64,000 nt of DNA from Bryopsis sp. KO-2023. Its lineage: Eukaryota; Chlorophyta; Ulvophyceae; Bryopsidales; Bryopsidaceae. Position numbers and translations under genes: made by a program. The notes beneath the pieces are model-generated. The model saw only the letters and a list, made by a program, of their open reading frames with translations, searched no databases and was not told the origin of the DNA. The stretch spans positions 6,324,001 through 6,388,000 of the forward strand of contig BSYQ01000003.1 in NCBI GenBank assembly GCA_030272585.1. Direction: 5' to 3'. Each line of letters starts with the position of its first letter. Position 1 is the stretch's first letter. Below are positions 1 through 64,000 of this stretch, piece by piece.

Positions 1-1228
1 GAAAATATCAATTCTTTCACGCGTGGATCCAGTTCGATAACCTGAAAATCGGGAGAGAAGAACAATGTTTTATTTATGAAAGAAAAAAAATTAAAATTAA
101 AAATAGTTTTAAAAGAAGTTGTCCATATTGTACATCAATATTTAACGCACAATTGTTTATTTCTTTTTTTTACTTATTGCTCCAGGGAAAAAAAACGCTA
201 GTGATCCTGTTTTTTTTGTTTTTGTTTTTTCAGCCCCTCCACTATGCAAATGTAAGGGGGCCACAAGAATACATCAAGTCCCCATTCCACATTTGAGGAT
301 GAAAAATCATGGAAGAAAATCATAAGAAAATTGGACATTAATAAGTACAAAAAAAACTGTTACTAGAAGATATTGCCTTACATTCCACAGGTATCAGGGA
401 ATTCTGGATCTTTTTTGGTTGTTTTTCTTCACCTTTACCGCTTCAAAGCAAAAAACAAAAAAAGGAGCTTCGCTTGACAAGGGAATACCAATGCTTTTGG
501 AATTGAGATGATTGTCCGTGTATCTAGATTCATATCCTCACCTTTCCCAAAAGCCTGCTCTTGAACACTCCCAAGGAATTTCCCACCGAAAGGTCGCACT
601 CAATCCCAGTATGTTTTTCAGTGAATTTGCTCACTGGGATTCTGGTCCCCAGCACCAACTCGCTTTTCCCAAAGTGCTTCTTCCTCAAGACTCTGTGCAC
701 TTCCCTCAACAAATCCTTTTCGAACTTGGATCCCTGCCTCCCGCACATCCGCCAGTGACCCAGCCTCTCCGAGCCAACGCTCCCCTCCAGGGAGATGTCC
801 AAATCGCCTCCCTTGAAGCTCAACCCCATTTCCGACGACCCGAAAGCTTTGAGGCTGAGAAACTGTACTCTCTGCAACGCTGTCGGGATGAGCTCAAAGT
901 CGTCGCTTTCCGTTTCGACATCCCTCAACCCGGAGCTCGTCATTTCCGACCCTCTCCCACCGTCGCCTTCGATCGCGCGGCTCCATCGTGGGTTTCGACG
1001 TCTTTTCTGCACAGGGGTGTTGTTTCGCTCCTCCACTATCCACCCCTCCAAATTCTTCAGCAGAATCTCTTTGCGCTTGCACTCGGCAGCGTCCGCGACG
1101 TCGTTCAACAGCACACGAAGTCGTTCCGAAAGCGTCAACGACATTTCTGACGAGCGGATCGCCTTCTGCCAGCCTTTTTCCAACTCCGCGACTTTCGCGT
1201 CGAACGTGACCTCTCCATTTTCGCTCAT
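1..1228 (-). CDS. Terminal uridylyltransferase / non-canonical poly(A) polymerase (Cid1-like), 5' part, truncated by the window edge
   Basis: The first exon runs 1228 to 542 (229 codons, phase 0) and ends at a GTGAGG donor. The second begins at 41 after a TTTTCAG acceptor and leaves the window. The frame joins cleanly and reads V-I-E-L-D-P-R-V-K-E-L, matching the conserved 'iDpRvk.L' stretch of this family. Exon 1 carries the nucleotidyltransferase core: an FGSSEMGLSFKGGDLDISL segment with the catalytic DxD pair at about residues 140-158, and a TGIECDLSVGNSLGVFKS segment with the third acidic residue near 211. The N-terminal 120 residues are charged and lack a recognised domain. Such enzymes add U or A to RNA 3' ends in turnover or processing. 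The substrate cannot be read here. It is head to head with the kinase gene. The catalytic C-terminal half is outside the window. Confidence 0.75.
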
Positions 1229-1713
1229 CTACCCTTTCTCGCCCTCGCCAGGGCCGCCGAATGAATACCAGAAACTGCGACACGAAAATGTCCTTTCCAA
1301 TTCAAGACACCACGACGCAGTGTTGGGGAAACGAACTCCGCCAAGAAGGCCAAATTTGTTTTTGTCTCGTTTCTTCGTCGAAGTGAAACTCTAGTTCGCA
1401 CTGGAATTGAACTGTGGCGGTCGGAAAACACCGCGGCCCTCCGCTCTTGTCGATTGCCCAGCCAACCTCAACCCCAGCAGCACCACAAGAGAAGGTGGGG
1501 ACAACTGGGAAGGAGAATGCCAACAGCGATCCCAGTCTGACCTGTGGAAGAGCGGGTGTGTCTGGCTTTTCCCTTGCAGTTGACTGATTGGTGCAACAAG
1601 CACAAAAAAACTCACGCAGGGAGAAGCGCAACGAAAGTCCACGATCGTTCGTCGTCTTGCTCGCCTGAACCCTCATCAGCAAGGGGAGCGATATCTTTGA
1701 CAGGGATACTTCG
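1229..1713. promoter_or_regulatory. Shared 5' interval of two divergent genes
   Basis: This 485-base spacer separates the start codons of the TUTase-like gene (minus) and the NEK-like kinase gene (plus). It is GC-rich near both starts, and open frames on both strands look like shadows. No TATA element or clear repeat is visible. A bidirectional promoter is inferred from position only. Confidence 0.4.
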
Positions 1714-3774
1714 GTGATGGTTCTCCACAGCGATGGTTTGTCGAGCAAGAAAATGCGCTGTGAGGATTTCGAACTCAAAACCGTGATTTCGCGTGGGACG
1801 TTCGGTGTGGTGTATCGAGCAATAAGAAAAGAGGATGGGAAAGAATTCGCGCTGAAACAAGTCAGTCTTGCGGGGTTGGGGCGCGCGGAGAGGGAGGAGT
1901 GCATCGACGAAGCAAGGATACTGTCACAACTCAACCACCCTCACATCGTCCGTCACTACGATAGTTTCGTCGGTAAGGATCTCATATGAACAAGCACAAA
2001 CAGCAATATATTCAAGATAGAAAACGTGGTGTTGCGATAAAACTCCGTCCACAAACATACACCAGGAGAGAAAACTATGAAACCACTGTCCTGTGCATGT
2101 GTCAAATTCCATCCACACACTCTTCTACATCCAAAAAACAAGGTAAGCTGTGTGGATGTGGTGCCTGGATAGCTAAATTTTTCATCCCCATTTTGTTATT
2201 TTGCCAATTGCAGATACCAAGGAACAAAAGCTGAACATATTCATGGAGTATGCAGCGGGTGGCACCATTCACCACCTCCTGGCAAAAAGAGGGAAACGAA
2301 TCGATGAGTCACACTGCTGGAGATACTTCCTTCAATGCCTTTTGGCGCTTGATCACATTCACTCCAAAAAAATTATCCACCGTGACATGAAAAGTCTGAA
2401 CGTTTTCTTGGACTCGAACAACGATGTCAAAATTGGAGATTTCGGAATAGCCCGGAGTCTGAGCAACAACTCGAATTTTGCAAGGACCATTGTCGGCACT
2501 CCGTTCTATCTAAGTCCGGAACTGTGCGATGACAAGCCGTACAACGAAAAGAGTGACATATGGGCTTTAGGTGGGGACAGGGTAAGAGAGGCTTGCACTA
2601 GAAATTACTTTGAACCCTCCTATATTGCCAACTAGATCAAAATTCCACCGCTTTCCACTCTTACAACCCTGAGGAGCTTTCTTTCAACCATTCACATCAG
2701 CGAGGCAGGCAGCTGGTGTCCCCCTCATTGTGAAATGAGGGGGAAATCCTATCAAGAGGGTGGTCGCCTGGTTGATTTTTTGTGTGGAATCACCAGGTGT
2801 GATTCTGTATGAATGTTGCACCGGGCAGCAGCCTTTCACAGCGCAGAATGAAGGAGCCCTTATCCGAAAAATCCTGAGAGGGAAGTTTCCCCCTCCTATC
2901 GGATGCTCCATCGAACTTGTGCAAACAATAAACAAGTGCCTCTGCTATGATCATGCAAGAAGGCCCACAGCAGGTTTCGAATCCACAATGAGTTTTTTTT
3001 TTCCAGGAGTATCCTTTTTGCTAGCTTGATGAATGTGGTGCCTTTTACAGTCTATTCTGATTTTTTGGTATTGTGGGGTCGACGCTTTTGTCTTGGTGGA
3101 TCAGGTCAATTGCTAGCGTGGAGTGGGATTCGATCAACAGCAAGGAGGCTAGGGTTGGACATCGATATAAACAAAAAGCTCCACTTGCTCAAACGAACGC
3201 CAACACCAACACCACTTCCACCTGTGGTCCATTCACCGAAAAAAGCAGTATCCAAGCAAAGTCCTGAACCTGAAATTCCTCCAGCTCTAGAGCATGTCAA
3301 TGAGGAAAACGAATCCAAGCGAATCAATCAAAACGTTGAAGGCTTAGAGGGAAAGAAAGGTGTAGCTCCCAGGGAGCCCCACATATTCGATTTAGACTGT
3401 GCAGAGGAGAGCTTTCGAAGGAATGTATATGGGGAAAGACCCACAACGACGCCGCCTGACAATTTGGGGGTGAGTCTGAAAACAAGAGGCTCCCGAGAAC
3501 AGCGTTCCGAAGCTGGGAGCGTTCATATCTTGTGCAGGCTGGAGTAGGAATGGAAAGGAGAGGAAATGAAAACGATTGATTTGCACTTCAGGGAATCCCA
3601 AGTCAACTGCAACGACCTCCAACGCCAGCAAACTTGAACAAAGAGGATCATATCAGCGAGTTAATGAAAGGATACAACGGTTGCAAACCAGAGGAGCTCA
3701 GGACAGGCATTCAACCCGAACAATTGCCTGCAGCCGGTGTTCAGCTTCACCGCGACGAAAAAGGGTACCCCTGA
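1714..3774 (+). CDS. NEK/NIMA-like serine/threonine protein kinase
   Basis: Five exons: 1714-1972, 2214-2570, 2797-2973, 3105-3469 and 3592-3774 (1,341 nt, 446 aa). All junctions are in phase with GT-AG introns. The kinase domain lies near the N terminus: glycine loop SRGTFGVVY, lysine in FALKQV, catalytic loop IIHRDMKSLN, DFG in IGDFGIARSL, and the activation/APE region GTPFYLSPELCDDKPYNEKS followed by DIWALG, which is the NEK signature. The domain ends around RRPTA-QLL. The remaining 160 or so residues are proline-rich and charged with no recognised domain. NEK kinases act in cell-cycle, centrosome and ciliary regulation; the specific role is unknown. A second in-frame ATG at 1753 is an equally good start. 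A later acceptor-like site near 3875 could add a 3' exon, so the C terminus is the least certain part. Confidence 0.8.
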
Positions 3775-5070
3775 TCGACGCTGCGAAAAGTAGACCACCA
3801 AACCCGTCACACGATCATTTTCAAATACTTGAACCCCCCTCAAATCACATCCACTGGCTATTGTTTGGATTTCAGGCTTCTCATCAGCTCAGGCAAACTG
3901 GAGAACAACTACAGGACGATGTCTCAAGAACAAGGGAGGAAAGTCTGGAGTGCAAAGTATGAGGCACCTCGATACGCGAGACGGAGGTGTCCCGAGCTAC
4001 AAGCAACAGGACCAATTTTTCGAGGTGAGCGAGGGGGAGGCAAACAAGGGGGAAACTCCCCCAGGAACAATCGAACGGCCGGAGCACGATTGCAGCCAAT
4101 AGATACAACGTCCACATCTTACGAGAGGTCATGTGCCCCCACCATGATGACTAGAGGGGAGGGTTCTTAGTTGATCACTTCTTGGTCGAGGAAATTCCTC
4201 GCCGCCTTTTTAACAAATTCTGAACATGTTTTTTTTTTTCTGAGGAGAAGCCGTATGGGAGGAAAAGTGAAGAGTGTGTGTCTTCTGTTCAAAAAAGGAT
4301 ATTGCGGGTGATCTGGGGTGTTGTGTGCTCGATGGGGTTCAGTCAATTGCGGGAATAAGCGCATTTCGACAAAAGTTGCTCAGGATTTTTTCGGTCAGTT
4401 AAAGTTAAACTCTTCCTACCTGTGGAGGTGTGGATGTGCATCTCCTCCACAATGTAAAATATTTGCTCGTTTGTTTTTTGTGTCCTGATATAGATGTGCT
4501 TTCGAATGATTACGATCACATGCATTGAGTTCAGACATTCGGGTACAGAAAACATGTGGTGGTTTATTTCGTAAATTTTTTGGGCGGACATCATGTAGTA
4601 AGTCTTTGCTGAGCTCCAGAATATGGACGCAATCCAGGGCAAGCGATGGGTTCGATTTGCACGGCTTTCTTGTAGAGCTCCTCTGATGCCTGGACTTTCC
4701 ATCCCCAGCTTTCATGTGCTGGTATTCACCCCCCAATTCATACATTGTGCAAGCCACTGCTGATCATCAATTCATGAATTGATGTCTTTGGTGCATCTGC
4801 TGAGGATCTCTGTTGGGAAAATTAGACTGTGCAACTCGACAACCTCCACAGCAGCATGGTGATTGCCCCAAGCTCTGCAGGAGCAACCACACAGACATTT
4901 TGTATCTTATTGTTTAAAGCCTCCAAATAAATTTCCTGGGAGTGGGTCACTCTGAAAGCCAATGATTTTTGGAACAAGGCTCACAAAAGAAGGAATGACT
5001 GGGTTCTTTAAGAGTCTTTAGTGACAAAAAAAACTCGTGTGGTGCTTGGGTTACCTGCCCATCTCCCCGA
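3775..5070. other. Downstream of the kinase gene; no supported gene
   Basis: Short frames occur on both strands, but none has a recognisable domain or convincing splice partners. A pyrimidine tract with an acceptor-like CAG near 3875 precedes a frame rich in E, Q and R that could be an alternative last exon of the kinase. The rest is AT-rich spacer. Confidence 0.3.
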
Positions 5071-6259
5071 CTACGAGCAACACGTCAGAGCTGGGTCGCA
5101 CCCCTCCTCGCCCTTCCACCAAATCCCAGATGTTGCCACTGCGGTTCGAAACTTTCTTTCCTTTTGGAGCTCTTCACCGTCGTTGACAGTTTCTACCCTT
5201 CGTCGCCGCGCACAGCGCTCGAGGTCAGCACTGGGGCCAGAGGGTCTTCGTCGATTCCTCCAAAGAGACGCCATCCACAACGCGTTGCTCACGCGTTTCA
5301 AGGGGCCAAACTGAACAAGGGAAAACAATACGCCATCAAACCGAACAATCGAAGCACACTTGACTCGCGCCAGCACAAGCGCTGGGGCGAAAAGACGAAC
5401 TCACCCAGACGCAGGCCGTGGTGCCTCCCTTCTCCGACCGTTCCGAACCAATGATTCTCTTCCCTCGCACAGTGCAGGACCTGGCTGAAAACATGCCGTG
5501 AAGCCGATACGATCCGAGCGTCAGAGAGAAAGTCCACCAAAACTCAACACAACTCACGCCAGTACCCCGGCGAAATACAGACTCAAAACCTTACCAACAA
5601 GCCGTCCGTCCTGAGGTTCGCGTATCCAGTCGCCTTCCCTTTCCCATCCGAAATATTCTCCACATACGTACGGAGCAAACAAGTTTCTGGATCTGGTTCG
5701 CGCGACTCCGTTGGATCTTCACAAGGCCCACTTGTTCGCCGGCGTGGGCGTCGGGAAGGCCGCAAGGTCTCGTGAACACTCGGGAAGGAAAAATAAAAAC
5801 CAAAAGCAAACAGAAACGCAACACGAGAGATGTGGATGATGTCTGCGAAATAAGCGAGCAACAAAAATTGTAAACAGAATAGGTGAGTCATAATCCACAC
5901 ACTTGAAAGTGGAAAAATGTTGTCTCAGTCGACGAAAAACAAAAACGCATTTTACGGGACCAGTGACAACCCATGCTGGTTACGACTGTGCTTGATCGGG
6001 ATCCGTTCTTCAGTTCGTACACCAGATAGCCTCAGCATCCGCGATCATCTCGATGATCACCCACGCGATCGGGAACTGATTCCTGGGAGCTGGTCCGGCG
6101 TCCTGGAGCCCTTGAGCGCAGGATAGGCGCCCCCAAGCAAGTCGGGGGAGGTGTCGGTTCAATTCCCGGGAATCCCGAGCGTCTCCGCAAGGAGGATGAC
6201 CTCAGCCGGCAAGCCGCGGGCGGCCTCAGCTCTGGGATTCGAACGGGTAGGTAGGGCAC
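5071..6259 (-). other. GC-rich block, probable undetected spliced gene of unknown product
   Basis: GC content rises clearly above both flanks, as it does over the exons elsewhere in this window. The minus strand offers strong donors: GGTAAG near 5590-5595 after a frame ending in NLRTDGLL, GTGAGT near 5550, GTGAGT near 5400 after a frame ending in GGTTACVW. Acceptors lie near 5315 (TTGTTCAG before FGPLKRVSNALW) and near 5475. A frame at about 6235-6160 reads RGLPAEVILLAETLGIPG. I could not join these into one phase-consistent gene and recognise no family. Plus-strand coding is not excluded. Confidence 0.3.
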
Positions 6260-6843
6260 ATGTTTTTATGGGTTTTTTCATGCATGCATTTTATTCTATT
6301 TTTTTTTCACTTCGTTACTTTGAGTTTTTCTTGCGTTGTTGGCTGAATATTTTGGAGCTTGCATGAAACTTTGAGTGAATCCGCAATGCGGATTCCGCAT
6401 GGATATTGAAGAGGGAGCGAAAGGGAGGATCCGTTTTTCTTTTTTTTCAAAATAGATGTCAGTAAGGTGGTTGTTCTTGAGAACTGTTCTGGTTTTTGTG
6501 AGTGCCACTAAGGTGTTGGGAGAAATCTATGGCACCGCTTCAATTGGTGCTGAGTCCCAATCCAAGCATCAGTAGGAATTCACTGATTCGTTTTTTGACA
6601 GACTGTAAGCGATGATCAGTCGGACTCCACCCACACAGCCAGTCTAAACGATGTCCCATCACGAGGGACAATCATCTGGACTGCAAGCAAAATGGCCATT
6701 CGGAAGTAAAAGCAATGCCCAGTGGGTTTCTGGAAGGGTGGGGTTGCAGATCAAAACAGACAATGGTACCTCTTGGTCCTGCCTGAGTTTATTCATCCTT
6801 TTCCTCCTACTGTTGCCCTTCTATCGAATCAGGCATTCATGAT
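6260..6843. other. Spacer, no supported gene
   Basis: AT-rich sequence with T runs. Short frames on both strands lack recognisable motifs. Confidence 0.3.
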
Positions 6844-6899
6844 GCAGTTAACTGCAATCAAGTACAACGTTGTACTTGATTGGACAGCTTGCAATTGCA
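6844..6899. repeat. Cluster of three perfect palindromes (12, 28 and 10 bp)
   Basis: Three perfect inverted repeats without spacer lie almost back to back: 6844-6855 (GCAGTTAACTGC), 6855-6882 (arms CAATCAAGTACAAC and its exact complement) and about 6889-6898 (TGCAATTGCA). The 28-bp element is a perfect hairpin-forming palindrome centred at 6868/6869. It lies in non-coding spacer 5' of nothing annotated on the plus strand and about 320 bases 3' of the methyltransferase stop. Function is unknown; a dimeric DNA-binding site or structural element are options. Confidence 0.75.
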
Positions 6900-7213
6900 T
6901 ACTGTCGGCTTGCAAGATGAACACCGGGACAAAAAAATAGCCTTACACACAACACTTCCAGTGCCCACACGCACACACATGTACATATACATCTCACTCC
7001 TGCAGTCTTATTTCCATATATGAGAACACAACTAAAGTAGTCGAGAGAACCTGACCGCGAGCCAAAAGAGCCAAACCAGTATATAGATAATTAATTACAA
7101 CCCACTGCAAAAGAGAGAGCTCCAACAGACGATCGAAAGTAGAAAATCAAAAACCGTGAAGCCAAACACCAAACATCCCACAAGTCACGAACTCTCCTTC
7201 CTTCCTTTTGAAG
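6900..7213. other. 3' flank of the methyltransferase gene
   Basis: AC-rich, low-complexity spacer with several GTACATATAC-like stretches. Nothing coding is supported; it probably contains the 3' untranslated region of the minus-strand methyltransferase. Confidence 0.3.
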
Positions 7214-8098
7214 CTACCTTGTATTGCCTTTTTGCTTCGCGAGAATCACCGCCAAGTCGAACACCACTCTGACAACTTCAGACTCGTCCTTCAAACGAAG
7301 AGCGCTCATGCACTCCACCCGAAAATTCAGCAGAGCATCCCGAGCGTCGCGACGGTTCTCCTTGAAGGTATTGTAGGACGACCATGTTTCCACATATCTT
7401 ATAAAATTCGAGAACGGCATCCTTGTCTTCATTTCCATCGTCTTTTTCTCCACGACACCGAACTCTTCAGGCAGGGGTGGCAGCTCGCTGTGAGTGCGGG
7501 CAATGAGGTCTTTGGCGTTGTCAGCCCTGTACGGACCTACATGTTTCCAGCTGAAGTCACGAAGAATTTGGCTTGCGGCGTGGTTATCTTCGAATCTGGC
7601 GAGTCCGTAAGACCACGCCGCCAGAGCACCGTGAGGCCTGAGGACCCTCTTCGCCTCTGAGTAAAACTGTCGCAGATCGAACCAGTGGAGGGCTTGCGCC
7701 ACTGTGATAAGATCGGCGCTCTCTGGTGGGACGCCAAGGCTTTCCGCCGAACCCAAACAGAGCTCCAGCTTGGGGTGAGGTTGCGCCTGCAGCCAAGAAC
7801 TGAACATAATTTCCATGACATTCTACTGGAGGATTTTATGGTAATTAAAATGTACGATGCTTACCATGGACAGCATTTTTTCGTTTGGATCGATCGCCAC
7901 CACTCTCTCAAACTTTTCAGTTAGCTTCAGGGCGGCTTGGGCGGACCCCGTCGCGATGTCCAACGCAACGCCGTAGGAAGGAAGGTCGGCGAAGGCGTAG
8001 ACGGCATCGTACAGCTCGTTGGGATAGGTTGGTCGATACTTTGCGTACTCTTGTGCCTGACTGTCAAACAGTTTGGACAAAGGTGCTGGGGACGGCAT
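7214..8098 (-). CDS. Class I SAM-dependent methyltransferase (TMT1/Methyltransf_11 type)
   Basis: Two exons, 8098-7865 and 7786-7214 (807 nt, 268 aa), joined in phase 0 across a 78-base GTAAGC...CTGCAG intron. Motif I is VALDIATGSAQAALKL at about residues 42-57. Motif post-I is VVAIDPNEKML, and the family-typical segment AESLGVPPESADLITVAQAL is followed by HWFD. This arrangement is characteristic of the trans-aconitate methyltransferase-like and CRG1-like group that methylates small molecules. The start beginning MPSPAPLSKLFDSQAQEYAKYRP matches the usual 'F...A..Y...RP.YP' opening, supporting the chosen ATG. No targeting signal is evident. The substrate cannot be deduced. The second exon could begin at an alternative CAG at about 7806, but that breaks the frame. 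Confidence 0.8.
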
Positions 8099-9659
8099 TG
8101 GATTCGCGCGCGAAAACCTTGCGAAAACCTTGGGTTTCCGAAAGTCAGAACCAATCCCTGAATCAAGATCCTTAATTTTCTACAGTCCCAGATTTCCAAG
8201 GCTGAGGCATCGGTTTACTGAGCATGGGTAGTAGAAATATCATACACACACACACTGAAAGGTTGATGCTCTCAGCATTGACAAAACACTGAAACGAATT
8301 ACGGGGCCCCTCCCCCCCTCCTCTTGGCTGTATATGGCGAAGTCGCCAACACAATTTCTGTTACCCAATCCCAAAACAGCATTTCAGTTGCCCAGCACCT
8401 CACTACTGTAATGTGTTGTGATGATTAATTTTACAGCAGTGGCCTTACAAAAGGCGAATAACAAACAACATGGATACCTTCATCCTTCCGACTGTCATAC
8501 AATCCCAACATCAACTTTGTGGGTTCAACAACTGTGTGTTTTGTTGCATGCACAGAATACTGTATGTTGGGATAGAGAATCAGGTGTTGTCCTTGAGATT
8601 TGTGAAGTGCCATCAGTGTGTCATAGAAACACCTTTGTTGCTGAAAATGCACCTCTCTTCTACCAAAGTGACGTCAATGGATTGCCACTTGCAATTCAGT
8701 CCACCCATATCGCAAAAATATGTCTTTTCTTCCAAGGCTCTGTGCCATCTCATTATTTGTTTCTGTGCCAGCTCCTTTTACTAGCCAAAGTAAGAATCTT
8801 TTTTTAATTTTTTTCTTCTTTACAGACTCACCCAACAGATTCATTACAATCACAGATGGACAGCAAAAGGTGCCTGTTTCACTGTTCACTCCACTTGCCC
8901 AACACACCCAAAGTTAAAAATAGAAAAATGCTGAGCAGAGCGAAAACGATAACTACCACCAACCAGCATTGGCCCATTGCCCTACTATAAATTAGCTACA
9001 AAAAAAAAGGAAAAGTCCACAAGGAGAAAATAAACACACAAATTAAAACAAAAACAATTTGGAGTGTATCACCGAACGAAGGAGCTTCCCCTTTTCCTTT
9101 TTTTTTTTCTTTCTGTAGAATAGAAAGCAACGGTAAAATACACAAGAAGAAAAAGAAAAAAATGATGTTTCCCCCACCACTTCCCTTGCCCCATACTAGA
9201 CCAAAAGAAAAAAAAAACAAGAGATAAATAAAAAGCCATAATTTCGACAGGAGAATGCCATTGAAAAAAAAACACGAAAGGGAAACAACTACTATCAACT
9301 CCCAAGCCAAATCAATCATCCATTTTTAAACAGTCAAATTTCTCTTTTTTTCCCCTTCTTTTATCACAGATTCTTGGACATAGCATGCACTGAAAGAGCC
9401 GTTTTTTTATTTCATATTCTTCCTGCTTTTTTTTTCACCTCCATCTTTCTGCCCAGACAAAAAAAAAGACGACTCTGCCGCTCAACGTTTTCTTTTTTCT
9501 CTTTTTTTTTACTTGGTTCTTTTCTTTTTTTTTCACCCCTGCTTAATATATATATAGACATGTACAGTTTGTCGCTTCCAGCAAGATGAACATATGATTC
9601 GTTCCCTTTGAAAGAGGAAAAGGGGGGGAGGGGAAATTGCCATCAATGAAGGATGCTCT
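8099..9659. other. Spacer with long homopolymer runs; no supported gene
   Basis: The first 800 bases contain a 129-codon plus-strand frame (8418-8807) with no recognisable motif and poor composition. From about 8990 the sequence is dominated by A and T runs. The right end probably holds the 3' untranslated region of the tetraspanin-like gene. Confidence 0.3.
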
Positions 9660-12600
9660 CTATTTGAAGCTCTTTTTCTTCGAGAAAACATTTTTCGCGA
9701 TATGACCGTATTTCCTTCCCATCTCGACAGCAACTTGTCTATGCCTGTTTTTCACCTGAAAGCAAAATAATGCAAAACAAAGCAGTATTTTTTCTTTAAA
9801 AAAAGTATCATAGATTGGGAAGCCTACCCTCAGCTACAACCGTCTTAGAGCAAAAAAAGATTAAAAAAAAAGCATGCCGAAAATGGCTGAGGGCACGTTT
9901 TCTGGGTGTGTGTGTATCATTTGAACATGTTAATTATTATATTATCTTATTATACATATAAAATGATATATTATTAATAATATTTTTGCGCTATTAAAAA
10001 AAAAAAAAGGCAATATTGAAAATCTGATACTTCATACGTGATATGAGCCTGTCCTCTCAAAAAGGGAGCGTCAATTATCATTGATTTCCAGGAAAATTTT
10101 GGGGGAAATCCATTGTAACAAAAGTAGCTTTTGTTTTTTCCCTGTTGATTGGGTGAAAGAGGTTCCACAAACACACCTCCATATCGTAGCTTTTTTCTGG
10201 GCTCTTGATGAAAACGCTTGCTTCGATGTCCTGGTGATTATGCTTTTGAATGAGAAAGTAACCCGCAAAAAAGGCACACAACTGAAAACAACAACACAAA
10301 AAAGCCTCGAAAAGAAATTAAATTAAATGAACAAATAAATAAAAAAGTTTATCAAGAATATGCCCCTTCAATTTCCATAGATTCAGAGAGGCATCAACAT
10401 AACCACAATGATTCAATGTAATCCTTGCTGTCGCAATGCTGATGCAAAAATATGTATGTGCTCTTCTTGCAGTCGAAATTCAGTTTTCGACAATAAGCGA
10501 AAAAAAAAAAAAAAACGAAAATAAGAGTTCGAATAAACTCACGCATCCAAATGCTGTTGCAGCTCCAAAGCCAATGACGTATGGCCAAAATTCGTCATAT
10601 TTCTCCTTGAGGTGATCCACGTTGTCATCTGTTTTTCAAACACAAAACGCTTTTTTTTATAAAACGGTTTTTCCCTTTCGCCCCAAAATTCCTAATTCAC
10701 AGAGCAGCAAGGCTGAAGTTTTTCTGAGTTTTTCTTGGAAAATGGCTGAGAGAATAGTGGATACGTCAATTTTTGAGCAATGTTTTTTGCTGAATCCAGT
10801 GAAATACAATTTTTTGCCTCAGCTGGTTGGGCATATTTTCACAACTGATGAAAAAATACTCGGACGCCAATATTTTGACCGCTCAGAGTCGGTGGGAGAG
10901 GAAAACAAACATACCTGAGCCGTGTTCCTTTGCAAGATCAGCAACCCAGTCGCTCTTTAAAAACAAAAAACACACAGCAAACATAAGAACCCGAACAACT
11001 AATTTGCCCATTTGTTTCATATCACTCTGGACAGGCAAATTAGCATTCCAGCCTCAATCCAATACATTGAGAAAAGGAAAGAAAGAAAGAAAGAAATTAC
11101 GCATATTTGTTGCCGAAACACACGGATACCCCAGCCTAAATTCAAAGAAAATTAATGGAAGGCTTTTAAAAAAAAAAGCAAGGTTGGAAAAAAGAGGAGC
11201 AGACAAACAACACCCCCCCAAAAAAAAATAGTAATAATAATAAATAAAAAATGATTGGATATCTAAAAAAAAGTTCTTCTTGATTACACATGAGCGACTC
11301 CCTGGATATTAAATGCTTTCATTTCTTTTTATTGAGAAAGATACCTCTTTGATAAGGGCTGCAATGATGAAAGCAGTTTGTCCAAGCACCATCAAACCCA
11401 TCAAGAAGACGAACAGCTGCACCAAAAACAAAACTTTAAAATTAAATAAAATTAATAATAATAATACTATTTCGCCCCCCTCCTTTCCCAAACAATTCCC
11501 CACGTGTAAATTAAAAAAATTAACAAACCTCATAATTTAATGTTTCAGATTTCAATCTTAGCTCCAAATGGAATCCTACAGTTCCTGAAAAATGGTTTTC
11601 CAAATCGACGTAAATACCTATGTACATATCGAACCAACTGACAGAACCTTTGCAAGATGGGAAAAAATTTCTAAAAAAGACAATCTTTTTTTTTTTTTGG
11701 GGGGGGGGGGAGAGAGAGAGAGGACCACATAATCTGAATATGCCATAATCACCATTCATTTTCTTGTTCCGTTTTGAAGAATTTGGCTGGAATGAAGCAA
11801 AAACGTTTTTCAAGTGTATATTTAAGTGTAAATGAAACTTGAACACTCACATACAACCCAACATTGCAGCAGCACGTACATCCCCTTGATGCCATTATTC
11901 CTGGGGGACAAAAAAAACACATGTCAGTCATATGGCACCCCAAACTGGCAATATTCAACTTAAGAAATCGAAAAAAAAAACAGCTCAAAATGCCAAACGG
12001 TTCAAATTGACGAAAGCAATCAGAAATTGGATATAAAAACAGAATTGGGCTCCAGAACAATTCTGAAACCTTGGATGAGCATATTCAACATGACGGCTTG
12101 AATTTTTTTTGAAATTAACCAAAAATTAGTTAAAATTTAAGGTGCTGATATCCCCATCTCTCTAGTATTTTTTTTTTCCTTTCAGAAACTACTTTTGAAA
12201 CAAACCACAATGCATTTCCCCCCCCCCCCAAAAAAAAAAACGGAAGGAAGCAGTTGATGGACATGCAATTGCATTTACAGGCTTTTTTTTTCTCTTGCCT
12301 TTGTTATTTCCTTACCAAGGGCACTCAGGAAAATGAGAACACCTCCGATGCCAACAATAGCTAAGGAAAGCTCCGACCATGCAACCTCAAGCTGGAAGAA
12401 GAAACAAAAAGCTATTATAAAAAGAATGGAAAAAAAAGCTATTATAGACAAAAAAAAGTATTCTAGGAAGAAGCAAGAAAACTAGTATCATAAAAAGAAG
12501 AAACAAAAATAGTATGATAGAAAAAAAAATAGTATTATAAAAAGAAGGAAAAAAAAAGTATTATAAATAGAAAAAAGGTATCATAAAATGCAACAGCTTC

Positions 12601-13190
12601 AGAACAGGGCATATCAGTTGTATTTTTTTTTCCATTCTTTTGTGTTGTTACTTTGGGGTTGCATGAACCCTTCATCTTTGCTGACCACCGTTCGTTTCAG
12701 CAGAAAATAAGAAATGACAAAATCACAACTAAATATAGAAAGGAAAAATGATGATGATGATGATGATGATGATGGGCATCTGGGACTGCCAGCGACTTCT
12801 CTTATGAGAAGTACTCAAAAACAAAAATTCTAACTGGATTTTTCTTTTACTTTTTTTTCCAACTCACCCCATTCCATACACCCAAAGCAAGAACAGCCAC
12901 ACCGCAAATCTGTGCACATCAGCAAAGCACACAGGCAAGAAACAGATTCAAAACCATTCTCGCTGGATGAACTACATGATGAAAAGAGCAATAACAGCAA
13001 CTCACACACAACACTGAGATACCTCTAAAGCCTGATGGAAAGAAAGCACCCACACCCACAGTTGACAGGAGGTGAAAAACTATGTGCTATGTGCTGCTAC
13101 ATTTTTTCCCGTTGCAAAAAGTCTAGAAGTTCCACTCACGAGCGTCCATATGCAGAAGAAAAGCACCCAGCTGCTAGTGGGTTTCCGCAT
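9660..13190 (-). CDS. Tetraspanin-like four-pass membrane protein built from ten small exons
   Basis: Rebuilt exons are 13190-13140, 12909-12868, 12391-12316, 11900-11851, 11416-11345, 11135-11101, 10952-10915, 10628-10543, 10281-10177 and 9755-9660, totalling 651 nt (216 aa). Every intron is GT-AG and every phase agrees. Predicted membrane spans are VLFFCIWTLICGVAVLALGV (TM1, with the small-residue/GVW pattern), SLAIVGIGGVLIFLSALG (TM2), LFVFLMGLMVLGQTAFIIAA (TM3) and YVIGFGAATAFGCLCAFFAG (TM4). A cysteine cluster CTCCC precedes TM3, as in tetraspanins. The second extracellular loop is short (about 45 residues) and lacks the canonical CCG motif, so this is tetraspanin-like rather than a certain family member. 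The C-terminal tail is basic (FSKKKSFK). Exons are 35-105 bases, and the introns contain extreme homopolymers. Confidence 0.65.
11686..11710. repeat. Composite homopolymer tract T13-G12
   Basis: An uninterrupted T run is followed directly by a G run and a short GA repeat, inside an intron of the tetraspanin-like gene. Comparable tracts lie at 12218-12240 (C then A), 55308-55331 and 57228-57248 (T then G). Confidence 0.8.
12218..12240. repeat. Composite homopolymer tract C12-A11
   Basis: A C run passes directly into an A run. Read on the minus strand this is T-then-G, the same polarity as the other composite tracts. It lies in an intron of the tetraspanin-like gene. Confidence 0.8.
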
Positions 13191-15656
13191 GGCTGCTGTT
13201 CCTAGTGGGGATGTTTGAGTTCTGTCTCGTGTGCTTGGGGTTTCTTATGAAGGAGGAACGCAGCACTGAACTGGCGGTGCTGCACGAGATGAGTGAGCAG
13301 AAGCAACGGAGGAATTCGTCTTCAAGTCTTCTTAAGCAGGGAAAGGGTTCCCTGTTCTACAATGAACAACAAAGACTTGAGAGGGCGCGTTCGGGCGATC
13401 GGCTGGAGTATCTGGGTGTTTGCTGGATTTCCAGCGGCCACCAGCGGACTCATGCGCTAAAAGAGTGAGACAACGATCGATCGATCGAACCATCCCAGGT
13501 GGCTCGGTGCTGTGGGTGTTCGCTAAAAGAAACTGAAGATGTACACACACCAAGGTAGAGTCGATTTTTTTGATTTTTTCAAAAGAGGTGATCCATGGTG
13601 ATCCAAACCATCTCAACCTTGGAGAAATCTCCATCCAGTTTTGCACATGTCTCATCATTTGTTCTTACATACACTATTTCAATCAAAAACAAGACTTCTT
13701 GTTTTTTCGCTTTGCCTTCCCCAGGCAGCCAAAGCTCTCGCAAAAATACACCCAAACCCCACTTCCACCCCCCACCCCCCCTCCTCCTACCTTTTCATTT
13801 CCACACAAAAAAACCCACATTACTGAAAGACGAAAAGAAAAAGAAAAAAATCCAGCAACTGCAAGTTTCGAGAACTGACAGGTGGAAACCATAATTATTT
13901 GATAATGTGAAAATATAGCCCCGATGAGTGGAAATTTCTGCCCAGCAGAAAATCAGCTGTTGCACAATGCTACTACTTTTTACCTTTTTCAATTTTTTTT
14001 CTTTTCTTTTCTTTTCTTTTCTTCTTTCTGTTTTGTTTTTTTTGTGGATGAAATCCAAAACACTATAACAAAATCGTCCACGGAAAACACCCCTGCTTGA
14101 AGGGGAAAAAAAAAAACACGAAACAAAGCCACAATGCATAACACGATTCTTTTTCATAGCAAATTCTTTTATATTTATTGTTGGTGGATCGAGGAAATAT
14201 AGAAAAAAAAAGTGAAAAAAAAACAAAAAACAAATGCCATCAAAAATAAAAACTAAAGAGCAATACGTTCAAAAACGAAGTTTTCTTTTTCCGTTTTCTG
14301 TTCTTGTTTTTTTTTTTTTTTATCGAAGCTTTTTTTTCTTCTATTTTTTTTATCTCTTTTTGCATTCTTTCTCTTTCCCCCCTCCCAACCCCCCTCCCCC
14401 CCCCAAAAAAAGGCAGGGACACAAGAGAATAAAAAAAAAGACAAAAAGGATGTGAAAGGACAGACAAAATCAAAATAATCTCGACTTTTTCCCAACCGTC
14501 CTTTCAATTTTTTTTGTTGGTGCAATTTTTTTTATAAAAAAAAAGTATTAGAAAAAACGACACTTGTTGATTCTGTATGAACACCAAATCTTGCTTTATT
14601 CCCCTCCTCTGTTACTCACATAACTAATCGTTGTTTTTTTTGGCAAGGCCTTGATCAAAAGCAACTGAGAGAATTGAACCATGGAAGACCAGGGGGAGAG
14701 AAAAAAAAAAACCATGAAAAAACAACATCAACTGTTTTTTTTTTCTTCCCTTCGTCCCCCTCATCTCTTTCCGGTCAAAGCACCTACCAAATTTCAACAA
14801 GTTTTTTTTTGTTCTTCAGAATACCTTTCTTTTTTCCCTTCTTGTTTTCCGACAAGAAACTCATTCCGTTCAATTTGCACAGATAGCTATTCTTTTTCAT
14901 ATAATAAATGCCCCCCCCCACACACACCCCTTTCCCTTCTACCCCATTGTAGAAAAAGGGACTTGAATATGAGCCAGTATAGCAAAATTTTCCCAAATTT
15001 TCCTGCATATAAAAACACCCCTCAAAACCAAACAAAGGGCAAATGACAGTTTTCTTTTTCCTCCCTTTTTTTTGTTTGTTTAACAAGTTTTCAACATTTC
15101 CAATCCAAAAGTATAAAAAAAGTGCGAGGGCGGGGTGGGGTGGGGGGGTAAAGAAGAAAAAAAACACCGTTTCCTGCATGCATATGTAGATATGTATTTT
15201 TTATAGCCTTGATATGTTTTTTTCTTTTTCTTTTTTCCATTACCTCCCATGCACACCCTGTTGAAAAATAGGAAACCCTTCTCTCCATTCCTCCCCCCTT
15301 TTTTGTTTTTTCGGCCGCCTTTTTCTCATCTCAAAAGCCGAGATCATCCTCCCACATTAGCCATAACCATTTTCCACACTATGACTAAAATACACATACA
15401 GCTATCGGTTTAATGGAGCAACCAAGCAGCCAATCCTCGATTCCAACCCCAACCCCCACCTCTCAATTTTCCCCCCAAACAAAAAACGCTAGCTAAAACA
15501 CGCTGCAACCATAACTCCCAGATTCCAAACCTCAACCCAAAAAGACCACGCAGAGGATCAAAACCCAAACAAACCTCAAAAAATCGATGATCCATCTCCC
15601 GCTTTTTCCACCCCCCCAAAAAAATTATTCTCAAAACACGATAATTTTCTTGTTTT
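13191..15656. other. Long homopolymer-rich spacer
   Basis: The first 300 bases probably contain the 5' untranslated region and promoter of the minus-strand tetraspanin-like gene. From 13.5 to 15.6 kb the sequence is a succession of T, A, C and G runs, with C-then-A composites at about 14395-14411 and 15611-15624. Open frames here are low-complexity F/S/K-rich translations of the runs and are not supported as genes. Confidence 0.5.
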
Positions 15657-17173
15657 CTAGAAAGAAGAAGCTTTAGCTTTAGTCAAAGCATCGCAAACCG
15701 CCGAGGTCGTCCACCAAGCAATGGGGAGGGCAGACATCATGGGGGAGATCAGCTCCAAAAAACTCCCATTCCGTTCGACCACCGGAATGGCGGTTTCGAC
15801 CTCCCCTTCCTCCAACCTATCCAGAAACTCCACTCTGGCTGCCCTTTCGTGAAACCACACCCAGCACGGGATGACCACCAGATACAGATAAACATGCCAA
15901 AAAACAAACAGCTTTTGACCCGATCCAACGGACGATTTCACGCACTCCCCATCGGTGCAAAACAATAGCCCGTCGAACATCATGTTGAGATTGCAAGCGA
16001 TGGATTGGGTGGCGGGGGTGTAGCCCATCGAGTCCAGCAGATCCGTGCAAATGGGCATTACGAAAAGCACCCACACAGTCACTGTCCATGTGCTCAACAG
16101 GATGTGGTGTTTGAAACACATGGCATACCACCACAAGTTGAAGATTTGAATCACCGCGCCGGACGCCAGGATCAGTGCGCTGACCATGCCGTTGTTTTCG
16201 GCAGAGGAGAGCAGTGATGCTGCCACCCTCATCGCAAGAAACGATTGGAGAATTCTTTTGCCGAAAGGAAGTAAAAAAAAATAAACAGAAAGAGAAGAAA
16301 AAACAAAAGGATTACAACAACATTTTGGAGAGATTCCCCCCCCCCTCTGGTCTAGGGCAGGATGTGCTTTTCCTTTGTTGGTTTCGTTTTTTTGAATAGG
16401 TTGAAAAGAACCTTGCCAGATTGGTGCAAAGCTAGTACTTCATGATGGTCCATTGATCTGGATCACCATTAAGAAAATCGGCTTCTGTTTTTTTTTTCCC
16501 TCCCTGGGTAGGTGAAATTCCAATCTGAAACTCGTTTTTTTAATCAACAAAAGCCAGCGTTTTGCGTGTGGGGTCTGTCGAAGGTAGAAACATGCATGGC
16601 ATTTTCCCCCCCTGTTAAAACTTGTTCTATCGCTTTTTTTTTTTTTTTTCTCGCGCGATGACGACTTACCCTTGCAATGAATGCACCATCGTCCCGTTGC
16701 GAAGAAACCACGCTTCCTGAACGGTTCGCCTGAAAAGCCCTTCGAGTAATGGCAACAACCAGAACACCACGAACGCGCAATACCTCTCCAAACTCCAATC
16801 AAAGTTATTACTTCCGACGGCGTGGAACATGATGACACTCCGGGTGATGAACCAAAAGCAAAACATGCTCCAGTCGGCCTTCAGGAGCTGCGCCATCCGG
16901 TGTCTGGCATATTTTTTCTCGAGGATGGGGTTCGAAAAGGTGAGCAGGAAGGCGTCCATTCGGACTCGACCTTGCCAAAAAAAACCTCAGAAAACGAAAC
17001 GGGGCACCGGGAACGCCAACCGAAAACTGTGGACGTCTTCCCGCCTTTTTTTGGCTCTTCCTTTTTTGGGTTCGTTTCGCAATGAACTAGGGCGCAATCG
17101 GCGAGTTGCTGAAAACATATGCGGAACGCATTACACCAACATAAAACAGATGCATGCAGATCCGATTCAGCAT
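15657..17173 (-). CDS. Multi-pass membrane protein of unknown family
   Basis: Three exons are proposed: 17173-17137, 16970-16670 and 16254-15657 (936 nt, 311 aa). Junctions are phase-consistent (donors GTGTAA and GTAAGT; acceptors GGCAAG and AAAAG). At least five hydrophobic spans are visible: around MFCFWFITRSVIMF, CAFVVFWLLPLLEGLF, MVSALILASGAVIQIF, LLSTWTVTVWVLFVMPIC and KLFVFWHVYLYLVVIPC. A conserved-looking soluble segment reads RRTVQEAWFLRNGTMVHS. I do not recognise a family. The last exon (198 codons, ending KAKASSF) and the middle exon are well supported by length and hydrophobic pattern. The first exon and start are tentative, because another open frame continues upstream to 17411. 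Confidence 0.55.
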
Positions 17174-17668
17174 GGACGGCTCCGCGCAGCTTCCTCCAAA
17201 CTGTGTCGAAGCAAACCGGCGGTAACAATATATTAGTGGCACAAGGGATGGCGTTTTTCAACCAAAACAAGAGATGCGCTACTTCATGGTAGCATATTGT
17301 TGCGGGAAAGACGCGGAGGGAAAATATTCTGCCAAATAGATTCGTGGGTGCATTGTCCAAAAGGTGCTCCAGGTGGAGAGGTTTCTGCCTATTCGTCAAC
17401 CTGTCGAGCAACTCTTCGAGCCCTTTTTGTTTTTAAGCTTTTTTTCCTTTTACAGTCCGAGAATGTACAAATCTGTTCTCCAAACCCACCACCAAATACC
17501 CCACCACCAAATACACAAAGAATAACAAATCAAGACTTAAACAAACCATGCAACCAAGCAAGGGAGTTACGTTTTCCTCCCCATAACTGAACCATACGTT
17601 GCTAATCCACCACAATCCCCGAAAAGAAAAAAAAAAATACTCAAATCAATTTTTCCCCCCTCGGTTTC
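17174..17668. other. Spacer between two co-oriented minus-strand genes
   Basis: A minus-strand frame (17411 downward, beginning MLDRLTNRQKPLHLEHLL) could be an additional 5' exon of the membrane-protein gene, but no joining site is convincing. The part from 17430 to 17668 is AT- and C-rich and probably 3' untranslated sequence of the ABC1-kinase gene. Confidence 0.3.
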
Positions 17669-20391
17669 TTAAAAGGACATCGTTCCGGATCGGATGTTGA
17701 CTCGCTCATCCACCAATATGTTGAGTCTTGGCGCCAGAATTTTCACGTAGCGATCAAAGTAAAGAATTTGCTTCATTAACAGTCCAAATTCTCTGGGGAA
17801 TTTGATCCCATGCACTTCTCCAGCCTGGATGATTCGGAGAAGCAATCTGTTGAGCTCCTCATCGTCCATCATCACTTCGGCAGAAACGGAAGGGGCTGAT
17901 CGAGAAAACAGAAAATGAATGCAACACAAACCAACACCATCCCATTTGCTGCCCCACATCACCATGAAAAGGAAAACCCAGAGGAACAACGTTCTGTCTA
18001 TAGAAAATTCTGATGTCATGGCCATTTTTATTTCCACATACTTCGTATCCGTGTGAACGGCTCCTTGAAAAACTAGTCAGACATCTCACCTTCTCCCTGA
18101 GTGACCACCAGCTGCGAATCGATGCGGCCGACGTCAATGAAAATCTCTTTCAGATCTTTGGCCAGCAAATCGATGTTCACTTTCTGGTCGGTGGCTCCCA
18201 TCGTAGCCAATGCCCTGGCCATCATGTCGAAATCCTCAGATCCGGTAGAAACCAAGAGTGCTTCCACAGCCTTCCATGTGACAGGGTTGATTCTCCCAAC
18301 AATGCCAAAATCGATGAAAGCCACCCGTCCATCAGAAAGCACAAGGAGGTTTCCTGTGCAGCCATCATAAATATATCGATTCGTTCAACAGGGCACCACA
18401 TTTTCGAAAGAAAACAAACGAAGATCGAACACCTGCTCCTACGATCCTCCACCACATCAAGGCCTCCACAATTTCATGAGTGGGCATGGTTTTTAACACA
18501 CCATGGATTTTCTCTCTCCCTCCCCTCCCTTCACATGCCCAATCAAAAGTCAACAGGAGTAACAGTGAATTTAAAATCAATCGACCCACCTGCATGTACA
18601 TCAGCATGGAAAGTCTCCGCTTGAAGCACACTTCCAAACCAAGTGTTGAGTGCTGCAATCAACACCATTTCAGGATTCGCGCTGCTGACTTTCTCGATGG
18701 CTTCCAAATCGATCAACGCAGCCCCATAGAACCTCTCCATCGTCAACACCCTGCGAATCCACATTCAAATACATATATGAGGACAGATTTGCCAGGCCCC
18801 ACACACAGTCTGACTCAATCAGGGAAATCTACATTTAAAATCGCGAGATGGTCACCAACTGCCCATACGGAAGGATAACTGTAAATATTTCTCGCACGGT
18901 TTTCTCAATTCCAGGGCTGAAATCTATGCCAATCATTCATTTTCATTCTCAAAGCTTCAAGGGCGCAACCTTCTCCAAATCCCCGAATTTTCCTGCAAAA
19001 ATTTCCACTCTCACTTTTCTGCCGAGTATTGCTTGTAAACATAGGGGCATGTGGCGAATCGATCCATGCCGGATTCCCGCAGGTAAGCCTCGAAATGAGT
19101 GATGTGTTGAGCTTCCTTTTTGAAATCCACCTCCTCTTGAATGGTCCTCCGAATGTCACTGACAATTCCAGACAAAGAGGTCCTCGACAACTCGGGACTC
19201 AGAACTTCAAGGAATCGGGAACCAAGGTAAAGGAAGTTGAGATCCGCAGTCAACACGTCCTCCACGCCAGGCTTCAACACCTGCCAACCATTGCGAAGAT
19301 TCATGATTTGCCATTCACTTTCGTTGCTTCCCCTCGTTTTCTCTTTATTTATTTTATTTTTTAGAATCTTTTTTACTTGTTAGTTTTTTTTTGTAATAGC
19401 TCAAGCTGGGGGTGAACTGAGACGAAGACTGACTGGAAAGAGCCTCATTATCAAGCGAAAAAATTATTCAATAAAATAAAGGACCCAGAATGTGGAATGT
19501 GTTCGAAAGGTGTTGCTCTTCGAGGGATGCAAATCAAACTATAAGCTTGGTGTTGGGTGTAGAAATTATCAAAAAGATTTCTGACCTCTGGAAGCAACCC
19601 TTTGGAGATTTATTAGAAGCTTGAGCCAACAAGAAGTAGAATTACGTAACGGTTACTGTCCCGTGAAAGGAATTCCGACTAGGGTTTGTGTTCTCAAGAA
19701 TTCCCCCGAAAGGACCCTAGCGTTTGTGCATTCTCACCTTGATAACAACCGGTTTCATGCTTCCCTTCAAGACCGCAGCGTGCACTTGGGCCACCGACGC
19801 ACTCGCGAGTGGTTCGGGATCGATTCGCTCGAAAACCGATTCCACTGGCTGGCCAAGCTCATCGGCGATCCTCTTGCGAATGACCTCGTAGGGAACAGGA
19901 CTAGTACTGTCCAGGCACTTTTGGAACTCCAGGACGTATTCTGGTGGGAAAAGCGTCGGCGAAGATGCGATAAACTGACCCAATTTGATATACGTCGCCC
20001 CCAGACGCTCGAACAGTTTGCGGAGCACGCGTTCAGGAGGGTCGACGGAACCTCCACGCGTGTACTCTCGCAAAGTCAGGAGGATGGCATTCGTTGCTTG
20101 AGCGCTGCGAGTCAAGCCCTTCGTTCCCGACTCCAAAAGAATCTTGATTGTTTCCTGGATAAGATCGGGAACCAGGGGCGCCCTCGTGGATACGAAATCT
20201 ACCGGGTCGAAGTTGATGCTCGGCCTGCGGGCAGCATTAGATACGACCGACTTCCTCGAGGGGTTTCGCCTCGAGAAATCGGTCCCAGCGGGACGTCCTG
20301 CACTAAAACTTTGGCCACATCCTAACCGAAAAGGCGTCTTTAAGAAACAACCTCCACAAATTCTTCCCGATGCCTGGCCTGTGGACTGCAT
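17669..20391 (-). CDS. ABC1/ADCK (UbiB-like) atypical kinase, probably organellar
   Basis: Five exons, 20391-19738, 19280-19015, 18750-18590, 18353-18090 and 17895-17669, sum to 1,572 nt (523 aa) with all phases matching. Family marks are present in order: the KxGQ motif in GATYIKLGQFIASSPTLFP, the alanine/serine-rich loop LASASVAQVHAAVLKG, the VAIK-like lysine in KPVVIK, the VLTME hinge, the catalytic loop HADVHAGN split over exons 3 and 4, and the DFG motif in VAFIDFG. These proteins act in quinone and prenyl-lipid metabolism in mitochondria and plastids. The N terminus (residues 1-50) is rich in G, S, R and hydroxylated residues without acidic residues, consistent with a transit peptide. 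The ATG at 20391 was chosen because upstream in-frame sequence is unlike protein. It lies head to head with the LTP-like gene. Confidence 0.88.
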
Positions 20392-20980
20392 TTTAAGAAA
20401 CGAGCCCCAACCTTCCCGCGACTGTCCGGCGTGCACCCGTGAGCGCGGATATCTATGCTGAACTTGGCGGTGGTGTGTTTGTGACACACGATGACAAAAC
20501 GCCAGATTGAAAGTTACTGGATTACAATCCACCAGGATGATAATTTCTTGCTGGAAAATTCGATTTGCTTTAAAAGGATGGCTAGGGATTTTGTCAGACT
20601 GCTTGTTGAGTGATTGTGTTTCTTTTTCTTGTGAGTGTGATAATATTGTTTTTGTTGGGAAGCAAGCGTATGTCTGGCGGCGGATGCGGACTGAGGCGTT
20701 CCTTCCAAGATAATTTTCTCTTGGAAGATTCAAGTGTTCTCCTCGCGGAAAGAGCTCTTTTCTCTCAGTCTGTCCGAATATGAGCAAGACCATTTAGGAG
20801 CGGCACGCTACTGTCCGCTTGGATCGTGAAATTCAGGGAGGGCGGGCGTACAAATTGCCAGCGCTCGCTCAAGGGGATCGCATCGAAAAAGTGTACCCAG
20901 TGGAAGACGAAATCGGAATCGACTGAACACCCACAGCTCATATCTCTTCAGCGAGGCAGTCTCAAGGGTACCACATCAGA
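20392..20980. promoter_or_regulatory. Divergent 5' interval between the ABC1-kinase and LTP-like genes
   Basis: This 589-base spacer has open frames continuing from the kinase but no independent gene. A bidirectional promoter is inferred from the head-to-head arrangement; no core element is recognisable. Confidence 0.35.
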
Positions 20981-21694
20981 ATGAAGGGGATAACGTTTTT
21001 CCTGATCGCTTGCGCCTTGATGTCCTGTGGGGTTCTAGGTATGAACCTTCGACTATTCAAATTGTGTTAATTGTGTTTTCACAAGTGTTGAGTTTGGAGG
21101 GCAGCAAACTTTACACAAGAAAAACATAGCAATGAACTAGAAGTGCCTGGAAAACGTAGGTGCTGTTCCGTCGGTGGAGGAGTGCGCGACGGCTCTGGAA
21201 GCCATGGGAGATGAGGCGGTGAGGGGTGCCCTGACACCGTGCGCGTTTGGTTTCAAAGACCTTCAGTCCGAGAGCTTGTGCTGCCAAACGATCGACTCCC
21301 TCCTTGGGATGGAGAGTGCTTCGGCCGCCGCAGGATGTAGGTTCTGTGGCTGCTGCTCGACCTAGACAGAGTACAGTTTTTGGTCTCCAGAAATTGATTT
21401 CAATTGTGCTTGGCGTAGGTCTTTGCGTTGAGGATGTTCTTATCGAGCTGAAGGCGGCTATTGACGAAAACCAGATCGCAGCCTCGCTCGGATTCGATTC
21501 AAGTGTTTTCATGGAGACGTGAGTGCTGTTTTCCGGCTTCGTTTATGCTCTTTTTCCTATCTCAGACGATTTATCCACACAAGACTGTTCGCGACTCCTC
21601 CTCAAAGATTTGTTGTGTGTGTAGATTGGCAACATGCGGAGCTGCACACTACATTAACCCAGATGTCGCCGAAAGCATGTGCCCTTCAGAATAA
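20981..21694 (+). CDS. Secreted eight-cysteine protein resembling a plant non-specific lipid transfer protein
   Basis: Four exons, 20981-21038, 21160-21336, 21419-21518 and 21625-21694, give 405 nt (134 aa) with perfect phase agreement. Residues 1-20 (MKGITFFLIACALMSCGVLG) form a signal peptide. The mature part has exactly the order C-x18-C-x12-CC-x17-C-x-C-x34-C-x14-C, the eight-cysteine motif of nsLTP/2S-albumin-type proteins. The central residue of CxC is leucine, as in several nsLTP types, and the TGT codon of the first CxC cysteine is split by an intron. The x34 spacing is longer than typical (about 21-27). These proteins carry lipids in a hydrophobic cavity held by four disulfides. Sequence identity beyond cysteines cannot be judged here, so assignment to the family is by pattern. 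No other gene in the window is clearly related. Confidence 0.72.
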
Positions 21695-22084
21695 CCTGGA
21701 AGGAACAGTCCAGTTGTTGATTGGCTTTGCTCGTTTGGTCGCGTTGTTGGGGGGTTGGGGGTATCTGAACAGCATTTGGAGTGGCACCTTTCTTGTAAGA
21801 GTTCAATAGGATCTTCCAATGTTGAGGAGATTAGCTGAAACCATCTTTCAACACATTGTGCAAGCGCAAACACAGTCCTTGGACTCGAGCATCTTTTGTG
21901 AAAAATTACGATCTGTCTTACTCAATGATATCGGAAATTGAGTTCATTGATGAACTACTTTCATTTGTTACATTTGGACTCACTAATATATACATAACCC
22001 CAGATTTTCAGCAACCCCTCCTGACTTTTCAAAACTGCCCATGACTTCCAGATCTTGCAGATGTTAGAAGTATATTTGCTGTTG
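21695..22084. other. 3' spacer between convergent genes
   Basis: AT-rich sequence between the convergent LTP-like and hydrolase-like genes. Nothing coding is supported. Confidence 0.35.
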
Positions 22085-25068
22085 TCATTTTAATCGCTTC
22101 AAGCACATTGCACATTTGGAGTCCCCATCTGCCAGCCAATCTTCCCTAATGTATCCGACCTTGTGAAACTCCAAATGATCAAACCTACACAGCCAAAGCA
22201 CACACAGAGTTTATCCTAAACTGAATCCGTCAGGGTGCAAATTGTGTGCAAAAAAAGTGCCAAGTTGGAACATATGCAATAAAACTGGACAAAACCCCCA
22301 ACAACAGGTGCATCAAATTACCCATTCAATCTCTCATGGGCAAACTGTGAGGAGTGCTTTGGAACAAGAGAATCTGACGAAATAATTTCGACATGCAGAA
22401 ACAACAGCAGTTCATCGATAAGCACTCACCATAAAGCATCCAGTGAGCAACAACAGCATGATGTCAATTGTGGGACACCTTCTTCCAAGAAGACATCATG
22501 GTACAAGCAAGAGTGCACTTCGAGACTTGCCTCGCTGCCAAGAGAAACGGTACAGGAATAAAAAATGTATTTTTTCAAAACTAAACTGTAATTTTTTGGA
22601 CAAAACGTTATCGGCTTGCATTCCCCCCCAAAAAAACAAAAACAAAAAACGACAAAGCAACACAACTCTTTCACAAAACGATGCTCCACCACATCACCAT
22701 CCCACCAGTCTTTTCTACCTCTTTTTCCTCTCCTTTTTTTTTGCCTTTTCGTTTTCAAGAGGGGAAAAGTACAGCAGTATTGAAATTGGGATATTTTGCG
22801 CCGACATGACAAGAAAGCCAGATAAAAATACATATCACAGACGTGGAAAAAAATTTGACAATGAAAGAAGACTCACTCTTTACTGGATCGGAAATCACAC
22901 TTGAAGGAACTGCCCATGTCAATTTCGAGAGACTTCATCATACGGGCCTGAAAACAACATAAAGTCCTCAAACTTTCCCAAAACTTTTTTTTTTTTTTTT
23001 TAAATCTGATGGGCACAAGAAAACCATACGCTGCCAGGACATACAAAAAAATATGAAAGATATATAGATATATAGAAGTACAGAGATGGTGCGATGGTGT
23101 GAACTAGGAGAAAATTGGAGGTCTGGTGAGACTGGCATGTTTTAAATCATTCCGAATATATCTACATAGATATGTTTTTTATTGATATACATACCACTGC
23201 AGAGAAAACATCGATGCGAAAAATTACTTTCCGGATAAACAGGGATGAATGCAACATGGCCCTGCCCAAAATGTGCGACATGAATGAACAAATTAACACT
23301 CCCACACGAAAAGCAGAATATCAATGCCCCACAGTCTTCTTCTGACAAAAAGCAATCCTCACAAGTTCGCGACATCTGGCATATTGTCCATTTTTCATGG
23401 AAAAGACAAATCAAAAGCAACATTTATTTTATTTTTTTTTGCAATCGAATCTCAAAATCGCAAGTGCATCAGAAACGAGAGTTTCTACAAGACGATGTTC
23501 CCTCCTTCCAGTTGGTTTCTTTTTTCTTTGTATTTACATCGTTTTTTTAGTTTTTCTCAATACCTTATCAAAGGTGCAGTCATGCCCCCCATGTGCTCTC
23601 GCACAATCTTCAAGAGCTCCTGAAATGCAAAAAGCAGCATCGAAAAATTAAAATAAAAAATAAAAAAAAAAATTGACTCTCCATGGAAGGAAGGAAATTG
23701 GTCAATATATTAAAGGTTATCATTCTAGTTTTGTCAGCATCTATGTCACAGAGTTTCACCAGAAAAATAACATTGATTAGTGACAATTGCGGACTATATT
23801 TGGTTTACTTGAGGAAATGCTTGTCAGACATCTCTGCAAAAAAAAGAAGAAAAAAACAGGAAGGGGGGGGGAGTTGAACTGTACCTCATCGTCTCTTATG
23901 TATGATTTGAAAACTTTGAAGGTTGCAAGAACTAGGCACGCTGTCTGCAGAAAACATGACTGAAGGTTAGTTCATTTTCCCCATTTTACCCCATTGTGCA
24001 GATTTCTTACATCACTAATAGGCAAAAAAACACAACCATGACTGTTTTCCGACCAATTCACTTGGAACACAATTCACAATTTCCCTTCTCTCCGACCCAC
24101 CTCCCAACGAAACAAACTCAAATAAATAACAAAACAAAGACAGTGAAACAATGACAAAAAAGACCCAAGGGCTATTTTGACACATTCCCAAAGTTGAAAG
24201 GGAAAATCGAGAATTCAACCATGGGATAACACAACATGCTCCTCCAATGTATCAAACATGAAGCAAGAATAGAACAAAAGAAAAATAGAAAACAAAAACA
24301 AATCATGAAGCCAGGAAGATCCAACTTCAATGGTTTATGACCACCTGCACATGCGTCTGGGAGCGGCCGTCGGTGATTTTGCTTTCATGAATTTCCAGGT
24401 AGTGTTTGTAAGCATCCTCGACGAATTTTGAAATCTCCTTTTCGGATCCCCGCAGTTCGATGTGTTTCCTACACAGTCACATTCGTAAAAACAAAATGTA
24501 ACTAATTAATATCTATATTAAAAAAAATAAAGATGAATGTATGTTGTGGACGACCTCCGTGTTGGGCAGGTTTGCTTAATGTGAACTAATCATTCTTTCA
24601 TTCTTTCTATTTTTTACAAAAAAAAATCATTCTTTTCATTTGAACATATACAATTCTTCCTCCCTCTTCTAAATCATCCAGAGATGTGCCAACCATGAAT
24701 GACAATTCCTTCTGCAAATTCAAAACATGATGCTGAAAATCGAATGTTTGATAACCCTGTCCATGGAAATCCACTCAAGCTCTGCCCACCCACTTGCAGC
24801 GCCCTTTGACACCTTCGATCCACCAGCGTCTATTTTGTCCTTCCAGCCACTCTCGAGCGCCAGGAGACCATCTGTCCAGCCAGTGACTGGACGCGAAAGA
24901 GACTGGACCTCGAACGAACTTGTCGTCATGCGTGGTGTCGTCTTCTTGTGGGGCTTGTTGGGGGTTCTTTCCAGCGGTTGATAGAGCTCGACCACTTACC
25001 CGGTTGAGCCTGGCCAACGCCCGCAACTTCATCAAGCACCCTGCCATCGCTACCACTCGCCCATGCAC
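22085..25068 (-). CDS. L-2-amino-thiazoline-4-carboxylate hydrolase-like protein with a novel N-terminal module
   Basis: Proposed exons: 25068-24794, 24711-24694, 24468-24345, 23944-23885, 23619-23564, 23375-23363, 22947-22877, 22534-22430 and 22184-22085 (822 nt, 273 aa, all phases consistent). Two are microexons of 18 and 13 bases and are the least certain. The C-terminal half matches the ATC-hydrolase-like pattern as I remember it: V-H-S-C-L-Y-H-D-V-F-L-E-E-G-V-P-Q-L-T, a cysteine run CCCC before SLDALW, and a final LADGDSKCAMCLKR. The first 35 residues are basic and hydroxylated (LNRVSGRALSTAGK), like a mitochondrial presequence. Residues about 60-85 carry a tryptophan-rich SHWLDRW...EWLEGQN..WW segment that reappears in the adjacent rhodanese gene. 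Function is inferred from pattern only. Confidence 0.55.
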
Positions 25069-25451
25069 TTCTCTGCGGGTGCCTTTCCTTATAGTTTTTC
25101 CAGTGATGCGACCCGAAATCGGACAATCAAGACAAACGAAGCCGTATCATTACATGATGCCTATCCGTTTGCATCCTCGCTTCCAAACCACCATCCCGAC
25201 TCTCTTCTCAAACTGTTCTGTCGGGAGCGATGGCAAAGGTCGATCGCGGCGCCAAGCTTAAACGATTTTGTGTCGCTGATCCATATTTGGAGGCGTTGTC
25301 GTATCAGCATCCAGACTTTCGGAATGAATGCCCATGGTGGACGTATTCAAGCACGCGACGTCATAGGAAGTGGGGCGGTCATGAGTGTGCACTCCTTTGG
25401 GGGTCGACAGAGGCCACCCTTTCATCTTGAAGCTGGTTAGCTCGATCGACG
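25069..25451. promoter_or_regulatory. Divergent 5' interval between hydrolase-like and rhodanese genes
   Basis: A 383-base spacer separates two head-to-head genes that share an N-terminal protein module. The arrangement suggests a common promoter or an inverted duplication of a 5' exon. No repeat longer than a few bases is obvious by eye. Confidence 0.35.
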
Positions 25452-27392
25452 ATGCACCGGAATGTTCTATCCCGCGTGTGTTCGCATGTGCGTTCATCAT
25501 GCATGCGTCAAGTGTCGATGTTCGGAGGCGAGCCGAAGCACGGCAGCCCAGTCGCAGAGCCTACCGACGATGCACCCAGGGCTCCAGCGTTCTATCCCCC
25601 AAGCTTCTGGCTTGAAATGTACGCGACGGATGCTCAGGAATGGCTGCGCGAACACAACAAACAGTGGTGGCGAGAGGATGGTGTGGTAGACACAGACACT
25701 GTCCACATACCATCTCGACCAGATTTTCTGATGCCATGGAGTTTCAAAGTCATGTCCGCTCCACATTGTTGCAGAAAAGAATGGCACGAGCTACGGCCTG
25801 CACGGAGCAGACTACGATGATTATGAAATAGCCACGGTCGGCCAGGTGAACTCGGCGACAACCTTGATCAACATTTGGGTTAACCCAGCCGCCTTGCGCA
25901 CTTCTGGCTTTTTCCATCGATCGAATTCAGTGAGAACGGTGCAACTTTTTGAAACCAAACGCATCCATTTCGCCTCATCAGGCTCTCTGTATTGTGAAGG
26001 AGGAAGTACTTCGAAATATGATGCAACTTTCGCGGGTGCGCATGGCGGCCTTGCGCTCGAGAAGAGGGAAGCTGGAAATTCTGTTCGCATGCATCAACCA
26101 GGATGATGCATTTTTCATCAGCAAGCCAAAGTTGATGCATTTCTTCTCGTACGCTTGTCCTTTGTTGGGGGTGGAGCTGGAAACTGTCAAGGAACTGCTC
26201 GGAGACGATATTAATCTAAAGCAGGCAAGCTTCACCATCAGATTGCATCAATACCTAACGACGATTCTCACGGTGCATTTGCCATCTTCTTGCTGTGATT
26301 TCGCGATTATGGTTGCAATTCGCATCTGGGGATGGAGTGGTGTTCTCCGCTTTGCAGATCAGCAAGAGAAAATTCGTCGAAGTTCTGTGGGAGATCCTGG
26401 GAGAATGCGAGGACGAAGTGGAATTCGATTGCAGTGTGTGGTTGCTGATCGAAGAGGCAAAAAGGCGGCCGTCTTGTTCACAAGAAGTGGTGCAACAGAT
26501 CACACCAGCGGAATACGCCCAATTCGTGACTTCCTTCCCCACGCACGAATTCTGCCGCCACATAGGATGCCGAGAGCTGAAAGAAATCATGCACCTATGT
26601 CCGGAAAGATTGATTCTGTTCGACGTCAGGAACAGATCGGAGCGTGTAAGGCACCACCACTACCCAACCTTTTGACGGCTGTGCGACTTGCTGATTTAAC
26701 GGACTCCACGTGGGGAAATTGACATCATTGGTCGTGAGTTGTGTGTGCAGGAAGCGTCGACTGTCCGTGGTGCCTATGTTTTGGAAGTGGAGAGAGATTT
26801 GTCTGATGAGTACCTCTATCAAATCAATCCTTTGGATCTCGACCGAACATGTGAGTTTTTGTCCAACATCCTTGAGAGGGACGAGTATGGAGAAGAATCA
26901 GAAGACCAGCCCCATGGCCTTTTTGGAAGCCATGTCATCGTAACTTTCTGCAACACAGGTCTCAGAGGTAGGATCGGGTGTGCAAGATAAATAAAACATT
27001 TTTTCCTTTCCAACAGGGCTGAATCACGTCATTGTGGACAAGCCTTGGTTGGGCAAGTTTGCCCAATGTAAATAGAACATTCAGTCATTTATTCCCTTTC
27101 CAATAAGTGGTTGTTTCGCTGTCTTTGTAAGCTGTCGCTTACACAAAAAGAAACATGCACAGGTGCAGCCGCCGCCATTTCCTTATCGGAGGAGCTTGAT
27201 TATCCGGTTCATTCCTTGTGTGGAGGCTTGATCAACTACTTCAACTCGGGGGGTGAACTGGTCGGTCAATCGGATGAGCCCACATCAATCCTGCACCCAG
27301 GCTCCACAGATTTGATAAGATTTGTCACACGGGAGAATTTGTTCGGGGTTTCCAAGCACAAGGCCAATGATGGGGTTCCTCATCAGGTTTAG
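25452..27392 (+). CDS. Rhodanese-domain protein, paralogue A
   Basis: Six exons, 25452-25680, 25775-25845, 25982-26224, 26358-26645, 26751-26967 and 27163-27392, total 1,278 nt (425 aa) with all phases consistent. Intron 3 uses a GC donor (CAG|GCAAGC). The rhodanese domain is in the C-terminal third: RLILFDVRNRSERE opens it and the active-site loop is FCNTGLRG, with the catalytic cysteine in a CxxGxR arrangement. SLCGGLINYFNSGGE closes it. The preceding 250 residues are unassigned but conserved in the neighbouring paralogue (EYAQFVTSFPTHEFCRHIGC). The N terminus is basic, followed by FYPPSFWLEMY...AQEWLREHN.QWW, the module shared with the divergent hydrolase-like gene. Rhodaneses transfer sulfane sulfur; the acceptor is unknown. 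Confidence 0.8.
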
Positions 27393-27862
27393 CACCGAGA
27401 CTGCACCATGCTTGTCAAAAACCTTGAGCTTCCATCTGGCTTTTTGACGAACGAGATCGTTGAATTATTGCAACACATCTGTGAGGTATGGACTGCTTCT
27501 TCCAACCCAACCACCTTGGCTCCATTTCCAGATATTTTTTGGGGTTCCGGAATGTACATTTCTTTCAAGTCAGTGGGAAGTTTTTATGTCCAATCATCAA
27601 AAACAAAAAAATCTGTCAGCGAATTGTGGGAAAGGAAGGGGACTCTGTACATCACGAATCACGGTGTAAAACATTTCATCCTTGTCCCTCTCTTTGGGGA
27701 AGTGCTTGCGGCCGCTTGTCAGTATTCCATCCACCGGTTCGTGGATTTATCATTCCACTTTTAACAACATCGCAAGCCAACTCAAGACATATCAGACGAG
27801 AGGTGCCAAAAAAATCGAGTCCAGTACTTCAGAAAACCCGCGAGGGCGTCCGCAAACCACCA
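27393..27862. other. Spacer between the tandem rhodanese genes
   Basis: A 118-codon plus-strand frame (27408-27764) has no recognisable motif. It is probably 3' untranslated and promoter sequence. Confidence 0.3.
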
Positions 27863-30336
27863 ATGCATCGCAGGTTGATTCGGCGGATCTGCCCAGAACT
27901 GAAACCTTTCTTTGGAATGTGTCGTCGTGCCTCGACGTCTTTTACGAAAGACGCCGACAATGTGGAGGAGAAAGAAGAAAACGCGGAAAATGAGCCGTTT
28001 TTCTATCCTTCCAGCTCTTGGCTGGACATGCAATCGATTGGGGGGGCGGATTGGAAGGCCTCGGTGAAAGTCAAAGAAGAGGAACCAGGTGAGCAGAATG
28101 GTGCTTCAAATGGTCGCATGGTTCAATTTGCAGTTTCTAAACTGACTGGACTGCAATTTTGTGAAGACAGACTTTCGACACAGAGCATTTAGGTGTGTTT
28201 TTGAGAATCTGATAATTAGTCCACATGGTTCTGAACCTGGTAATGAACCTGGTAAACATTATATTTTTTGAAAAATAGCATTTTTTCACGAAACGAGCAC
28301 CAAAAACCTCTGTTGCTGCTGTGACAAATAATAGAATGAAAGAGAAAAAAATATCAAACTCCCAGAAAACAGTTTGCTTTCTTTTTTTCTCTGCTGATTA
28401 GATGTGTCGTTTTTCGGAATGTATCATCCTTCTTAAATGTCAGTTTTTAAAATACGGAGGTGGAGAGTCTGCTTAGATGTATGCATTCTGAAAATATGGA
28501 GGTGGAGAGAACAGCAAGGACATGGTCGAACCCAAAGTCATCCAAACTCTTGCTACCCATATCGACCTCCATTCTCAACTCGAAAAGGTCCTAGCCCAGG
28601 TGCAGAAAAAAAAAATAAAAAATAGATCAAACATACGAGAAGCTTCTGAACAATCTTTCTAGGTGGAATGTGGGGTTTTCTGCGAATGTTTTCTATTATT
28701 TTCGCAAGGAAACCGTTATGGAAGAGGGGCAATTGTCAGTGTTTCAGATACTTGAGTGTGGAATCCAATGTTGGAGGCTGGTCAAAATCGAGAGATGAGA
28801 AGCGAAATAGTCTGTTTCCTCATTTTTTTTTATTTTTTTATTTTAAGCAGGGGTTTTCAGAACCGGATGCTGCTGGTGATGGGATCGAATCTCATCGGTC
28901 GCAGTCAGACGATGTATCTTCGGCAGAAGCAGAAGAGATATGGAAAGTGATGCGACGGGAGAGGCTGGAGCATTTGTTCAGATTGATTTGTGGGGAATAT
29001 GCTCACCCGACCATCGGAGATCTCCAAGAGTGGGTGCAGAGTTTCTTCCCTGTGCACTCCGAGCTCCAGGAAACAGACATATTCGTTTTGACCAAGGGAC
29101 GATCCAAATCAGAACCGGTATGATTCTTCGTTTCGATGTGGAGGCGATGCGCTGTCAGTTTTCCCCTTTTCTGGCGTCCTTTTTTGATCTGGGTGTTTCG
29201 TTAGTGTCGATTTACGGTGTTCGATATGGTGGGTGCAGTTGAGGAAGGAGGCTTTCATCTCGATAATGCTGAAAGTGTTGGATCCAACCGGTGATTGGGA
29301 GATGTTCGAAGTGGCTTGGCTGACCATCATGTACGAAATGACGAGCGGGACTTCCCACCAAGACATGCTGAGTGAAATCAACCCTCCGGAATATTCCGAA
29401 GTGGTTGCAACTTTCCCGACGCATCGAATTGCCCCATACATCGGCTGCTCCGAGCTCAGAGAATTGATGGAAGAGAAAAGCCACAATTTGGTCGTGATCG
29501 ATGTCAGGACCGAAGAAGAGAGGGTGGGTTTGACAGTTTTTCAGTAGGTGAAAAGGTGCCCCGCCTGTTATATAAATGAGTATAGATGATATAAATAAAT
29601 GTTCTACTGGAAGTTTAACTTTTTGCAACGATGATCTCGCTCCGTACCTCTCCTCAGTCCTGTGTTGCAAACGTCCACACTAGTTTTTCGGAATTTGATA
29701 TCGTAATTAAAAAAAAAAAAATTGATTCAAATCTTCCTAATGGGGGGTGTCCGCATTGTATCGAGACGATTCTGTTATGTTGTAGGAGATTTCGTCGATC
29801 AAAGGATCGAGGTACTCTGATATAGTTCTGGACAAGAGCGCCGAGAAGGGCTACAGATTCACCAAAGGAATCCACGAGATCTTGTATGGGGGTGATCCAA
29901 CGCTGGAGGAAGAGCAACTTTATGACTACTATCAGAATGCCACCATCGTCACAGTCTGCAACACAGGATTACGAAGTAGGGTGTTTTTTTCATTTTGGGG
30001 GAAAAAAAACACGCATGTGGGTTATTTTGGCGAAAGCAAGAATAAAATAGAACAGGAAATAGGGGCAGAAAACATAGGAAATAGGAAACATAGGAAATAG
30101 GGACAGAACATGGACTGAAGCATTGGTGTTTTGCAGGTGCAGCTGCAGCGATGGAATTCACCGAAGACTTGGATCGACTGGTGCATTGTCTTTGTGGTGG
30201 TTTGATCAACTATTTCAACTCTGGGGGAGAAATGGTCGATCCGGCAGGGGAAGCCGTCGAGAAGCTGCATCCTGGCTCGGACGAGTTCAAAAAATTTGTC
30301 GTCAGAGAAAACAAAATTCTGGACTCTGATGGGTGA
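27863..30336 (+). CDS. Rhodanese-domain protein, paralogue B
   Basis: Five exons, 27863-28088, 28861-29117, 29239-29523, 29786-29975 and 30137-30336, total 1,158 nt (385 aa), all phases consistent. It aligns along its length with paralogue A: EYSEVVATFPTHRIAPYIGC, then NLVVIDVRTEEERE, active-site VCNTGLRS, and HCLCGGLINYFNSGGE. An upstream charged segment reads EEIWKVMRRERLEHLFRLIC. The N-terminal module is kept only in part (FFYPSSSWLDM), and the EWL...WW half is degenerate. Intron 1 is 772 bases, unusually long here. Position and similarity show tandem duplication; sequence divergence suggests it is not recent. Confidence 0.8.
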
Positions 30337-30950
30337 CTGCGAAAAAAACGAAATTCTCCCACCGTTTTTCTGGAGTGATTGTACCAATGGCAAGAGTGAA
30401 TTGTTGTAGGGAAAGGATTTTTGTGTTTGGCTCTTTCAAATTGTAACATGTATTTATGGCGGTGTCGACTGGACCTTTGGGTTGAAAAGTGGGGAAATTG
30501 AGATGAGATGAGAAATTTAGATTGAGATGCTTCTGCTAATTTAAGCATCAGTTTCAAACCTCCTAACAACAAGCCTCAAAATAAAATAAAAATAAAAATA
30601 ATGATAATCATTACACTGTTACAAGCCTCAAAAACCACCTTCCAGAACACCCACAGACGGTCGTCATGTCTGACTGGAGACTCTCGGAAAATTGGTGCTG
30701 AACAATGATTGATGTGACCCGTTTACAGCAGCCAGATTTTTGGTTGACAGCGATCGCATCACTCTGGCGCGGAGTCGAGAGGAACCCGCGGGCTGGGCAG
30801 TTTTTATTGTCGTCGCAAAACTTTCGTTGACATGAGTCCCTCCTTTACGTATCTTTCGGCCTGCTTTGCGCACTTTGATCACCAGCACGGTTTCAAGCAT
30901 AGGGTCCCCCACGCAATAGATCCATCTCTGGTATTAGTTTCCTGGCCCCG
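30337..30950. other. Intergenic spacer, 5' of the Nup98-like/U-box gene
   Basis: AT-rich to about 30600, then more GC-rich. A minus-strand frame of 82 codons (30912-30664) has no recognised domain and is probably a shadow of promoter sequence. Confidence 0.3.
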
Positions 30951-33389
30951 ATGACATCCTCCAGTACTTCCGATACGTCTGTCAATGCCCAGGTTTCCGA
31001 ACCGTTGCCAGGGCCAGGGCCAGCGCCCATTACAGGGACGGGGACGGCCGGGGTGCAGTTCCAGCCCGTTCCGTTTGAGCAGCTCGGCATCCAAAACATC
31101 ACTGCCATGAACAATTTTTCGCAAACGAGCACAGAAGAGCTGAGAGCGCAGGATTACAGGCAGAACAATGCGACCCCACCCACTGCCCCGTCTGTAGCGG
31201 TTTCGGAGGCTCAAGTACAGGGCGAAAACAGCGGGCCATCCTTATTTGGCGCTCAAGCACCGCGCGCAAATTCTGTGTCGGACGGGTTTGGTTCAGTCCA
31301 ACAGGCCGGGTTTGGAAACTTTGGAATGCCTGTTCAGTCGATGCCGGGATCCCTGTTTGGAGGCCCCGCACAGGAAAACGGTGGCGGAGGACTATTTGTT
31401 TCGAGTGTTTCAGGTGGTGGCACTGGTGGAGGAGGGTTTGGTTCTGGTGTAAATGGATTTGGACAGGGAGGTTTAGGCTCTGGATTTGCTCCAGCCCAGA
31501 ACACCTCCGGTGCAGGTTTCGGACAAACCAGTGAGGGTTTCAATTCTGGATTTGCTGCTTTCCAGAACAATTCTGGTGGAATGTGGGGGCAAATGAGCGA
31601 GGGTTTCAATTCTGGGTTTCCATTACAGAACACTGCCACCAGCACTCCACCTGGTGCAACTGGTTTTGGATTTGGAAATAATGGTTTCGGTCAGACTTCA
31701 GAGCCAGCCCATGGGCCCACCTCTGGATTGCAACAGGGCGTCTTCATGAATCTACCAAATCAGGGAACCGGTGGAGGTGGTGGTGCATTTGGAGCAGCGA
31801 ATCAAGGAGCTGGTGCTGGTGGGGTTGGGTTTGGCTTTGGGCCACCCAGTAAAGCTGCTACTTTCAGAGCCGGTTTGAACGCACAAAGTCAAGCACCTAC
31901 TGGTGGAAGCTTGTTCGGACAGCCTGCAGCAAATCAAGGTGCTGGGGGTGGTGCCTTGTTCGGCCAACAAAATTCTGGTGCTTTCGGTGGCAGTCTGTTT
32001 GGTGGACAGAACCAAGGGCATGGTGGTGAAAGCAATTTGTTCAACCCCCCAAGTTTGTTTGGTCCTAATGCTCCCAGGAGCAACGTGTTTGGGCAAGCCA
32101 GATTTGGTAGTGGTGGTCTGTTTGGTCAACCCAACCCCAGAGCTACCAGAGTGAGTCTGTTTGACCAACTCAATCCCAGAGCTGCCAGAGGAAGTCTGTT
32201 TGGTCAGCCCAACCCCAGAGCCGCTGGGGGAAATCTGTTTGGTCAGCCCAACCCTGGTGCTGCTGGGGGTAATCTAGCCGCTGGAGGTGGTCTGTTTGGT
32301 CAGCCCAACCCTGGTGCTGCTGGGGGTAATCTAGCCGCTGGAGGTAGTCTGTTTGGTCAGCCCAACCCTGGTGCTGCTGGGGGTAATCTAGCCGCTGGAG
32401 GTAGTCTGTTTGGTCAGCCCAACCCTGGTGCTACTGGGGGTAATCTTGCCGCTGGAGGTAGTCTGTTTGGCCAACCCAGCCCTGGTGCTGCTGGGGGTAA
32501 TCTGTTTGGGCAGCCCAACCCTGGAAATGGTGGCAATGGGTTTGGGCAACAGAATCAGGCAACTGGAGGTGGCAGTCTGTTTGGACAAGGTTCTGGAACT
32601 AGCCTATTCGGCCAACCACAAGCTGTTTTTCCACAGAATACACCGGGGGTGGCCGCTGTGCAAGCCGCTGTGCAAGCTGGTGGTGTTCAGCCCACCCAAA
32701 CCACAGGTGGAGTAGGATTTGGTGTCGTAAACAATGAAGCTGAAGAAACTTCTGCAGAAGAAGCTCCTGCCGAAAACAATCCTCAAGAAAATGCCCAAGC
32801 GGAAGAGCGAAACAGCAACATTGTTGGCTCTACCATCGAGGTTTCTGGAGTTGTTTCTGGGCAGAATGGTGGCCAGCCAGCAAATGGCTTCGAGGGAACG
32901 AGCAGTGGGATTGCCCCAAGTGAATTGGCTGTTCAGGCACTTGCTGATCTACCCAAGAAGCCTCCCCCTCGTAGCTTCATCTGTCCGATTGGCTTGAGGA
33001 TCATGAAGAAACCAGTGACAATGGTGTCCACAGGTAATGGTCAGCCACAATCTGGTGGATATAAGTCAGTCATAGCACTTTTCCATGAACGGGCTGCACT
33101 CGGCCTTTTGATCTTCTGTAGATTAATTTCTTTTTCTTTTTCTTAATTTTGGATTTAAGGTCTGGTTAGGGCTACAGGAAACCTTGGAGTTGATGTGTTG
33201 GTGTTTTTTTTTATTTTGTTCCCAGGGATATCATACGATAAGCAGAGCTTGGAGTCGTGGTTTGCTGCTCGAAATTTGCCAGTCCCCCCAACCATGGAGA
33301 ACAAGACTCTAGAAGATTTGATCGAGGAATGGCAGGTGGAATATGAAGAAAACTCGGTGCCGACCCCCAAGGATGAAAAAAAGGAATAA
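30951..33389 (+). CDS. Nup98-like GLFG-repeat protein with a C-terminal U-box
   Basis: Two exons, 30951-33033 and 33226-33389 (2,247 nt, 748 aa), joined at a phase-1 GTAATG...CCCAG intron. Residues about 43-73 (FEQLGIQNITAMNNFS then EELRAQDYR) match the 'ItaM...EELR..DY' segment typical of Nup98/Nup145N proteins. Residues about 85-585 are FG-rich with many SLFGQ/GLFGQ units separated by G, N, Q, P and A spacers, the composition of a nuclear-pore permeability domain. From residue 676 a U-box begins: FICPIGLRIMKKPVTMVST, then GISYDKQSLESWF and P-T...LEDLIEEW, the fold of RING-like E3 ubiquitin ligases. No Nup98 autoproteolytic domain is visible. The exon boundary falls inside the U-box, so the fusion rests on an in-phase splice. 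A role as a pore-associated ubiquitin ligase is inference. Confidence 0.85.
32235..32503. repeat. 57-bp coding minisatellite in the GLFG region
   Basis: Units beginning CTGTTTGGTCAGCCCAACC recur at 32235, 32292, 32349, 32406 and, as a variant, 32463, a period of exactly 57 bases (19 codons). Each encodes one LFGQPNPGAAGGN unit plus an LAAGG linker. Near-identity of the central copies implies recent expansion or unequal exchange. Confidence 0.9.
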
Positions 33390-34579
33390 TATGTGTGTGA
33401 TCGATTCCAATGGTTTGTGTTTTTTGTTTCGATTGAGGTTTCTCTGGCGATGGCATATTTTGGCACCGAATATGACAACATATTTTGTGTTTTTAGTCAA
33501 GATTTTTTTGGTTTTGTTTTTGGCTTTTCGGGCAATTGGATTTCTTTTTTCTTTTTGTAGAAGGTTGTACTACTATACAAAAAAGCATGGCAAAAATCAA
33601 CAAAAAATGAAAACAGGTTGGCAAAAAAAGTGTAAAAAATAGGGGGTTAAAAGGAGAGGAAAATGGATTGAAAGATGAAAAAGGAAGAGGATGATTTTTG
33701 GCTGGTTTTAGGAATCTGATTGGAATCTGGAATAGTGCGTTTGTTTTGAAAAAAAAACACATAGCAGGTGTTCATACCGCTCGACTCTTGTGAATTATGT
33801 GCTGATTGATTTGTTCTATTATCTCTTTGGGGGAACGATTGCAAGGTTACTGACTGGGATGTGGAGTTCTGAAGGAGGGCGATGTTGACTTTCTGATGTT
33901 GTAATATCCTGTGTTTGGAGGGTATTATTGAATTGCATTGAAATAAGACTGAAAGAATTTCACAGGGGTTTTACCAGAGTACAAATGAGCAATCCGAATA
34001 TTTTTTAATTTATGCCAAGAGCTGGTTGATATTCCAATGATAATGATGCATTCTTGGCACCATTTGAAAATAACACGTGACCATTATGTGCAGATCCAAT
34101 TGTTTGAATAATTTTGCAGTTGAGTGTGGGTTGCATTAGCAATGTATCAATAACCTTACTGGACTCGGTTCTTTTGAGAACAGTTGGGTGGAACACACAG
34201 AAGAACACACTTGGGCTTTACCCTGAAGGGACTAACAAGAACTAATCGTATCGTTTCTCAACAACAATTCATCCTTTCTTTTTCCATGTAACGCCTGTCC
34301 TCCGACACACCACTGTGCTTTTCAAATACACCGAATTTCCCTGTACCGCCTGTGAATTCTCACAAAAGCCCATATAATTCACCGTCCATCTCTTCTTCTC
34401 CTGACCTTTTCCACAAGCAAGACAATGTGCAACTTGCACAGTGCAAGTCGTTTTGACTGAAGGCTTCGCAAATTTGCCAGCGGAAAGGAAGGGGTTCTAC
34501 TGACAATTACAACTGTCCCTGTTGTCCTTTATGATTTTTCAAAAAAGCTGGATTCAACAATTGCCATTTTTTGTGGTGT
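33390..34579. other. Spacer between the U-box gene and the retrotransposon
   Basis: AT-rich sequence of about 1.2 kb. No frame on either strand is recognisable. The last four bases (GTGT, 34576-34579) are the left copy of the insertion-site duplication. Confidence 0.4.
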
Positions 34580-34906
34580 TGTTGGACCGGGTAGAACACA
34601 AGTACTGAAAGACAGACATAAGAGCGTCACATCAACAAATTCACACAACGGACACTCATTTCTAATGAAAGTACTACCACACGATTTGACTCTGAGAGCG
34701 ATGTCAAATCTGTTGAATCGACTGGTCAGTGCGGGTGAGAGGCCCATGGCAGTAGGGGATTTACGTTAGAAGTACGAGGTATGAGTCAGTGGAGGAAGTG
34801 TGAGAGTTGAGTGAGTCGGGAAGGAAAGTCTGTGAACGGGAGTTCGGGGTTGTCTTTTTGTTGTAAGACTTTTTTTTGCGGAAGGCTCGTTCTTCCAGTA
34901 ACAACA
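34580..34906 (+). repeat. 5' long terminal repeat (327 bp)
   Basis: Begins TGTTGGACCGGG and ends CCAGTAACAACA. It is identical by eye to 41174-41500. Its final A is also the first base of the gag-pol ATG. Confidence 0.95.
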
Positions 34907-37900
34907 TGGTTTCGGAGCGAACAGGGTGGATCCTGGCCTTTGGGGGCTTGGCTCTACTAGCCGGTATGTCGCTGCTGTTACAGCGACCACCGACGATATC
35001 AGATCAAAATGCGGCGCCGGCAACACCAGCCGGAAGGGCGCCAGCAACGTATCCCCCATCACCTCCTCCATTCTCTACGCCTCACACGCCCAGAACGTCT
35101 CCACACGAGCTCTGGCAGAGGCTGATGTGGTCGATCAGACATCGACACTCACATCGTGCCCTACCCTCCCCTTCACCGAACCCCGCTGCTGCGTGGGACA
35201 CCCTGGAGCTTGTGCAGCTTGCAGACAGGATGCACAAGCTCTGGGGTGTCTTGCGGGGATCCAACGCCAACCTGGTCGGAGCTGGGATCGCCTCCTCGCT
35301 TCTGCTGGGGTACCTCCTGAAGTTCCTCGACAAGGGTTCTGCATGGTTACGGCGGCGTAGAACAGAGACGGCGATGAGAAGGGAAGTTTTGGAGCTCGGG
35401 AGCGCGGCGCCTGCGGCTTCGGTTTCGACGGAGGGATCAGCCACGTTGGACAGACTTCGGCGGCTGCAACAAACGGAGGGGGAGACGGAGTTGGAATTTT
35501 TGCAGCGTTATTTCTTGATGTTTTTAAACACTGGACAAGCGGCGGAGGTGGAAGAGGAGAAAAAAGCGGTCAGGTTACTCGTAGCCCGGTTACCGGGAAG
35601 AGTGTTGAGCCGCGTCGTGGTGGAAACAGAGTTCGAAAAACTGACCTTCAGCGGACTTCGGGAGCTGTTGGATCGAATGAAGAGGAGGACGGAGTACAGG
35701 GAAGCAGTGCTCGCGGAAGTGAAGAAGGATGAGGAGGGAAAGACAGAAGGGAAAGTGGAGGCTAAAGCAGAACCTAATGCGGGAACGAAAGTTCTGGTGG
35801 CGGACCGGCCACCTACTCGGACAGGCGAGACCCCTCTCTGCCAGTTTTGCGGACGGAAAGGGCACTGGGAAGCGCAGTGCCGGACGAAGAGGAGAGCGCA
35901 GGTGGCGAGCGTGAACGACGATGCTTTCGGCGAGCTGCTGGAGGCAATACAAAACGAGCAGTCGTCGTCGGCGTGCCATTCGGTCGCAGCAGGGACACCC
36001 GCTGGAGATACAGTGCGCAAGCAGCTTCGTGTGAAACTCAGGTTGGAAGGAGAACAGAGAGGAAGTAATCAACTCTTCGAAGCGTTGGTCGACAGTGGAA
36101 GTGGATGCTCCATCATGCCGTGGAAGGTTTGTCAAAGACACGGATGGGGAGTCGCTCCTCCGAAAGGAGTGTTAACGCTGACCGGGTTCAACGGAAGCAA
36201 GGAGAACGTGCGAGGGACGGTGACGCTCGACGTCAAAATAGGACCGTGGGAGGGAAAAGAAGTGTTTCTGGTTTCGGAAAACACATCCCAGATTATCCTG
36301 GGCGTCCCCCTCCTCGCACACCTTTCCCTCACCGTCGACTGCGCTCGCAACTGCCTCTGGGGCAAGAACGGAACGTCCATCCCTTGCCACGCAGTCATGA
36401 AGGTAGGGGAGAAGTCGGGGGAGTTAGAGCGGGGTGTGGTTCGAGTGCTGCAAGACCCCCTCACGAAAAAAGGACGCAGGATTCGTTTAGTGGGGAAGGA
36501 TGGGGAGTTTCGGTTACCCCTGGGTTCGTCGTTGGTTCTGGGACCCTACGCGATTAAAACGGTTGTTCTTCCTTTTCGAATTACTGGGCCTGGCCTGTTT
36601 TCGTTAATGGCCATAGGACAACCCCACAACCTCCTTCACTCTGTGACGACGAACTCCGACGGAAGAGTTCGACTCACGCTGTATAACGCCCAGTTGGAGG
36701 CGAGGATGCTTACTGCAAAACTGTGTTTGGTTAGCTTCAGGGTGGCTGAGGGAACGCCGGTGGTGATAGAGGAAGGAGGAGCAGAGGAGGAATGTGTCGA
36801 ACAGGAGGAGGATGGTTTACTGCCCCATGGTTTGGATCTCAGAGAGAAGGAGGAAGTGGAACCTGAGGAGGAGGGGTGTTTTGGGATTGAAAAGAAGGGA
36901 GATGGAGGATGTCAAACAGTTTCTTTTCCACCACAGGAAGTGGAATCTGAGGAGGGGGGGTGTTCTGGAATAGAAAAACAGGGAGATGGAGGATGTAAAA
37001 AGGTTTCTTTTCCACCACCAAAGAATGACTGTGGGTCACTGGAAGTGTTTGACAGAACCAGTGGTTCAAAGGGCAGTTGGGGCACAATGCAGTCGAATCA
37101 GGACTGGGATTCACAAACAGGCCAGCTTGCATCTGTTGAACAGCAGTTGAGCCCAGAGGGGGACAGTAGAGTACTATCGAATTCTGCCCAAAACAGGGAT
37201 ATACCGACCATCAGTTCAGACTCTGGAGAACAGCATCTCAGTTCAGGGGATGGGTGTGTGTTACGGAGTTTAACAACACAGAACAGTGAGGCTGTAGCTA
37301 CTGAGAATCCAACAAACAGTGCAACACTGAGGAAGAGCCAGAGCACAGCCTCTCTCACAGAACTGGATGTGAGTTCTGCTACGCACTATCCACTCAGGGA
37401 CAGGATTGAGGGGAAAGACTCTGAGAATGAGGGGAGAACACAGACATCAAACACAGACTTTGAATGTCAGCCCAATAACTATAATGCTACTGGACAGTTC
37501 ATCAGTTCAGCTAGGGAGAAGGGAGGAAAGATTTTTGGCTTACAAACCAGCAGTTCAGAGGCTGTACATCACTTACCCAAGTCAGATACTCAGGGAAGGG
37601 TACAGCAGTCGAAATTCCACACACAGGAGGAGAATGTAGCTTCTGAGAGTCCTGCAAACAGTGCTACACTGGGGACAAGCCAGGGTACATTCTCCACCCC
37701 CCAGCAGGATCAATGGAGGGACTTACCAAGGGGGAGAGAGGGACAGACATGTGGGGAAAACCAAGGCACCCAGAGTGTCCTCACACCTAACCGCCTGACT
37801 GCACACAGCACTCTGCTGCAAGAAAGCAAAGCTGTAGCTACTGAGAGTCCTACAGACAGGGAAACATTGGGACAGAGCCAGAGTACAGTTCAGAGTTCAC

Positions 37901-40900
37901 AAAAGGAAAAAGGGGGCTGCTCACCCAGGGGGGGGGTAGTCGGGGCAGTGGAACAAACACACAATGAGGGACCGACTGTAACTACTGAGAGTCCCACTAA
38001 CAGTGACATACTGGGGAAAAACCAGAGTTCAGTCTCTCACCTTCAAGAGGAAACATTACTCTGCTCACCCAGGGGGGGGGTAGGGGGGACAGTGGAACAG
38101 GAGCACCTTGATCTCTGGAAGTACTGGGAAGCCCTCAGAGGGAAACCACCAGGCAGAAGTTTTAGCGAACACACTACATCCTCTTTATCTCACCTGACGA
38201 CGATTTGGGAGGAGGTGGCTGACGACCTTCTCGACAACACCACAGCAGTAGGGACAGGGGAAAGACTCTGGAACGGACATACTGCTACGGTGCAAACCAC
38301 TCAGGAACAACCTGCCTGCACGTCGGAAACGCAGTCAGAGACGGAGGATACAGGCTCAGTGGAATACTGGCGACGCGAATTTCCGAACGTGATTCGTGAC
38401 GACCTTAGCAGAGACGCAAAGGCGACTGCTGCTCCTCTTCGGGTTTGCCACAGGGAGGTGAAATGGCGCGTTCCCTTCCACAGGATTCCGCTGCACAACA
38501 CGGGGATACGGTACTACGCCACCGACGTCGCGCCTAAGGAGATTCGAAAACTGCTTACCTCGTTGCAGGGGCAAGGCGTCATCCGTCCCCTGGGCGTCGG
38601 CGAGCGGGCTCTGTTCTCCCCCGTACTTTTCCTAAGGAAGCCGAATGGAAAGGTCCGTAAGACGGTGGATTTTCGTGTGCTGAACTCGTACTCCGACGCC
38701 TGGAAGACGTCCCTGCTCCATGTCCGGGATGTGCTGAAGTCGATCCCACCTGAGTGGGACTACTTCACCGTCCTGGATCTGGAGCAGGGCTTCTTCCAGG
38801 TGGACGTTTGCGATTCGCTCCAGCCCCTCTTCGCGTTTGAAACCGGAGAGGGGGACTACACTTACCTCCGCCTTCCACAGGGATGGAATTGTTCGCCAGG
38901 GCTGTTCCACTCCCGCATTCGGAGCTCTATCCACGGATACCCCGGTCGTAACTTCGTCGACGACCTCATAATCGGCGGAGAAGGCGTCGAAGGCCATGAC
39001 AGGAACCTGCGACGTGTTCTGACCAGGCTCGACGAAATGGGATTACGGATAAACAGGGCAAAGGCGGTCGTCAGACAAAAGGAGGTTACCTACTTGGGGT
39101 ACACGGTCACGAAGGGGAGCTACGGCCTTCGACGCTACGTCGACGACCAAGTGCGTCAGTTGCCAGAAATGCGCGACGTCAGGGACGTCCGTCAATTCGT
39201 CGGCATGCTTAATGTCTGCAGGGGAGTTTGCCCGAATTTCCATAACATCATTCAACCTCTGCTGGAGCTTCCCAAGGGATCGAATCCGAAACTCATGCAA
39301 CAGTTGGTGGCAGAAGCATGGAAATCCATACTGACTAATAATGTCAAGTTGGGTAATTCAGATTCTGGAGAGTATAATCTGTTTACAGACTGGTCATCCT
39401 CTGGGTGGGGGTATGTTCTGTTCAGAGGTACCCCCTCAGAGGGGTGTATCGTCAGCCTCAACAGTCGAAAGTGTGCGGATAAGGGAGGAGAAAAAGTCAG
39501 CTCCTATTTGGGGGAGCTTCAAGCTCTCATATGGGCATTGAAATCGGTTTCACAGGTGGTGGCTGGGGGTCAGCTAACCCTGCACACTGATTCGAACTCA
39601 GCAGTGCAAAGGATTACGAAGTTAGCACCGAAAGAAGTCGTGGAGGACATCAGAGTGGTGCGTCTCTTGGCTTGGTTGGCAGAGAACTACCCCTCCCCTG
39701 GAAGGTTGAGGGTTCAATTCCTGCCAGGGACATCTAACCCTTGGGCTGATCTCCTGTCTAGATGGTACAGTAGGCCAACACAAACACAAGGGCAGGTGTG
39801 TGCACTTGAACCACAAGGGATGCATATCAGTAAAAACACAAGCATGGAATCAGGAGGATCCAACAGATCAACAGAACAGGTGCTGGAGCAGGCTGAGGCA
39901 GTGGACTCTAAAGAGAGTGATTCAGGAAGGTCTGGCATGTCAGGAAACACAGAGTTGGGACATGCATATACAGGAGGCTCAAGGGGAGAGGAGTTGGGCA
40001 AGATAGCGGAAGGGAAAGAGCTGAGCAGAGATCAGCTGGAACGGTTGCACAAGGAGGGACACTGGAGCCCACAAAAATTGCTATGGCTGTGTGCACAACA
40101 TGGATGGAAGGCTAATAGAGGAGATCTGGAGGAAATTCAGAGGTACTGCCAGACCTGCCAGAGGGTAGCCCCTAAGAAGGAAAAAGAACTTCTTAGGGGA
40201 GCTGGGCATCTAACCCACCCTGGTCAAACAGTGGGCATGGACATCATCGGTCCACTACCCTCTGGTAGGTCTGGCCACAATCATATAGTAGTGGTGGTGG
40301 ACCACCTCTCTCGTGATTCGATGGTTTGGAAGACAAAGGAGGTGAAGGGGAAACAGGTCAGAGAGTGTTTAGGTGAGTGGATAGCGACTCATGGATCTCC
40401 AGACAACCTATTATGTGATGGAGCTGCCTACTTCCATTCGAAGGACATGAGAGCATGGTACAAAGACAACCACATTCAGGTTTGGAGGACACCCCCTTAT
40501 CACCACAGAGCGAATGGAGTGGTGGAAAGGAGGAACAGAGCTCTGATTTCTAAAATCAGAGTACTGTTGTTGGATCATGGAGGGTATTGGGATGATTGGC
40601 TGCAGAAGGCCAACTGGATGGTCTGCAACATGGTGAATAGAACCACTGGATGGCCACCATGCAAAGTGTGGACACTATCAAGCAAGGAGTGGGATAGAAT
40701 TCAACAGAGATTGAAGGAAAGCAGAGAAAAGGTGAATGCACAGAAAAAATTGTCTGACTGGAATCATTTTCTGGGAGAGGAGGTCCTTTTATATGATTCA
40801 GCAAGGGCTGAAAAAAAGGATCAGAAATTTAGTGCAAGTTGGAAGGGACCATATAAAATAGTGGAACTGATTTCCCCCAGTCGAGTCAGGATTGAGGAAA

Positions 40901-40974
40901 TCAATGGCAAACTCAGGAGGGGTAGGAAACCTTTCCTAGAAGTGCACAAATCACAGATCAGGCACTTCTTCTGA
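34906..40974 (+). CDS. Gag-Pol polyprotein of the LTR retrotransposon
   Basis: A single frame of 2,022 aa from ATG 34906. Residues about 8-28 are strongly hydrophobic, unusual for Gag. A second hydrophobic stretch lies near 130-145. The CCHC zinc knuckle CQFCGRKGHWEAQC is at 312-325. The aspartic protease active site is ALVDSGSG (D396). A low-complexity, repeat-bearing region of about 500 residues (roughly 625-1130) lies between protease and RT. RT carries FVDD at 1350-1353 in place of the usual YxDD. RNase H starts near FTDWSSSGWG (D1495). Integrase has the HH-CC finger (H1715 to CQTC at 1748) and a catalytic triad D1779, D1838 and E1874, the last two separated by exactly 35 residues. No frameshift separates gag and pol. 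The next in-frame ATG is at residue 20. Confidence 0.93.
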   Translation: MVSERTGWILAFGGLALLAGMSLLLQRPPTISDQNAAPATPAGRAPATYPPSPPPFSTPHTPRTSPHELWQRLMWSIRHRHSHRALPSPSPNPAAAWDTLELVQLADRMHKLWGVLRGSNANLVGAGIASSLLLGYLLKFLDKGSAWLRRRRTETAMRREVLELGSAAPAASVSTEGSATLDRLRRLQQTEGETELEFLQRYFLMFLNTGQAAEVEEEKKAVRLLVARLPGRVLSRVVVETEFEKLTFSGLRELLDRMKRRTEYREAVLAEVKKDEEGKTEGKVEAKAEPNAGTKVLVADRPPTRTGETPLCQFCGRKGHWEAQCRTKRRAQVASVNDDAFGELLEAIQNEQSSSACHSVAAGTPAGDTVRKQLRVKLRLEGEQRGSNQLFEALVDSGSGCSIMPWKVCQRHGWGVAPPKGVLTLTGFNGSKENVRGTVTLDVKIGPWEGKEVFLVSENTSQIILGVPLLAHLSLTVDCARNCLWGKNGTSIPCHAVMKVGEKSGELERGVVRVLQDPLTKKGRRIRLVGKDGEFRLPLGSSLVLGPYAIKTVVLPFRITGPGLFSLMAIGQPHNLLHSVTTNSDGRVRLTLYNAQLEARMLTAKLCLVSFRVAEGTPVVIEEGGAEEECVEQEEDGLLPHGLDLREKEEVEPEEEGCFGIEKKGDGGCQTVSFPPQEVESEEGGCSGIEKQGDGGCKKVSFPPPKNDCGSLEVFDRTSGSKGSWGTMQSNQDWDSQTGQLASVEQQLSPEGDSRVLSNSAQNRDIPTISSDSGEQHLSSGDGCVLRSLTTQNSEAVATENPTNSATLRKSQSTASLTELDVSSATHYPLRDRIEGKDSENEGRTQTSNTDFECQPNNYNATGQFISSAREKGGKIFGLQTSSSEAVHHLPKSDTQGRVQQSKFHTQEENVASESPANSATLGTSQGTFSTPQQDQWRDLPRGREGQTCGENQGTQSVLTPNRLTAHSTLLQESKAVATESPTDRETLGQSQSTVQSSQKEKGGCSPRGGVVGAVEQTHNEGPTVTTESPTNSDILGKNQSSVSHLQEETLLCSPRGGVGGTVEQEHLDLWKYWEALRGKPPGRSFSEHTTSSLSHLTTIWEEVADDLLDNTTAVGTGERLWNGHTATVQTTQEQPACTSETQSETEDTGSVEYWRREFPNVIRDDLSRDAKATAAPLRVCHREVKWRVPFHRIPLHNTGIRYYATDVAPKEIRKLLTSLQGQGVIRPLGVGERALFSPVLFLRKPNGKVRKTVDFRVLNSYSDAWKTSLLHVRDVLKSIPPEWDYFTVLDLEQGFFQVDVCDSLQPLFAFETGEGDYTYLRLPQGWNCSPGLFHSRIRSSIHGYPGRNFVDDLIIGGEGVEGHDRNLRRVLTRLDEMGLRINRAKAVVRQKEVTYLGYTVTKGSYGLRRYVDDQVRQLPEMRDVRDVRQFVGMLNVCRGVCPNFHNIIQPLLELPKGSNPKLMQQLVAEAWKSILTNNVKLGNSDSGEYNLFTDWSSSGWGYVLFRGTPSEGCIVSLNSRKCADKGGEKVSSYLGELQALIWALKSVSQVVAGGQLTLHTDSNSAVQRITKLAPKEVVEDIRVVRLLAWLAENYPSPGRLRVQFLPGTSNPWADLLSRWYSRPTQTQGQVCALEPQGMHISKNTSMESGGSNRSTEQVLEQAEAVDSKESDSGRSGMSGNTELGHAYTGGSRGEELGKIAEGKELSRDQLERLHKEGHWSPQKLLWLCAQHGWKANRGDLEEIQRYCQTCQRVAPKKEKELLRGAGHLTHPGQTVGMDIIGPLPSGRSGHNHIVVVVDHLSRDSMVWKTKEVKGKQVRECLGEWIATHGSPDNLLCDGAAYFHSKDMRAWYKDNHIQVWRTPPYHHRANGVVERRNRALISKIRVLLLDHGGYWDDWLQKANWMVCNMVNRTTGWPPCKVWTLSSKEWDRIQQRLKESREKVNAQKKLSDWNHFLGEEVLLYDSARAEKKDQKFSASWKGPYKIVELISPSRVRIEEINGKLRRGRKPFLEVHKSQIRHFF
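34907..34922 (+). promoter_or_regulatory. Putative primer-binding site
   Basis: TGGTTTCGGAGCGAAC starts immediately after the 5' LTR. TGG is the complement of tRNA CCA, and the rest resembles in form the initiator-methionine-type site (TGGTATCAGAGC) with changes. It overlaps the beginning of the coding frame. The cognate tRNA is not in the window. Confidence 0.6.
36870..38110 (+). repeat. Repeat-bearing low-complexity insert between protease and RT
   Basis: Degenerate repeats encode related peptides: two GIEK.GDGGC..VSFPP units (near 36885 and 36966), four (S/N)P(T/A)(N/D)...TL(G/R).(S/N)Q(S/G) units (near 37308, 37645, 37847 and 37993) and two CSPRGGV.G.VEQ units (near 37918 and 38062). The region is rich in S, T, Q, E and G. 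It stays in frame throughout. Confidence 0.75.
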
Positions 40975-41173
40975 GTAGAATGGTGGTGATGAGAGAATAG
41001 GTAGGACCAGAAGACATAGTAAACGGAGGAGAGAAGGTTTCTTTTACATCCGGTGAGGGATGTTTTTTCTGATGAAACACAGTGTAGGAGAAGGCTACAC
41101 TGGTGTGGAAGTGAGGATATTAGTTTATTCTACCACGAGTAGAACTTTTTCGGAGGTTTGAGGCAGTGAAGCG

Positions 41174-41500
41174 TGTTGGACCGGGTAGAACACAAGTACT
41201 GAAAGACAGACATAAGAGCGTCACATCAACAAATTCACACAACGGACACTCATTTCTAATGAAAGTACTACCACACGATTTGACTCTGAGAGCGATGTCA
41301 AATCTGTTGAATCGACTGGTCAGTGCGGGTGAGAGGCCCATGGCAGTAGGGGATTTACGTTAGAAGTACGAGGTATGAGTCAGTGGAGGAAGTGTGAGAG
41401 TTGAGTGAGTCGGGAAGGAAAGTCTGTGAACGGGAGTTCGGGGTTGTCTTTTTGTTGTAAGACTTTTTTTTGCGGAAGGCTCGTTCTTCCAGTAACAACA
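41174..41500 (+). repeat. 3' long terminal repeat (327 bp)
   Basis: Same sequence as 34580-34906, followed by the right copy of the GTGT target duplication (41501-41504). Confidence 0.95.
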
Positions 41501-41820
41501 GTGTTGTAAATATTAAAAAGGGACCACAATACAACCCGACGTTCCCTTAAATCCTCCACACCCTCTCCAATCACCCTACGATTACATAATCAATTGCGAA
41601 GACAATCCATGGGTTTTCTGCAGTGTTTTATCCAATCTCTCAATTTTTTCCAATGCCCTTCAGAGGACTGTTGGAAAAAGTGGTGCGGAGCTATCAAGAA
41701 GCCACCAAACAGCAGGTGACACCTGACAAGCAGCTGCTTTCGTACGATCACCCCTTTAAACTTGCCTCAGTTTTGTTGGCTGTTTCGTCCGGATTGTTAT
41801 TTTTCCCAGAAGACGTCAAG
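41501..41820. other. 5' flank of the aspartyl-tRNA synthetase gene
   Basis: The reading frame of the synthetase stays open back to an ATG at 41623, but the added 66 residues lack similarity to the family. The retrotransposon ends only 321 bases before the preferred start codon. Confidence 0.4.
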
Positions 41821-43425
41821 ATGTCTCATTGGGACGAACGTCAGTTGACAGTTATCGAGCCCGCTGAGGAGCCAGGCCTGAGCAAAAAAGCCTTGAAAAA
41901 AGCGGCCGCGAAGGAAGCGAAAAAAGCCAAGCAACAGAACCAAAAGCAAGAAGCCCCCACGCAGCCTGATCCCAACGACCCGCTGAAAGATCGCTATGGC
42001 GACTCGCCCCTGATCCAAAGTAGAGCTGTGACAGGCCAGAAATGGACTGCAGCGGGATCTCTAACGGAAGCGCTGGTGGACACGACGGTTTTGGTCAGAG
42101 GTCGAGTGCATGCCGTACGAGGGAAAGGAAAGTCCTGTTTTCTGATCTTGAGGGACAGAACTGCCACCGTGCAAGCGGTGTTGTTCGCTGATGATGAGAC
42201 TGTGAGTCGGCCAATGGTCAAGTACGCGATGGGTCTGTCGAAAGAGTCCTTGGTGGACGTGGAAGGCTTGCTCGTGAAGCCAGCGGTGCCGATCGAGTCT
42301 TGCTCCCAAAAGGAAGTCGAACTCCAAGTGAGGAGCGTGCATTGCATTAGCAGATCGGAGACGCTTCCTTTTCAGATCTCTGATGCCGCAAGGCCGGAGG
42401 CTGTGGCCAAGAGTGGAGGGGATTCTGGGGAGAAGTTCGCCACAGTTTTGCAAGACACGAAATTGGACAACAGATATTTGGACTTGAGGACACCAGCCAA
42501 CCAAGCCGTTTTCAGAGTGCAGAGTTCTGTCTGTCAGTTCTTCAGGGGAGCTCTGCTAGAGGAGGGCTTCATGGAAATCCACACCCCCAAGCTGATTGCT
42601 GGAGCCTCTGAAGGAGGAGCCTCGGTGTTTCACCTTCAGTACATGGGACAGCCAGCTTGCTTGGCTCAATCCCCACAGCTGTACAAACAAATGGCGATTT
42701 GTGCAGACATGGACAAGGTCTTCGAAATCGGGCCAGTTTTCCGGGCGGAAAATTCCGACACCCATCGGCATCTGTGTGAATTCACAGGGCTGGATTTTGA
42801 AATGACGATCAAGGAGCACTACTTCGAGGTGCTTGACGTGGTGGAAAAGGTTTTCGGAACGATTTGCAATGGGCTGGAAGAGAAGTGCGCTTTGGAGTTG
42901 GACGTTATTCGGGAGCAATACCCCTTTGAGCCTTTCAAATTCAAGCCGGTGCGTCTGCCGTTTTCGGAGGGGATTCAAATGCTGAGGGACGCGGGCTACA
43001 CAGCAGGGGACCATGACGATTTAACCACAAAGCTGGAGAAAACTCTGGGAAGCCTGGTGAAAGAAAAATACGGCACGGATTTTTATATCCTGTACAAATA
43101 CCCGATGGCGATTCGGCCCTTCTATACCATGCCGTGTGCAGACGATGCCGCCTACAGCAATTCTTACGATGTGTTCATGAGGGGGGAAGAAATCATTTCG
43201 GGGGCTCAACGGATTCACGATCCGAATTTGCTGGTGGAGAGGGCGAAATTTTGGGAAATCCCCATCCCCACCTTGCAGTCTTACATCGATTCGTTCAAAT
43301 TAGGGGCTTCTCCCCACGGAGGAGCTGGAGTGGGTCTGGAAAGAGTGGTGATGTTGTTCTGCGGGCTCAACAATGTCAGGAAAACATCTCTATTCCCACG
43401 CGACCCCAAACGATTAACACCCTGA
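41821..43425 (+). CDS. Aspartyl-tRNA synthetase, eukaryotic cytosolic type
   Basis: Intronless, 534 aa from the ATG at 41821. The lysine- and alanine-rich N-terminal extension (KKALKKAAAKEAKKAKQQNQ) is typical of eukaryotic lysyl/aspartyl synthetases and helps tRNA binding. An OB-fold anticodon-binding domain follows (VLVRGRVHAVRGKGKSCFLI). The class II catalytic domain shows motif 1 (EGFMEIHTPKL), the flipping/QSPQLYKQM region, motif 2 (FRAENSDTHRHLCEFTGLDF) and motif 3 (GAGVGLERVVMLF). The C terminus NNVRKTSLFPRDPKRLTP is canonical, so the gene is complete. The enzyme charges tRNA-Asp in the cytosol. An in-frame ATG at 41623 would add 66 residues and could create a second localisation, but codon content there is poor. 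Lack of introns is unusual for this window. Confidence 0.95.
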   Translation: MSHWDERQLTVIEPAEEPGLSKKALKKAAAKEAKKAKQQNQKQEAPTQPDPNDPLKDRYGDSPLIQSRAVTGQKWTAAGSLTEALVDTTVLVRGRVHAVRGKGKSCFLILRDRTATVQAVLFADDETVSRPMVKYAMGLSKESLVDVEGLLVKPAVPIESCSQKEVELQVRSVHCISRSETLPFQISDAARPEAVAKSGGDSGEKFATVLQDTKLDNRYLDLRTPANQAVFRVQSSVCQFFRGALLEEGFMEIHTPKLIAGASEGGASVFHLQYMGQPACLAQSPQLYKQMAICADMDKVFEIGPVFRAENSDTHRHLCEFTGLDFEMTIKEHYFEVLDVVEKVFGTICNGLEEKCALELDVIREQYPFEPFKFKPVRLPFSEGIQMLRDAGYTAGDHDDLTTKLEKTLGSLVKEKYGTDFYILYKYPMAIRPFYTMPCADDAAYSNSYDVFMRGEEIISGAQRIHDPNLLVERAKFWEIPIPTLQSYIDSFKLGASPHGGAGVGLERVVMLFCGLNNVRKTSLFPRDPKRLTP

Positions 43426-44065
43426 GGGGTGCAGCGTGAATTTTTTCGGGGGGGGGGTTCATTTGGGATGTTGGGGCAATGTTGAGGGTACGACTCGAAA
43501 TTCATGTTGATTCAGGAGAGGGACTTTCACGGTCTGCAAATCAATTAAGCATTTGAAAACTGCAGGGAGATTTGTTGTGTATGGTCTCAATCATCAAGGA
43601 ATACATCAGTGTTTCTTGTGTGTTGCTGAGTGATTTTCTCGCCAACTTGACAGCTGGTGCTGGTTATGTCAAATTGTCAGATCCTGCCGAAAATAGTGAG
43701 AAAGAATCAACATGTCAAGATGGGTGAGGAGGCGTTGCTCCTCGCTTGGGAAGAAACCTCGAGCAGCTTCTGCTCGATCAAATTGAAAATGGATAAAGTT
43801 TGTTGACTGATTCAGCCCAACATAGATTATTCACCAAGTTATACAACGAGTACGGATAATATAACGAATACACCAAGTGGAATGGATTCCACAAACCTCA
43901 ACTTCGCCCAAACAAAAAGAAGCGACATCCATTTTCTGTATCAGATTTTGGTCCATCAATCAAAGAAGAAACAGAATCGTCGATCGTGAATCGTTGAATC
44001 ACAAAAACCAGACGATTTGTGCCAGGCCCGTTTCTGTTTCTTGAAGAGACGCCTTTATTCACACG
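43426..44065. other. Spacer upstream of the adenylate kinase gene
   Basis: Starts with a G10 run at about 43446. The rest is mixed sequence without a supported gene. Confidence 0.35.
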
Positions 44066-46148
44066 ATGGCCGCGTTGCAAGCCTCGATCACTTGCCCACA
44101 CTCGCGGACGTATGGGTTGAGGAAACCGTATTCCCCGGTTCTTATTCGACCTCAACGCTTGGGCGCGACAGGAGGTAGGATCGCGGCATTCCTCGAGTTT
44201 TTTTTGGAGTGCGAGTCTCTTTATTTTTGCCAAGGCTTGTTATTTGTTGTCCAAGGTTCGAGATATGCTCAGTTCAGCCAGATCAGTCGCCCGATCAGGC
44301 TTCCGACCGTGTCCAAGAGAGCTGCTGCGGTGAGTGGTGGATGTGTTTGGTTGTTTTCTGAAGCTTGCAGACGCGCTTGAAGCGATATGAATGGATTTTC
44401 TTTTTGAGCAGTCGCCCGTTTGCGCCTCGACGACCGCGCCTATGCGAGTGATGATCGCGGGAGCGCCGGCTGCGGGAAAAGGCACCCAGTGCGCCAAAAT
44501 TGTCGAAAAGGTGAATCTTCATACTGTGGGGACGCGTTGGGCATGGGATCCCACACATCAGAAATACGATCACAGAGAAAAATGAAATAAAATAAAAAAT
44601 ATAATAAAATAAAATAGAACAAATAACAAAATGAAATAAAATGAGACTTGAATTTAAAAAAATAATAATAAAAAAGCCATTCAGCACCAAGGTTTTTTTC
44701 TGAAGCAACTTAGGAAACATGAACAAAATTCCTTAACCAACCAGGGGAGACACAGAAAACTCAAAACTATTCAACTGGGCACAACAAAATTGAAGAGAAA
44801 ACTGGATCGTTGGGTTTCCAGTGCAGTGTGCCCCAATTTTTCATTGAATTTTTATCTTTTCTTTCTCCAATCCATCCAAGGATCGATTTTTTCTTCCACC
44901 AAATTCACCGATCGCAGTTCAGGGGCGTGGTGTGGAAAAAACTTTTGACAGTGCCCCTTTGTTTTTTTTTCTTTGTTGACACAGTGTGGCTCCTGTGATT
45001 CCGCAGTACGGGTTGGCTCACATTTGCGTCGGGGATATTTTGAGGGACCAAATCAAGAAGGGCACGGATGCCGGAAAACGCGCGAAAGGATTCATGGATA
45101 ATGGAAATTTGGTCCCAAATGAGATCGTCGTAGGCATGGTGAAGAGCGCTTTGTCGGAGGCGAAGCAAGGGTGGCTTCTGGATGGATACCCACGAAGTCA
45201 AGAGCAGGCAGATGCAATCGAGAAGGAAAACGTTCGACCGGACATCTTCCTGTTGCTTGAGGTATCCTTTCTGGATTAGCAGTGTTCTCCGACCATTCCT
45301 GTTTGAGAAAGGAGCGCTGCACGTTTTTCACAGCGTGTGTTTTTTTGTGACTGAGAATCGGACAAATCCCTGTTTCGATATAATCTTTCAGGTGCCTGAC
45401 GAAGAGCTCGTGGAGCGAGTTGTTGGAAGGAGGTCCGATCCAGAAACAGGGGAAATCTATCACTTGAAATTCAAGCCACCACCAGCAGAAATCGTCGACA
45501 GACTAACACAGCGATCCGACGACACTGAAGAAAAGGTAGTGCCAATTGGCTCATCGTCCAGCATTTCGGAAGGGGAAAGCCACCCTGCTAGGATACTGAA
45601 TCCCTGTGATGTCGGCGATTGTATTATGCGGGGGTGTTAATTGATGAGTTCAGCTGGGACTAAATTTGTTGCATGGACTAGGTCAAGAATCGGCTGAAGA
45701 CCTACCACGACAATCTGAGCTCCATTGTGAACACATATGAAGATGTCATTGTCAAGGTGATGCAAAAATACAAATGTGATTTATTTTTTCCCCAGACAAT
45801 CATGTGGAAAGTTACAATTCTCTACAGATTCCTGCTGCAAAACAGCCCAGCGAACCCGCCACCCCAAAACATAGGACAGCTAATGCAGAATGTCGTTTGA
45901 GATATGTCCCAACACTCAAGCTCACAAACCCTTCAATCCACAAAATGGAAGCATTTTTTCTTCAAATTTCCACCAAAAAACAGGAAACCCACATATTTAT
46001 GTCAATTATCGGTCCAGGGATATTTTGTCTTTCCCTTCAGCTGACCTTGCATGTTTTGTTTCTCTTCCAGATCGATGGAAATCATTCGATGGATGAAGTT
46101 TTCGAATCCATTGTCGAAACCCTTGAGAACAACCTGGTGGCTTCATGA
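44066..46148 (+). CDS. Adenylate kinase, probably plastid-targeted
   Basis: Seven exons, 44066-44174, 44256-44329, 44412-44510, 45007-45261, 45392-45535, 45682-45756 and 46071-46148, total 834 nt (277 aa) with all phases consistent. The first 60 or so residues (MAALQASITCPHSRTYGLRK onward) are basic and hydroxylated without a hydrophobic signal, like a transit peptide. Then comes the P-loop GAPAAGKGTQCAKI, the NMP-binding region (CVGDILRDQIKKGTDAGK), the conserved WLLDGYPRSQEQA, and a LID with RRSDPETGEIYHLKFKPPP. It interconverts ATP, ADP and AMP. With the nearby ATP/ADP translocase it would balance plastid adenylates. A candidate extra exon near 45829 is not needed to keep the frame. Confidence 0.9.
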
Positions 46149-47341
46149 AGACCTCTTTCGTTTCAATTTTTTCGGGGCGGGGGAGGGGGGGGTGGGGTCC
46201 ATCACAATTGTGGTGGAAGTTTTGACACCCATTTTGGAAAAAACACGAGAAATTATCAGGAAAAAAAGATCCAAAAAAAAAGTCACATTGAGTGGTCTCT
46301 ATGATTGTGAGATCACACTGCGCAAAGTGTAATGCCCATGCTGAATTCTTCATTCTCTCTTAATTCTCCCCCCCCCTGTGGCTTGATGACTACATCTGTC
46401 GAAGTGTTCTGTTATTAAACTTCGCAGAATAGAATAATACTAACCTTTTCCTTTTATCGACACCTCCGAGTTTTCTCCCTGAGGATGTGGTGCCTTTTCT
46501 CTGCCAACCTCAACTCAAGACACCAATTTCCTTATGTCAAATTTTGCAACAATTTCTTCCAGAAAAGCGGCTGAAGACCTCACAGGGGTCCCATCCTTCT
46601 GGATGTTCAAGATGAGGTAGTGCGACGCTTGAGAGAAGCCGCTCGTGACGTGTCGCTTGCGAAATCCGACGAGGCCGTATCGTGGCAGTCATTTTCTCTG
46701 TCGTGCGGCCGACATCTTAAAACGAGGCGTACGTTTGGACCCCTCTGCGCACTTTTCTTGCGCGAGAGCCAGCATTCTGTTCAGTGAGGCCAGCAAAAAA
46801 AAAAGAGAGTTCCTGCGCTTTGCAAAATTTCCTACGTTTTGGAAGAGACCGTGCCGTGCCAACATTCGACGAGCTGCGTCTATCTCTGGCGAGACCCCCT
46901 TTTCGACTCCCTTGAAGTTTCGCTGCCGGAGTTGCAAAACTGACCTAGACGGTTGGAAATGGAGTCCCGGGTGTGTGGGTGCTCCACCATGAGGTGAGCG
47001 ATTGCGCGGAAGTGCCGTGGACGTGAACTGGCACGTCGAATCGCTTTGTGATAGGCATGCGCATTGATCAATGATGCGGGTTCTCATATTCGTCACTGAA
47101 ATTAGCTCACCCGTGAGCTGTCTCCGGTTTCGCGACCCCTTTATTCTTCTGTTGTGGTTTTTTCCTGACATTCTCCGCTGTCTTTCCGTTCGTTGTGAGT
47201 GCTTGGGGAATTTGATGTATCTAGGGCTTTCTTGATCACTTCGACCAACCAGTTTTTCTTCCTGCGTTTCGCTGTTCATTCTAGAGAGAAGCGGAGCCTC
47301 AGTTCTGTTTGTCTTTCCTTTGTTGCAGGGGAGTGTCGGTC
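46149..47341. other. Spacer with a GC-rich block and an unassigned minus-strand frame
   Basis: About 46500-47330 is GC-rich. On the minus strand a frame without its own ATG ends at a stop at 46515 and reads LVGFRKRHVTSGFSQASHY and later AAFLEEIVAKFDIRKLVS. It is protein-like but separated by a stop from the long open frame above it (47279-46689, a basic 196-codon frame). A spliced minus-strand gene or a pseudogene is possible. The part next to 47341 also serves as the 5' region of the translocase gene. Confidence 0.3.
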
Positions 47342-50246
47342 ATGAGAGCAGGATTCTCGGGCCGAGCTTTGCGGTCGGAAACCCCCTGCCTGCCTCGCGC
47401 GTTTGTACCAGCTCGACGAAGGGCTGATTTTGGGGTTTCCGCACCTCCAGGTAAATAATCAGCCCATCGATGCGAGACTATGGAACCCACATTTTTCCAG
47501 AAGATGTGTTGACTAAACAAATATGATGACTAAAGCTGATTTGCAGATTTGAATTCAAATCTGAATTCTTTGGACTGGCACTGTCCATCAGAACATGCAT
47601 CAGAAACCAATCAGCTGAAACTTATATGGGGTCTATTATCACCGTATAACCATTTATCTATCATCGATCATATCAATGCTATGCTATATTTCTCCCATGC
47701 GTGTGTGTTTTTCCTAAAAAGTGTGTGTTTCCTCCTCTCAGGACGGCTGGTGGCCAAGAGGTTGAGATTACCTCCTCTGGCACCATGCCCAGCAGCATCG
47801 GCGGCCTCCATCCCTCCCGCACCTCCTCCCAGCGACAGAGAACCTCTGTTGACCAGCCTTCAAAGGCAGATCACCAAGTTCTCTCAGCTGTGGAGGAGCT
47901 TCCTGCCGATGTGCTCCCTCTTCTTCTTCATGTCGTTCATCAACACCATCGTCAACAGCCTGTCGTTGACTTTGGTGATAACCTCTGGAGGAGGGGGAGC
48001 ACAGGTGATTCCGTTTTTGACGGTATACGCGGCCTTCCCCACATCCCTGCTGTTCATGGTGGCGTATGCCTGGGCGTCGCACCACCTTGACAGGAAGCAG
48101 CTGTTCACTCTCATAGTGACGGCGTTCGGGGCGTTCAACCTGGCGTTCGCCCTGTTCCTGTACCCCAACAGTGGAGCCTTGCACCTGAATGGTGTGGGAG
48201 AAGCGCTGGCACAGGTGAGCGATGAACCTTCCATCGAGCAATGGTGTATAATGGAACAAAATTTCAAAAATTGATGCATTACATGCTGGTAAACGAATCC
48301 TGAAAACCGTGAGCAGCTTTTGATTGACTATCCCAAAAATGAGTAATATTTTACTCATCTTTGGCATTATGCACATGTTTCAGACCTCTATGTCGACCAT
48401 CCAATCATACAATGCAGCCTGGTGGTGGTGGTTTGAGGATACGTTCCAATTGCTTCCTGTGTGTTATGCATCAGGTGTTGCCGGCAGGGCTCGGGGGTGC
48501 AGTGGGGATGGTCCAGAATTGGACATTCACCCTCTTCTACTGCATGTCCGAGCTGTGGGGTGATGTAGGGTTGAGCCTTCTATTCTGGGGTTTCGCCAAT
48601 GAAATCACCAGTTTGGAAGATGCTCCTGTGCTCTACCCCCTGTTCGGCATCGGAGCAAACATCGCTCAAATGTTGGGCGGCATTGCTCTGCGAGTGCTGT
48701 CATCATCACAGCTGGCTTTCACTGACTCCCTCCAGAAAATGATACTCCTGGTGGTGGCATGCAAAGTCGTCGTCCTGATTTTGCACCACCACATACAGTC
48801 GAAATCTGGAGGTGGCCAAGTCAAGAAGGCGGAAGCTGTTGTCGCGGAGGGCAATGCTCTGGGTGGGGTGGCTAATCGGCAGTTCACGGAGTTTGACCGG
48901 GAACGCCTTGAATGGATGCTGGAGGATGACCACCGACACTATGGGGGAAAACTCAACAGGGCGACTTGGAGATGGAAACATCACCATGGTATGGCGCATG
49001 CCAGCCATAGCAACGGTGTGGTGCATCCTCCTACTCACTCCAGCTACGATTTCCACCAGTGGAGGACGGCTGAAACCGTTCGACGGAGATCTGGGAAAAG
49101 CGAGGTGGAAGCGAGTGTGGCGGAGAACGATTCCGTGGGCAAGGAAGGCGAGAAGAAAAAGAAAAGCCCGACGTTCATGGAAGCTCTCAAAACCTTGTCG
49201 AAAAGCCCTGCAATTCGAGCACTAGGGATGATGACGATCGCGCAGAGTCTGGCGGTCAATTTGATGGAATTCGTATGGAAATCTCACTTGCGGCTGGCGT
49301 ATCCCACGCCTGCAGCGTTCACTGGGTTCATGGGGGACGTCTCGACAGCAACAGGTCTAATCACGGCCATGCTGATGTTCGTTTCGCCCATCTTGTTCGA
49401 TCGAATGGGGTGGAGGGATGTGGCCAGCGTCACTCCGAAGCTGTTGTCCAGCGGAGGATACATCTTTTTCGGTGCCTGTCTAGCATATCATGTGCTGGCG
49501 AAAATGGGGATGGGAGTGGCATCTCAGGCACTGCTACCTTGGACGGTGATCGGAGGTGCCGTTCTATATGTGGTCGCTCGGGGAGCGAAATTCTCTTTGT
49601 TCAAACCTGCTGAAGAGATGGTGTACATCAAGCTGGACAAGGAGTCCCAGACGAAGGGAAAGGCGGCGATCGATGTCGTTGGGGCTCAAATGGGGAAGTC
49701 GGGTGGAAGCTTGCTGCAACAGGTACACATTCACATCCTTCCCTCTCATTTTGCCTCACTTTTATGTCCCTGGTTAATAATACTAATATTGGACGACTTG
49801 GGCTAAACCCCCCGACGTGTAACTAATATCGTTGCTTCCATCCTGTGTATGGAAGCTTTGCAAAACGAAACAAAACAGAAATGAAGTTGATTGTTCATAT
49901 TTGCAAGAATGATGAGCAATAACACCGGGTCCGAATCACTCCTTCGTTCCGCTTTCTTATGTTAAATTATTCTTTTTCTTCTTTCCAGGCTCTGCTGGTT
50001 GCGAGTGGAGGCACGCTGCTGGGAATCACTCCAGTTATTTTTGGGGTGTACGTGGCGATGCTGGTCGGCTGGCAAAAAGCCGTCGATGATTTGGCTTCCC
50101 AGCAAGAAGCATCCTCCACCTCGGTGGCATCTCCCAGTGTCGCTGGGCAGGTGCCAGCATCGTTGAAAATCCCTGATGCCGGCAGCCATGATAATGATGC
50201 TAACGGGGGCTCGTCCCTGGTTAGGGTATCTGCAGTGGCAGGCTGA
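47342..50246 (+). CDS. Plastid-type ATP/ADP translocase (NTT/TLC family)
   Basis: Four exons, 47342-47450, 47742-48214, 48475-49722 and 49989-50246, total 2,088 nt (695 aa), all phases consistent. Exon 1 encodes MRAGFSGRALRSETPCLPRA and onward, a basic transit-peptide-like leader without an N-terminal hydrophobic segment. The mature protein has multiple membrane spans, the first near SFLPMCSLFFFMSFINTIVN. The family signature is WTFTLFYCMSELWGDVGLSL followed by FWGFANEITSLEDA and YPLFGIGANIAQ. A histidine-rich hydrophilic loop of about 100 residues (HHHGMAHASHSNGVVHPPTHS) separates two halves of the membrane domain. C-terminal spans include ALLVASGGTLLGITPVIFGV. Such carriers import ATP into plastids in counter-exchange for ADP. 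Confidence 0.92.
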
Positions 50247-52520
50247 GGTGGCCTCCGTCCATTTTTGTTTTGGTGTCTTTTCTGTTCAATTGTGGAGAAC
50301 AAGAATTGGGATTCTTCATTGGGGGGGGGGGAAGGATCGATTCCTTCTTGATTTGCGATTGGAGAGAAGCTGAGCTGTTTGAGAGAGTGAGAAAGAGTGA
50401 GAGAGAGAGAGAGAGTGAGAGAATGAGTGATAGAAAGGGGGGAGGGGGGGTAGAGGGTAGAGAGTGGACTTGTGAGGAAAACGAACGAGATGATTAGGAT
50501 TCAAAAGACTCGGTGCTTCTTTTTTTTGTTTGCGGCTAATATCTGCCCCCTTAACCCCCCCTCCACCCCCTTTTTTCTCCCGTTTGAAAACTGGGAGGAC
50601 TCATTCTTATCTCCTTTTCAGTTTGGAGGCCCCTACATGTACCATATCCAGTCGGAAAAAAAAAAGCCGAAGAAGCTTAACAAGGAGCAGGGGAAACCAA
50701 TCGGAAAAAAGAGTTGAAAAAGGAGGGGGGATGATTTTTGTTTGTTTGGATGTGTTTTTGGGAGGGGCCGGTTGATAAACCCTGTTCTGACGTTTTGGTG
50801 GCTTTTGCCGCTTTCGACTGGAGGTTTTTCTTTTTTTAACTTTCAAGAAAGCGATAAATGGCATGATGTGCCAGAGGGCAAGTTGACAGCAATATTTTTT
50901 GAATCGTCCTATTTGAAAAGGGGGGGATTGGAGCAAGAATCAGACAAGGGGACGAAAGTAAAGCCCAAGAATTTGGAGGGGGGGCAGGTGATGACAGGTC
51001 ATCGATTTGCAAATTAGAAAGAGGAGAAAAATTGATCGTTTAAAAAAAACACACAAAAAAACACAAAAAAAATACCCCATATCAATTCTCTTTTTTTTAT
51101 TTACGGAAAACGAAAAAAAAGAAACATCTTTTGATTCGTTGAGGGGGATTGAAAACAAGCTGACCATCAGTGCTTTGGATGGAGGGGAAAAAAAAGGGGG
51201 GAGGTTAAAGAGGGGTGGGCGTGAATTGGGGGAGAAAAGACGGAGTTGGGAGTTGAGTTTCTGTATTGAATGGGGACTGTCTGGTCATTCATCATGTTTG
51301 TTGACGAGGGAAGTTTTTTTTCTTTTTCTTTTTTTTTTTCTTTTTTGGCTTATATAAAATCATATATTTTTCATCCGCTGAACCTGGGATGGTCGCTGCC
51401 AGGAATTTTTTATATTCTTGTGGCTGCAATTGTTTTGGTTTTTTCATTAGGTTATTTTCGTCATTACGAAGATTTAAAAAAAAGTAGGTGTGGGTGTGGA
51501 TTCTTCCCTGGCCTCCTCTGCGTTCATACTTGGATGTGAATTTTTTTTTTTTTCGATGTTTCATTTCGCTGGGGCTTATCTATTAGAAAAAAACGGAAAT
51601 TGACAATTAAAAATTTGTGAAAAGAAAAAAAAAATTAAATCAAAAAATACCATAATGTCCTAGGAATGGCGGATGAATATCGAGCAATTCTCTTTTTTAT
51701 GTTAGTGGGGGATTGTTGGGCAGTTGTTGCATATGTAAGCTTTTTGTGTGATTCTACTCCTTTTGTAAAACAGCATTATCTGCTTTGGGTATTTCCTTGC
51801 AAAGTATTATGTGCAGCCGAAGCTGGGCTGATATTGTTCATGCTAAACTTGCCAAAGAGTATGATTGGTATTTCAAATATCAAATCCATCCTCAGCTCCT
51901 GCTGTTTCTATTCCTAAGATCAGTTGCGTTCTACGCTTTTTTTGATTTGTTTGAATGCATGTGTGTTCGTTCGGCCGACTGAGTCACGTGATCTACAGTT
52001 TGTGATGTTGCTTTGAAAAACTACATTGTTGGTTGGTTGCACAAAGTTCGTTGAATGTGGAGCTGCATTTCAAACCAACTGTTTCTCCAGTTCAGGATCA
52101 ACAAACGTGAAGGGGTTGGTAGAACTGGTTTTTGTGTTCGTTAATGATGGGGCTTGGTTCCTTTTATAGACCATTCCGTCTTGCCCAGCTCATCCCTGAC
52201 TTGCATATCTCAAAAACATTTTTCACCAAATGTTTTTCAGAGTTTCTCTCTTCTTCCCCTCATCGGCTTCCAAAAAAAAACACAGATTCTGTTCAGAAAG
52301 AATCATTGCCCCCAATCATCGCAGATTAACGACGATTCACTGCTGGCACGAACCCATAAGAACGAAACCTGCTCAACGATCGCCAATCCTGCAGCAGCGA
52401 AGCCATCGGGAGCATCTGGGTTAATCGGATCGATTCTCTTTTTTTCGAAGGGAAAAACAGGGACGTGAAACCGGCGGTTTGCCCGAAACAAATCGTCCGG
52501 TCGCGAATCCAGAGCATGCA
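50247..52520. other. Long spacer, no supported gene
   Basis: Contains purine-rich stretches (a GAGA repeat at about 50390-50430), A/T/G runs and several short frames with hydrophobic residues (e.g. around 51390-51470 and 51666-51917). None shows a recognisable domain or a convincing splice partner. The last 300 bases are the probable promoter of the short-chain dehydrogenase gene. Confidence 0.35.
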
Positions 52521-55029
52521 ATGCTGCCTTTTCGTGGAGCCTTCGCTCGCGGAGTTCGCAGCCTTGCGGGGTGCGACGTCTCTGTCGGCTCCGCTTTAGA
52601 AAAGCGACTGTTTGGGGAAGACTCCACGCTCGCTGATGCGCGTCGATACGCGAGCGAAGGAGCGCCCTCCTCCGGTGTCCCCGATACCAGTGAGTATCTG
52701 CGAAGTATGTTCGACCTATCGGGAAACGTCGCTTTCGTCAGCGGGTGCTCGAGAGGAATCGGAAGGCAGACATGCTTGGCGTTGGCTAGGTGAATCTTTG
52801 TCCTTACGATTTTACGGTAAAGAAAACAACAAGCAACAAGCATGGGTCGTCGATTTAATCGCCAATGTGGAGCTGTGTGTCAATCCATGCTCCCTTGAGC
52901 CCCAATCATTGACTTTCAAAAGAAGCCTTGCAGCAAAGCAACTCAATCTCTCCACCACATCCAATTGGGAAAAAAAGTTGAAAACAAAACAGCAAAAAAA
53001 AGTCATGTCTGTGAAGCTCCCCCATCGATCCTTCCGATTGCAGCCAGTCAGGTAGCCCGCCTGAACAAAGTTTGCTGTGTTTTTTGAGGCTTCAGTTTGA
53101 TTCAGGGCTGGAGCGGATGTCATGGTCACAGACCACAGTGAAAAAGAGCGAGGCATGTGCGAAACCCTGGTGGATGAAATTCAAGCATTGGGGCGGCGAT
53201 CCGCTAGCGCCGTTTGCGATGTTCGCTACCAAGATTCAGTGACTGAAGCTCTGCAACACTGCAAAGAGTGAGTTAGTGTGACCCATGCATTTAGGAAAGA
53301 GTGAGTTAGTGTGACCCACACATTCAGGAAAGAGTGAGTTAGTGTGACCCACTCACACATTCACCCACAGCACCTAGCTTTGTGTTTTGTGGTTTCTCGG
53401 ATGGAATCGCGCATGTAGATATGTAGAGGTAGGTCAGCGTTTTTTCACGGAGGTTATCGAATCAGTTTATTCTTAGTTTACCTTTGCGAGAGCTAGTTAT
53501 TTGGACATTGTGATGATACGGTGTTTTTTCTCGGCCTTTCGGTCGTGTTGCAAAACAGTTTCAATTCCAATTGAGAGGAATGAAAGGTGTGTTTTGTTGG
53601 TAGGGAGCTGGGCCTTGTGAGCATCATGTGTGCGAATGCTGGCATTTTTGGAAATACGCGTCAACCGGAGGATCTGAATGAGGATGATTGGCGTAACATT
53701 TTTGCAACGAACACAGACGGAGTGTTTTACTGTTGTCGAGCAGCTTTTCCCCATTTCCGTGAACGAAACAGAGGAAAAGTCGTCATCATGAGCTCCGTTG
53801 CGAGTGAGTCAGTCGGTCACCTTTTCAAATGCAATTATTTATTTATTTAATTCACCTTTTTTTTTCTTTAAATCAGGGAAAAAGAAACTGCTTCCACATG
53901 GCACCCGAATTTAAGAAAGTGATTCCCCCCCCCCCCCTCTAGAGGATTCGTTTGCACAAGAAATTGTAGTAGATATTTATATATATATATATTTTTTGGG
54001 GGGAATGCTCGTTATGTGATCATCATTGGCTGATTGTGTTTCTGGAACAGGTATGATTGGGCATGGTCGATTGCCGGCCTTCTCATCATCCAAGGGTGCC
54101 CTGATTCCCCTTGCTAAAGCATTGGCAACTTCCTGGTAAGTCCTGCTTCACAAAGACGCATGATCTAAACCATCTCTCTCATATGTACAAAAAAAATAAT
54201 TAAAAAAATAAATTAAAAAAATATTAGACTTTGTACTTGTGTCTTGTATTTTTGTGTTAAAAAAAAAAACAAATACTACAGACATGCTTGCTTGATGCAG
54301 AAATTTTGTTTTGAAAAAAAGCGGTTTGGCAGGTCAGCACCAGCTGGGCTATGCATATTAATCGATTCTTTTGTAATGGTGCTGGATAAATTACAGCATT
54401 TTTCAAAGAACTGCGTTGCGTTGCATTGTATTTCACAGGGCGAGGTACAACATTCAGGTCAACTGCGTGCTTCCAGGGGTGGTTGAAACTGAAGTTGCAA
54501 GCCCATTTTTGGTAGGGTTGAGTGACTGAGCCGAAGAAAAAAATTAACTAAGTTTCGCGCATCGTCTCGAATGTTCTTTAGTTTTTGCTTTTGATTTTTG
54601 TGATTTTGAAATTTGGTGGGGTCAAGCTGGGATTTATTTTATTTTATTTTTCTCACTCTGGATTCCTGGTTGCAGGATTTCAACAATAACAAGCAACAGC
54701 CGGACTCCGATAAAATTCCAGCCGGACGGCTGGCAAAACCGGAGGATTTGCAGGGTAAGGGTCAGCTTCTTTCCGTTTTCTGGGAAGGATCCTACTACTA
54801 TATTACTCAACATATTGAATCGTATAACTGTGAATATAGAAATTTAAATTTGGCTTGATTTGACCCATTTTTCCCCTTTTCTTCCTTTTTTTACCCCAGG
54901 GCTTTATTGAGTTTTCTTTGTTGACCCTCAGGTGCAATTTTGTATTTTGCCTCCAGTGCATCCGACTACTGCACTGGGGCCCAGCTTGTGGTGGATGGTG
55001 GTTTATCATCAAATGCTTTTGGGGGTTAG
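52521..55029 (+). CDS. Short-chain dehydrogenase/reductase with the catalytic tyrosine replaced
   Basis: Seven exons, 52521-52789, 53106-53267, 53604-53803, 54051-54135, 54439-54511, 54676-54754 and 54932-55029, total 966 nt (321 aa), all in phase. After a 70-residue N-terminal extension (possible targeting sequence) the Rossmann core starts with VAFVSGCSRGIGRQTC, followed by AGADVMVTD, the NAG motif in CANAGIFG, and the catalytic serine region VVIMSSVAS. The YxxxK site reads FSSSK, so phenylalanine stands where the proton-relaying tyrosine should be. The C terminus CTGAQLVVDGGLSSNAFGG is typical. Overall it resembles 3-oxoacyl-ACP reductase-type SDRs. Given the substitution it may be a pseudo-enzyme or use altered chemistry. 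The first exon could begin upstream, but no ATG lies in frame nearby. Confidence 0.85.
53262..53360 (+). repeat. Threefold 33-bp repeat carrying copies of a splice donor
   Basis: Three tandem units of the form AAAGAGTGAGTTAGTGTGACCCA, starting near 53262, 53295 and 53328. The first unit overlaps the end of SDR exon 2, so each copy repeats the AAAGA|GTGAGT donor. Copies 1 and 2 also end in TTAG or TTCAG, acceptor-like. Confidence 0.85.
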
Positions 55030-55454
55030 GATGTTATTCTCTAAAGGGTTTTGAGAGAAAAAATATATATATCAAAAATCTAAAACTGGTGAGGGCTATT
55101 TTCTTTTTTCATAGCGAGGGGTAGGAACTTATTATTGGTTTCTTAATAATTCCGCATTGCAATTGTGGTAGGTTCCGTCGACAAGCTGACATGAACTGGG
55201 GACCTGTATAAGAAGATGAGACTATCGAATGAACGGATGCATGTATTTTTAACCAAAAATCATGATTTTGGATTGTCACTGCTAGCTTTTTTTCTGTTTG
55301 ATGTTTGTTTTTTTTTTTTTGGGGGGGGGGGAATAAGTCTAAGGAAATGTTACCTGCTGTGGTAACAATGCGAAAATAATAATAATAATAATATATTACA
55401 ATCCATAGACTCATCCATTCTCTGAACGACAATTTCCTGAGGGCTGGCAGAGTC
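55030..55454. other. 3' spacer between convergent genes
   Basis: Holds the T13-G11 composite tract at 55308-55331 and a short AAT repeat near 55377. No gene is supported. Confidence 0.4.
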
Positions 55455-58400
55455 TTATCCTGGATTCGATTCATCAGCACAATACTCTGCCAGGAATTTC
55501 TGTCTGTCCGATTTCGTCATGCCGGTCAATCGCCTGGCCAAAGACTTCAACCCCACACCCTTCCATTCAGCCAAAGACTCCATGACTGACATTTCCTCTT
55601 CGTGCGACCCCATATCACGATTTCCTTTTTCTACTTTGCTGCCTGCACCCGCCTTCAAAATTTTGACACCCGATTTCCTCCCCCCACCCCGCCCCCATGC
55701 TCTTTGTGGTGATTTTGTGGCTTCTTGTTTCGATGTGTTTGGTGAACTTGATTGTTGAGCTGTAAATCGAGGGGATGTTGTGCCTGCAAGCATTCCTTGA
55801 TGGAGTGTATCTTCCTCGTCCTCCATTATGTCACTCTTCTCACTCCTTTTTCCCTTTTTCTTCGCATCCAAAATGGCATCGTGGTGATGCACATAGACCG
55901 CACCACCAGCTTCCCTCAGTTGCTCCAATTCTGTGCCATGCCTGCAATATTGTGAAGAAAAAAGTATGCATTAAAAACAACAAAAAAAAAGAAAAGAAAG
56001 ATTCAAATAGGAGTGCTGTTCTATCTTAAAACACACATATCCGCTGCCATCGCTTCTTTCTAGGTCGATGGAAATCGATGAGGTGTTGCAAAAGTGAGCT
56101 CTCTTCCACTTTTCTTTTCAATTTTTTTTCGCCTTTTTCCCTGCTGACACACCGATCTTTTTCATCAGATGCATCGCAGACGACCTTTTGAGCCAGTTGA
56201 TTCAACCCCTCATCATCAGCATCCAATTCCCCAAAAATCCCTGTGGCACCTGAATCGACAAAGTGTCCGGAACATTGAATATGCCTGTCCATTTCAGCAT
56301 AATCCAGAATCTCCAGTAAAAAGCAAATGCTGCCTTGAAAACAAACATACCCCTTTTTCAAGCCAAAGCAATTGAATAAGAGTGCCCATTTCATGTCATT
56401 GCTTCTTTTTTCTTATCAAGTCAATCGGTGTTCTGTGTTGGTATTCAGCATTTATAGACAGGGTAAATACAAGATAAAAATTCCATGCATTTCGTTCTTA
56501 GGAGAGGTTGTGTCGATCACCTCCCCAACTGCTTCCATTGTCCAATTCTTTGGTTTCCATTTCTTGAATTGTGAAATGGCTGGAATCGTCTTGATGGAAC
56601 AAATCACGAGTGAACACCGAATCCGCCGTCAGTTTCAGAAGGTTGCTGATGCCCCACAGCTCACCCTGAATGAAACATTTCGAAAAAGCCAAAAATGTTG
56701 ATACAATTAATGAACGTTTTAACTCATTTGCACAATGAACAGGATTGAAAAAGGTGTAAAAGTGTCGAAAACTCTCTTTAACAGCAAAAATTCTGAGAAA
56801 AAGCAACAACATGAGGGATTTTTTTGAACAAATTCTCCAGTGGTTTAGACTGTATGTCTGATTGGGGCCGACCTTGAATTCTTTGTTGTTTTGAACACCT
56901 TCGAAGTATCGGGGCTGGCTTCCATCCACGATTGCCATGTTGCTCTGCTGCTGTTTGTAGATTTGGCGGGTGTATACGATTTCCTCCAGAGTTCCGGCAG
57001 CGATCAGGCGATAAACAAAGACATCACGTCTTTGACCTATTCTGAATGCTCGGTCCTAGAAAAAGAAAATATGAATTTAGCAGACAAAGCCACACGATGT
57101 TGTTGCTGTTTGTTTTTTCAAAGAAAAAACTCTGTTTTTGTGAGCCTGTAATTTTCTTTTATTTTTCTTTTATATTTCGTTCGACAATTTTTTTCAATGG
57201 GATTTACCTCCAATTTTATTTTATTACTTTTTTTTGGGGGGGGGGGGGAGGTGCAACCAAATGTTCTCCTTAGCAGAGTGAGATTGTTGCTTTTCTTAAG
57301 AAATGGCATTACCTGTGCCTGCAAATCATGCGAAGGGTTCCAGCTGGGGTCGAAAATAACGACGCGATTAGCGGAAGTCAGGTTCAATCCCAGGCCCCCC
57401 GCTGTGGTGGAAATAAGGAAAGCAAAAACTGATGGCCGATCGTTGAATTCATCCACCAGGGTTTGACGTTCTTTTGCTGGAGTGGATCCATCCAAAGTCA
57501 CAAATTCATAGCCATTTCGAAGCACCACCCTTTCTATGATGCCGAGCATCCTGACAGAGTGGCTGAAAATCAACACCTGTGCAAGAAAATAATCTACCAT
57601 ATCAGAAACCCTACTTGCACCAGCTAGTTATTCTGCGTGCTCTCCAAGATGCAACAGCCAATTCTAAATGAAAGAAGTTTCGGCACAGAAATATGTGCAT
57701 TGTTGTTGATACCTTGTCGTGCTGAGAATGCCATAACTTCATCAATGTTTCCAGGGCAGCCATTTTCCCACAATGAGATGAATCGCTGACGTTCAGAAAG
57801 TTCTGTCGGACATCCCCTCCGCCATGGGTGTCCAAGTCATTGCCAAGAATCAGCTCGGCCACCTCTCGATCCCGCTGTGCCTGTTTCAAAAAGAGTCGCA
57901 AACCAACTCATTTCAATTCCTGGATGCATCCGAAAATGTAGTTGCAGATGCAGATGCAGATGTAGATGTAGATGTAGATGTAGATGTAGATGTAGATGTA
58001 GATGTAGATGTAGATGTAGATGTAGATGTAGATGTAGATGTAGATGCAGATGTAGATGCAGATGTAGATGTAGATGTGCACCTGATCTTCATCATGTTGC
58101 CTGTCCGCCTTCACCAGCTCAAGGTGATTTGAGATTTTCCTCAGCAACGACAACACCGGCAAAACCAAACAATGTGGACAATCGAGCCTCCCTTGCAGTC
58201 CCATTTCTTCACGAGCTTCTTTGCACCCATTTGGCTTGTGTCTCTTGCATCCAGACGGATTTGTTGTCGGATCGTAGGCATTGTCACAAGTGCAGCAATG
58301 AAATTGAGGCCACAGCACTCCGCCGTCTTCTCTACTCGCATGCTTCTGGCAGCACTTTGCTTGAGTCAAGCCAGATCCACATCGGCATGGGTTGTCGCTG

Positions 58401-61400
58401 TTGACCTGGCAAAAGTACAGTAACGGTGCAAAGATTTCATTAAGGAATATTTGTGGGGTTTGTTTTGCTCTTGTTGCAAATTTTGAACGACAAAAACCAA
58501 CAATTACAATCAAGTTAATGAAATAAAAGACAAAATTCCATCGTTTTCAAATCATCAGACTTTCTTATGTCTGTTTTCTCTGCTTGAATATTTTTAGAAT
58601 CAATTTGCTACTTAGAAAAAAGAGAAATGCACACACATACCAGTAGTTGTACATCTGGAGAGCTCAACAGCCTTTTATATGCCTTTCCTTGCTGCAGGCT
58701 CAGCTCACAAAACACCACGTTGTCTTGTTTCTTGGGCATTTGATCTTGTATGACTACTTTTGTGCGTCTCAACAAAACCTTGGAAAGAGCCTTCACCAGC
58801 TGTGCTTGACGCTCTCGACCCTAAATAAATTAGTGAATAATTTTATTTATTTATTTATATTTAATTTTTTTTCACTCAGCGATAAACTACTGGATCCAAG
58901 TTCCTTTTCTATACAATGAAAAATCCTAAATTTTTACTGATTTTTTTTTTCACAAAGAAAAAGAAGTCTTAGAAATTATGTACATGCCCCCAAGGCATCA
59001 CCTGACATACCACCGAATTGGTTTGGTTTGATTATGGGAAGGTCGATTCTGTTTCGTTCTATTAAAAGCAGTCACCATTTCTAAAGTGAAAAAACTACAT
59101 ACAGCATTCAGCTTTTTACAGAACATATACAATCGCAAAAAAACAAAACAACCAGAGAGAGAGAAAAACACTCGTAAAAAAGACTTAAAATCCGAAAGCA
59201 AATCCACCCTGCAGACAAAACAATTTCCAGCTTTTTTTTCCAAAGATGCGTTTTCACGTACTTGGCGTTGGACCGTATTGCTGCTGTCTATCTTTTGACC
59301 CATTTGGATGGACTTCGCATAGTAACTCCTGAAATGTGACTTTTCTCCGAGACATCCAGGCACTGCCCAATTCATCAAACACCAGAGCTCCGTGAAATTG
59401 TTTTGCATCACTGTCCCTGTCAATCCAAATCGAAGCTTCGTGGGCAGGCGCTGGCATGCCAAATAAACCTGGGACCTATTCGTCAAAGACACCCACCCAC
59501 CTATTCCTTTCGTATTCTATGTATACATGGCCCTGATGCTACAATCTCTTAGTTGGCTAATACCCCTCCACCCACTGTGAATTTTTTTAATTTTTAATTT
59601 TGGGAAATGATACAAAAAAAATAATAATAGAAAACGCCAAATATGAATGCATGAATGATTAGGCAAACTTGCCAGACGAAGGCCGTCCACAACGAGATGA
59701 TTGTAAAATATTAACATATGAATAAATTGAATACATAAAAATCTTGCAGGTGGCATCTGACAATACCTCTACTGAGTTTAAAAGCAACCGTCTGACTGGG
59801 TGAGAGTCAAGTTTGGGGACCCATAAAATGAAACAATGTGGGATTAGGGGGGTTACCTATCATTCTTCAGTTTATGAGCCTCATCAAAGAAAGCCACATG
59901 CCAAGGCACACGATAAAACTCATCCTTGTGCATTCGCAACAAATCATAGCTGGTGATGATGATCTCGGCATCCCCTCTCTCCGCTGCTTCCAGCGTCGCC
60001 TCACGAATCGGGCCAGCACCATGATAAACCCCCACCTGTGTCAATACCACAACTGTCAGCTTTTTTAAAGATAGTTTATCCACGAAGCATCTGGGTTGTT
60101 AAAGAAACCAACATTCATCACAATATTTCAAAAAACAGTAGTTGTCATTTTTTACAATTTTTTTTTTCTCTGAGAAAATTCCCTGACCTTCAATGTGCTC
60201 CATGTGCTGAATTCTCTGACCCAATTTTCAATCACGGAGGTGGGGCAAACCACGAGGAGAGGCCACCGGTTTTTTCCTTCATCTTTTTTCCCACAGCACG
60301 TCAATCTTTCGCTTTGAAGGAGGGCTGTTGCAAATGCCACACATTGCACTGTTTTTCCCAAGCCCATGTCGTCCGCCAGAATGCCTCCTAACCCCTTGAA
60401 GTACTGCCGAAACAGAAATCGAACTCCTTCTCTTTGGTATTCCCTGAGATAGGCGTTGATGGAGGCAGGCACCTGAAGCTCTGCTTCATAATTGCCTGAA
60501 AGAGAAAAAAAACACACACAAAAACCAACATGGATTGATTCCTTTCTTGCATAAACTATATGCTCAACCCAAGGTCAGTATATATATATATACACTGACC
60601 TGTTTGGTCCCCACTCTTCAGAATTTTCCCATTGCAATCGGCTCGAATCACAAGAGGCTCCTCCACATCATCTTTGCCCAATTTGGCCAGAGGCTGCCCC
60701 ATTCTTCTGGAAACCAAAACAGAGCTCAGAAGATCTCCGACATGCACCTCGTCGCGTTTCCTTGGGACCTCGGGTTCTGCAGCCACATCCACATCACTCC
60801 CTCCATCACTGACAACGCAATGGGGATTTTGCGTCGGAGGGCATTTCCTCTTCCTGCCTGGCTTCTTTGCTGTAGCCCCATCCCTGCAGTTGTTCCATAT
60901 AACTCGACTCAAGGACGATCTGTTTTAAGAATTCTCCCACCAAGATGATGCTTGCACATCACTTGCATCATGTTTCTGGGTTGTTGAGGTGAAGTATGTA
61001 TCCACAGCTAAACTGCTTTGCTAAACCAGTGTTCAATTTGGTTTCGATTAGGGTTGATTTTGGCTCCGAAAACCGTATCGGGAAATGGACACGATTTGCT
61101 TCCCCCGACAATGCCAACCTGCTGCTCCTGTTTGCACCCAGTTCTGAACCGCCAGAGGTTTCTTTGGCTTTCCCTTTGGCATCCCCATCCCAATCAAACA
61201 AGTCATCTGCATCCAAAACGCAGTCCTTGGCAGGAGTTGGACCGATTTCTTCAATCCTCGCCGACGAAGATTTATCGATGGCTGTCTGCTGGATTGATTG
61301 TCCCGCTGCAGGTTCCTCCCTGACTCCCATTATGGAATCATAAGCACGAAATTGGCGACGGTACCGGGATGTGTATCGATTTGCGGTCAAGGTTGGGGGT

Positions 61401-61899
61401 GAAACCTGATGGTTTGCATTCCAACCACTCAGCATTGTTCTGAAACATGTCTCCATGTCCCCATGTCATTCAACACATATTTGTCGCACAAGCAGGCAAC
61501 ATCTCGAAGATGGACCCAGTTTACTGTTCAACCATGGCCCTACTTCCTGTCAGTTGGCAGGTGAACAAATTACCTCAACATGCGCTCAAATCAGCCAAGA
61601 TTCCCAGAAACTGGCTTTCCGAAAAAAAGATTTACAGAGCACCCACTCACCCTGGTGCCGGCATGCTTGTTATCCCCAGGATTTTGTCGTTTGACTGCAG
61701 GCTTTTCACTCATCCACTCACTCACACAAGCCAAATCATCTGTTGCATCTGATAAATGGCTCCGAGGAGGCTTGAATTTGATATCATGGCCATGCGGGGG
61801 CGAAGATTCAACCTCCCCAAGAGTTTCATTCTTGAATCCAGCAAAGGTTGCAGCACTTGCAGGAACATCCTTCAACTTCAATCGGTCATGGATTGACAC
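55455..61899 (-). CDS. SWI2/SNF2 helicase-like ATPase, ERCC6L2/Switch2 type
   Basis: Supported exons: 61899-61651, one near 61439-60990, 60919-60600, 60495-60188, 60035-59857, 59475-59262, 58820-58641, 58405-58082, 57880-57713, 57576-57313, 57055-56873, 56665-56521, 56333-56153 and 55941-55455. Phases agree from 60035 downward. Motifs: I GGILADDMGLGKTVQC, Ia LLVVCPTSVIENW, II FFDEAHKLKND, III RFGLTGTVMQNNFTELW, V STTAGGLGLNLTSANRV, VI DRAFRIGQRRDVFVYR. Between the lobes lies a cysteine-rich insert with a SEC-C-like PCRCGSGLTQAKCC, then CPHCLVLPVLSLLRKISNHL, which as I recall also occurs in plant Switch2. Such proteins act in chromatin remodelling or DNA repair. The exact joins of the first two exons are unresolved, and a further 5' exon starting near 62127 (MSSWQSRVNLRRLEC) is possible. 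Confidence 0.85.
57944..58077. repeat. GATGTA/GATGCA hexanucleotide array
   Basis: About 22 units of GATGTA with scattered GATGCA variants. It fills about two thirds of the 201-base intron between helicase exons 58405-58082 and 57880-57713, starting four bases past the donor (CAG|GTGCAC). No stop occurs on the minus strand through the array in the exon's frame. Confidence 0.95.
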
Positions 61900-62300
61900 C
61901 TAAGAGAGAAAAAAAAATCTTGATTTGGGGGTTGGTGCTCATCACAGGTCTAATTTTTTGGTGGAATCTTTTTCATGCAGGTGGGAAATCGGGTGGGGAA
62001 GGGAACAAACCCTCTGTGTGGTTGAGGAGGGCCGGTTTTGACATTCATTGCCCTGCTTCTCATCCTTCAACGTCGCCGAAATGCATTCCAGTCGGCGCAA
62101 GTTCACGCGGGATTGCCAAGAGCTCATGTGCAGGATTTTAGCCTCGTCAATTCCGAATCCCTGAATTTCAACCCATCACCTCAAGACTCGCTTCGCCCCA
62201 GAAAGAGGAGGGAAGACATTTTGATTGTGTTGAGGGCTGTGTTTTCTTTTCCTGGCGCTGTGCGTGCGTGTTTGTGTGTGTGTCTGGTGGTTTGATTTGC
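61900..62300. other. 5' region of the helicase gene
   Basis: Contains a possible first minus-strand coding exon with ATG at 62127 and frame MSSWQSRVNLRRLECISATL. Its donor is not identified with confidence. Confidence 0.3.
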
Positions 62301-63660
62301 TAAGCCACGTTGTGGAAATCTACTTTGGACAGGGTGAACTCAGTAGCGAAAGAGTGGGGGACCGTGAGTTTCACTTGGAGAGGTTTTGGAAATCTTGGGT
62401 GGAAAATTATCCCTGCCAACCTGTGTGGTGATTTCCCTGGAAAGAGGATGGCCAGGTTCTTCCCACAATTCTTTGAGAGTTATTTCACAGAAAAGGCAAA
62501 AACAGACAGGCTGAGAGGAGATACACCAAGCAGTGACTATGTGGGGGAAGAAAACTGGTGTGCTGCTGGTCCAAGCTGGATCATGTGGCCATCCAGCACA
62601 TGTTATAGGAAAAGAGTTTTGCTCTCTCTGGTTGGGATTCGACTAGGAGGAGCGACTGCAGGGGTTGGAATTGAATCGAAGTCTACAGTATGTTCGGTCT
62701 GTTGTTAATTCACATTCTCACGAGCAAAAAGTACGACCCCTGTTCCAACCAAAGTCCCTTCAAAGACCGCAACCAAGAGTCCTAACTGTACAAGCTGCAC
62801 GGCAACTCCCAATGAAGTACTCCTTTCCACAGACCTTGTCTATTTCTGATGGTAGAGCTCAATTCCATTCTTGGTCATTAGTCAGAATTTTTTGAGCCCT
62901 GGAATTTGCATGAGGCATATTCCAGGCAAGAAACCGAAGGGGTCATTTCAATGAAAATCACATTCAAGGCAAGAAACGAGTGAGAGGAATTGTGGCAGTG
63001 CATAGAGTCGGTGGAGTGGGCAAGATCATGCAATGTCTTTCCTTGTTTGGGTGTCTGTCAGGAGGCGTAGTTGTGTTGCAGTGGACCATGAGTCCCTGTC
63101 TGATCCATTCATCGAAAATGTTGCTCTTCCTTTCTGGAGCGCTGTCATTAGTGGGCGATGGTCTCTTGCTGAGCTGACCATTGTGTTTCTTCCAATGTGA
63201 ATGGCTATCGCAGCAGCTCTTTGGGAAAGCCCGTGGAAAGGAGCGATCAGGAAGCATTGTTTATGGATACATCCTCAAACTCCGTAGAAAGAATCAGCTG
63301 TCCTCTCTCCAACCAGAGTCCATCATTCCCAAAACCAAATATTTTTTTTTCTTGTTGCCTCAGATAATCGAAATCGTAAATTCAGTTGTTGGAATCCACT
63401 GAATCGAAAGCAATCCAGCCCAGGCAAAGGCAGTGGATTATCCACAAGCATCTGTCGCACACGCCACTTCCATTGAGCTGGTAGGCTTCCAGAAATGCTA
63501 TTCCCAGAAATATATATTTTTTCCTTGTAAAAACCTCCTCACATAGAATAACTGATTATTCTATGACTATTTTATGTTTCATGATGCTGTACAGACATTG
63601 GTGGGGTTCAGCTTTTTCAATTATTGACAAAGCTTCTCTTGCCAGCGCACCACGACCCTT
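62301..63660. other. Unassigned sequence, no supported gene
   Basis: Several frames of 65-130 codons occur on the plus strand (for example 62310-62708), without recognisable motifs or clean splice context. Confidence 0.25.
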
Positions 63661-63957
63661 ATGGCGCGACCCCTGTTGAAGCAAGGGTCGTTTTCTTGCG
63701 ACAACGATAACGGGCGGATCCGGGGCAAATGGAGTTTTTCTCCAAGCACGATCGAATACATCTTGTCGCCTGGAATGCCGCACTCCTCGTTTACATCCAC
63801 CGTTACGGTGGCGTTAAGAAGTGTCGGAGTTCTCGTTTTTGGGAAATCGAATGTTAATGAGATTTTCCTAGGATCATCAGTTTTGTCCCCACGGGGTACT
63901 AGCCCTGAGGGCGATTTTCCCTGCGTCGCCGGTCACGCTCCGCGCTCGCATGTCTGA
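63661..63957 (+). CDS. Possible amidase / GatA-like fragment
   Basis: Within this 98-codon frame the segment TSTVTVALRSVGVLVFGKSN followed by VNEIFLGSS resembles the amidase-signature stretch 'stVv..L..aGav..GKtNmdEf.mGSS' that contains the catalytic lysine region of GatA. Sequence before and after does not fit the family (the expected glycine-serine-rich GGSSGGSA segment would be in a later exon beyond the window). The start is uncertain, and the opposite strand also has an open frame here. The match could be chance; I would treat this as a lead only. Confidence 0.3.
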   Translation: MARPLLKQGSFSCDNDNGRIRGKWSFSPSTIEYILSPGMPHSSFTSTVTVALRSVGVLVFGKSNVNEIFLGSSVLSPRGTSPEGDFPCVAGHAPRSHV

Positions 63958-64000
63958 TTTTCGAGGCGCCATGTCGGGCGACTCTGCCCGCATGGCGGAC

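Follow-up and report, generated by a model that had tools for sequence, protein, structure and literature searches.

The green alga Bryopsis sp. KO-2023 carries a gene which, by its domain matches, joins the tail of a Nup98-type GLEBS segment and a long FG domain to a C-terminal U-box. This composition suggests a ubiquitin-ligase-type enzyme that is able to enter the nuclear pore's own phase. We read the gene, tentatively and with close to even confidence, as a second, rearranged Nup98-type protein of the Bryopsis lineage, which lacks the anchoring domain of Nup98 and would act as a mobile FG/Rae1-directed ligase. FG domains decide what enters the nuclear pore, and an E3 with an FG domain of its own would, if this reading is true, provide ubiquitination with a built-in route into the FG phase. 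Bryopsis is a giant single-celled coenocytic green alga with many nuclei in one cytoplasm, and it is available in culture. Its genome was published in Plant J in 2024 (cited in PMC12509668). The assembly searched here comprises 91.1 Mb in 28 contigs, and the window, by which we mean the whole stretch of 64,000 nucleotides that was analysed, lies on contig C3.

The gene and its exons

Positions 30951-33389 of the window encode a protein of 748 residues that is identical over its full length to the public Bryopsis sp. KO-2023 model BSKO_04108 (P0001 in the following). Its parts, all on the forward strand, are:

30951..33033, +: exon 1, 2083 bases, residues 1-694 and the first base of codon 695, an open frame without stop; contains the GLEBS tail, the FG domain, the linker and the first half of the U-box
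31092..31157, +: C-terminal half of a Nup98 GLEBS segment, residues 48-69 (widest match 46-73); PF21240, under its cut-off
31218..32723, +: FG domain, residues 90-591, with 33 FG, 16 [GSAN]LFG (11 of them SLFG) and 3.6% charged residues; PF13634
32219..32503, +: within the FG domain, five tandem copies of a 57-bp repeat, which code for SLFGQPNPGAAGGNLAAGG-type units
32724..32966, +: linker, residues 592-672, which connects FG domain and U-box and is acidic over 601-660 (9 D/E, 1 K/R)
32967..33033, +: N-terminal half of the U-box, residue 673 onwards, with CPI and I680 in loop 1, sharing its exon with the FG domain; PF04564
33034..33225, +: intron of 192 bases, GTAATG...TTCCCAG, with a T-rich tract, phase 1, within the U-box; the spliced product equals P0001
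33226..33389, +: exon 2, 164 bases including the stop TAA; remainder of the U-box, namely its central helix with W706, then P715, the shortened loop 2 and the last helix, which runs to W730, followed by a charged tail

Spliced together, the two exons give 2247 bases in one frame. The frame, the coordinates and the 33033/33226 junction proposed in an earlier note on this DNA thus yield exactly the product of the public model, and the in-frame intron which the note had placed inside the U-box is found there as a GT-AG intron of phase 1. Whereas the frame of exon 1 contains no stop, 18 and 22 stops are present in the other two forward frames. As CPIGLRIMKKPVTMVSTG is already present in exon 1, the junction between FG domain and U-box lies inside a single exon. 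Because the first half of the U-box shares this open exon with the FG domain, it is unlikely that two separate genes with separate mRNAs are involved; judged from the sequence, a two-gene account would require an unseen intron or promoter within the open frame.

Domains of the encoded protein

The FG units of the protein begin at residue 99 and end at residues 590-591, and the Pfam profile Nucleoporin_FG (PF13634) matches with 34.9 bits as compared to a cut-off of 32.2. Neither the number of FG (33, shuffle mean 10.5) nor that of [GSAN]LFG motifs (16, shuffle mean 0.27) was reached by any of 2000 shuffles. The FG domain that had been read from the letters is therefore supported by its FG count and by a profile match over the cut-off, though exact GLFG occurs only twice, as opposed to 11 occurrences of SLFG. 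With 6.6 FG per 100 residues and 3.6% charged residues the domain deviates from the medians given for Nup98 FG domains, 9 FG per 100 and 2.5% charged residues (PMC4283134). The canonical Nup98 of the alga, encoded on contig C9, has 10.4 FG per 100 and 0.0% D/E after its GLEBS segment and 9.7 and 2.2% before it, against 6.6 and 1.6% in the window gene. Two more Pfam matches of the protein, Nsp1_C and zf-Nse, are both under their cut-offs. In the genome, PF13634 at E<=0.1 gave four matches, two of them in the window gene, where the top score is 38.6 bits, and the others in a gene on C4; the profile missed the canonical Nup98 on C9 and is thus a poor census of FG proteins. The C4 gene (L043, C4:489001-493000), as judged by eye, consists of FG-rich followed by coiled-coil-like exons and is probably Nup62.

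The N-terminal segment, which the earlier note had described as Nup98-type, appears to match the GLEBS tail, as the canonical Nup98 on C9 does, but its score stays below the threshold of the profile: Nup98_GLEBS (PF21240) gives 20.6 bits on the whole protein and 23.4 on the 102-residue N terminus, with a cut-off of 27. The same profile finds three places in the genome, namely the canonical Nup98 (29.5 bits), the window gene (24.2) and a weak third (16.4), and the first two match by the same profile positions 18-39, i.e. by the C-terminal half only. The best ungapped score between the window N terminus and the GLEBS tail of the C9 gene is 69, which none of 2000 shuffles reached (shuffle maximum 40). 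Four of the 177635 distinct sequences in the PDB match the N terminus at E<=10, all of them on the GLEBS tail (E 0.11-0.18); three of these chains carry the name Nup98, and the other one, with the same aligned letters, is called 'Peptidase S59 domain-containing protein'. Presumably these four chains are GLEBS peptides in Rae1 complexes.

The C-terminal U-box (PF04564, residues 673-730) scores 26.2 bits against a cut-off of 21.4, covering profile positions 2-57 of 73, and 31.4 bits when the 92-residue tail is searched by itself. PF04096, the Nucleoporin2 domain, is absent among the Pfam matches of the protein at E<=10, in keeping with the claim that a U-box has taken the place of the Nup98 autoproteolytic domain. 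Compared with two other Bryopsis U-boxes the domain scores 105 and 115 (0 of 2000 shuffles each). Nine chains of solved structures match the U-box tail at E<=1, led by 7c96 (E 8.5e-7) and 1t1h (E 1.2e-6), which we take to be the plant U-boxes PUB13 and PUB14, respectively; bacterial LubX chains and PUB12 follow. The nearest solved U-boxes by sequence are thus those of plant PUB13, PUB14 and PUB12, interleaved with LubX. The plant proteins differ from the window protein in that they have a full loop 2 and are not known to carry an FG domain. In an AlphaFold model of P0001 from single sequence the mean pLDDT is 36.8, and only the blocks at about residues 691-730 average 51-72.

Where does this U-box come from? 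A genome search gave 53 exon-level U-box matches, 47 of them over the cut-off; the window U-box is not among the 53, probably because it is cut by the intron. After itself, the top genome relatives of the U-box tail are nine places on C4 and C19, with 40-47% identity over the aligned parts. On C4, at about 5.2-6.05 Mb, and on C19 lie U-box genes that are related to one another and show the pattern PPPEFFCPI..EIM..PVVL.ETAVTYD. In a tree of 22 rows, made up of the window U-box and 21 hand-picked Bryopsis U-boxes (four joined by hand), the window U-box groups with C4 U-boxes of the same genome at 86/91, a fork left unstarred by the program. Its branch is the longest in this tree (3.13; next 2.3; median 0.72), and the program warns that the placement of so long a branch is unsure. 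Identity over the full length of the domain does not separate the C4 group from other Bryopsis U-boxes, as L030 (C1), L023 and L020 (C4) tie at 40%, L037 (C1) has 39% and the C4 members range from 32 to 40%. The position of the intron appears to be shared by none of the other split U-boxes compared by eye in translated frames (L028, L029, L030), the nearest being that of L029, about 2 codons off. Taken together, these sequence comparisons moderately support an origin of the U-box from the alga's own U-box family.

The domain is the most diverged of the 22 compared. Its loop 2 is about 9 residues shorter than in most of the 21 U-boxes it was aligned with, the gap lying between the loop-2 proline and the helix ENK..L..LI..W, and the window U-box reads KKPV where 20 of the 21 have DPV or EPV. 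By hand mapping on the alignment, I680, W706 and P715 correspond to the loop-1 aliphatic, the helix aromatic and the loop-2 proline, which are described as E2 contacts in studies of CHIP, Prp19 and IFT172 (PMC2396629, PMC13290226). No arginine is found where CHIP has R272. That the window U-box acts as a ligase is plausible from these residues, and we leave it uncertain because of the longest branch and the shortened loop 2.

Canonical Nup98, Rae1-like genes and searches elsewhere

The earlier note proposed to look in related algal genomes for a separate canonical Nup98; in the genome of this alga such a gene is present on the minus strand of C9 (L013, C9:996001-1003500), and it comprises an FG exon, the GLEBS half found also in the window gene, and a Nucleoporin2 domain. 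One of its exons was matched by PF04096 (positions 2-65 of 148), and the following exons were read by eye. When the genome was searched with PF04096 exon by exon, with 2 candidates scored, no match besides that on C9 was obtained. With canonical Nup98 the window gene shares a long FG domain and, apparently, a GLEBS tail of the pattern Q-N-I-S/T-x-M ... S-x-E-E-L-R-x-Q-D-Y. Different from canonical Nup98, including the C9 copy, it contains a U-box instead of Nucleoporin2 and has a lower FG density, and its GLEBS tail lies ahead of all FG units, whereas in canonical Nup98 it lies between them. Because the Nucleoporin2 domain is absent, the window protein should not be named Nup98.

Read with hand-made splicing, the C-terminal domain of the C9 gene seems to end soon after VWRFK, without the HFS cleavage motif that is known from animal Nup98. 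Nup96 matches are found on C8 (C8:1856240-1857719; L050, L051), and Nup96 and Nup98 are thus not joined as they are in animals.

An approximate Rae1-like query found two Rae1/Gle2-like genes, at C12:3453850-3455908 (L047) and C7:2531410-2533802 (L048). Both look intact, with four exons each as joined by eye, and they agree at 276 of 347 aligned positions (80% identity). A further, more distant match to this query lies on C14 and is possibly Bub3. That one genome encodes two GLEBS-type proteins along with a pair of Rae1-like genes invites the hypothesis that they pair. The ELYS profile, used for HOS1, had no match, and its control likewise matched nowhere.

Protein searches, which scored just the candidates sharing most words with the query, gave no ortholog outside Bryopsis sp. 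KO-2023. With the U-box region as query, the single match among 101 candidates at E<=1e-3 was the protein itself. With the whole protein, 8 of 7991 scored candidates matched, and the two of these that carry both FG and U-box labels are the protein itself and P0005, a protein of 624 aa from a 2210-base contig of a JGI metagenome. Close-relative scans of viral contigs returned one pattern stretch for P0005 and nine for P0001, none of which was confirmed.

The first 420 residues of P0005 as query retrieved 14 of 7995 scored proteins, namely 13 members of one family (P0005, P0009-P0020) and a U-box kinase, P0021. All 13 are metagenomic proteins, and several members are near-copies of one another. 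Both the family and the window gene combine a U-box with LFG-type motifs, but in the family an N-terminal U-box is followed by a conserved middle domain and an LFG tail, whereas the U-box of the window gene is C-terminal. All members except P0016, which has none, contain at least two [GSAN]LFG motifs (12 of 13), a number reached by 0 or 1 of 2000 shuffles; plain FG counts are weaker in P0011, P0012, P0017 and P0018, being equalled or exceeded by 7 to 88 of 2000 shuffles. Some LFG motifs lie near residue 200, inside the middle domain, the tails range from rich (P0005) down to one or two motifs, and the FG Pfam label is found on P0005 only. The AlphaFold model of P0013 has a mean pLDDT of 60.5, with the U-box stretch partly under 50, and compared with the PDB it gave no match at E<=0.001 (52 at E<=10). 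With P0012 as query the Bryopsis genome gave 14 matching places, none of which extends beyond residues 6-131 of the query.

We rejected P0005 as a true relative of the window gene. In BLASTP of P0001 against P0005 FG repeats and U-boxes align among the matches listed, but the strong alignments are those between FG repeats, the domains stand in the opposite order, and P0005 gave no GLEBS match. When P0001 was aligned with P0021 and seven members of the P0005 family, the U-boxes were not in register. The family would at most represent a second, separate joining of the two domain types, and the tails of its members may simply be of low complexity.

Possible function and its alternatives

How might the window protein act? 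We suggest that its GLEBS tail would bind Rae1/Gle2, that its FG domain would make it soluble in the pore's FG phase as well as in FG-rich bodies, and that its U-box would recruit an E2, such that proteins associated with Rae1 or FG domains, among them export factors, FG nucleoporins and the protein itself, could become ubiquitinated. It would then be a mobile, partitioning ligase and not a fixed component of the pore. The autoproteolytic domain of Nup98 is described as its anchor to the pore scaffold (PMC4283134), and since this scaffold-fixing domain is missing, a mobile FG/Rae1-directed ligase is likelier, by this comparison, than a pore-fixed one.

But would such a protein not simply join Nup98 in the pore channel, as a stable component and resident ubiquitin ligase, as the earlier note supposed? 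The FG domain and the apparent GLEBS tail resemble those of Nup98, Rae1 could hold the protein at the pore, and a ligase at the plant pore has a precedent in HOS1. This protein of the NPC Y-complex shares with the window gene the idea of an E3 at the pore; it is of the RING type and scaffold-bound, and we know of no FG domain in it. It is reported as a plant pore component that acts as an E3 ligase (PMC12626886). The Nucleoporin2 anchor is, however, absent from the window protein and has its sole genome match on C9, and nuclear puncta are described for NUP98 fusions that have lost the C-terminal targeting signal (PMC11423334), so that we consider pore residence unlikely. The main rival to a mobile ligase is that the U-box has lost its ligase activity and serves as a protein- or ubiquitin-binding module, which would make the gene product a ubiquitin-reading FG protein or a decoy. 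To our knowledge IFT172 is not an FG protein, yet like the window protein it is a protein of the transport-machinery type that ends in a derived U-box. In this IFT-B scaffold protein TPRs precede a C-terminal U-box-like domain that is discussed as a binding module (PMC13290226). The divergence of the window U-box, with its shortened loop 2, longest branch and KKPV, would fit such a loss, but I680, W706 and P715 are, by the hand mapping, still compatible with E2 binding and the Pfam score is still over the cut-off, and we therefore regard this alternative as rather improbable, if the strongest of those considered.

It is very unlikely, in our view, that the gene is decaying or mis-modelled, i.e. 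that a Nup98 duplicate has run into a U-box fragment without selected function or that the assembly has joined unrelated parts. Such an account could draw on the finding of the gene in one species only, within searches of word-sharing candidates, on the diverged U-box, on the seemingly young LTR element 1.2 kb downstream and on the fact that BSKO_04108 derives from the same organism and hence is no independent proof. Yet 748 codons are open, the intron signals are good and the junction lies inside one exon; moreover, over the full domain no relative exceeds 40% identity with the U-box, and yet the U-box has kept its core, which would hardly be expected without selection.

The mobile, FG/Rae1-directed ligase that we favour has its closest parallel in layout in the NUP98 oncofusions of leukaemia, in which FG and GLEBS are likewise retained and the C-terminal anchor is replaced. 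These are somatic rearrangements in humans with other partners, whereas the window gene is part of an algal genome and carries a U-box. It could thus be seen as their natural counterpart, with the C terminus of Nup98 swapped by evolution and not by cancer. Keyword searches of open-access literature returned no report of a nucleoporin-U-box protein. A broader and distinctly doubtful proposal is that FG-bearing ubiquitin ligases arose more than once, in Bryopsis with FG domain then U-box and in an uncultured lineage with U-box then LFG tail, that they dissolve in the FG phase and ubiquitinate pore or export factors, and that in the coenocytic alga the Nup98-U-box protein, with a Rae1 paralog of its own, might tune or turn over pores nucleus by nucleus.

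The neighbourhood of the gene in the window contains, at 34580-41473, what is by eye a probable LTR retrotransposon, in which identical direct repeats of 300 bp (34580-34879 and 41174-41473) flank one open frame of 2035 codons; it looks recently inserted. Further open frames of the window match a class II tRNA synthetase of the D/K/N type (41590-43425), a TLC ATP/ADP transporter (48343-49806) and an ABC1 kinase-like domain (19717-20793).
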